DNA of 38,677 bases, from positions 1-38,677 of the forward strand of contig WFXF01000093.1 in NCBI GenBank assembly GCA_015490755.1, given 5' to 3'. A program made the position numbers and the translations under genes. Below, one piece after another: positions 1 through 38,677 of this stretch (positions are counted from its first letter, which is position 1; the number at the start of each line of letters is the position of its first letter). Below the pieces are notes generated by a model, which was given only the letters and a program-made list of their open reading frames with translations, made no database searches and was not told where the DNA came from. Source of the DNA: Gammaproteobacteria bacterium. Lineage in GTDB: Bacteria > Pseudomonadota > Gammaproteobacteria > JAADGQ01.

Positions 1-670
1 CCGATGGACTCACATTCAGCTCACCTGTACCGTTGCCATTATCTACAAACAGGGCAAAACCAGGCAGATTACTGCTACTGAGTGTCAAGCTCGAACCTTC
101 AGGATCAATCGCGGAGATTGCGATATTACTCTGTTCGCCAACTGTCAGTGAAATATCACTGATGGGCATTAGTTCGGGAGATAAACCTGCATCACCGACT
201 GTAATCACCCCACCAAGCAAACGATCCGGTATAATTTTTACAGCTTGATTGTTGCTGATTACTACGTTACTTAAGTCAAGAAATTTATGATTCAAATCAG
301 CAGTATTGTGAATTGTAAAAGGCAAAGTGGCCACAATACCATTACCAAGGGTACTGTTTCTGGATGTATTTGCAATCAGGACACGACGAACACCAGGAGA
401 TATTTCCGATGATTGAACCGTATGCGTACCTCCTAGATTTTCCCCAGCCAGCGCGGGCATTGATATTAGTTGAGCTGGATCAAATGAAAGATCAAATTGC
501 AGTGCCACAGCGCTACCATCATGAGAGAGATGGACAGACACGTGCACCGTTTCGCCTTGTTCCCCTGAGGCACCATTTACAACAATACTGGTTTCCGCCA
601 ATGCGGTATTTCCTAGTACGGTAATTGATAGCAACAAAAAAGTGAAAATCGTTTGAATTATTTTATACAT
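1..670 (-). CDS. Secreted cohesin-like domain protein (partial, 3' end off window)
   Basis: The frame is open from the ATG at 670 to the left edge without a stop, giving 223 codons, so the gene continues beyond the window. Residues 1-25 form a signal peptide (MYKIIQ, a hydrophobic stretch, then NTALA before ETS). Residues 26 to about 155 read like a cohesin-type beta domain: the run VSVHLSHDG is followed by ALQFDLSFDPAQL, and GNGIVATLPFTI closes the fold. After about residue 160 a second domain begins (ISLTVGEQSNIAISAIDPEG, then DNGNGTGELNVSP), which resembles cadherin/Ig-like repeats of bacterial surface proteins. I infer an exported or surface protein of unknown partner. A dockerin, a sorting signal or further repeats would lie off the window. 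The domain calls are by eye. Confidence 0.75.
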   Translation of the reverse strand, partial: MYKIIQTIFTFLLLSITVLGNTALAETSIVVNGASGEQGETVHVSVHLSHDGSAVALQFDLSFDPAQLISMPALAGENLGGTHTVQSSEISPGVRRVLIANTSRNSTLGNGIVATLPFTIHNTADLNHKFLDLSNVVISNNQAVKIIPDRLLGGVITVGDAGLSPELMPISDISLTVGEQSNIAISAIDPEGSSLTLSSSNLPGFALFVDNGNGTGELNVSPS

Positions 671-965
671 AACACATCCATGTCTCTCTCAAGAGAAATC
701 CGTTTATCAATACAAAAATAAAATTCCGTATTTGAAATCGCTCACGATAGATCGGACCGTTACTATTTTTTATTGAGGAAAAACCAGAAATAAGGGTTCA
801 AATACCCTCAGGAGGCTGTCTTGGAATAGAAGCCATTTTGGACATATTTACCGATTAAATGAGGTTAATATTAGGCATATCTAACAAATTTAACCGAAAA
901 GTTTGGCTGATGAAGCCGTTCGTAGTTGAAATAATGATCCTGTGATTTTTAGAGCAAATATGAAA
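671..965. other. Non-coding gap between cohesin-like gene and pssA
   Basis: This AT-rich stretch of 295 bases has no convincing reading frame. On the minus strand it is the leader of the cohesin-like gene and the tail of the pssA operon. A 5-bp inverted repeat with a 6-nt loop lies at 793-808 (AGGGT/ACCCT), but it has no adjacent T tract. I could not match the region to a known riboswitch or promoter. Confidence 0.4.
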
Positions 966-1721
966 TTATTTCTTGCTCACCCCCGAGCGACTGCCTTGCT
1001 TTCCACGCAACCTCCATAAAGTCAATGCAACACCAGAAACAGCGTAAACAAAAGCCATTGCAAACAAAACATGGGAAGGGCTGATCGAGATAAAAACGAA
1101 AATCAGAACAACCACCAAAATAGCCACAAATGGTACTTTACCTTTCAGATCAAAGTTTTTAAAACTGTGGTAACGAACATTACTAACCATTAATAAGCCC
1201 GCCGCAACCGTCAATACAAAAGCAAGGATCGCATACGCATCACCTTTTACTTGATAGTCAGCACCCACCCAAACCATCCCCATAAGCAATGCTGCTGCTG
1301 CGGGGCTGGATAAACCTTGAAAAAAACCCTTGTCAACAGTATCCACCTGAGTATTAAATCGAGCTAATCGCAATGCAGCAGCGGCCGTATATAAAAATGC
1401 AGCCAACCAACCAATTTTCCCCATTGATTGCAGTGCCCACGTATAAATAACCAAAGCGGGTGCAATTCCAAATGAGATCATATCTGCCAGACTATCGTAC
1501 TCTTTACCAAAATCACTCTGCGTATTTGTTAATCTCGCAATACGACCATCAATACCATCCATAACCATAGCAATAAATACAGCAACCGCTGCAGCTTCAA
1601 AGCGTCCATCCATCGCCGCAACAATTGCAAAAAAACCTGCAAAAAGACCCGCCGTCGTAAATAAATTAGGTAACAGGTAAATACCTTTATGACGTTTTAT
1701 TTCTTGTGAATTATCAGCCAT
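966..1721 (-). CDS. pssA: CDP-diacylglycerol--serine O-phosphatidyltransferase
   Basis: This enzyme makes phosphatidylserine from CDP-diacylglycerol and L-serine at the inner membrane, the step before phosphatidylethanolamine. The full CDP-alcohol phosphotransferase signature is present: D55, D58-G59, A62-R63, G72, D76 and D80. Several hydrophobic segments follow (about 85-245), as expected for the integral membrane form of the enzyme, and the tail is basic. Its 251 residues suit that subclass. The start is ATG with AAAGGGAA just upstream. It follows folC by 17 nt and is the last gene of the long minus-strand run. The soluble PLD-type synthase of E. coli is a different, unrelated family. Confidence 0.92.
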   Translation of the reverse strand: MADNSQEIKRHKGIYLLPNLFTTAGLFAGFFAIVAAMDGRFEAAAVAVFIAMVMDGIDGRIARLTNTQSDFGKEYDSLADMISFGIAPALVIYTWALQSMGKIGWLAAFLYTAAAALRLARFNTQVDTVDKGFFQGLSSPAAAALLMGMVWVGADYQVKGDAYAILAFVLTVAAGLLMVSNVRYHSFKNFDLKGKVPFVAILVVVLIFVFISISPSHVLFAMAFVYAVSGVALTLWRLRGKQGSRSGVSKK

Positions 1722-1738
1722 GACTTTCCCTTTATTTA

Positions 1739-3007
1739 TTAACTATGATCCAATGCTTGGGCAACAGTATAAAAAGAACCAAACACAACAATACGATCCT
1801 GCGGCCCAGCCTTTGACAGCGCCGCTTTATGTGCAGCCCGTACAGAATCATGTTCGGTAACGCTCTGATTCACATCCATTTCATCAAAAACATTCCGCAA
1901 TTCGCTGGATGACAAACCTCGGTTAACATTCAGGCCAGCAACGTACCAGTGATCCACAACGTGCTCTAACTCCTGAATCACTCCAACAATATCCTTGTCA
2001 CGCAACATAGCCACCACAGCAAATGTTTCACCTCTTTTCTCATCACTTTGCAACGCTTTTGCCAAGGTACGTGCAGCTTGAGGATTATGCGCCACGTCAA
2101 AAACCTGCTGAACACCACCCTCAGATATAATCATCTGCATTCGACCATTCAACCTGACCCGAAGCAAACCCTGGCAAATAGATTCATGACTCACTTTCAG
2201 GTCAGGTGGTAACAGATCAAGAGCCATTAAAACCGCTGCTGCATTCTGTTTTTGAAATTCACCTTTAAGATTCGGCAGTGGCAATCCATACAGACGCATC
2301 TTCCCCCCCCGCCAATTCCATCCCTTGTCATGGTTCGAAAACTCAAAATCTATACCTGCCCGATATAGTCGTGCGCCTATTGAGTCAGCATAAGAGAGTA
2401 GGCTCCTGGGTGGATTGGCATCCCCACAAACAGCCACTTTTCCCGAGCGAAAAATACCAGCTTTTTCAAATCCAATTGCTTCCCGATCATGGCCTAACCA
2501 ATCCACATGGTCGATATCAATCGTCGTCACCAAAGCAACATCTGCATCCAGCACATTAGTTGCATCCAGTCGACCGCCTAATCCCACTTCAAGAATAACA
2601 AAATCAAGTTCCGCACGATAAAAAGTATCAATCGCTGCTAACGTGCCAAATTCAAAATAACTCAAAGAGGTTGATTGGCGCGCCTGATCCACATGATCAA
2701 ACGCATGACAAATCATATCGTCGCTTACGGCATGACCATTAAGCCGAATACGTTCGTTATAGGTAAATAGATGAGGAGAGGAGTAAGTACCTACGCGATA
2801 ACCCTCAGCCAGCAATATTGATTCAAGCATCGCAACAGCAGAACCTTTGCCATTGGTTCCAGCCACTGTAATCAACTGAAAGTTACGTCTATTTAATAAA
2901 AGACGATCAAGCACTTCACGCACTCGATCCAAACCAAGATCAATTTCAGAAGAGTGCAATGACTCCTGCCATTGCAACCACTCCTCAAGTGTATTAAAAC
3001 GAGCCAA
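1739..3007 (-). CDS. folC: Bifunctional dihydrofolate synthase / folylpolyglutamate synthase
   Basis: The enzyme adds L-glutamate to dihydropteroate and then further glutamates to reduced folates, using ATP. It is a Mur-ligase-type protein: the P-loop GTNGKGS is at 50-56, EVGLGGRLDATN at 140-151, and FEKAGI at 180-185 carries the conserved lysine. The 422 residues match the family. No ATG fits; the first possible initiator after the accD stop is TTG at 3007, which gives an N-terminus (LEEWLQWQESLHSSEIDLG) that aligns in length with known FolC proteins. I see no clear Shine-Dalgarno, so translational coupling to accD (11-nt gap) is likely. A run of eight G on the coding strand lies at 2303-2310. 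Confidence 0.94.
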   Translation of the reverse strand: MARFNTLEEWLQWQESLHSSEIDLGLDRVREVLDRLLLNRRNFQLITVAGTNGKGSAVAMLESILLAEGYRVGTYSSPHLFTYNERIRLNGHAVSDDMICHAFDHVDQARQSTSLSYFEFGTLAAIDTFYRAELDFVILEVGLGGRLDATNVLDADVALVTTIDIDHVDWLGHDREAIGFEKAGIFRSGKVAVCGDANPPRSLLSYADSIGARLYRAGIDFEFSNHDKGWNWRGGKMRLYGLPLPNLKGEFQKQNAAAVLMALDLLPPDLKVSHESICQGLLRVRLNGRMQMIISEGGVQQVFDVAHNPQAARTLAKALQSDEKRGETFAVVAMLRDKDIVGVIQELEHVVDHWYVAGLNVNRGLSSSELRNVFDEMDVNQSVTEHDSVRAAHKAALSKAGPQDRIVVFGSFYTVAQALDHS

Positions 3008-3018
3008 ATTAGTAACGA

Positions 3019-3915
3019 CTACACAACGGTGCCGGATAACACTTCATCATCCGGCTTTTTAATCGGTTGCTGAGTCAATATCGCCAACACATTATACAAA
3101 CGATCACGCATATGGCGGCGATCCACAATCATGTCAACCACACCGTGCTCTTGCAAGAACTCACTGCGTTGAAAGCCTTCGGGAAGTGTTTCACGAACTG
3201 TCTGTTCGATCACTCGCGGCCCGGCAAAACCAATAAGTGCTTTAGGTTCAGCGACATTAAGATCACCCAGCATAGCCAGACTTGCCGATACTCCACCCAT
3301 GGTAGGGTCCGTCATCACAGAGATAAATGGAATCCCTCTTTTGCTCAAACGTGCTAATGCCGCACTGGTTTTACCCATCTGCATCAAAGAAAACAGACCT
3401 TCCTGCATTCTTGCGCCGCCACTGGCTGTAAAGCATATAAATGGAATATTCTTTTCAATACAGACATCAACGCCGCGCACAAATCGCTCCCCCACCACAG
3501 AAGCCATTGACCCCCCCATAAAGCGAAACTCAAATGCCGCGGCCACCACAGACAGCTCTTTAAGTTGCCCTTGCATCACGATCAATGCATCTTTTTCATC
3601 TGTATTTTTTTGTGCTTGATTTAAGCGATCACGATATTTTTTACTATCACGAAACTTGAGAATATCAACGGGTTCCAGATCAGCTCCAATCTCCTCACTA
3701 CTCTCTTTATCCAGAAACAAATCCAGCCGTAAACGTGCACCGATTCGTTCATGATGATTACACTTTGGACAGACATAATGATTGCGCTCCAGCTCTGCAC
3801 GATAAAGCATGGATGTGCATGAAGAACATTTTGTCCAAACCCCTTCAGGGACTGATTTTTTACCCGTACTTTCTGTTCGAATTTGTGAAGGTAATAATTT
3901 GGATAACCAACTCAT
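3019..3915 (-). CDS. accD: Acetyl-CoA carboxylase carboxyltransferase subunit beta
   Basis: AccD pairs with AccA to transfer the carboxyl group from carboxybiotin on AccB to acetyl-CoA, the first committed step of fatty acid synthesis. The N-terminal zinc ribbon is intact (C30, C33, C49, C52). The crotonase-fold core has [11 protein letters not shown] at 163-173 and TMGGVSAS at 205-212, which shape the oxyanion site. The length of 298 residues is normal. It sits between trpA and folC, the usual gammaproteobacterial arrangement. The window also carries bioC and bioD, which make the cofactor for this complex, but they are far away and not co-transcribed. Confidence 0.96.
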
Positions 3916-3951
3916 TTTTTAATCCCGGATTATAAAAAGCATACTCAAATT

Positions 3952-4755
3952 TCACTCATCCATCGCTTGCCGCATTTCACCCAGCAAACCGGATATATCA
4001 CTTATCAGACGATCACTCTGCCCATCGGACTCTTCAACTTTTCGCACCAGAGCACTGCCCACAATCACCGCATCTGCAATTTTTGAAACCGCCGCCGCTG
4101 AAGCCGCATCTTTAATGCCAAAACCAACACCAACCGGCAGATCAGTCTGGCGACGAATCTGCGCTACCTTCTCTTCAACCGCAGCGACATCAAGATTACC
4201 CGCACCGGTAATCCCCTTAACAGCCACATAATAAACAAAACCACTGGCCGCTGCACATATCTTGCTGACCCTTGCTTCATTCGTGGTCGGTGACAGTAAA
4301 AATATCGGGTCACATTGCTGACCTTGCAGCGCAACCAGCAACTCATCCGCCTCTTCAGGAGGAAGATCAACCGTCAATACACCATCCACACCCGCCCGGC
4401 CTGCCGCCTTCGCAAAGGTTTCGACACCCATCACTTCAATCGGGTTCAAATAACCCATCAAAACCACTGGGGTTTTATCATCAACCTCTCGAAAACGTTG
4501 CACCATCACCAGCACATCTTTCAAGCTGACATTATGTTTTAATGCACGTTCACTGGCTTTTTGAATTACAGACCCATCCGCCATTGGGTCAGAAAAGGGT
4601 ACGCCCAGTTCAATAATATCTGCACCGGCTTTGACCATCTCATGCATCAAAGGCACTGTCACTCCGGGCGAAGGGTCACCTGCCGTCACATAAGGAACCA
4701 ATGCTTTGCGTCCGTCTGTCCGCAGCTCGTCAAAACAGCTTTTGATTCGACTCAT
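3952..4755 (-). CDS. trpA: Tryptophan synthase alpha subunit
   Basis: TrpA cleaves indole-3-glycerol phosphate to indole and glyceraldehyde 3-phosphate; the indole is tunnelled to TrpB. The catalytic residues E49 and D60 fall exactly at the E. coli numbers ([13 protein letters not shown]). The phosphate-binding glycines (VGFGIKD and IVGSALV) are present near the C-terminus. At 267 residues it is full length. Its ATG overlaps the trpB stop in an ATGA (4752-4755), a sign of coupled translation. Confidence 0.97.
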
Positions 4756-5981
4756 ACCGTAATCCCCTCCAACGCAGCGACGGTGTGAATATCTTTGTCG
4801 CCTCGACCTGAAAGATTAATAATAATACTTTTATCCTGATCCATCGTTGCAGCCAGCTTTGCGCCATACGCCAAAGCATGACTCGACTCCAAGGCGGGCA
4901 TGATGCCCTCAATACGGGTTAACGTATGAAATGCATTCAGCGCCTCATCATCCGTAATGGCGACATACTCTGCCGCACCACAATCTTTTAACCACGCATG
5001 TTCAGGGCCTACTCCCGGATAATCGAGACCGGCAGACACAGAGTGCGTCTCAATAATCTGGCCATTTTCATCTTCCATCAGATAGGTTCGATTGCCATGA
5101 AGCACACCTGGCCTGCCTTTGCAAAGTGGCGCAGCATGTCGACCTGTTTCAAGCCCATCACCCGCCGCTTCTACACCGTAGAGTTTGACTGATTTATCAT
5201 TAAGGAAAGGGTAAAACAGCCCCATCGCATTCGAACCTCCGCCCACACATGCCACCAACGCATCGGGCAGCCGCCCTGTTTGCTCCTGAATTTGCTCACG
5301 CGCTTCACGGCCAATAATTGATTGAAAATCACGAACCATCACGGGATAAGGGTGAGGTCCTGCCACTGTACCGATAATATAAAAAGTATGATCAATATTG
5401 GTGACCCAATCACGCATCGCTTCGTTCAGTGCATCCTTTAAGGTTTTTGAACCCGATTCAACCGGAACAACCGTCGCACCCAGCAACTTCATTCGATAGA
5501 CATTAATGGCTTGGCGCTTGATATCTTCTGCGCCCATATAGACCACACACTCCAGCCCGAAACGCGCCGCAACTGTGGCCGTCGCCACACCATGCTGCCC
5601 CGCGCCGGTTTCAGCAATCACACGCGGCTTGCCCATCGCTTTCGCAAGCAGTGCCTGACCAACAGTATTATTCACCTTATGCGCACCGGTATGATTCAAA
5701 TCTTCCCGTTTCAGGTAGATTTGCGCACCACCTACTTGTTGGCTCCAGCGCTCTGCGTGATAGAGCGGCGAAGGACGGCCGACAAAGTGTTTCAAATCAT
5801 GATCCAGCGCTTTAATAAAGGCAGGATCTTTCAGATGAGTTTCATAGGCCTGGCGCAACTCCTCCAGCGGCCCCATTAATGTTTCAGCAGCGAAGATTCC
5901 GCCGTAAGGCCCGAAATGGCCATGTTCATCCGGCAGAGACATCAAATCCACACCGCTATTTTGTCCGACATTATTTTGCAT
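4752..5981 (-). CDS. trpB: Tryptophan synthase beta subunit
   Basis: TrpB is the PLP enzyme that condenses indole with L-serine to give tryptophan, in an alpha2-beta2 complex with TrpA. The Schiff-base lysine is K102 in [15 protein letters not shown] (126-131) and the phosphate-binding GGGSNAMG are intact. At 409 residues it is slightly longer than the roughly 397 of E. coli because of a short N-terminal extension before the conserved FGPYGG. The start is ATG. The beginning of trpB overlaps the end of trpF by 11 nt, and its stop overlaps trpA by 4 nt. Separation from trpEGDC is common in Pseudomonas-like genomes. Confidence 0.97.
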
Positions 5982-6609
5982 CGACGCTTCTTACACCTTC
6001 TACAAATTCAACCATTTTCAAGGGATCTTTTATGCCCTTGCTCAATTCAACACCACCACTCACATCAACCGCATAAGGGCTGACCTGAGTGATGGCCTCA
6101 GTCACATTATTCGAGTCCAAACCACCCGCCAATATAATTGGCTTGACCAATCCGTCAGGAATCACGGCCCATTCAAATCTGTTTCCTGTTCCGCCTGGCA
6201 CCCCTTTTTGATAAGCATCAAGCAATAAAGCTTGCGCTGAACCATAGTGATGAGCTTCCGCTTTTAAGTCCACCCCGTCACGCATGCGAATCGCTTTAAT
6301 ATAGGGCATGCCATAAACTTCACAATCTTGCACAGTTTCATCACCGTGAAACTGCAAAACATCCAAATGCACATGCGCCAAAATATTTTTAATCTCAAAC
6401 TCGGTGGCATTCACAAACAGACCAACAACACTCACAAATGGCGGCAATCCACGCACGATATTCTGCGCGCACCGAATATCCACCGCACGCGGGCTGGGCG
6501 CATAAAAAACCAGGCCAATGGCATCCACCCCGATTGACGCTGCTTTGAGAGCATCTTCAGGCTGCGTGAAGCCACACATTTTAATACGAGTACGCATGAT
6601 TAAAGCCAT
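5971..6609 (-). CDS. trpF: Phosphoribosylanthranilate isomerase
   Basis: TrpF catalyses the Amadori rearrangement of N-(5'-phosphoribosyl)anthranilate to CdRP, the third step of tryptophan synthesis. It is a monofunctional TIM barrel: the strand-1 motif KMCGFT holds the general base C12, the general-acid aspartate lies in LLDAYQKG, and the phosphate-binding glycines are in ILAGGL and AVDVSGGVE. The start is uncertain: ATG at 6609, or ATG at 6597 (second M of MALIM), which would match the short family N-terminus better. Neither has a clear Shine-Dalgarno. It lies 40 nt after truA. Confidence 0.95.
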
Positions 6610-6649
6610 TCAGATAATGGACGGAAGGATAACGTACTTCACAGGGTTT

Positions 6650-7429
6650 TTACCATACCAAAGGCATCGCCTCTGTCGTGGGAATTTCATAGTGCTCCGG
6701 ATAGGTCACATTGACGAAGTACAAACCGTGCGGCGATGCAGTCACTCCACCTTGAGTACGATCACACACATGCAATAACTCTTTTGCCCATTCAACAGGC
6801 CGCTCACCCGCACCGATGGCCATAAGTACACCCGCAATATTGCGTATCATATGGTGCAAAAAAGCATTCGCTTCAACATCAAGAATAATAAATGGCCCGC
6901 TGCGAGCAAGCTCCAGTGAATGAATGGTTCGTACTGGATTTTTTGCCTGACAAGCGACGGCTCGATAGGAGTTAAAATTATGCTCTCCAATCAAAAACTG
7001 CCCCGCCTCGGCCATTTTTTGCACATCCAGATCACGACGCTCCCATGACACTCGTCCCGCCAGAAAAGAGGGTCGTACTTTTCGGTTCATAATAATGTAA
7101 CGATAACGGCGACGAGTGGCCGAAAAACGGGCATGAAATGTCTCATCCACCGGCTTTGCCCACAACACGCTCACCTCTTCGGGTGAATTGACATTCGCCC
7201 CCATTACCCATGAGTGCAGGCTGCGCTCGGCATTTGAATCAAAATGCACCACCTGCCCCATGCCATGCACACCACGATCCGTGCGCCCTGCACAAAACAG
7301 CTGTACCGGATGGTTGGCAACTTTAGAGAGCGCCGTTTCCAGACAGCCTTGCACGGTCCGCACCCCCTCCTGGATCTGCCACCCAAAAAAACTCTGGCCG
7401 TTATATTCAACGCCTAGTGCAATACGCAT
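6650..7429 (-). CDS. truA: tRNA pseudouridine(38-40) synthase
   Basis: TruA isomerises uridines 38, 39 and 40 in the tRNA anticodon arm to pseudouridine. The catalytic aspartate is D51 in CAGRTDRGVHGMGQV. Downstream family motifs include FHARFSATRRRYRY and FLHHMIRNIAG. The 259 residues match the family. It begins with ATG 4 nt after the stop of the upstream methyltransferase, and trpF follows, an order seen in other gammaproteobacteria. Confidence 0.96.
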   Translation of the reverse strand: MRIALGVEYNGQSFFGWQIQEGVRTVQGCLETALSKVANHPVQLFCAGRTDRGVHGMGQVVHFDSNAERSLHSWVMGANVNSPEEVSVLWAKPVDETFHARFSATRRRYRYIIMNRKVRPSFLAGRVSWERRDLDVQKMAEAGQFLIGEHNFNSYRAVACQAKNPVRTIHSLELARSGPFIILDVEANAFLHHMIRNIAGVLMAIGAGERPVEWAKELLHVCDRTQGGVTASPHGLYFVNVTYPEHYEIPTTEAMPLVW

Positions 7430-7433
7430 ATGT

Positions 7434-8021
7434 TTACCGCTTCTGCGCCACCATTTTCACTTCGTTTCTGAAACCTTTCTCATGATCACCCACACAACCA
7501 TCTTCACGATAAACCAGCAAACGCATTTGTGAAAAAAGGCTCAACAGCTCATTATCTGCAAGACGAAAATCTGGATTACGTGGCCCAGACTCATCCACTT
7601 GTAAACGGCTGAATGTTTGATAAAACAATAGCCCACCGGAGCGCAGTGCATCCTGAATAGCTGGCACCAGAGAACGATCAAGAAAGTAACTGACAACAAT
7701 CACATCAAAACTATTGGGTAGCATCGGTTCTTTCACAACATCTCGTATTTGAGCATGAAACCCAGCTGAAAAATTTTGAGCTTTCGCCTCTTCATTCAAT
7801 CGCTGAATCGCAACATCAGAAATATCCCACGCAGCCGTTTCCAACCCCTGCCTGGCAAGGAAAAGCGCATTCCGCCCCATACCACACGCCAGCTCCAGCG
7901 CTTGCCCTTGCGCCGGTAACAAATGACTGTTTTCTTTCAATACGGCAACTGCATCACCCACGCTTTCCGCACTGCTGTAAATTTTGTTCCATTTCTCTTG
8001 AGTTGCCACCACACCTGACAT
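7434..8021 (-). CDS. Class I SAM-dependent methyltransferase (TehB-like), substrate unknown
   Basis: This is a 195-residue Rossmann-fold methyltransferase. Motif I is ALELACGMGRNALFLA (about 41-56), and the acidic residue after strand 2 is in AAWDIS. The strand-4 motif SFDVIVVSYFLDR is followed by LRSGGLLFYQTF. The pattern is like TehB/thiopurine-type small-molecule methyltransferases, but I cannot name the substrate. The ATG at 8021 is preferred over the TTG one codon earlier because AGGTGAG lies 5 nt upstream of it. It is the first gene of the truA-trp-accD-folC-pssA run and is divergent from the dsbA-like gene with a 55-nt gap. Confidence 0.8.
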   Translation of the reverse strand: MSGVVATQEKWNKIYSSAESVGDAVAVLKENSHLLPAQGQALELACGMGRNALFLARQGLETAAWDISDVAIQRLNEEAKAQNFSAGFHAQIRDVVKEPMLPNSFDVIVVSYFLDRSLVPAIQDALRSGGLLFYQTFSRLQVDESGPRNPDFRLADNELLSLFSQMRLLVYREDGCVGDHEKGFRNEVKMVAQKR

Positions 8022-8076
8022 CAACGCTCACCTTCGTTATGATTAGATCCTGATCAATTTCGGGAATTATATACTT

Positions 8077-8712
8077 ATGAAAAGCAAGTTAGCACTTTTA
8101 ATCGTCTCCCTGATCTTTTCAGGTCACGCATGGAGCCAGACAACATATAAAGAAGGTACTCATTACCACTTGATCCAATCAACAACAGATCAACAGGCAA
8201 GCAAAAAAACAGACGTCAAAGAGTTCTTTTGGTATGGCTGTCACACCTGCTATTCATTGCAACCCTATTTTGAGCATTGGGTTAAAACGAAAAAAAGTGA
8301 TGTTGAATTTGAGCGCATCCCCGCAATGACTCACGACAACATGGAGCTATTAGCCCAAAGCTATTACACCGCCATAAAATTGAATCTTGAAAAACAGCTT
8401 CATATTCCACTATTTACTGCAATTCACGGTCACAAAACCAAAATAGAAAACAAAGCTCAGCTGACTACTTTTCTCAAGGAACAAAAAATTGATGATAAAA
8501 AATTCATCAAAACGATGCAAAGCCAGGAAATTACCCAACAAATAAAACGTGCAAAACAATTGGGGGAACAGCTGGAGATTGCAGGACCACCGACTGTAAC
8601 TATTGGTGGACGTTACCGAATGGATCCAAGCGGAGTTGGCAGCGCCAGCGAGTTTATTGAATTGCTTGATTTTTTAGTGGATCAGGTTAAAAAAGAAGGT
8701 ATTGGTAATTAG
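8077..8712 (+). CDS. dsbA: Periplasmic thiol:disulfide oxidoreductase, DsbA family (CHTC)
   Basis: This exported thioredoxin-fold protein should introduce disulfides into periplasmic proteins. The signal peptide is residues 1-20 (ending HAWS before QTT). The active site reads FFWYGCHTCYSLQP with cysteines at 55 and 58. The cis-proline loop is GPPTVTIGG (P172). The dipeptide between the cysteines is His-Thr rather than the Pro-His of E. coli DsbA, which should change the redox potential and pKa. The length of 211 residues is typical. It stands alone; dsbB is not in the window. The paralogue DsbL cannot be excluded, so the symbol is provisional. Confidence 0.85.
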   Translation: MKSKLALLIVSLIFSGHAWSQTTYKEGTHYHLIQSTTDQQASKKTDVKEFFWYGCHTCYSLQPYFEHWVKTKKSDVEFERIPAMTHDNMELLAQSYYTAIKLNLEKQLHIPLFTAIHGHKTKIENKAQLTTFLKEQKIDDKKFIKTMQSQEITQQIKRAKQLGEQLEIAGPPTVTIGGRYRMDPSGVGSASEFIELLDFLVDQVKKEGIGN

Positions 8713-8906
8713 CTATAGATCTATTTTGAAGCCGTATAAAAATCATTGCTCCAGTGGAGTATTCAATATCCAGTGAAGTTCACCATTGCCAGCACCCTTT
8801 TTAACCATTCCACCACAGGCCATCAGCACACCATTCATAAGAATCCCCATGATTAAAAACGGCCAATAGTGATTTTATGATGATATTTTCATGCTTGTCT
8901 CTTAAT

Positions 8907-9521
8907 TCAAAATGAAAAACGGCTCCGTTCCAGTAATTTTTTGATCTTCTTCTGACCATTCCACACTTCACGTGTTGTCTGTAAATTGATCAATTTCATA
9001 TCAATCTGGTAAAAAATCACACGTTTTCCATCCAGTTGATCAACCATAGAGTTAATGGTGCCTGATAACGCAAAGTTAGCCTCCACCCCTTCGCCCATAT
9101 CCTCCGAGACATACATATCCTGTTGCTTCAGTTCATCACGCAAACGCTCTCGCTCCTCACCGCTTACAATAAGTTCTGCCGCACCACTACGCATCACCAC
9201 TCGCTTGATATCATTAACAAAGGTAGCTACCGAAATATGTTCATGTGATTTATTCTGAATCCGCTGAATGACGATCGTCGGCTCTTTGTCTGGATGCTCT
9301 TTGCTGAACCGTTTAAACCACGGAAAGGAAAACATATCCTGAACCATCTCATTAGCGACCAACCGTGAATCTTCATCACTCCATCGATCCGTTAAGGCAA
9401 CTTCTTGTTCGGCATCAATCCTGGAAACATTGACACCACTGCACCCTGTCATCCCTACACAAAAAATCAATGTAATAACCGCAATAATTACTCTCTTTTT
9501 AACACCATATATACCTTGCAT
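8907..9521 (-). CDS. lpoB: LpoB-like penicillin-binding protein activator (outer-membrane lipoprotein)
   Basis: The lipoprotein signal has a basic start (VKKR), a hydrophobic core and the lipobox GMTGC, lipidated at C27. The mature part follows the LpoB pattern: LTDRWSDEDSRLVANEMVQD, then a small alpha/beta domain with FVNDIKRVVMRSGAAEL and ending KLINLQTTREVWNGQKKIKK. In E. coli, LpoB reaches through the periplasm to stimulate PBP1B (MrcB). No mrcB is nearby, so the partner is inferred from the family. The start is ATG at 9521 with GGAG 7 nt upstream. The 231-nt space to ptsP holds only a doubtful TTG-start frame. Confidence 0.8.
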   Translation of the reverse strand: MQGIYGVKKRVIIAVITLIFCVGMTGCSGVNVSRIDAEQEVALTDRWSDEDSRLVANEMVQDMFSFPWFKRFSKEHPDKEPTIVIQRIQNKSHEHISVATFVNDIKRVVMRSGAAELIVSGEERERLRDELKQQDMYVSEDMGEGVEANFALSGTINSMVDQLDGKRVIFYQIDMKLINLQTTREVWNGQKKIKKLLERSRFSF

Positions 9522-9752
9522 TTCATATCTCCAAATTTAAACCAAATAAATTGATCTGAATGGTTGTATTGAGACTAAAAAAAACAAGGTATTGATATCT
9601 TCCTGATTCAAGCCTTTTCCCTGACTAGAGTTCTCTTCGATCTCCTTGGGCTTGTGAGATATCACCTCAATCAACATATCATCAACACCTGTTTTGTTCA
9701 TCATTGGTGAACCGGAATAGGACAGATACAGATTTTCCAAACAAACCAAACC

Positions 9753-12014
9753 CTACTTTCCAGCACGCACCAAGCTACCCAGCCCTACCTCTTCAATTGC
9801 TTGCGAAAGTATTTTACGAATAGCACCGGCATCTTCGCACTGGAGAACTTCAGTCAAAACTTTTTGCGCCTGAGGTACAGTGAAGTGACGAATGACCTGC
9901 TTGACTCTGGAAAGTGCAAATGCACTCATACTCAAATTATCAACCCCCATGGCAATCCATAAAATTGCGGCGGCTGGGTCACCTGCAATTTCTCCGCAAA
10001 TACCCACAGGCTTACCCAATGGAGCAATAGATTCTACAATCTGTTGCAGTGCTTTCAATAACGATGGGTGTAAACTGTCATAAAGCTGCGCAACACGTGG
10101 ATTATTTCTGTCAACTGCTAATAAATACTGAGTAAGGTCATTTGTTCCGATCGAAATAAAATCAACTCGTCTGGCTAATTCTGCTGCTTGATAAACAGCT
10201 GAAGGAACTTCAATCATTACACCAATTTTCGGCTTTTGAATAGACTCACCTTCTTTAATCAGCTCATCGTACACTGAGTTTATAATATCCAGCGCCACAT
10301 CTACTTCAGAAACATGACTCACCATTGGAAGCAGTATTCGTAAATTTTTTAAACCAATACTCGCACGTAACTTTGCACGAATTTGAGTTCGAAAGATTTC
10401 AGGCTGATCCAATGTAATACGGATTCCCCTCCAGCCTAAAAAAGGGTTTTCTTCTTTAATTGGAAAATAAGAAAGGTTTTTATCTCCGCCAATATCTAAA
10501 GTACGCAATGTAACCGGACGAGGTGAAAACGTATCCAGCACTACACGGTAAATCAATCTCTGCTCATCCTCACCAGGAAAGCGTTCGCGAGCCATAAAAG
10601 GAAACTCGGTGCGGTACAGTCCGACCCCTTCAGCACCACATGCCAACGATGAAGATATATCTGACGAAAGGCCTGTATTAACCATTAATTTGACATGAAT
10701 ACCATCAAGCGTTTCCGCTACTTTATCTGATAAACGATCCAGCTCGATCGCCAACTCCTGCTCTTCATCAGCAAGCCGCCTGTATTCTGATCGCATCGCC
10801 GCTGAAGGAGAGAGGTAAAACCAACCACGATATCCATCAACAATGACATCTTTTTTATCCATTTTTCCAACGGATAAATTCGTTGCCCCGACCACAGCAG
10901 GAATTCCCAATGCATGAGCCAAAATAGCAACGTGTGATGAACGTGAACCATTGGCCGAAATAACACCCGCAAGACGCTCTGCCGGCACTTCGGCAAGCGC
11001 TGCAGCAGAAACCTCTTCCCCAACAAGGATCGTATGCTCCGGATAAACAAGCGGTTTACGTTTGCCGCGCTGCAAACAGAGCAATATACGTCGCCCAAGA
11101 TCATAAATATCATCTGCCCGCTCCCGTAAATAGGGATCTTCAATCTCTTCAAAAAAACGAGCATGTTCGTTAACGGTATCTCTGAGTGCGCCGGCCGCCC
11201 AGCTCCCTTTCTGAATGCGCTCAACCGTTCGATCAATCAAGCCACCACTATCCAGCATCAGAAGATAAGCATCAAAAAGTGCACGATCTTCTGGAGCCAA
11301 TACTGAACTCATTCGCACCATTATCCGTTTAATATCCGCTCTGACTTCAGACAGTGCTTTTTGAAAAACAACAACTTCAGCCTCAACATCCGTGACCTGA
11401 CGATCAGGCACCGCATCAAGATCAGCCGCCGGATAGACCACAAATGCAACACCAACAGCAACCCCCGGCGACCCCGGAATCCCGACAATTGCCCGACTTT
11501 GACTTTTAGTCTGGCCAGAAACGGGCTCACTGGATACCATTTTGGCATGAGCAATTGAACTGGCAAGCTGAATCGCAATTGTCTGTAAAAAAGCAACCTC
11601 ATCTTCATCAAAACAGCGATTCCAATGCTGGCGAACGACAAGAACACCAAGCACCTTTCTAAAATGAATAATAGGTACACCCAGAAACCCTGGAAGGTGT
11701 TCATCATTCAGGCCCGCTATGTGATGATAGGATGGATGCTGAAACAGGTTATCCAGATTGACCGGCTCCTCACGCCGACAAACCAACCCAACAAGACCAT
11801 CATCCTTTTTTATACTCGCCTTGCCAACAGGCGCATCAACAAAGCCCACAGCAGCTTCCAGAATATAGCATTCACTTGCTACATCCCTCAGATAAATAGA
11901 GCAAGCATCTGAAGACATCGTTTTATTGATGCGCTGCACTGTTTGAGACAATAGCTGATCCAGGTGACGTGTATTATTAACTTCCTGAAGAATACTATGA
12001 AGTGAGGCAAGCAT
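9753..12014 (-). CDS. ptsP: Phosphoenolpyruvate-protein phosphotransferase PtsP (EI-Ntr)
   Basis: PtsP takes phosphate from PEP and passes it to NPr in the nitrogen-related PTS, which signals rather than transports. An N-terminal GAF domain (about 5-155) is followed by the enzyme I module from about 172. The phosphorylated histidine is H361 in NGSRSSHVAILAHALG. The C-terminal PEP-binding barrel has GVGLYRTEFPFM, FLGWRGIRI and PVGICGEIAGDP. The length of 753 residues is close to that of E. coli PtsP. The ATG is 19 nt after rppH, the same pairing as in E. coli and Pseudomonas. Confidence 0.96.
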   Translation of the reverse strand: MLASLHSILQEVNNTRHLDQLLSQTVQRINKTMSSDACSIYLRDVASECYILEAAVGFVDAPVGKASIKKDDGLVGLVCRREEPVNLDNLFQHPSYHHIAGLNDEHLPGFLGVPIIHFRKVLGVLVVRQHWNRCFDEDEVAFLQTIAIQLASSIAHAKMVSSEPVSGQTKSQSRAIVGIPGSPGVAVGVAFVVYPAADLDAVPDRQVTDVEAEVVVFQKALSEVRADIKRIMVRMSSVLAPEDRALFDAYLLMLDSGGLIDRTVERIQKGSWAAGALRDTVNEHARFFEEIEDPYLRERADDIYDLGRRILLCLQRGKRKPLVYPEHTILVGEEVSAAALAEVPAERLAGVISANGSRSSHVAILAHALGIPAVVGATNLSVGKMDKKDVIVDGYRGWFYLSPSAAMRSEYRRLADEEQELAIELDRLSDKVAETLDGIHVKLMVNTGLSSDISSSLACGAEGVGLYRTEFPFMARERFPGEDEQRLIYRVVLDTFSPRPVTLRTLDIGGDKNLSYFPIKEENPFLGWRGIRITLDQPEIFRTQIRAKLRASIGLKNLRILLPMVSHVSEVDVALDIINSVYDELIKEGESIQKPKIGVMIEVPSAVYQAAELARRVDFISIGTNDLTQYLLAVDRNNPRVAQLYDSLHPSLLKALQQIVESIAPLGKPVGICGEIAGDPAAAILWIAMGVDNLSMSAFALSRVKQVIRHFTVPQAQKVLTEVLQCEDAGAIRKILSQAIEEVGLGSLVRAGK

Positions 12015-12033
12015 AATGATTCGTTATCTTCAC

Positions 12034-12540
12034 TCAATACTTACCCGTACGGCGTTTTGAAAGTGGACTCTCATGAAGCAGTGGCGCTAACTCATTGAGT
12101 GCTTTATGATAAACCTTACGTTTAAACCAGACAACAGACTTAACCGGATACCAGTAATTAACCCAGCGCCACCCATCAAACTCGGGAATATCACAAGTAT
12201 CAAATCTCAAATTACTCTCTTCAGCAACCAGATTCAGCATAAACCAAACCTGCTTTTGACCAATACAGAGAGGCTTGCAATTCGAACGAATTAAATGTTT
12301 AGGAAGGTCATAACGTAACCAGTCACGAGTTTGCCCCATGATGATCACATGCTCAGGTTCAAGCCCTAACTCTTCTTTCAGCTCACGATACATGGCTTCC
12401 TGTGCCGATTCATTTTCACGAATCCCCCCTTGCGGAAACTGCCATGCATCTTGACCAATACGTCGAGCCCAGAGTAATTTACCCGCATTATTACTAACAA
12501 TAATGCCGACGTTATGCCTATATCCTTCCGAGTCTATCAT
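12034..12540 (-). CDS. rppH: RNA pyrophosphohydrolase (Nudix)
   Basis: RppH removes pyrophosphate from the 5' end of triphosphorylated mRNA and so opens it to RNase E decay. The Nudix box is complete: G38, E44, R52-E53, E56-E57 and G59. The N-terminus ([15 protein letters not shown]) and the FPQGGI segment are characteristic of RppH/NudH rather than of other Nudix enzymes. The length of 168 residues is normal. It is the promoter-proximal gene of rppH-ptsP and is divergent from the HAD gene across a 134-nt gap. Confidence 0.96.
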
Positions 12541-12568
12541 TTTGAGCTCACCATAAACTAAATATACT

Positions 12569-12597
12569 TTGTCACGCCCTGCGCAATCTGTTATAAA
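12569..12597 (+). promoter_or_regulatory. Sigma-70 promoter for the HAD phosphatase gene
   Basis: The -35 element TTGTCA (12569-12574) and the -10 element TATAAA (12592-12597) are separated by exactly 17 nt. TGT precedes the -10, making an extended -10. Transcription would start near 12604 and leave a leader of about 70 nt before the TTG start at 12675. Confidence 0.6.
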
Positions 12598-12674
12598 TTT
12601 TTTGATTTTTTGGCATAGCTCAAATCCTTATCTCAGCCAAAAATATTACTTTATCATAAAAGGAGTCGTAATCG

Positions 12675-13328
12675 TTGGCTTTAGCAATTTTTGATCTGGA
12701 CAATACTTTATTATCAGGTGACAGTGATTATTTGTGGGGACGTTATCTTGTTGAAAACAGGATTGTCGACCCTGATCTTTATGATCAGGAAAACAGGCGT
12801 TTTTATAAAGAGTATGAAGCAGGCATGCTAGATATTAATGAGTTCCTCCATTTCTCATTAAAAGTACTTGCTGCTCATGATAAAAAGATACTGCTTGAGT
12901 GGCGCAAAGACTTTATAGAACAAAAAATCATCCCGATCATCCCCTCTAAAACGCGTCATTTACTGGATAAGCACCGCAGACAAGGAGATACTTTACTCAT
13001 CATTACCGCAACCAATCGCTTTGTAACTGAATTAATTGCAAAAGAGCTGGGGATTGAACATCTACTTGCGACAGACCCTGAAGAAAAAGAGGGCCAATAT
13101 ACTGGAAATTTTACAGGCATACCCACATACAAGGAGGGTAAAGTAAGTCGCCTGAAAGAGTGGTTAAAAAACCGGAAAATAACACTAGAGGGAAGCTGGT
13201 TCTATTCGGACTCACATAATGATTTGCCACTTTTAAAAATTGTTGAGAATCCGGTCGCAGTAGACCCCGATGAGCCTTTAAAGCTGTATGCCAAAAACCA
13301 GGGGTGGCCGATAATAAGCCTCAGATGA
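12675..13328 (+). CDS. HAD-superfamily IB phosphatase (SerB-like), substrate unknown
   Basis: All four HAD motifs are visible in the 217 residues: D7-x-D9 in AIFDLDNTLL (nucleophile and acid), LLIITATN (motif II threonine), the lysine of YKEGKVSRL, and YSDSHNDLPLL (metal-binding acids). The helical insert after motif I places it in subclass IB with SerB and lysophosphatidate-type phosphatases. The start codon is TTG at 12675, supported by AGGAG at 12661-12665. Relatives in Pseudomonas lie next to rppH-ptsP as here, so the association is conserved, but the substrate is not known to me. Confidence 0.85.
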   Translation: MALAIFDLDNTLLSGDSDYLWGRYLVENRIVDPDLYDQENRRFYKEYEAGMLDINEFLHFSLKVLAAHDKKILLEWRKDFIEQKIIPIIPSKTRHLLDKHRRQGDTLLIITATNRFVTELIAKELGIEHLLATDPEEKEGQYTGNFTGIPTYKEGKVSRLKEWLKNRKITLEGSWFYSDSHNDLPLLKIVENPVAVDPDEPLKLYAKNQGWPIISLR

Positions 13329-13344
13329 TTAAATATTACACGCG

Positions 13345-13385
13345 AAAAAAAGCCCCGACAAGCAAATCCTGTCGAGGCTTTTTTT
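13345..13385. terminator. Bidirectional rho-independent terminator (HAD gene / rplS)
   Basis: A seven-A run is followed by the stem GCCCCGACA (13352-13360), a 9-nt loop, TGTCGAGGC (13370-13378) and seven T. The one non-Watson-Crick position becomes a G-U pair in the minus-strand transcript. It can therefore serve both the HAD gene and, probably better, the rpsP operon. Confidence 0.9.
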
Positions 13386-13388
13386 AAT

Positions 13389-13739
13389 TTATTTTGCAAG
13401 CTTCTCTTTAATACGAGCCGCTTTACCGCGTAACTCACGAAGATAATACAACTTGGCACGGCGCACCACACCACGACGCTTCACTTCGATCGAATCAATT
13501 GCTTGACTGTAAGTTTGAAAAACACGTTCAACACCTTCGCCATGAGAGATTTTACGCACAGTAAATGCAGAGTTCAGACCGCGGTTACGCTTTGCAATAA
13601 CAACACCTTCGAATGCTTGCAAACGCTCTCTTGTGCCCTCTTTTACTTTAACCTTTACAATAACAGTATCGCCCGCCCCAAACTCAGGCACTTCACGCCC
13701 CATTTGCTCCGCTTCGATCTGACTGATCAAATTACTCAT
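13389..13739 (-). CDS. rplS: 50S ribosomal protein L19
   Basis: L19 lies at the 30S-50S interface. The sequence shows the family core: [26 protein letters not shown] is followed by [22 protein letters not shown] and [19 protein letters not shown]. The 116 residues match the normal length. The start is ATG with GGGGAT upstream. It is the last gene of the rpsP-rimM-trmD-rplS operon, with the terminator immediately after its stop. Confidence 0.98.
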
Positions 13740-13771
13740 AACACATCCCCATCAATATCAAATTAATAAAA

Positions 13772-14512
13772 CTAGTTTTCAACTTCTTGCTTGAACTCTT
13801 CGAGCAATAACTGCATCTCACTATCAAGCACTGCTTTTTCCAATAAATCAGGCCGCCTTTGCCATGTACGCCCCAAAGACTGCTTTTTTCGCCAGCGTTC
13901 AATCGCCTGATGATCACCACTGAGCAGCACAGCCGGAACTTGTCGCCCATCAAAAAATTCAGGCCTTGTATAATGCGGACAATCCAGCAAATGATTTGTA
14001 AATGAGTCCTGCTCTGAAGATTCTGCATGCCCCAGCGCACCTGGCAACAGACGAATCATTGCATCAATCATGACCATCGCAGCCAGCTCACCACCACTCA
14101 GAACATAATCACCAACCGACCACTCTTCATCCACTTCAGCGGCAATTAAACGCTCATCAATACCTTCATAACGCCCCGCAACGAATGTAATACTCTTTTT
14201 TTTAACCAGCGATTCAACCCCCACCTGATCCAGAGTTCGCCCCTGCGGAGAGAGATAGATCACTGTACTCTGTTCTTTTGAAGCACTCTTAGCTGCATGA
14301 ATTGCATCACGCAATGGTTGAACCATCATCAACATACCCGGCCCACCACCATAAGGGCGGTCATCTACAGTACGGTGCCGATCCACAGCATAATCACGCG
14401 GATTCCACGTATCAAACTGTAATAAACCTCTCTTCACAGCCTTACCTGTAACACCATGCCCTACCAGAGCATCAAACATTTCAGGAAAGAGTGTAACAAC
14501 ATCAATTCGCAC
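13772..14512 (-). CDS. trmD: tRNA (guanine(37)-N1)-methyltransferase
   Basis: TrmD methylates G37 of tRNAs that read CNN and CGG codons and prevents +1 frameshifting. It has the SPOUT knot sequence [19 protein letters not shown], preceded by [13 protein letters not shown] and YGGGPGMLM. At 246 residues it is full length. The start codon is GTG at 14512. It lies between rimM and rplS in the standard operon. Confidence 0.97.
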
Positions 14513-14537
14513 AGCAAAAAAGCCTACGCTGTCTCAT

Positions 14538-15038
14538 CTAAAAATCGGGATCCCAATCCACCCGAATAACACCACTCTTCAGACTGATTTTAACCACACA
14601 TTCATCAGTATAAGGCAGTAAACGTTCGCGATCCCCCTTAACAACAAGCACATCATTCGCACCCGTTTCAATCAAGTGATCCACTTTACCTAGCTCCTGA
14701 CCATCAACAGTGACAACTTCCAGCCCCACCAGGTCAGACCAATAGTACTCACCCTGTTTCACCGGTGGCAACTGCTCCGGTTTTATCACAATCTCAAGCC
14801 CAACCAACTGCGCGGCAGTATCACGATCAGCAACAGAGTCAAACTGTGCAATAACCCCCTTACCATGGGTTTTCCCAGCAACAATCTGAACCATTTGCTG
14901 CCCTGTCGGCCTTTTTAGATACCAAGGTGAATAGGTCAGTATATTTTCCCGTGGTGCTGTATACGAAAAGATCCGCACCCAGCCTCGCACACCATACACA
15001 CCAGAAACTTTACCAACAACAATCCAACCATCCTTCAC
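14538..15038 (-). CDS. rimM: 16S rRNA processing protein RimM
   Basis: RimM binds S19 and helps maturation of the 30S head. The N-terminal beta-barrel contains VGKVSGVYGVRGWVRIFSYT. The C-terminal PRC-barrel part contains YYWSDLVGLEVVT and ends ENLP-like as LLPYTDECVVKI with VDWDPDF. The 166 residues match the family. The start is GTG at 15038, 13 nt after the rpsP stop, with no strong Shine-Dalgarno, so coupling to rpsP is likely. Confidence 0.96.
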   Translation of the reverse strand: MKDGWIVVGKVSGVYGVRGWVRIFSYTAPRENILTYSPWYLKRPTGQQMVQIVAGKTHGKGVIAQFDSVADRDTAAQLVGLEIVIKPEQLPPVKQGEYYWSDLVGLEVVTVDGQELGKVDHLIETGANDVLVVKGDRERLLPYTDECVVKISLKSGVIRVDWDPDF

Positions 15039-15051
15039 GGGCTTAACAGAT

Positions 15052-15315
15052 TTATGCCGCAGCCGCTACTTGCGCCTTTTTATACTCTTTAACCAACCCT
15101 GAAACACGATCAGAAAGTTGTGCCCCTAAAGCCTGCCAATGATCTACACGCGCCAATTCAAGACGCAACCGCTCTTCACCGCCACGAGCTAACGGATTAA
15201 AAAAGCCGATTCTTTCAATGTAACGGCCATCACGTGGACTACGGCTATCAGTGACTACAATATTATAAAAAGGACGTTTTTTAGCACCGCCGCGTGCCAT
15301 ACGTATTGTTACCAT
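15052..15315 (-). CDS. rpsP: 30S ribosomal protein S16
   Basis: S16 is needed for 30S assembly. The N-terminus [20 protein letters not shown] and the segment [19 protein letters not shown] are diagnostic. The length of 87 residues is typical. It leads the four-gene operon. ffh, often found just upstream in other proteobacteria, is absent; pcnB is divergent instead. Confidence 0.98.
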
Positions 15316-15405
15316 CTAGAGTATTCAAACCTCATAATTAAAATATAAAAACTTATAACATAACATTTAGGCACAGCAAATACTGAACCCATGAAAAACC
15401 GGGCT

Positions 15406-15434
15406 ATTCTACGGACCAAGCACGCGACCTGCAA
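15406..15434 (-). promoter_or_regulatory. Probable promoter of the rpsP-rimM-trmD-rplS operon
   Basis: On the minus strand, TTGCAG (15429-15434) and TAGAAT (15406-15411) are separated by 17 nt. The GC-rich discriminator AGCCCGG follows the -10, as at growth-rate-controlled promoters of ribosomal genes. The -35 is weak (3 of 6). The leader would be about 85 nt. Confidence 0.5.
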
Positions 15435-15537
15435 GAAAAAAGTTATATTCTTGTACATTCTTCACGATTTACACTCTTATGCAACGAGCTGAAACCGTGT
15501 ATTATACGCGGCTTTCAATGAAGTTGAGTACACTGGA

Positions 15538-16851
15538 TTGGATTCCGTAGCAAAGATTGCACAACCCACAATTATACCTCGTTCAGAACACAATATTTCA
15601 CGCGCTTATATTAGTGAAAATGCGCTGACGGTATTGTATCGCCTGAATGAAGCTGGCTATCAGGCTTATCTTGTTGGCGGCTGTATCAGGGATATGCTTC
15701 TGGGGCGCGAACCCAAAGATTACGATATAGCAACCAGTGCACGCCCGAATGAAGTTAACGCACTATTTCGCAACTGTCGATTGGTCGGCCGCCGCTTTCG
15801 CCTGGCTCATATAAATTTTGGCCGTGAAACGATAGAGGTTGCCACATTCCGTGCACCGCACCAGGCAACCCCCGCTGGAGAGGAAGCAGCGAATGGACGC
15901 ATCTTGAGAGACAATGTTTTTGGCACACTCGAAGATGATGCAATGCGTCGCGACTTCACCGTCAACTCACTCTATTACGGCATTGATGATCTAACCATTC
16001 GTGACTACACCAACGGCCTGAAAGATATTAAAAAAGGTACATTGCAACTTGTTGGCGACCCCGAGACACGCTACAAGGAAGACCCTGTACGCATGCTACG
16101 TGCCATCCGCTTCTCTTCAAAATTAGGCTTTCGCATCCACCCTGACAGCAAAAAACCCATAAAAAAACTAGGTCACCTTTTAAAAGATATTCCCGCCGCA
16201 CGCCTTTACGAAGAGACTCTCAAACTATTTTTGGGTGGCTGTGCGGTTCAAACTTTTGACTTGCTGCGTCACTACGGACTATTTCACTATCTGTTTCCGC
16301 AACTAGACACCTGTCTTGAACAAGAAGAGCACGGTTACCCATTGACCTTTGTCTCTCAAGCTTTAAGCAACACAGACAAACGCATATCAGAAAACAAACC
16401 CATCAGCCCTTCGTTTCTTTTTGCCTGCCTGTTATGGGAACCTGTACGCGTTCTTGCCAAAAAACTTTCGCAAGAAGAGGGCATCAGTGAAACCCAGGCA
16501 ATGCAGATGGCAGGGGAGACTGTTATGCAAAACCAACTTCCACACATATCCATACCACGCCGCTTCAACATACCTATGCGTGAAATATGGATCATGCAAC
16601 TGCGATTTCAGCACCGCTATGGCCAACGCCCCCTGCGCTTTTTAACGCACCCACGATTTCGTGCTGCTTATGATTTCATGCTGCTACGGGGCATGGCGGG
16701 CGAAGAACTACAAGAGACCTGCGAGTGGTGGACAAAGCTACAAGAGCAACCGGAAGTACAACGCGAACTCATGACCAAATCAAAACAAAAAAAACCTTAT
16801 CACTCCTCACGCCGCAAACGCCCTGCCAAGCGTAAAAAAACTGATCGCTAA
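15538..16851 (+). CDS. pcnB: Poly(A) polymerase I
   Basis: PcnB adds poly(A) tails to RNA 3' ends and so promotes decay. The nucleotidyltransferase site is VGGCIRDMLLGREPKDYDI, with metal-binding D61 and D63. The signature LVGRRFRLAHINFGRETIEV separates it from CCA-adding enzymes. The C-terminus is highly basic (RRKRPAKRKK) and probably binds RNA. The start is TTG at 15538: no in-frame ATG is available upstream, and the product then aligns with the processed E. coli N-terminus (AQPTIIPRSEHNISR). It heads pcnB-folK-panB-panC. Confidence 0.95.
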   Translation: MDSVAKIAQPTIIPRSEHNISRAYISENALTVLYRLNEAGYQAYLVGGCIRDMLLGREPKDYDIATSARPNEVNALFRNCRLVGRRFRLAHINFGRETIEVATFRAPHQATPAGEEAANGRILRDNVFGTLEDDAMRRDFTVNSLYYGIDDLTIRDYTNGLKDIKKGTLQLVGDPETRYKEDPVRMLRAIRFSSKLGFRIHPDSKKPIKKLGHLLKDIPAARLYEETLKLFLGGCAVQTFDLLRHYGLFHYLFPQLDTCLEQEEHGYPLTFVSQALSNTDKRISENKPISPSFLFACLLWEPVRVLAKKLSQEEGISETQAMQMAGETVMQNQLPHISIPRRFNIPMREIWIMQLRFQHRYGQRPLRFLTHPRFRAAYDFMLLRGMAGEELQETCEWWTKLQEQPEVQRELMTKSKQKKPYHSSRRKRPAKRKKTDR

Positions 16852-16862
16852 CCCCCCAAGTC

Positions 16863-17375
16863 ATGCAACCCGAAATGATCGCAACAACTCGTGCTTACAT
16901 TGGCTTGGGCAGCAATCTAAACAATCCATATAAACAGATTAAACAAGCGCTATCTGCACTTAAAACAATTCCAAAAACAGAGTTCATTAGCCATTCATCA
17001 CTTTACCAAAGTACACCTATGGGTCCACAAGACCAGCCGAACTACATCAATGCAGCTGCAATATTGGAGACCACACTAGATGCAAACACGCTCTTGACTC
17101 ACCTGCAAAGCATCGAGAACCAACAGGGAAGAGAGCGCAATGGAGATCACTGGGGTGCGCGTACACTTGACCTGGATCTACTTATCTATGGAGAAATCCA
17201 ACAAAAAAATATAAAACTAACCCTTCCGCACCCCGGGCTACATTTACGAAACTTTGTACTGACACCATTAAACGAAATTGCACCCAACCTTGAAATCCCC
17301 GGACTTGGCAATTTACAAAAAATCATAAACAATATATCAGCGGATGGTTTACAAATTTTGGAGAAAGCGCCATGA
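16863..17375 (+). CDS. folK: 2-amino-4-hydroxy-6-hydroxymethyldihydropteridine pyrophosphokinase
   Basis: FolK transfers pyrophosphate from ATP to 6-hydroxymethyl-7,8-dihydropterin in folate synthesis. The family features are YIGLGSNL near the N-terminus, SSLYQSTPMGPQDQPNYINA, and RTLDLDLLIYG with the magnesium ligands D103 and D105. The 170 residues match. The ATG at 16863 follows pcnB by 11 nt (an alternative ATG is at 16875). The stop overlaps panB by 4 nt. Confidence 0.96.
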   Translation: MQPEMIATTRAYIGLGSNLNNPYKQIKQALSALKTIPKTEFISHSSLYQSTPMGPQDQPNYINAAAILETTLDANTLLTHLQSIENQQGRERNGDHWGARTLDLDLLIYGEIQQKNIKLTLPHPGLHLRNFVLTPLNEIAPNLEIPGLGNLQKIINNISADGLQILEKAP

Positions 17376-18190
17376 GTTCGCACAAGATAACAACACCTTC
17401 CACGGTCACGATCAATACTCTGAAACAGATGAAAAAAGCGGGTGAAAAAATTACCTGCATGACCGCTTACGATGCAAGTTTTTCCAATCTGCTGGATCAG
17501 ACTGGTATTGAAGTTTTACTCGTCGGCGACTCGCTGGGGATGGTCATCCAGGGCTTCAACTCAACCCTCCCTGTGACTATGAAGCAGATCATTTATCATA
17601 GCCGCTGCGTTGCACAAGGGCGCAAGCGAGCACTGCTTATGGTTGACATGCCATTTTCAAGCGACCTAACCCTGGAAGAGACACTAAAAAATGCAGGCCG
17701 CCTTATGAAAGAAGGTGGAGCACATATTATAAAACTGGAGGGCGGCCACCGGCAAACCAAAGCCATTCAAGCGCTTGCACAGAGTGGAATCCCAACCTGC
17801 GGCCATTTAGGTTTATTGCCGCAATCAGTACATAAGCAAGGGGGGTATCGAGTTCAAGGACGTGACAATGCAAGCGCACAGATACTGCTTGATGAAGCCA
17901 TTGCACTTGAAAAAGCAGGTGCAGACTTGTTATTACTGGAGTGTGTACCTGCCACACTGGGCACAAAAATCAGCCAAACAGTTCAAGTCCCTGTTATCGG
18001 AATTGGTGCTGGAAATGGCTGTGATGGCCAAGTACTTGTCGTATACGATGCACTCAACATCACTTCCGGCAAAAAGCCCGGTTTCACCAAAAATTTTATG
18101 GAAGGTGCCAAATCAATTCAAAATGCGATAGAAAAATATATCGATGAAGTTAAAAATGGTACCTTCCCCTCTGACAAACACAGCTTTTAG
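17372..18190 (+). CDS. panB: 3-methyl-2-oxobutanoate hydroxymethyltransferase
   Basis: PanB makes ketopantoate from 2-oxoisovalerate and methylene-tetrahydrofolate, the first step toward pantothenate. The barrel carries the metal-binding aspartates D53 (LLVGDSLGMV) and D92 (MVDMPF), and IIKLEGG at 119-125 with K121 and E123. The 272 residues are normal. It overlaps folK at ATGA (17372-17375), and panC begins 3 nt after its stop. Confidence 0.97.
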   Translation: MSSHKITTPSTVTINTLKQMKKAGEKITCMTAYDASFSNLLDQTGIEVLLVGDSLGMVIQGFNSTLPVTMKQIIYHSRCVAQGRKRALLMVDMPFSSDLTLEETLKNAGRLMKEGGAHIIKLEGGHRQTKAIQALAQSGIPTCGHLGLLPQSVHKQGGYRVQGRDNASAQILLDEAIALEKAGADLLLLECVPATLGTKISQTVQVPVIGIGAGNGCDGQVLVVYDALNITSGKKPGFTKNFMEGAKSIQNAIEKYIDEVKNGTFPSDKHSF

Positions 18191-18193
18191 TTT

Positions 18194-19051
18194 ATGCGTA
18201 CCATACAAAAAATAGATGAAATGCATGCCCAGATTCGGATGTGGCGCAGCTCAGGCAAACAGATCGCATTTATTCCAACCATGGGAAACTTGCATGAAGG
18301 CCATTTATCACTCATCAAACAGGCCCATCAACGTGCAGACCATGTTGTTGTCAGCATCTTTGTCAACCCCACACAGTTTGGTAAAGATGAAGATTTTGAC
18401 AGCTATCCACGCACACTACATACTGATAGCAACAAATTATTCGAGACAGGTGTTGACCTGTTATTTACACCAAAAACGTCAGACCTCTACCCGCATGGCA
18501 CCAAAGCAAGCACTCGGATCGAAGTGCCTGGCTACTCTGATATTTTGTGTGGTGCTCACCGCCCAAACCATTTTATTGGCGTTACAACCATAGTCACCAA
18601 ACTTTTTAATATCGTACAGCCTGATGTTGCGTTGTTTGGAGAAAAAGACTATCAACAGCTATTGATTATTTGCCGTGCTGTCGAAGATTTATGTATGCCA
18701 ATCACAATTTTGGGCGTACCCACAATCAGGGAGCATGACGGCTTGGCAATGAGCTCACGCAATAGCTACCTGTCAGCCAATGAGCGACAAAATGCTTCGA
18801 CCTTATACAAAACACTCAAACAAATAAGCAAGGAAATAGTGACTGGAAAACGTAATTACACAGCTCTGGAACAGAACGCCCTTTCGATACTTAAGGAAGC
18901 AAACTTTACCCCCGATTACGTCAGCATACGTCGAGCCGATAATTTAGCGCTGGCACAACCGGAAGACAGCAACCTTATTGTGCTTGCAGCTGCAAGATTG
19001 GGCAGAACTCGTCTTATTGACAATATAAGAGTCACACCCCCCACTATATAA
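18194..19051 (+). CDS. panC: Pantothenate synthetase (pantoate--beta-alanine ligase)
   Basis: PanC joins pantoate and beta-alanine through a pantoyl-adenylate. The nucleotide-binding site PTMGNLHEGHLSL has the HxGH-type histidines H34 and H37. Further motifs are SIFVNPTQFG, GEKDYQQL and MSSRNSYL. At 285 residues it is full length. The order panB-panC-panD makes the whole route from ketoisovalerate and aspartate available here except ketopantoate reductase (panE). Confidence 0.97.
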   Translation: MRTIQKIDEMHAQIRMWRSSGKQIAFIPTMGNLHEGHLSLIKQAHQRADHVVVSIFVNPTQFGKDEDFDSYPRTLHTDSNKLFETGVDLLFTPKTSDLYPHGTKASTRIEVPGYSDILCGAHRPNHFIGVTTIVTKLFNIVQPDVALFGEKDYQQLLIICRAVEDLCMPITILGVPTIREHDGLAMSSRNSYLSANERQNASTLYKTLKQISKEIVTGKRNYTALEQNALSILKEANFTPDYVSIRRADNLALAQPEDSNLIVLAAARLGRTRLIDNIRVTPPTI

Positions 19052-19090
19052 TTACATACAGATAAAGCAACAAGTTTTTATGTACAAAAA

Positions 19091-19118
19091 TGCAGAAAAT
19101 TACAGAAAATGCTATACT
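19091..19118 (+). promoter_or_regulatory. Extended -10 promoter for panD
   Basis: TATACT at 19113-19118 is preceded by TGC (19110-19112), an extended -10. Only a weak -35-like TGCAGA lies 16-17 nt upstream. It sits in the 105-nt panC-panD gap, so panD may be expressed separately from panBC. GGGAG (19140-19144) lies 12 nt before the ATG. Confidence 0.5.
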
Positions 19119-19156
19119 GTCCGGCCATATAACAGAATCGGGAGCGTTTTGCTGAT

Positions 19157-19537
19157 ATGCAGTGCACCATGCTCAAATCTAAATTACATCGCGTAGAAGT
19201 CACTCATGCGGAGCTTGAGTACGAAGGTTCGTGCGCTATTGATAGCGTGTTACTTGATGCTGCGGGCATACTCGAATACGAGAAAATTCATATCTACAAC
19301 ATTAATAATGGTGAACGTTTCACCACGTATGCAATTCGTGCTGAAGCAAACTCTGGAATTATATCTGTCAACGGTGCTGCGGCTCATAAAGCCAGCCCGG
19401 GTGATCGACTCATTATCTGCACCTACGTTATCCTTCACAAACAGGAGCTTGATACTTTTAAACCTGTTTTGGTCTACTTTGATAAAAACAATCAAATTTC
19501 TCATTGCAAAAACTCAATTCTTGCTCAAACTGCATAA
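19157..19537 (+). CDS. panD: Aspartate 1-decarboxylase (pyruvoyl enzyme)
   Basis: PanD converts L-aspartate to beta-alanine for PanC. It is made as a proenzyme that cleaves itself between G24 and S25 (YEGSCAID) to form the pyruvoyl group. K9, R54, T57 and Y58, which line the site, are all present, and the VNGAAAH motif is intact. The length of 126 residues equals that of the E. coli enzyme. A strong terminator follows immediately. Confidence 0.97.
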
Positions 19538-19543
19538 ACAAAT

Positions 19544-19581
19544 AAAAAGCCCCGTCTATTTAAAAATAGACGGGGCTTTTT
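19544..19581. terminator. Rho-independent terminator after panD
   Basis: The perfect 10-bp stem GCCCCGTCTA (19549-19558) / TAGACGGGGC (19567-19576) is flanked by five A and five T. It ends the panD transcript, and because it is symmetric it can also end the SAP-like gene on the opposite strand. Confidence 0.93.
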
Positions 19582-19609
19582 ATTATCCAGTCAACAGTTT
19601 CTTCGGAAT

Positions 19610-19816
19610 CTACATTTTCAACGCACGTTTTGCCGAAGTAAAGCAGTCATCACGCCATAAACAATCCATCTGGTCACAACCATTGTATTTCTCAGTTGCA
19701 AAACAACTGTAATTACCTTCACATTCCTGAATGGTTCGAATCAAAACCGTTTTACTCAATTTGCCAGACTTAATACCATTGTCACGGGCAATTGTGCGAA
19801 CCTCTTGCATATTCAT
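19610..19816 (-). CDS. Small SAP-like protein with a C-terminal cysteine cluster
   Basis: This 68-residue protein has an N-terminal helix-turn-helix of SAP/Rho-N type (MQEVRTIARDNGIKSGKLSK, then LIRTIQE; residues 3-31), a fold that usually binds nucleic acid. The second half carries cysteines at 32, 38, 47, 52 and 58, of which 38, 47, 52 and 58 look like a metal or Fe-S site (C-x8-C-x4-C-x5-C), in WRDDC and similar segments. A good Shine-Dalgarno (GGAAGGGAA, 7 nt before ATG) supports a real gene. I recall similar short proteins in other gammaproteobacteria, but none with a known function. It lies between panD and ppc with its own leader and shares the panD terminator. Confidence 0.75.
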   Translation of the reverse strand: MNMQEVRTIARDNGIKSGKLSKTVLIRTIQECEGNYSCFATEKYNGCDQMDCLWRDDCFTSAKRALKM

Positions 19817-19888
19817 AAATAGATTCCCTTCCTTTTTATATCAAAAAATAAACAAACAGTTGTAACATCGACCCCCTTTAAACAAACT

Positions 19889-22684
19889 TTAACCTGTATT
19901 GCGCATCCCTGATGCAATGGCGTTAATACTTCTCAACAGCGGATCAATCCACTCTTGCCGTGCCTCATCACTTAAAGATTCATCACGACAACGCTCAAGT
20001 AGTACAATTTGAATATGATTTAACGGATCAAGGTATGGGTCACGCCGATGAAGCGTAAACTCCAGGGATGAGCTATCTTCAAGCAAACGACTCGTTTCGG
20101 TAATCGCTAAAACCCCCTTTACCGTTTTTTTAAATTCATCATTAATTTGCCGGAAGAAGTGGTCGGACAATGCCTTATCTTCACACAAACTTGCGTACTC
20201 TTTTGCAATGCCCATATTCGCTTTAAACAAAGCCATCTGCGTATTATTGATCAAAGCACTAAAAAAGGGCCACTGCTGATTCATCTCTTTGAGTTTTTCC
20301 AGCACATCAGGCTGTCTGTTTTTTATCTCCTCAAGAGCACTTCCTATTCCATACCATGCAGGCATGGTATAGCGTGACTGCGCCCAACCAAACACCCAGG
20401 GAATAGCTCGAATTGATGATTTGGATGGGTCACCTTTTTTACGATGACTCGGGCGCGAACCCAAATTCATATAACCCAGCTCGGTCACAGGTGAAGTTTC
20501 ATAAAAGAAGTTAAAAAATCCCGCCTGATGATCCGTTAAATCACGATAAGAATTTTCACCACTACGAGCCAGTTGACTCATAACCTCCAGATACTCTTCA
20601 TTATCCTCTTTGGCTCCCACAATCAAACTTGTACTGGACTTCATCAAACCGGTCACACCAAGAGAGAGCTCGTAAACAGCCGTTTCAACGTTACTATATT
20701 TTGACGAGAGCATTTCGCCCTGCTCAGTAATCTTGATCTGTCCCAGTACAGTGCCAGAAGGCTGGGATAAAATGGCATCATGTGTTGGGCCACCGCCACG
20801 ACCAATCGTCCCGCCACGACCATGAAACAGACGACAATCAATGCTACGTGATTGCGCTAATGCAATGATTTTCTTTTGCGCCTCATAAAGGCTCCAGACC
20901 GAACTGAGAATACCACCATCCTTACATGAATCAGAATAGCCCAACATAACTTCCTGTAAATTACCCGACGACTTGAGCAGTGTTGTATAGGTCGGATCAT
21001 CAAACAGTGTATTCATGACGGGTTCGATGTGAGATAAATCATCAATCGTTTCGAACAGCGGTGAGACATTGACGTGACAAAACCATTCGCAGCCCCGCAG
21101 TCCCGCCAAACCATTCATATAAGCCAACCACATCACCTCCATGACATGACTTGCCGTATGTGTCATAGAGATTACATAACTGCCAAATGCACGCGGACTG
21201 ATCTCTTTACGCATCTGAACCATCACACGAAATACATCAAGCGTTTCAAGCGTTGCTTCACTCAAAACATCCCTGTCAATAGAAGATACTTTCTTGTCCT
21301 GCTCAATAAAACGAGCCAATGCCTGCAATCGCTCAGACTCATCCAGCGACAAATAGTCCAGATCAGCATCATATTGAGTGATAATTTCAGCAACCGCCTC
21401 CGTATGGCGTATTGATTCCTGGCGAATATCCAGCTGAGCCAGAAAAAAGCCAAAAGTCTCCACCAGACGAATCAGATCTTTTAACGAGCCATTAGCAGCA
21501 CTACCATCACCATGACTCACTAAAGAACGGTGAATGAGATACAAATCTTCAAGAAATTCATTCTCTGAGGGATAAGCATCCTCAAAGTCCGTTGGCGATT
21601 CACCGGCCAAGCGCTGCTTCACTGCTTTTAAATTGCATTGCAATCGATAACGCATCACATACAATTTACGCCGATAACACTCATCACGGAAGCGGTCGAC
21701 ATGCTTCAGTGCGGCTTCGGCATAGACCTCATCATTTTCCAGGCTTTTCAAAAATTTCTCGCTAGGCTGACAGAGCAAACTTGAATGCGATAAAATACGA
21801 CTGAGCTGAGTCACACGATCAATATATTCGCCCAAAATAGATCGAGACTGCGTACGCATCGCATAAACCGTTGTCTCGGGCTTCACGTTAGGGTTTCCAT
21901 CACGATCCCCACCAATCCATGAACCAAAGTGAATAAAATTAGGTACACGGATGCTGTGTTTCACCGAGCCATCCTCACCGTAAACACGATCAATCGCTTT
22001 TTCTAAATAGCGGTAAGTCGTACAAACAGCATCAAACAAGCTGTCTTCAAAATAGTAAATACCATTTTTAAGCTCATCTGCCACGGTTGGCTTTTTCACA
22101 CGCACTTCATCAGTTTTCCATAAAATCTGAATCTGCGCCTCCAGATCACGAACAACCTCTTTCCGCTCATACTCACTTAAATCAGGATTATCCGCCCGCT
22201 CACTGGCCAAAAAGACCCGACGAAACGCTTCCATAATGATGCGCCGCTTGGACTCCGTAGGGTGTGCTGTCATCACAGGAATATAAGAAAGACGATTCAA
22301 TAGAATTTGGAGTTGCTGCTCGCTGATTCCCTGATCACGAAACTCTCGAAGCGTTTTATCGAAAGAACCATGCCAAAGCGCGCCGCCCTGATGCACTTGC
22401 TGACGGCGCTCTCGATGCTGATAAGACTCCTCAGCGATATTAACCAGACTGAAATAAGTACTGAATGCACGAACAACGTGTGTGATACTTTCGGGGTCAA
22501 GATCAGCAATCAAGTTGCTAAGCATTTTACTTTTTTCGGCATCAGGGTGTTCACGAAGGTCAATATACCCCTTACGTAAGGTCTCCACCGCGTCGAACAC
22601 CTTCTCACCTGCCTGGGCATTTAATATATTACCTAGCAGATTCCCAAATAATCTCACTCGTGCGTGTAACTGCTCATCACTCAT
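19889..22684 (-). CDS. ppc: Phosphoenolpyruvate carboxylase
   Basis: Ppc carboxylates PEP to oxaloacetate to refill the TCA cycle. The catalytic histidine is H141 in VMTAHPTESKRR, and the glycine-rich loop FHGRGGTIGRGGGP is present near residue 590. The C-terminus ends in GMRNTG, the conserved tail that reaches into the active site. At 931 residues it is slightly longer than E. coli Ppc (883). The start is ATG with AAAGGAA upstream. Confidence 0.97.
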   Translation of the reverse strand: MSDEQLHARVRLFGNLLGNILNAQAGEKVFDAVETLRKGYIDLREHPDAEKSKMLSNLIADLDPESITHVVRAFSTYFSLVNIAEESYQHRERRQQVHQGGALWHGSFDKTLREFRDQGISEQQLQILLNRLSYIPVMTAHPTESKRRIIMEAFRRVFLASERADNPDLSEYERKEVVRDLEAQIQILWKTDEVRVKKPTVADELKNGIYYFEDSLFDAVCTTYRYLEKAIDRVYGEDGSVKHSIRVPNFIHFGSWIGGDRDGNPNVKPETTVYAMRTQSRSILGEYIDRVTQLSRILSHSSLLCQPSEKFLKSLENDEVYAEAALKHVDRFRDECYRRKLYVMRYRLQCNLKAVKQRLAGESPTDFEDAYPSENEFLEDLYLIHRSLVSHGDGSAANGSLKDLIRLVETFGFFLAQLDIRQESIRHTEAVAEIITQYDADLDYLSLDESERLQALARFIEQDKKVSSIDRDVLSEATLETLDVFRVMVQMRKEISPRAFGSYVISMTHTASHVMEVMWLAYMNGLAGLRGCEWFCHVNVSPLFETIDDLSHIEPVMNTLFDDPTYTTLLKSSGNLQEVMLGYSDSCKDGGILSSVWSLYEAQKKIIALAQSRSIDCRLFHGRGGTIGRGGGPTHDAILSQPSGTVLGQIKITEQGEMLSSKYSNVETAVYELSLGVTGLMKSSTSLIVGAKEDNEEYLEVMSQLARSGENSYRDLTDHQAGFFNFFYETSPVTELGYMNLGSRPSHRKKGDPSKSSIRAIPWVFGWAQSRYTMPAWYGIGSALEEIKNRQPDVLEKLKEMNQQWPFFSALINNTQMALFKANMGIAKEYASLCEDKALSDHFFRQINDEFKKTVKGVLAITETSRLLEDSSSLEFTLHRRDPYLDPLNHIQIVLLERCRDESLSDEARQEWIDPLLRSINAIASGMRNTG

Positions 22685-22750
22685 GGAACATTATTCCTTT
22701 TAACTTTATTAGAACTAGGAGCTTTCCCTAGAATGAAAATATTTTCGCGC

Positions 22751-22779
22751 ATTATACCCTTTCAGAGACTATATGTTTA
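22751..22779 (-). promoter_or_regulatory. Probable ppc promoter
   Basis: A consensus -10 TATAAT (22751-22756, minus strand) is preceded 17 nt upstream by TAAACA (22774-22779, 4 of 6 matches). The -35 lies inside the end of the aldo/keto reductase gene. The leader of about 60 nt contains a small CTAGG/CCTAG hairpin. ppc can thus be transcribed separately from the genes upstream. Confidence 0.55.
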
Positions 22780-23734
22780 CTGGATTATGCAGATGCTGCC
22801 AAAGAGCTTGGCCACATAACTTTATCAACATGGCCTGCTCTGCCTGAAAAAAACTTTGATACCTTAATAGAGTTTGAAACTGACAAGGCGTTTTAGGACC
22901 GACGATAACACCTGAAACACCTCTGAAATTGAAAGCCCAGGCAAGAACCAAGGCAGCGACAGGAACTGTTTTTTCCTCAGCCAATTGATGCAGCTCATCC
23001 AGCCAGAGTCGAATTCTGGATGAATTAAAATATGGATTACTGCGACGAAAATCTTTCTTACCCAGTACTTTCAAACCCGACGAACTTTTTCCATCACCAA
23101 GCAAACCTTGCTCTAATGGCGAATAAACCAGATGATAACAGCGCGCTTGTTGCTCACCTGCTTGCAAAATATCATCACTACGATGGATGGGGTTATGGTG
23201 TACCTGATGTGCTATTCCTGCAAATTCAGGAATATGTAATTCAACCTGTTTGGCCATTAAATTACACACCCCCCAATGACGGATCAAACCTTCTTGCTGA
23301 AATTCACGCAAAGCATCCAGACTTTCACCAATCGGCACCTTCGGGTCAGGCCAATGCAATTGATACAGATCCAGATAATCCGTACGCAGCCGCTTCAGAC
23401 TTTGCTGCAAACTTTGGCGTAAAGCTTCAGGGCTGGCTCGATGAAAGACATTGCGTCCCTCCCACTCCAACCCCCCTTTGCTCGAAATAAATATCGATCC
23501 CCGATGATATTTGGATAATTTTATGAGTAACTTTTCCGATTTTCCATGCGCATAAAAACCAGCGGTATCAAAATGGCGAACCCCTGCTTTAAATGCATAT
23601 TCAAGCAGTGCTTGCGCATCTCGTGCATCACAAAAACCAAAGCCTTCACCGCCCATGCTCCATGTTCCCAACCATAATCGGGGCAATACAGCCCCTTCAC
23701 TTTGCAGCGGCATGAAAGGAAACGGTGTCACCAT
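22769..23734 (-). CDS. Aldo/keto reductase, substrate unknown
   Basis: This is an NAD(P)H-dependent oxidoreductase of the AKR barrel family. The catalytic tetrad is complete: D56 and Y61 (HFDTAGFYAHGKSEKLL), K86 (FISSKGG) and H127 (YQLHWPDP). The cofactor site near the C-terminus reads SGVIVGPKTP. At 321 residues it is normal length. Its ATG is only 2 nt after the stop of the SPL-like radical SAM gene, so the two are surely co-transcribed. The substrate cannot be named; the pairing may mean that it acts on something linked to that protein. Confidence 0.88.
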   Translation of the reverse strand: MVTPFPFMPLQSEGAVLPRLWLGTWSMGGEGFGFCDARDAQALLEYAFKAGVRHFDTAGFYAHGKSEKLLIKLSKYHRGSIFISSKGGLEWEGRNVFHRASPEALRQSLQQSLKRLRTDYLDLYQLHWPDPKVPIGESLDALREFQQEGLIRHWGVCNLMAKQVELHIPEFAGIAHQVHHNPIHRSDDILQAGEQQARCYHLVYSPLEQGLLGDGKSSSGLKVLGKKDFRRSNPYFNSSRIRLWLDELHQLAEEKTVPVAALVLAWAFNFRGVSGVIVGPKTPCQFQTLLRYQSFFQAEQAMLIKLCGQALWQHLHNPVNI

Positions 23735-23736
23735 TA

Positions 23737-24858
23737 TTATACTTTCGAGCTTTCGTATGATTCCCGGTCAGGGGCCTGATGCACCAAGCCCGGAAAACGG
23801 CGATAGAGTGATTCCGTCATCAAAAAATCAAGATGCTCTGCAGATTCAGGGCTAGCTCCAAACACTTTTTTCCACATATCCCATCGCTCCATACAAAGAT
23901 AGACATAGGGTTCATTACCGCCATGATGACGAATCAATTGATACAGATGCTTATACATCGCTGTACGCAGCGGCTTGATATAGCGCATCTTGCCATCATC
24001 ACCCAACACCATTTCAGCAGATGTCATACGACTTTTAGGAAAATTATGTTCCATCGACTTTTTCATTTCGGGGTTAAAGCGCAAACTGCCAATCGAAATC
24101 CATGCCACCTGTTTTGGTGAAACCATTTGAAACAGCTGTTCAATTAGCTGCTCATAACCCGCCTCCCAATCTTCGTGTAAAATCATGGGATCAAAATGAA
24201 TCGCTACAAGATAGCCATCATCGGCCACTTTTTTAATGGCTTCCAGACGCGCTTGCAATGGTGCTGTTTTAAGCTCTTCAGCTGTAATCACTGCTTGCGG
24301 ATTCAAGCTCCAGGCAATCACAACACGTCGGCCGTGATCCAACCCCAACAAGCTATCAACATGCGCTGATTTGGTTTTCAATTCCAGCAAGCAGTTTTTC
24401 ATCGACTGCACAGCAACCACTAATTCAGCAGACGCATGAGTTTCAGGCTCTAATGCAAGGCTATCGCCCAGCTCCCAGGTTCCAAAACGAAAAAATCGCC
24501 ACGGCTCTTCGGCGGCTCGTTTTTTCACATCAGCCAATAAAGCCGCAGTATCCGCAACAACAGAGGTCGTTGTATCCGTTAAATAGTTTTGCAAAAAACA
24601 GTACGAACAATCGTAAGGACAATTACTCACAGATGGCAAAACATACACATTACAGCAGATATATTTATCGCTCTGCGAGGCGCAACGACTAAATGCACTG
24701 CCTTTTTTTTGCGTAATGGCAATTACTTTTTTGCCATTACGATAATCCGATGTGTTTGGTGCAACATCAACCTCTGCGACATTGTCACTCACTTTCGAAA
24801 AATGCTGGGCAATCGCACTGCCCTGCTGGCTTTTTTCTACATAACCTTTGTATTTCAT
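23737..24858 (-). CDS. Spore photoproduct lyase-like radical SAM protein
   Basis: The radical SAM cluster motif is C80-x3-C84-x2-C87 (NCPYDCSYCFLQNYL). This lengthened form and the surrounding sequence (ICCNVYVLPSVSNC, FRFGTWELGDSLALEPETH, AIHFDPMILHEDW) match the SPL/SplB family of DNA photoproduct lyases. The 373 residues are close to B. subtilis SplB. However, the region where SplB has its hydrogen-donor cysteine (C141) reads FGTWELGDSLA with no cysteine. It is therefore probably an SPL-family relative with a different or altered activity. This genome shows no sign of sporulation here. Extra cysteines at 59, 68 and 69 precede the cluster. It forms a pair with the aldo/keto reductase. Confidence 0.82.
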   Translation of the reverse strand: MKYKGYVEKSQQGSAIAQHFSKVSDNVAEVDVAPNTSDYRNGKKVIAITQKKGSAFSRCASQSDKYICCNVYVLPSVSNCPYDCSYCFLQNYLTDTTTSVVADTAALLADVKKRAAEEPWRFFRFGTWELGDSLALEPETHASAELVVAVQSMKNCLLELKTKSAHVDSLLGLDHGRRVVIAWSLNPQAVITAEELKTAPLQARLEAIKKVADDGYLVAIHFDPMILHEDWEAGYEQLIEQLFQMVSPKQVAWISIGSLRFNPEMKKSMEHNFPKSRMTSAEMVLGDDGKMRYIKPLRTAMYKHLYQLIRHHGGNEPYVYLCMERWDMWKKVFGASPESAEHLDFLMTESLYRRFPGLVHQAPDRESYESSKV

Positions 24859-24934
24859 AGTTTTAAAGTGAATTAATAGCTAATAAAATAGCGCCAGCAG
24901 GTTTCATTTCAGGTTTGATGTCAATTACTAAATT

Positions 24935-25228
24935 TTAATCGAGCCTTCCTTTTATCCATGCTGGATTTTTACGGCAGTCCAGAACGGCATATACAATAAT
25001 ATCTTTATGTTCGATGCAATAATAGATTGCAAAAGGGAAGCGTTTTGAAAGCAATCGATAGTATTTGCCTAAATAAACAGGGTGAATCCCGTGATAAATC
25101 AGTAAGGAATCAATATCTGAAAACAGACTGTCGAGAAAATAACTGCCTATACCTTCTTCCTGTTGCTCATAAAAATCATAACCATTTAATAGATCGTCAT
25201 TGGCTGCCGGCAATATTTTTATCTTCAT
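24935..25228 (-). CDS. RelE/ParE-family toxin
   Basis: This is the toxin of a type II toxin-antitoxin module, with 97 residues and the ParE-like fold. It starts KIKILPAANDDLLNGYDFYE and has the core YRLLSKRFPFAIYYCIEHKDIIVYAVLDCRKNP. The family includes gyrase poisons and ribosome-dependent RNases, and I cannot tell which this is. Its ATG overlaps the antitoxin stop by 4 nt, so antitoxin is made first and translation is coupled. Confidence 0.88.
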   Translation of the reverse strand: MKIKILPAANDDLLNGYDFYEQQEEGIGSYFLDSLFSDIDSLLIYHGIHPVYLGKYYRLLSKRFPFAIYYCIEHKDIIVYAVLDCRKNPAWIKGRLD

Positions 25229-25437
25229 TTAATCTTTTGGCGTATTTGCTCTTTCACTGTTGTCCAGTTCATCGCTTGCTGGTTGCCAGCAATACGTTGC
25301 TGCTCCCGCGATGAGAGAACAGATTCATGCCAATCGGGGGATTCCAGTGAACTGTGTTGGCATAAATCATTCCAGAGGGTTTCCATAACAGAAAGTTTTT
25401 CTGCCGTTGTCATTTTTTCGGGTGATATGGTCACCAT
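25225..25437 (-). CDS. Antitoxin, addiction module component (PF09720-like)
   Basis: This 70-residue partner of the ParE-like toxin shows the Unstab_antitox pattern: an N-terminal helix TTAEKLSVMETLWNDL, SPDWHESVLSSREQQRI, and a C-terminal TVKEQIRQKIK that should wrap the toxin. It carries no obvious DNA-binding domain. The start is ATG with AAGGAG 8 nt upstream. It is the first gene of the module and has its own promoter. Confidence 0.88.
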   Translation of the reverse strand: MVTISPEKMTTAEKLSVMETLWNDLCQHSSLESPDWHESVLSSREQQRIAGNQQAMNWTTVKEQIRQKIK

Positions 25438-25474
25438 GCCTTATTCTCCTTATGATTTTTTGGATGCTACTTTG

Positions 25475-25503
25475 AGTATAGGAAGTATATAGGCAAAGAT
25501 CAA
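25475..25503 (-). promoter_or_regulatory. Promoter of the toxin-antitoxin module
   Basis: On the minus strand, TTGATC (25498-25503) and TATACT (25475-25480) are separated by exactly 17 nt. The leader is about 30 nt and contains AAGGAG. The promoter lies between the ParB-like gene and the antitoxin, so the module can be transcribed on its own. Confidence 0.6.
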
Positions 25504-25539
25504 AGGAGGGACAGACTTGATTGATTACCCCTTTTGATA

Positions 25540-26529
25540 TTACAAGTGCTCAAACAGTTTCTGAATTCCTTGATTCACTTGATCAGACTGCAAACGTTTT
25601 ACCACCTGCTGCCACTCTTCAGGCTCTTTTACGACAAACATCATTTTGAGCTCTCGATTTTCCAGCGTAGAATCCCATACCAGGCTTACTTGCGTTGGTA
25701 ATTTCATTGAGGCTTTTGATTCCACCATTTCCTGATTAATTTTTGTCAATAAAGGGTAGCGACGCAGATGAACCAACTTGCGCAGCTGCGCAGTTTTTTC
25801 CTGTGGGCTGAGGTTTGAACCCAGAAGAGAAAGAACTTCATCATCCTGACGAAATTCATCAATCGTCAACTCATGCGCTCTCAAGTGATCTTTCAGTGAC
25901 TCACATAATTCGTTGACAACAGCGGCTGTTAGAAAGAGTTGTTGTCGCCATGAAAATACCAGATCAACAACACCTGGTGGGTGACGTGTCAAGTGATAGC
26001 ACTGCTTCATCGAAAAGTTTTTTTCTGTACAAAAATCCAGCACACCATCTGGTAGCTTTGCAATATTTTCCAGGCGTCTCAACACTCGATCATGCGCGCC
26101 CAAACCCAGTGCCGGTAAAAAAATCTCTAATACCTGCTCGCGGGAAACACCCGATTGAATTGCTGAAGTCACACAGCGCAGCTTATCAATAAATCGGCTC
26201 TCTCTGTTTAGCCCAGACTCATGCAGAGCAATATTAAAAACATTTACATTACAACAACCATCATTCGCGCTACCCTCCAATAAAACAGCGCATGATACCA
26301 GGCTGGCCTTATTTTCAATTAAAAATGCCAGACGCTTAAAACCATCCACCAAGTGATATTGACCCGAAACTTTTTTAACCAACAGCGGCTGCAACACACC
26401 CAGCGCCTGAAAAGCAGCTTCAAGTGGTGCATGATCAACCTTGATTTCACCCCATTGAAACAGACGATTAAGACGATAAGGAGAGTCTTCAAGGGAAATT
26501 TCTGAAACTGGAATCTCAGAGATATTCAT
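25540..26529 (-). CDS. ParB-like nuclease/partition-domain protein, function unknown
   Basis: The N-terminal part resembles the ParB/Srx-type domain: an FQALGVLQPLLVKK segment is followed by YHLVDGFKRLAFL (58-70), where ParB proteins have their GERRxRA-type CTP-binding loop. A helical middle part (about 110-200) contains QVLEIFLPALGLG and RVLRRLENIAKLP, like the ParB helix-turn-helix region. The C-terminus (VWDSTLENRELKMMFVV) is unfamiliar. No parA is adjacent, so a role in chromosome partition is unlikely. I chose ATG at 26529 because GCAGG lies 8 nt upstream; ATG at 26544 and TTG at 26595 are alternatives. It lies upstream of the TA module and the SPL-like gene on the same strand. Confidence 0.72.
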   Translation of the reverse strand: MNISEIPVSEISLEDSPYRLNRLFQWGEIKVDHAPLEAAFQALGVLQPLLVKKVSGQYHLVDGFKRLAFLIENKASLVSCAVLLEGSANDGCCNVNVFNIALHESGLNRESRFIDKLRCVTSAIQSGVSREQVLEIFLPALGLGAHDRVLRRLENIAKLPDGVLDFCTEKNFSMKQCYHLTRHPPGVVDLVFSWRQQLFLTAAVVNELCESLKDHLRAHELTIDEFRQDDEVLSLLGSNLSPQEKTAQLRKLVHLRRYPLLTKINQEMVESKASMKLPTQVSLVWDSTLENRELKMMFVVKEPEEWQQVVKRLQSDQVNQGIQKLFEHL

Positions 26530-26769
26530 GATAAAGACCTGCATACTGCCAACTGATGTTGCACACCATCTGGTTTCATATTCGAAAGCTGGCAATCAAT
26601 ATGAAAACCAGTCACTTGCCTTTCATTTAACATATTCAACTCCACCTCGCTCTCTTCTCATATAATTTTTATCTGCTTGTTACTTTATCGTGACAGGAAA
26701 TGATAGGATAGTACGTTCTTTTTTCACTACATCATAATTAACAAATCAAGGCATGGTGAGACTCAAAAT

Positions 26770-27765
26770 ATGTTTGGTTTCATAAAAAACAGATCAACCG
26801 ACAAAATACCCGAACTCCCCTCTGAACAGGTTATTTTGAAGAAGCCGGAAAAAAGCGGCTTGTGGTCGCGTTTTAAAAACGGCCTGACCCGCACTCGCTC
26901 TGGCCTGACTGACGGACTTTCCAGCCTGATTTTGGGCAAAAAAACCATTGATGACGAACTGTTTGAAGAGATCGAAGATTTGTTGCTCAGCGCTGATGTT
27001 GGTGTTGATGCTACACAAATAATTATTGATGAACTCACAATGCGATTAGCTCGCAAACAACTCAAGGATCCCGAATCACTTATGACTGCATTACGTGAAA
27101 ACATGCAAAGCATTCTTGAGCCAAGCAGTCAACCACTTGTGATTCCAAAAGCTGATAAACCTTTTGTCATCTTAATGACCGGCATTAACGGTGCCGGAAA
27201 AACAACCACTATCGGAAAACTGGCAAAACGCTTTCAGGCTCAGGGACTTTCTGTAATGCTTTCTGCAGGCGATACTTTTCGTGCCGCTGCCGTTGAACAA
27301 CTGCAAATTTGGGGAGAACGCAATGACATTCCTGTCATTGCTGGTGCCACTGACCCTGCAGCCGTTGCATTTGACGGGCTACAAGCTGCACAGGCACGCA
27401 ACATCGACGTATTGATTGCGGATACAGCGGGACGCTTGCATACCCAATCCAACCTGATGGAAGAGCTGAAAAAAATTAAGCGTGTCATGGCAAAACTAGA
27501 CCCGACAGCCCCACACGAAGTGATGCTGATTGTTGATGCAGGAACGGGACAAAATGCTCTGGCACAAGCTGAGCAGTTTAATAAAGCGGTCGGCCTGAGT
27601 GGAGTTACTTTAACCAAACTGGATGGCACTGCTAAAGGTGGTATTATTTTTGCGATTGCAAAAAAAACAGGCTTGCCTATTCGCTTCATTGGTGTGGGCG
27701 AAGGTATTGATGATTTACGTGAATTCAGTGCGTCAGAGTTTGTAGATGCCCTATTTGAAAAATAA
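26770..27765 (+). CDS. ftsY: Signal recognition particle receptor FtsY
   Basis: FtsY docks SRP-ribosome complexes at the membrane for cotranslational insertion. It has a short charged N-terminal part (1-45), an N domain (about 50-120) and the G domain: P-loop GINGAGKTTT at 138-147, DTFRAAA at 168-174, DTAGR at 218-222, and TKLDGTAKGG. The acidic A domain is much shorter than that of E. coli FtsY (331 against 497 residues), as in many other bacteria. It begins the ftsY-ftsE-ftsX run, with a GTGAG element 9 nt before ATG. Confidence 0.96.
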   Translation: MFGFIKNRSTDKIPELPSEQVILKKPEKSGLWSRFKNGLTRTRSGLTDGLSSLILGKKTIDDELFEEIEDLLLSADVGVDATQIIIDELTMRLARKQLKDPESLMTALRENMQSILEPSSQPLVIPKADKPFVILMTGINGAGKTTTIGKLAKRFQAQGLSVMLSAGDTFRAAAVEQLQIWGERNDIPVIAGATDPAAVAFDGLQAAQARNIDVLIADTAGRLHTQSNLMEELKKIKRVMAKLDPTAPHEVMLIVDAGTGQNALAQAEQFNKAVGLSGVTLTKLDGTAKGGIIFAIAKKTGLPIRFIGVGEGIDDLREFSASEFVDALFEK

Positions 27766-27771
27766 TACTCC

Positions 27772-28446
27772 ATGATTCAATTTGATAACGTCAGCAAACG
27801 ATATGCCAGCGGCCATGTTGCGCTGGAAAACATCAGCTTCCAGCTAGATGTAGGGGAAATGGCTTTTTTAACCGGACACTCCGGTGCGGGCAAATCCACT
27901 CTCATGAAGCTGATAGCGCTGATTGAACGTACCAGCGGTGGACAGATTGTAATTAACAATAAAAACCTGTCCCGCATCAGCCGTCGAGGTATAGCACACC
28001 ATCGGCGAGGTATTGGCGTGATTTTTCAGAACCACAAACTGCTTTATGATAGAACTGTTTTCGATAATGTTGCACTGCCGCTCATCGTCGCAGGCCACCA
28101 CCAACACGACATTGCCAGCCGGGTCAGAGCCGCTCTTGACAAGGTTGGGCTGCTTCGTCACGAAAAACTTTATCCGATTACACTATCAGGGGGTGAACAA
28201 CAACGTGTCGGCATCGCCCGTGCCGTCGTTCACAAACCCCCGGTGATACTCGCAGATGAGCCCACAGGCAATCTCGACCCCGATCTTTCAAAAGAGATCA
28301 TGAAACTGTTCCAGCAATTCAACCAGGTCGGAGTGACCATGTTGATTGCGACTCATGATCTTGACTTGGTCAAACAGATGAAACAACGTGTATTGACTCT
28401 GGAACATGGCAAACTGATCTATAATTCACAGGTTGCAGAAGAATGA
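27772..28446 (+). CDS. ftsE: Cell division ATP-binding protein FtsE
   Basis: FtsE is the ATPase of the FtsEX complex, which drives septal peptidoglycan amidases through EnvC-type activators. Walker A is GHSGAGKST (35-43), the ABC signature is LSGGEQQR (138-145), and Walker B is VILADEP (158-164). The D-loop GNLDP and the switch histidine in IATHD are present. The length of 224 residues is typical. It begins 6 nt after ftsY and overlaps ftsX by 4 nt. Confidence 0.97.
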   Translation: MIQFDNVSKRYASGHVALENISFQLDVGEMAFLTGHSGAGKSTLMKLIALIERTSGGQIVINNKNLSRISRRGIAHHRRGIGVIFQNHKLLYDRTVFDNVALPLIVAGHHQHDIASRVRAALDKVGLLRHEKLYPITLSGGEQQRVGIARAVVHKPPVILADEPTGNLDPDLSKEIMKLFQQFNQVGVTMLIATHDLDLVKQMKQRVLTLEHGKLIYNSQVAEE

Positions 28447-29498
28447 TCAAAAATAGAGAGCGCCGAAACAGCAATTCAGAGCGTCGCAATACGAGAACAC
28501 CGATACCGGACAAAGATCAACGCAGCCTTCGTGAGCGCCGTTCAAACAGTTCAGCCACCACTCAGTTTATAAAAAAAACACCGGTATTACCTTGGGCGTT
28601 ACGCCACCTTCAAGTCTTTTTTTATACATTGGGACAGATCTGCCGCCAACCATTCGCCAGCTTGATGACCGCTGCTGTCATCGGTATCGCCCTTGCACTG
28701 CCCACAGGCTTTTATGTACTACTCAAAAACGTACAACAGGTCAGCTCCACTATGGATGATGTCACACAAATTTCACTTTTTCTGAAAAAAGAGGTCGGCG
28801 AAAAGCAGGCGCTACAATTGTCTAATCGCTTGCAAAAAATGCAGGAAATTGAATCAATACAACATATCTCTCCGCAAGAAGCCCTTGATGAATTTCGCCA
28901 ATATGCGGGCTTCAGTACCGCACTTAAGGTGCTAGATGAAAACCCGCTGCCCAGCGTACTGGTCATCAATCCGATTGATCGCTTTGCGACACCTGAAGCG
29001 ATCGGCTCACTGCTAGAGCAATTGGAAACAGTATCTGAAGTTGAAATCGTTCGGCTCGACATGCAGTGGATTAAGCGCTTGAACGCTCTATTGGAAACCA
29101 GTCAGCGCGGTGTTTTGATACTGGCGACCCTGCTGGCCATGTCCGTTCCCCTGATTGTTGGCAATACAATACGTCTTGCAATCAATAATCGTCGTGATGA
29201 GATTGAAATCACCAAGCTCATTGGTGCAACAGACGCCTTTATTCGTCGCCCTTTTCTTTATAGCGGGCTCTGGTATGGTCTGTTAGGCGGGATTATTGCC
29301 TGGTTATTGATCACTGTTTCTTTAAAGCTGCTGAGTGCACCGGTCGAACGCCTGTCACTGCTTTACGACAGCACATTCATACTTCATGCTCTGGACTTTA
29401 CCACCTCATTCAAACTACTCCTTATTAGCGCGCTGCTGGGGTGGCTCGGCTCATGGCTGGCAGTCAGCCGTCACTTGCGAGAAATTGAACCCAGCTGA
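28443..29498 (+). CDS. ftsX: Cell division protein FtsX
   Basis: FtsX is the membrane partner of FtsE. The 351 residues comprise a cytoplasmic N-terminal tail, a first membrane segment (about 73-95), a periplasmic domain (about 96-220), and three further membrane segments toward the C-terminus (VLILATLLAMSVPLIVGNTI; WYGLLGGIIAWLLIT; LLLISALLGWLGSWLAV). The tail is unusually arginine-rich and contains two similar octets, RERRNSNS (5-12) and RERRSNSS (30-37). Its ATG overlaps the ftsE stop (ATGA). Confidence 0.95.
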   Translation: MIKNRERRNSNSERRNTRTPIPDKDQRSLRERRSNSSATTQFIKKTPVLPWALRHLQVFFYTLGQICRQPFASLMTAAVIGIALALPTGFYVLLKNVQQVSSTMDDVTQISLFLKKEVGEKQALQLSNRLQKMQEIESIQHISPQEALDEFRQYAGFSTALKVLDENPLPSVLVINPIDRFATPEAIGSLLEQLETVSEVEIVRLDMQWIKRLNALLETSQRGVLILATLLAMSVPLIVGNTIRLAINNRRDEIEITKLIGATDAFIRRPFLYSGLWYGLLGGIIAWLLITVSLKLLSAPVERLSLLYDSTFILHALDFTTSFKLLLISALLGWLGSWLAVSRHLREIEPS

Positions 29499-29520
29499 AA
29501 AATTGAACTTTACTTCCAAA

Positions 29521-29547
29521 TGTGCACTCTTATTGTTCGAGTGTTAA
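29521..29547 (+). promoter_or_regulatory. CIRCE-like HrcA operator upstream of rpoH
   Basis: The sequence is TGTGCACTC (29521-29529), a spacer of exactly 9 nt, then GAGTGTTAA (29539-29547). The CIRCE consensus is TTAGCACTC-N9-GAGTGCTAA, so 7 of 9 and 8 of 9 positions match and the CACTC/GAGTG core is perfect. It overlaps a possible sigma-70 promoter (TTTACT 29509-29514, 16 nt, TATTGT 29531-29536) and lies 38 nt before the rpoH start. Repression of rpoH by HrcA is inferred; no hrcA is in the window. Confidence 0.72.
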
Positions 29548-29585
29548 TATACGACCAAACCAAAGAAAAAAAGGAACCTCGTTCA

Positions 29586-30437
29586 GTGAATCAATATATG
29601 CCTATGGCACTGCCTGTTTCAACGGATAGCCTGGATGCCTATTTACAAAAAATTTCCCATATCCAGACACTTACCGCTGAAGAAGAGAAAGTACTCGCGT
29701 TACGCTTGCAGCAAGAGGGTGATCTGGAAGCTGCGCGTCGCCTGGTTATGTCACACCTGCGCTTCGTTGCACATATTGCTCGCAGCTATAGTGGTTACGG
29801 ATTATCGCAAGCAGATTTAATCCAGGAGGGTAATATCGGTCTGATGAAAGCGGTTAAACGCTTCGACCCAAGCATGAATGTGCGCCTGATCTCTTTCGCT
29901 GTGCACTGGATTCGTGCTGAAATTCATGAATTCATCTTACGTAACTGGCGCATCGTAAAAGTTGCCACCACCAAAGCACAGCGCAAACTGTTCTTTAATC
30001 TACGCAAATCAAAAAAACGGCTGGGCTGGTTTAATCAGGAAGAGATCAATACTGTTGCCAAAGATTTAGGGGTTTCCCCTGAAGTTGTCATCGAGATGGA
30101 GTCTCGAATGAGTGGGCAAGATACCTCTTTTGACCCTTTCACCAGCGATGAAAATGATACTCACACTGCACCCGCTTCATATCTGCAAGATACATCTCAA
30201 GAACCTGCCGTGAGACTGGAGCACGACAACTGGCAATCACACAATACCAGCCAATTATATCAGGCACTCAGCCAGCTGGATGAGCGTAGCCGTGACATCC
30301 TGGGTCGACGCTGGCTCACTGACCAGAAAACGACACTACAAGAGCTGGCAGATAAATATCAGGTATCCGCTGAACGCATTCGACAATTAGAGAAAAATGC
30401 GATGAAAAAGCTCAAATTAAATATGTTAGAAGCATAA
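29586..30437 (+). CDS. rpoH: RNA polymerase heat-shock sigma factor RpoH (sigma-32)
   Basis: RpoH directs transcription of heat-shock genes. Region 2 ([20 protein letters not shown], then [17 protein letters not shown]), the sigma-32-specific RpoH box [18 protein letters not shown], and region 4 ([20 protein letters not shown]) are all present. The frame is open back to an ATG at 29519, but I place the start at GTG 29586: AAGGA lies just upstream, the product is then 283 residues (E. coli 284), and the longer version would translate through the CIRCE-like operator. It lies 87 nt after ftsX. Confidence 0.95.
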
Positions 30438-30448
30438 TATGAGTTGTG

Positions 30449-30471
30449 GGCAGCAATCACTGATTGCTGCC
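30449..30471. terminator. Hairpin between convergent rpoH and bioD
   Basis: The perfect 10-bp stem GGCAGCAATC (30449-30458) / GATTGCTGCC (30462-30471) has a 3-nt loop. It is placed 12 nt after the rpoH stop and next to the bioD stop. There is no proper T tract on either strand, so termination may be inefficient. Confidence 0.55.
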
Positions 30472-30472
30472 T

Positions 30473-31153
30473 CTACTCTTGCTGTAAGATAGCCACATCA
30501 AGACAATCAGAAACCCTCTCAACGTCCAGCTGTTCCATCCAGGGCACGACTCCAAGCAAAGGAGCGTTAATTCGTTGCCTGATTGCGCCAATGTTTTCAG
30601 TTACTCTCAAACAATGAGTATCAACACAATTAGCCACCCAGCCCGCAACGCTTAATCCATCATTAACAATGGCTTCATAACTCAAAAGTGCATGATTAAT
30701 ACAGCCTAAACGAATCCCTACAACCACTATTACGGGCAATGCCAGGTTACGAGCCAGGTCAGCCACTGTATCCTGCTCATTCAGGGGAACTTTCCAGCCA
30801 CCAACCCCCTCAACCACTACATAATCTGCCTGAGATTCAAGCAAGCGATAGCTTTTTATAATTTTTTCACAAGAGATAACAACACCATCATCAAATGCTG
30901 CCACATGAGGTGCTATCGCGGGCACAAAAGCAAAAGGGTTTACATCATCATATAAAAAACTCTGAGAGGCTTGTTTTATCAATAAATTCGCATCATCATT
31001 ACGCAACCCACCTGATGACTGCCTGCAGCCAGATGCGATCGGTTTCATTCCGGCCACACTCCACCCTTGCCTCTTGAACGCGACCATCAATCCAGCACTC
31101 ACCCATGTTTTTCCAATATCAGTATCAGTGCCTGTTATAAAAAATCCGGCCAT
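30473..31153 (-). CDS. bioD: ATP-dependent dethiobiotin synthetase
   Basis: BioD closes the ureido ring of dethiobiotin from 7,8-diaminopelargonate, CO2 and ATP, the step before BioB. The P-loop GTDTDIGKT is near the N-terminus, the lysine motif is AGMKPIASG, and the substrate loop is VEGVGGWKVPL. The start is ATG at 31153 (226 residues), supported by GGTGGGG 7 nt upstream; a TTG two codons earlier is less likely. No other bio gene is adjacent: the next, bioC, is about 6.8 kb upstream on the same strand. Confidence 0.95.
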   Translation of the reverse strand: MAGFFITGTDTDIGKTWVSAGLMVAFKRQGWSVAGMKPIASGCRQSSGGLRNDDANLLIKQASQSFLYDDVNPFAFVPAIAPHVAAFDDGVVISCEKIIKSYRLLESQADYVVVEGVGGWKVPLNEQDTVADLARNLALPVIVVVGIRLGCINHALLSYEAIVNDGLSVAGWVANCVDTHCLRVTENIGAIRQRINAPLLGVVPWMEQLDVERVSDCLDVAILQQE

Positions 31154-31300
31154 AAGCAAACCCCACCAAAATCATATCGTTAACTACTTGCATCATGATA
31201 GAATCATCGACTGTTTCCTACCTGAATACAGAACACACTCTAATCTCTTTGTACGCCCGCGCCGTTACAACAATGAGAACAAAGGCAAATACAGCAAACC

Positions 31301-33106
31301 ATGAGCCATTTTATACTTAACATTCCACAACAAATCAAATCACCACAGGGGCAATTTGAGCTTCACACAGAATACGTCAAAAAGAAAATTTCAGTATTAC
31401 CTATGGCGAATCAAAAAGAGGCTATCCAACAAATTTTTGATCTTTTATACCAACTAAACAGGCAGAAAATTGATACAGCAGTACGCTACCAAATAATAGA
31501 TCTACTGCGCCCTTCGGTAATGGAGCTGTGCCACATCATACACAGACCTTACATACGTAACCCTCTACCACTCTCTGCCGAAGATTTGGCATCAGCCTAT
31601 CAAATACAAACATTATTGACTGAAATGGCTTTTGCTTACAAAGCACTAATCATTGAATTGCTAGTCAGCGATGATGAAACAGACAATACACAGCTTCAAT
31701 ACACTATCTATTACGCCATTATATTTCTCTCAAAATTACTGGTTGAGTGTTATCAGATTTACAGCCCTCTACCAGAAAATATTTGGCATGAGCTACACCA
31801 CCTTTATCTTTTATCTGAAGGGTTTTCGCTACAGAACGAACCAATAAAGGACGATAAAAACAATAGCTCAATCACCAAAGCCTATTTATCCATATCTCTA
31901 CTTGGGCTTGCAAACCCTTATCATTTGATGCAGTCCGAAACCATCAAAATTTACGAACAAAGCCATCACTGGGCTTCTTTGTGCAGTATTTCTGCCATTG
32001 GTGACAATACAGAAGGCTTTATTGCTGACTTTGACAGCGATGCTCCTGCACGTTTTGTTAAATATGAAACTATTGAAGCCCATCCAAGAGAAGGCCGCAT
32101 CATTGATCTATCGAAAGCACAACAGAAATTACATGCTCTCATCAAAGAAAAATCTGCACTATGCAAGCATCATGATCTCAAAAAAACAACACTCTCCGAA
32201 CGTGCCGAACTCGGCATGTATATACGGCTTAAGCGCTCCTGGGGAAGAAGGTCGCAACGATCAACCTCAAGAAATTTGCAACGATCACAACTGCAAGCAA
32301 CCGTCGGACTCAGTAGTTGCCACTATCTTATCAGTAACAATAAACCTTTTCAGCCGGAAATAGATGAGTTTAATCTTCATAAATATCTGCCAGCTCACCT
32401 TTCGAAAAACAATAAACTATCCATTCTTCCCGATACATTAATTCCATGGCAAAAAGATAAACTCAACGAGAGTCAGCAAGAAAATTTTCACGTATCCCGC
32501 CATTCAAACTTTAATGATAAATATAGCAACAGAGATATCTGGTCAGCCACTCACCAAGTAAATTCCAGGAAGCCCTCTATAAAAGAGGACCCTGAAATTA
32601 TTACCGTAAACTGCATACAAAATGATGAAAGCAACGGCGGCCTCTCTCTCTCCTGTGAAATAAATGACAATATTCAAGCTCGTGTGGGGGAGCTGGTTGC
32701 ACTTGAGAACAAAAAGGGAGAAAAAAATTTTAAAATTTGCGTGCTTCGCTGGCTAAAAACCAATCACCATAATGATATGGAAATGGGCATCAGCTTTATT
32801 GCCGACAGTGCTCATGCCATCGCGATAAAAGCAGTTTCAGGTGCAGGTCAAGGGGGTGATTATTTTAGAGGGCTCATCACGCCAGACAAAAACCCGCGTG
32901 AAAACCCTACAACACTGATTACTCCTTCAGCACTTTATGATACAAGTACAACGCTGCTAGTCAACATGAAAAAGGATATGTTTCATGTCAGACTGACTCA
33001 CCTATTGGAATCCAGCACCTCATACTCCCGCTTCCGCTTTGAAATTACAGACTATTACGAAGATGACGATATCCCTTTAGAATATGTAAGCCAGACTAAT
33101 AATTAA
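31301..33106 (+). CDS. Large protein with a PilZ-like C-terminal domain, function unknown
   Basis: No name is recognised for this 601-residue protein. Residues 1 to about 300 are mainly helical, without signal peptide or membrane segments. Residues 310-335 are very basic (RLKRSWGRRSQRSTSR), including R320-x3-R324, and lead into GLSSCHYLI. After a low-conservation linker (about 345-425), residues 430-510 resemble a PilZ beta barrel: D442-ESN-G447 fits the (D/N)xSxxG motif, and RVGELVALE and MEMGISFIA are barrel strands. The RxxxR motif is not at its canonical place just before the barrel, so c-di-GMP binding is possible but not shown. It is followed 13 nt later by the pentapeptide gene, and the pair is probably one operon. 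The Shine-Dalgarno is weak. Confidence 0.7.
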   Translation: MSHFILNIPQQIKSPQGQFELHTEYVKKKISVLPMANQKEAIQQIFDLLYQLNRQKIDTAVRYQIIDLLRPSVMELCHIIHRPYIRNPLPLSAEDLASAYQIQTLLTEMAFAYKALIIELLVSDDETDNTQLQYTIYYAIIFLSKLLVECYQIYSPLPENIWHELHHLYLLSEGFSLQNEPIKDDKNNSSITKAYLSISLLGLANPYHLMQSETIKIYEQSHHWASLCSISAIGDNTEGFIADFDSDAPARFVKYETIEAHPREGRIIDLSKAQQKLHALIKEKSALCKHHDLKKTTLSERAELGMYIRLKRSWGRRSQRSTSRNLQRSQLQATVGLSSCHYLISNNKPFQPEIDEFNLHKYLPAHLSKNNKLSILPDTLIPWQKDKLNESQQENFHVSRHSNFNDKYSNRDIWSATHQVNSRKPSIKEDPEIITVNCIQNDESNGGLSLSCEINDNIQARVGELVALENKKGEKNFKICVLRWLKTNHHNDMEMGISFIADSAHAIAIKAVSGAGQGGDYFRGLITPDKNPRENPTTLITPSALYDTSTTLLVNMKKDMFHVRLTHLLESSTSYSRFRFEITDYYEDDDIPLEYVSQTNN

Positions 33107-33119
33107 GGATGTAACGACT

Positions 33120-33473
33120 ATGAATATCAGACCTAAAATTACTGACAATCCAATGTATCAATTATTGCGGGAAGAGAATATTAAAGAGTTTAATGCCCAG
33201 AGAAAAAGTGATGAAAAACTTGACTTTAGTTATTGTGATTTTCGTAACCTTGATTTAAGAGGCATGAATGCAGAAGGCATCGATTTCAGCCACGCCTACT
33301 TTCGTCAAGCAGATTTACGTGGCATAGATTTTTCACAGTGCCGCATGGAAGGATCGAGCATTAACTCAGCACGAATCTCTGGTACCTATTTCCCCATGGC
33401 ACTCTCTGCTGATGAAATCACACTTTCACTACTGCACGGCACACGCATGCGCTATCACTACCATAAAGTATAA
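33120..33473 (+). CDS. Small pentapeptide-repeat protein
   Basis: The middle of this 117-residue protein is built from pentapeptide repeats (LDFSY CDFRN LDLRG MNAEG IDFSH AYFRQ ADLRG; about 38-72), which form a right-handed quadrilateral beta helix, with a degenerate coil after it (SINSARISGTYF). The N-terminus (ITDNPMYQLLREENI) and the C-terminus (LSLLHGTRMRYH) are non-repetitive. It is too short to be a DNA-gyrase mimic of the Qnr type (about 218 residues). It follows the PilZ-like gene closely, so an accessory role for that protein is the best guess. Confidence 0.8.
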   Translation: MNIRPKITDNPMYQLLREENIKEFNAQRKSDEKLDFSYCDFRNLDLRGMNAEGIDFSHAYFRQADLRGIDFSQCRMEGSSINSARISGTYFPMALSADEITLSLLHGTRMRYHYHKV

Positions 33474-33480
33474 TATTTTT

Positions 33481-34419
33481 TCAGCAGTGAAGATGGTGCA
33501 GAGTAATTTCTGGTGGGCAGTTCAATCGCACACATACAACCGATGAACCAACACCCACTGAGGTGTAACCCAACATATTCTGATATCTCCATGCACCTGA
33601 ACCCAATGATCTTGGCAGATCCGAATCCAGAGTCAGCGGGATTTTTCCAGGCAGACAGATCTGGCCACCATGAGTATGCCCACCCAGCAACAGATTAAAA
33701 TCAGCATGAGCCGCCTGGCGATATATTTCAGGCGTATGTGAGAGCAAAATAGAAAACTCATCATGAGGTATTTTGGAAGCTGCTTTTTCGATGTTATCTA
33801 CTCGAAAATAGTGCGCATCATCAATACCTACAAAGTGGAGCCGTGCATCACCCCGCTGAATTGTTTGTGACTCATTCAGCAACATCGTAATCCCCATATC
33901 TTCAAGTCCGGGTAACATACGTATCGTATCGTGATTTCCCAGCACCCCCAAGACCTGTTTCTTAAAATGTGCTTGTATTCGCTCCATACCTTCAAGCGTT
34001 GCATCAAAAGCTCCAAAAGTTTTACCACGATAATCACCAGTCAACACACAGATATCATAATCAATATCTTGCAATATCTCGATCAGGCGAGTCATCACTT
34101 CCGGATTGATATCGACATGCATATCACTGATATGGAGTATTGTATAACCCTCAAACTCTGAAGGCAGCTCAGAAGAGTAAATATGATTTTGGCGAACTTG
34201 TATACGCTTACAGTTACTGCGCCCACGCCAGTATAGCCCTGACAGCTTCAACGCATTACGAATTACTGAGTGAATCGAATACCAGTTTTCAATATGAAAA
34301 AAATTGAGACCATGACCAAAAACATGCGTATCATGGTCATCTTCAATACCAAGCCGCTGCTTGGCGTGCATTCGTCCTAAACGAGACTCAAGTCTTTCAA
34401 CAATCTCTTTGTTATCCAT
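33481..34419 (-). CDS. Calcineurin-like metallophosphoesterase
   Basis: The dimetal motifs are complete: D99-x-H101 (HISDMHVD), G128-D129, G161-NHD164, H228 (LLSHTPE) and GHTHGG (247-252). The protein has 312 residues with an N-terminal extension of about 90 residues before the catalytic domain and no clear membrane anchor. The domain is YkuE/LpxG-like, but the substrate cannot be told. The start is ATG at 34419, overlapping the end of the oxoprolinase gene by 8 nt. The frame is open further upstream, but that would extend it into the oxoprolinase coding region. Confidence 0.82.
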
Positions 34420-37400
34420 TATCTTTAACAGACTCACCGTAACCACCCCCACCAGGAGTCTCAATACTAAAAATATCACCCGCTTTCATTTCAACACAAC
34501 AAGTCGAAGGTAATGTCTCACACTCACCAGTTCCCTTTTTTACCCACTGTTTACCAGGCTGTCCTGACTCACCACCACACATACCATAGGGTGCTACCTT
34601 ACGCCGATTTGCCAAAATAGAGAGCTGCATATCCTGTAAAAACCGGATCTGGCGTATCATGCCATCACCACCAGAATAGTAACCATCGCCACCACTATTT
34701 TTTCTAATCGAAAAAACTTCCAGACGCACAGGATAACGCAACTCCAATATTTCAGGATCAGTCAGACGTGAATTCGTCATGTGGCTATGTATTGCCGCCA
34801 CCCCTGAATATCCAGGGCCCGCCCCAGTGCCACCACCGATCGTTTCATAATATTGATAGCGCTCATGGCCAAATGTCAGATTATTCATTGTGCCTTGTGA
34901 TGCAGCCTGAATATTCAAAGCGCCATAAATTGCATCTGTAATACATTGTGATGTTTCTACATTACCCGCTACAACGGCTGCTGGATAGTACGGATTCAAA
35001 AAACTATCTTCAGGTATATTGAGTATAATCGGACGCAAAAAGCCATCATTGAGCGGAATATCTTCATCAATCAGAGTCCTCAATACATAAAGTACCGCAG
35101 CACGACAAATCGAAGCCGGTGCATTGAAGTTATTGTCAAGCAGTGCAGATGTCCCTTCAAAGTCAAGCTCCACTGTTTCTTGCTTGGTATCAATCATCAC
35201 TTTCAGACACACTTTTGCCCCATGATCCATCGTATAACAGAACGTACCGTCAGAAAGTTTTGGCAACAGTCGTCGTACCGCTTTTTCAGCGGCATTCAAA
35301 ATATAGCTCATATAACGACTTACAGTATCAACACCTGACTGATCACATAACGCCCGCAACTCTTGAATGCCTTTCTGATTTGCAGCAATTTGGGCACGCA
35401 AATCGGCCAAATTTTGTACTGGATTACGTGCGGCAGAAAACAAACTCAGCAATTTGTCCTCTAAAAACCGGCCACTTTTAACCAATGCAACACAATCAAG
35501 CAGCAAACCTTCTTCATCAAGATGACGGCTATTGGCAGGCATAGAGCCAGGGCTGATGCCACCAACATCAGCATGATGGCCTCGACTGGCGACATAAAAA
35601 CGTATTTTCTGATCAATAAAGAGAGGCGTAACAACGGTAATATCGGGCAGATGAGTGCCACCCGCGTAGGGGTTATTCAGCGCATAGACATCCCCCGGTT
35701 TCAGCTGCGATCCAACTTTCCGGATCACCGCACGAATAGATTCCCCCATCGAACCCAAATGCACCGGAACATGGGGTGCATTGGCAATAAGCTGGCCTTT
35801 TGCATCGAACAGTGCGCAGGAAAAATCCAGTCGCTCTTTGATATTGACAGAGTGCGCCGTATTGGCGAGAGTTGCCCCCATCTGCTCTGCAATATTTTTG
35901 AAACGATTATTAAATAGCTCCAAACGCACCGGATCAACATAGTTGATATCAAAAGCCTCTAAATGCTCTTGATGAACAGCACTTTGCCGGCTGAGTTCAA
36001 GATTGCCTGTTTCAGTCAAACTGGCCTGCCACCCAGATTCGATTACGATCGTACCCGTCTTTTCCAGAATCAGCGCAGGGCCTTTTATGATCTGTTTTGT
36101 GATCAAACTTTCCCGCTGATAAACCTGCACTTGTTGCCACGCTCCACCCGAATAAAGTGAAACCTTATCCAACGGTTTCACTGGAGTTTTATCTCTATTT
36201 TTATTGAAACAATATTCAATAGATTCCATCGCTCCAACAAGCTCGACACTGATACTGGCCACCACCAAGGGGGTCTCTTTCAAAATAAAGCCAAAATGCT
36301 GTTGATGGCTCGATTCAAACAGCGCTTGAACAGAAGAGAGATCCTCATCAAAAATCACCTCCAAAGCTGTATTACTGCCTTGGTAACGCAGTTGTAAACG
36401 TCGCTTGCGCTGAAAGTGTGTCTGGTTTTGCTGGAGCAACTTTCCCTGAAGAGGGGCTTCCAGCGAAAGATAATCCTCTTCCAGGGTCATACTCTTTGAA
36501 AATGGCCGCTCGATTGTGAGATCCTGCCGTTCACGAATCTCGGCCAACCCCATACCGAAAGCAGACAACACACCGGCATAAGGGTGCAATAATATCTTGC
36601 GAATGAAGAGCGCATCAGCCACCTGACAAGCATGCTGCCCACCGGCACCACCAAAGCAGGTAAGAGTGTAATCGTTTAGATCATAACCCCGTTGTACAGA
36701 GATCATTTTAATCGCATTCGCCATATTGGAGACCGCAATATCCAATGCTCCCGATGCAAGCTTTTCAGCACTCTCCCCTGTTTTTTCAGCCAAAGCCTGA
36801 AACTTTTCCTGAACAGATGAACGATCCAGAGACAAATCTGCATCAGGGCCAAAGACTTTAGGGAAATAATCGGGCTGAATCCGCCCGAGAAACAGATTAC
36901 AATCGGTCACCGTCAAAGGCCCGCCACGCCGGTAAGAAGCGGGGCCAGGGTTTGCGCCCGCAGATTCCGGCCCCACGCGCAGGCGCTCATCTTCATAAGA
37001 GATGATCGAGCCACCACCTGCCGCCACCGTATGAATCGACAGCATCGGCACACACATCTTCACACCGGCAATCTCTGTTTCCAGAGTACGTTCATATTCG
37101 CCAGAAAAATGGGAGACATCCGTTGAAGTTCCCCCCATATCGAAACCGATCACTTTTTGATGTCCGGCCTGTTGTGAAACTTTCACCGCGCCGACAATTC
37201 CACCCGCAGGGCCGGATAAAATGGCATCTTTTCCCTGAAACAGCTGTGCAGTAGTCAAGCCTCCCAGCGACTGCATAAATTGCAGATCAACCCCCGGCAA
37301 CTCTTTTTCAACCTGCTGCACATAATACCGCAACACTGGGCTTAAATAGGCATCCACCACGGTTGTTTGACCACGATTCACATACTTGATCATCGGGCTG

Positions 37401-37978
37401 ACTTGATGGGATACAGAAACTTGTGAAAAACCAATCAGCCGTGCAATATCAGCGACAGATTTTTCATGTTGATTAAAACGGTAACCATGCAACAAGACGA
37501 TCGCCAGTGAACGAACTCCCTGATCAAACAGAGTTTGCAGTTTTTTCTGTGTCTCCTGCAGATCCAGCGGCTCAAGCTCTTGACCATTCACATCCAGACG
37601 GCCTGAAATTTCCAGTGACTGACAATAGAGTGGCTCCGGTTTGTGAATTTGAAGCGCAAATATATCCGGACGATTTTGATAACCAATCTGTAGTGCATCT
37701 TTAAAACCGCGATTGGTGACAAGAGCAACCGCTTCACCTTTTCGTTCCAGCAACGCATTGGTCGCCACTGTTGTTCCCATTTTTACTGTTTTGATTTTTT
37801 CAACGGGAATCGGCTGACCTTTTTCAACACCTAAAAAATAGCGAATTCCGGCAATCGCAGCATCGGAGTATTGTTCAGGGTTTTCTGAAAGCAGCTTATG
37901 GGTTTTTAATTTTCCACCGGGCAAACAAGCCACAATATCGGTAAAGGTTCCACCACGATCAATCCAGAACTGCCACAC
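34412..37978 (-). CDS. 5-oxoprolinase (ATP-hydrolysing), fused HyuA-HyuB type
   Basis: The 1188 residues join the HyuA half (about 1-670: [10 protein letters not shown] at 7-16 and [11 protein letters not shown] at 279-289 are the ATP-binding motifs of the actin-like fold) to the HyuB half (from [12 protein letters not shown] at 682 on; [16 protein letters not shown]; ending ETPGGGGYG). Single-chain 5-oxoprolinases of this size open 5-oxoproline to glutamate with ATP; an N-methylhydantoinase or acetone carboxylase role is less likely given the fusion. The start is GTG at 37978, 3 nt after the bioC stop, so it is read with bioC. The metallophosphoesterase follows with an overlap. Confidence 0.88.
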
Positions 37979-37981
37979 AGC

Positions 37982-38677
37982 TTAACGCCCACCACTTCGT
38001 AAACGTCGCCGAAACTGTTCCAACGGAATATGAACAGGCGCATTCGCCTCCTGCTTCTGCTCTTTTGCGTTTGCCAGCCAGGCATGGCCGTATACCACCT
38101 CATAAGTTGCAGGCAATCGGCCGTCATCATCACGAAACTGTTCATAAGCTGCCATCAGCTGCCTGATCTTTTTTCGGCTCGTCAAAGTACGCGAGCGGCC
38201 TGAATTTACATTATGAGCACCGATGACTTTCAAATCTTTCATTAATGCCGTTACAGAATCATATGTCAGCGTAATATTTTCCGTATCCAGAACCACCATT
38301 TTGAAACCCGTATCTTTCATGATGTCACCGATATCATGCATATCAATAAAGGCATTAACGTGAACTTCATCATCAACTTCTGCCCAGCTCTGACGCAACT
38401 CTTTCAAAGTATCTGGGCCAAATGTGCTGAACATAATCAAACCGTCAGATTTCAGTACACGTGAAAATTCAGTAAACACCTGTTTTAGATCATTGCACCA
38501 TTGAATCGTCGAGCTGGAAAACAGCATGTCACTGCTATCTGTGGCTAAAGGCAATGACTCTGCATCACCACAAATCACGGACTGCCTGACCCTGTGATCA
38601 ACATCAAAATTATGGCGGGCTTGTTGCGACATCGCATACGCCAAATCGAGTGAAGTGATATGCGCATCGCCATACCG
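37982..38677 (-). CDS. bioC: Malonyl-[ACP] O-methyltransferase BioC (partial, 5' end off window)
   Basis: BioC methylates malonyl-ACP to start pimelate synthesis for biotin. The frame is open to the right edge (231 codons seen), so the N-terminus and SAM motif I lie outside. Visible parts are HITSLDLAYAM (end of strand 2), GDAESLPL, SSSTIQWCNDL, and the BioC-typical FSTFGPDTLKELRQSW. The C-terminal region HNVNSGRSRTLTSRKKI also fits the family. It is followed by the oxoprolinase gene rather than by bioD. Confidence 0.93.
   Translation of the reverse strand, partial: RYGDAHITSLDLAYAMSQQARHNFDVDHRVRQSVICGDAESLPLATDSSDMLFSSSTIQWCNDLKQVFTEFSRVLKSDGLIMFSTFGPDTLKELRQSWAEVDDEVHVNAFIDMHDIGDIMKDTGFKMVVLDTENITLTYDSVTALMKDLKVIGAHNVNSGRSRTLTSRKKIRQLMAAYEQFRDDDGRLPATYEVVYGHAWLANAKEQKQEANAPVHIPLEQFRRRLRSGGR

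Follow-up and report, generated by a model that had tools for sequence, protein, structure and literature searches.

Why should a radical SAM protein resembling spore photoproduct lyase (SPL), an aldo/keto reductase (AKR) and a ParB-like protein be encoded together in a gammaproteobacterium, and what do they do? The genes lie in a 38,677-nucleotide stretch of DNA, the whole of which is called the window here, on the minus strand between ppc, located downstream, and ftsY, located upstream and divergent. The initial annotation had described there a block of five open reading frames on one strand, and all five were confirmed at their positions, as were strand and flanks. From the ftsY side, they encode the ParB-like protein (329 residues, 25540-26529; PF02195, 15.9 bits, under the 26.3 cut-off), the antitoxin of a putative type II toxin-antitoxin (TA) pair (25225-25437; PF09720, 40.9 bits, over the cut-off), its ParE-like toxin (24935-25228; PF05016, 19.2 bits, under the 23-bit cut-off), the SPL-like protein (373 residues, 23737-24858; PF20903, 104 bits) and the AKR (321 residues, 22769-23734; PF00248, 183 bits), which has the invariant Asp-Tyr-Lys-His tetrad of its family (D56-Y61-K86-H127). 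The SPL-like and AKR genes, the latter downstream, are indeed separated by 2 nt.

The TA genes, which overlap by 4 nt, are both outside the conserved system. The intergenic stretch between ParB and SPL that holds them (24859-25539) shrinks to 12 nt in a genome of the same genus, G001, from which the pair is missing; the pair is therefore an insertion of about 670 bp. It had been proposed to be either an insertion or a stabiliser of the module, and only the former stands, the pair being missing from the congener as well as from all other loci with a visible ParB-SPL gap. The idea that it carries its own promoter is weak, because a single sigma-70-like consensus match (25503-25475, 9/12) was found in a region with 14 such sites, compared with 8.9 +/- 2.5 in shuffles.

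Gene-neighbourhood analysis showed that ParB, SPL and AKR form a recurring operon devoid of TA genes in Gammaproteobacteria, Nitrospirota and other phyla, so that the association of the SPL-like gene with the reductase and ParB-like genes, first suggested for the window, also holds in distant phyla. Of 23 other loci carrying an SPL-like gene of the same clade (SPL-A), 16 have ParB on the same strand no more than 200 bp upstream of it, and 7 have an AKR no more than 50 bp downstream. Linked or not, a ParB-like gene is present in 23 of the 24 SPL-A genomes, a count that, like the other genome counts here, is uncorrected for shared ancestry and in which some sequences were also part of the search profile; it is absent from the remainder of 321 class genomes, one weak match excepted. 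A strong AKR was found in only 12 of the 24. The gene set thus recurs, and it apparently constitutes an undescribed system, as had been anticipated: we found no description of the combination in the open literature, to which the search was confined.

A fourth member of the set lies outside the window. This protein, PNP-GT, is an MTA/SAH-type nucleosidase fused to a family-2 glycosyltransferase (GT2); the genome that the window comes from encodes it on a different contig (G000:C41:52739-54184), and in several genomes its gene is the one immediately upstream of ParB. Among the 24 SPL-A genomes, 19 encode a full-length and 4 a partial PNP-GT. In Nitrospirota, all seven SPL-A genomes have it (six as the full fusion, one as the nucleosidase part), compared with a full-length form in none of the 191 genomes lacking SPL-A (Fisher 4.7e-13, counts uncorrected for shared ancestry). 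Linkage and co-occurrence therefore tie together the ParB-like protein, SPL-A and PNP-GT and, less strictly, the AKR. Of this conserved four-gene chromosomal module, all but PNP-GT, which is on the other contig, are encoded in the window. A plasmid search for PNP-GT gave no match. The PNP half matches the profile of the MTAN structure 3eei (E 3e-13), and the MTAN-like catalytic Glu, Met-Glu and Asp are invariant in both nucleosidase groups. In these respects it resembles the MTA/SAH/5'-deoxyadenosine nucleosidases (MTAN, PF01048), from which it differs by its fusion to GT2 or SPL and by scores under all curated equivalog cut-offs.

The same enzyme set surrounds a sister clade, SPL-C, with a short-chain dehydrogenase (SDR), and part of it surrounds another, SPL-B; both clades share partner types with SPL-A, SPL-B only partly. 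GT-PNP-SPL-C-SDR operons occur in many gammaproteobacterial families, and the glycosyltransferase is present in 26 of 28 genomes with an SPL-like match versus 24 of 293 others (p = 3e-22, kinship uncorrected). Furthermore, the fusions vary: beside PNP-GT there is a reversed GT-PNP (locus L075) and, in Fusobacterium, a nucleosidase-SPL fusion followed by an SDR. The fusion partner of the nucleosidase is thus the radical enzyme in one lineage and the glycosyltransferase in others.

SPL-A retains several features of spore photoproduct lyase (SplB; PF20903, TIGR04070), namely the CxxxCxxC radical SAM cluster motif (C80/C84/C87), the predicted fold over about 345 residues and the equivalent of Tyr97 (Y86). 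It nevertheless forms a separate clade, with additional invariant cysteines (C59, C68, C69, C322) and with partners of its own (PNP-GT, ParB-like protein, AKR). In SPL, a relay of Cys141 and Tyr99 regenerates SAM (PMC5368176). Both the catalytic hydrogen donor Cys141 and Tyr99 are replaced in every SPL-A member examined: the position of Cys141 (Bs; Cys140 in Gt) is Glu in 17/17 SPL-A (E129 in the window protein), Gln in 7/7 SPL-B and Tyr in 11/11 SPL-C sequences, and that of Tyr99 (Bs) is Phe in 17/17 SPL-A (F88). Loss of the relay therefore favours a SAM-consuming radical enzyme.

We propose, with a probability of about one half, that the gene set makes an unknown sugar- or nucleoside-derived metabolite by means of such an enzyme. 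SAM would be a consumed substrate of the SPL-like protein, and the 5'-deoxyadenosyl radical would attack an acceptor, with either 5'-deoxyadenosine left as a by-product or a 5'-deoxyadenosyl adduct formed. Adenine may next be stripped off by the MTAN-type nucleosidase; the reductase, an AKR here and an SDR in the sister clades, may then act on the sugar aldehyde so released or on a carbonyl intermediate, and glycosylation of the product by the GT2 domain would give the final metabolite. Radical SAM enzymes and nucleosidases are paired in the pathways of menaquinone (MqnE/MqnB), hopanoids (HpnH/HpnG) and arsenosugars (ArsS). The scheme resembles these in its radical SAM step and loss of adenine, to be followed by reduction and glycosylation; their radical SAM enzymes, however, belong to families other than the SPL-like one. 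A more specific version, which we put forward tentatively, is that SPL-A, B and C do not repair DNA but are founders of a widespread and so far undescribed biosynthetic pathway in which the 5'-deoxyadenosyl group would be joined to the acceptor and then processed by nucleosidase, reductase and glycosyltransferase. The outcome would be a metabolite or cofactor of a new class, glycosylated and pentose-tailed, and in clade A the ParB-derived protein would serve as an accessory subunit.

Counted for the metabolic scheme were operon recurrence, co-occurrence, the sister clades, the fusions, the MTAN residues and the relay loss, as well as the neighbours of the AKR, the inhibition of radical SAM enzymes by deoxyadenosine, which nucleosidases dispose of (PMC8102628), and the known reduction of 5-deoxyribose to 5-deoxyribitol (PMC6079011). 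Counted against it were C59, the kept SPL fold and the limited distribution of strong AKRs (12/24). A purely metabolic scheme moreover has no place for the ParB-like protein, and none of the tested SPL-C genomes was found to encode one.

The ParB-like protein comprises a ParB/Srx-type N-domain, a ParB-like helical middle domain and an extra C-terminal domain. Its predicted structure (pLDDT 86.3) finds Noc, ParB and Spo0J as best PDB folds, with global TM-scores that are low because of the extra domain. Although the N-terminal fold and the helical domain are those of ParB/Noc partition CTPases, the protein scores under both Pfam and NCBIfam cut-offs, and its CTP-binding motifs are altered in a profile alignment to 6sdk, ENxxR not being conserved and GERR being replaced by DGFKR. 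The absence of a parA partner, already noted for the window, was confirmed there and extends to G001 and G002, none of which has an adjoining parA. The protein has probably lost its partition function; its role could be regulatory, or that of a subunit binding nucleotides or nucleic acids, which is the weakest step of the scheme.

Could the module instead repair DNA? The initial annotation had suggested a DNA repair or nucleoid-linked system, which was not supported as formulated, given the missing relay, the score of the SPL-like protein (119.3 bits against the 400-bit cut-off of the TIGR04070 equivalog), the altered ParB motifs and a strongest further partner that is a nucleosidase-glycosyltransferase. 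A revised form would have the SPL-like protein reverse a photoproduct or cross-link with C59 as hydrogen donor, the ParB-like protein act as nucleoid recruiter, and nucleosidase and reductase clear SAM by-products. Indeed, the predicted SPL-A structure has the complete SPL fold, C-terminal part included (TM 0.80 normalised to 4rh0). C59, invariant in SPL-A and SPL-B, lies in a loop whose alignment is uncertain; it is placed opposite the S76C position of 4rh0 and C74 of Clostridium acetobutylicum SPL, an alternative donor (PMC5368176), so that hydrogen return may yet occur in these two clades. The ParB fold with its helical middle domain would also fit. We nevertheless regard lesion repair as unlikely: Cys141 and Tyr99 are replaced and the score is far under the equivalog cut-off, lesion reversal has no use for a dedicated glycosyltransferase, and the host of the sister enzyme fused to a nucleosidase is Fusobacterium, in which UV is presumably not the driver. 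A small modified molecule is a more likely output than DNA repair.

DNA or RNA is also a possible substrate in another sense. In a hypermodification pathway, the radical SAM enzyme would alter a tRNA, rRNA or DNA base, GT2 would glycosylate it, the nucleosidase would clear 5'-deoxyadenosine and the ParB-like protein would recognise the nucleic acid. The combination of a soluble GT2 with two DNA-related folds, the DNA-acting one of the radical SAM protein and the DNA-binding one of the ParB-like protein, suits this reading, as does one GT2 member that weakly matches a TET-associated DNA glycosyltransferase model (E 4e-4). It is rather improbable, since the fusion partner of both GT and SPL is a nucleosidase and not a nucleic-acid-binding protein, the ParB-like protein is absent from the tested SPL-C systems, and the relatives in viral contigs are no more than weak SPL-like or GT-only ones.

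The nucleosidase and the AKR raise the question of housekeeping salvage, in which the nucleosidase, with the AKR or the SDR, would do no more than clear the 5'-deoxyadenosine and 5-deoxyribose left by radical SAM enzymes in general, the SPL-like protein being one client among many. The nucleosidase is MTAN-like, and in two genomes the AKR homologue is flanked by an adenosine-type deaminase on one side and an aldehyde:ferredoxin oxidoreductase on the other, while the reduction to 5-deoxyribitol has precedent (PMC6079011). The strict pairing with SPL-like clades, and not with radical SAM enzymes at large, makes this reading doubtful, and it leaves the glycosyltransferase and the ParB-like protein unexplained. 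A mere chance neighbourhood near ppc, its genes unrelated and interrupted by a TA insertion, which the window alone would allow and which the differing TA, flanks and gene order among genomes might suggest, is already contradicted by the recurrence across phyla, the genome-wide co-occurrence and the fusions, and is highly improbable.

Family searches (PF20903, TIGR04070) label SPL-like proteins of this kind 'spore photoproduct lyase', which may mislead as UV repair in non-spore-formers, and the gene set argues that the three SPL-like clades act otherwise than in repair. The scheme gives this group of radical SAM enzymes a concrete and testable assignment, possibly with a new metabolite, and the ParB-fold protein would be a case of recruitment outside chromosome partition.

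Several other candidates were rejected. For a hopanoid pathway, the best HpnH in the window genome scored 43.6 bits against a cut-off of 225; for queuosine salvage by a QueL-like lyase, a paper describing QueL gives no link to SPL, and there was no QueL family or structure match; for anti-phage defence, the five proteins of the block matched no PADLOC family at E <= 0.1, and the viral contigs with their weak SPL-like or GT-only relatives likewise speak against it. Finally, the AMP nucleosidase adjoining ParB at locus L009, considered as the PNP partner, is an ordinary AMP nucleosidase, and PNP-GT is encoded elsewhere in that genome.

The linkage of the ParB-like, SPL-like and aldo/keto reductase genes found in the window is genuine, and the system to which they belong is real and undescribed in the open literature. 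The initial annotation ranked this block first in the window as a candidate for a new system, and this view is upheld. The positions proposed there for five genes between ppc and ftsY were confirmed, all on the minus strand. A family scan identified their products as an aldo/keto reductase (AKR, PF00248), a radical SAM protein of the spore photoproduct lyase (SPL) family (PF20903), an antitoxin (PF09720), a ParE-like toxin matched below threshold, and a ParB-like protein with a weak ParB_N match only. With AlphaFold and Foldseek, the ParB-like protein grouped with Noc, ParB and Spo0J, and the SPL-like protein fell on the SPL fold across 345 columns. None of the five window proteins matched a defence-system model. 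When the module's own profiles were run against the whole window, the AKR, the ParB-like protein and SPL-A (the clade of the window's SPL-like protein) were the only members present.

A comparison of the SPL-like protein with 84,980 species genomes yielded 15 loci, whose hosts are several bacterial MAGs without placement as well as Pseudomonadales, relatives of Beggiatoa, Nitrospirota and Bdellovibrio. Adding relatives of the window and more Nitrospirota brought the loci examined besides the window to 23. ParB lies at most 200 bp upstream of SPL-A on the same strand in 16 of these 23 loci, several having overlapping genes. The AKR gene follows SPL-A within 50 bp in 7 of the 23; in another 2 the distance is at most 750 bp, and several loci among the rest end at contig breaks. 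One Nitrospirota genome (G487) carries SPL-A without ParB or AKR (L151:7077-11458), and there the ORFs after SPL-A resemble a polysaccharide flippase and a phosphodiesterase or pyrophosphatase.

The toxin-antitoxin (TA) pair is an insertion into this cassette. In a genome of the same genus (G001), 12 nt separate the ParB stop codon from the SPL start codon; in the window the two genes are about 670 bp apart, with the TA pair inside. Across the family the cassette is found within a few kilobases of ppc, and local rearrangement is seen.

Furthermore, the system has a fourth member, a fusion of a PNP_UDP_1 nucleosidase with a family-2 glycosyltransferase (PNP-GT, 460-550 aa), which is encoded immediately upstream of ParB at loci L002, L008, L010, L014 and L147 and on a contig of genome G324. 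In the window's own genome (G000) the fusion gene is located on a separate contig (G000:C41:52739-54184). Of 24 SPL-A genomes, 19 encode the whole of PNP-GT and 4 a part of it, and the fusion is missing from 1, a fragmentary MAG; the ParB-like protein is present in 23 of the 24, often on a contig other than that of SPL, and the AKR gives a strong match in 12 and a weaker one in 5. Within 198 Nitrospirota genomes, the nucleosidase part occurs in all 7 that possess SPL-A (6 as the full fusion), and the full fusion is found in none of the 191 without SPL-A, 3 of which have the glycosyltransferase (GT) alone. The ParB-like family, searched for in 321 genomes of the class, is restricted to 3 SPL-A genomes and one weak match.

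The same partners surround other SPL-like clades in Gammaproteobacteria. The sister clade SPL-C is encoded in contiguous operons of the order GT-PNP-SPL-SDR (SDR, short-chain dehydrogenase), and genomes with the second sister clade, SPL-B, contain GT-PNP-SDR with SPL-B alongside or elsewhere. The GT is present in 26 of 28 genomes with an SPL-like match versus 24 of 293 without (p = 3e-22, uncorrected for ancestry), an association with which 13 of 15 families agree. Three forms of fusion were observed, namely PNP-GT, GT-PNP (L075) and, in Fusobacterium vincentii, PNP-SPL with an SDR gene after it. Both nucleosidase types match each other's profiles and retain the MTAN-type catalytic residues. 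The F. vincentii nucleosidase-SPL fusion has 623 aa, with the SDR gene next to it (L262:5098-7898), and resides on NZ_CP084075.1, a 2.1-Mb molecule recorded as a plasmid and chromosome-like in appearance. A gene for a DSP-PTPase-like phosphatase lies within one GT-PNP-SPL-C operon (L112:7457-7963, genome G013), and an ORF similar to this phosphatase stands upstream of PNP at L131 (genome G235).

In SPL, the product radical receives a hydrogen atom from Cys141, and SAM is regenerated by Tyr99 with the assistance of Tyr97 (PMC5368176). All SPL-A proteins examined have Glu at the Cys141 position and Phe at the Tyr99 position; SPL-C has Tyr and Phe (Tyr in one case) at these positions, and SPL-B has Gln and either Ser or Thr. 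Tyr97 is retained. Judged from the sequences, loss of this relay is compatible with an enzyme that consumes SAM. Such an SPL-like enzyme would require a nucleosidase, because 5'-deoxyadenosine is an inhibitor of radical SAM enzymes (PMC8102628). There is a precedent for reducing deoxyribose to deoxyribitol (PMC6079011). In two Nitrospirota genomes that carry SPL-A elsewhere, a homologue of the AKR is flanked by an adenosine-type deaminase on one side and an aldehyde:ferredoxin oxidoreductase on the other (L279:3444-7708 and L280:3715-7868). The glycosyltransferase would point to a product and not to clean-up alone. SPL-A and SPL-B retain a Cys that falls, in the alignment, where C. acetobutylicum SPL has its alternative donor, and therefore the SPL-like enzyme could still perform a lyase-type reaction. 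The DNA-repair role suggested in the initial annotation is possible, but we do not favour it.

In the Nitrospirota genome G339, a distant SPL-like gene directly adjoins a three-Cys-motif-partner-like ORF and a UvrD-like helicase (L155:887-8674). Two large viral contigs of IMG/VR (L191:4854-6890 and L192) carry a distant SPL-like gene (26% identity), and the ORF after it bears a second radical-SAM-like motif. On the Roseomonas plasmid p546-2, repA-repB are followed immediately by two SPL-family genes (L265:7-4420).
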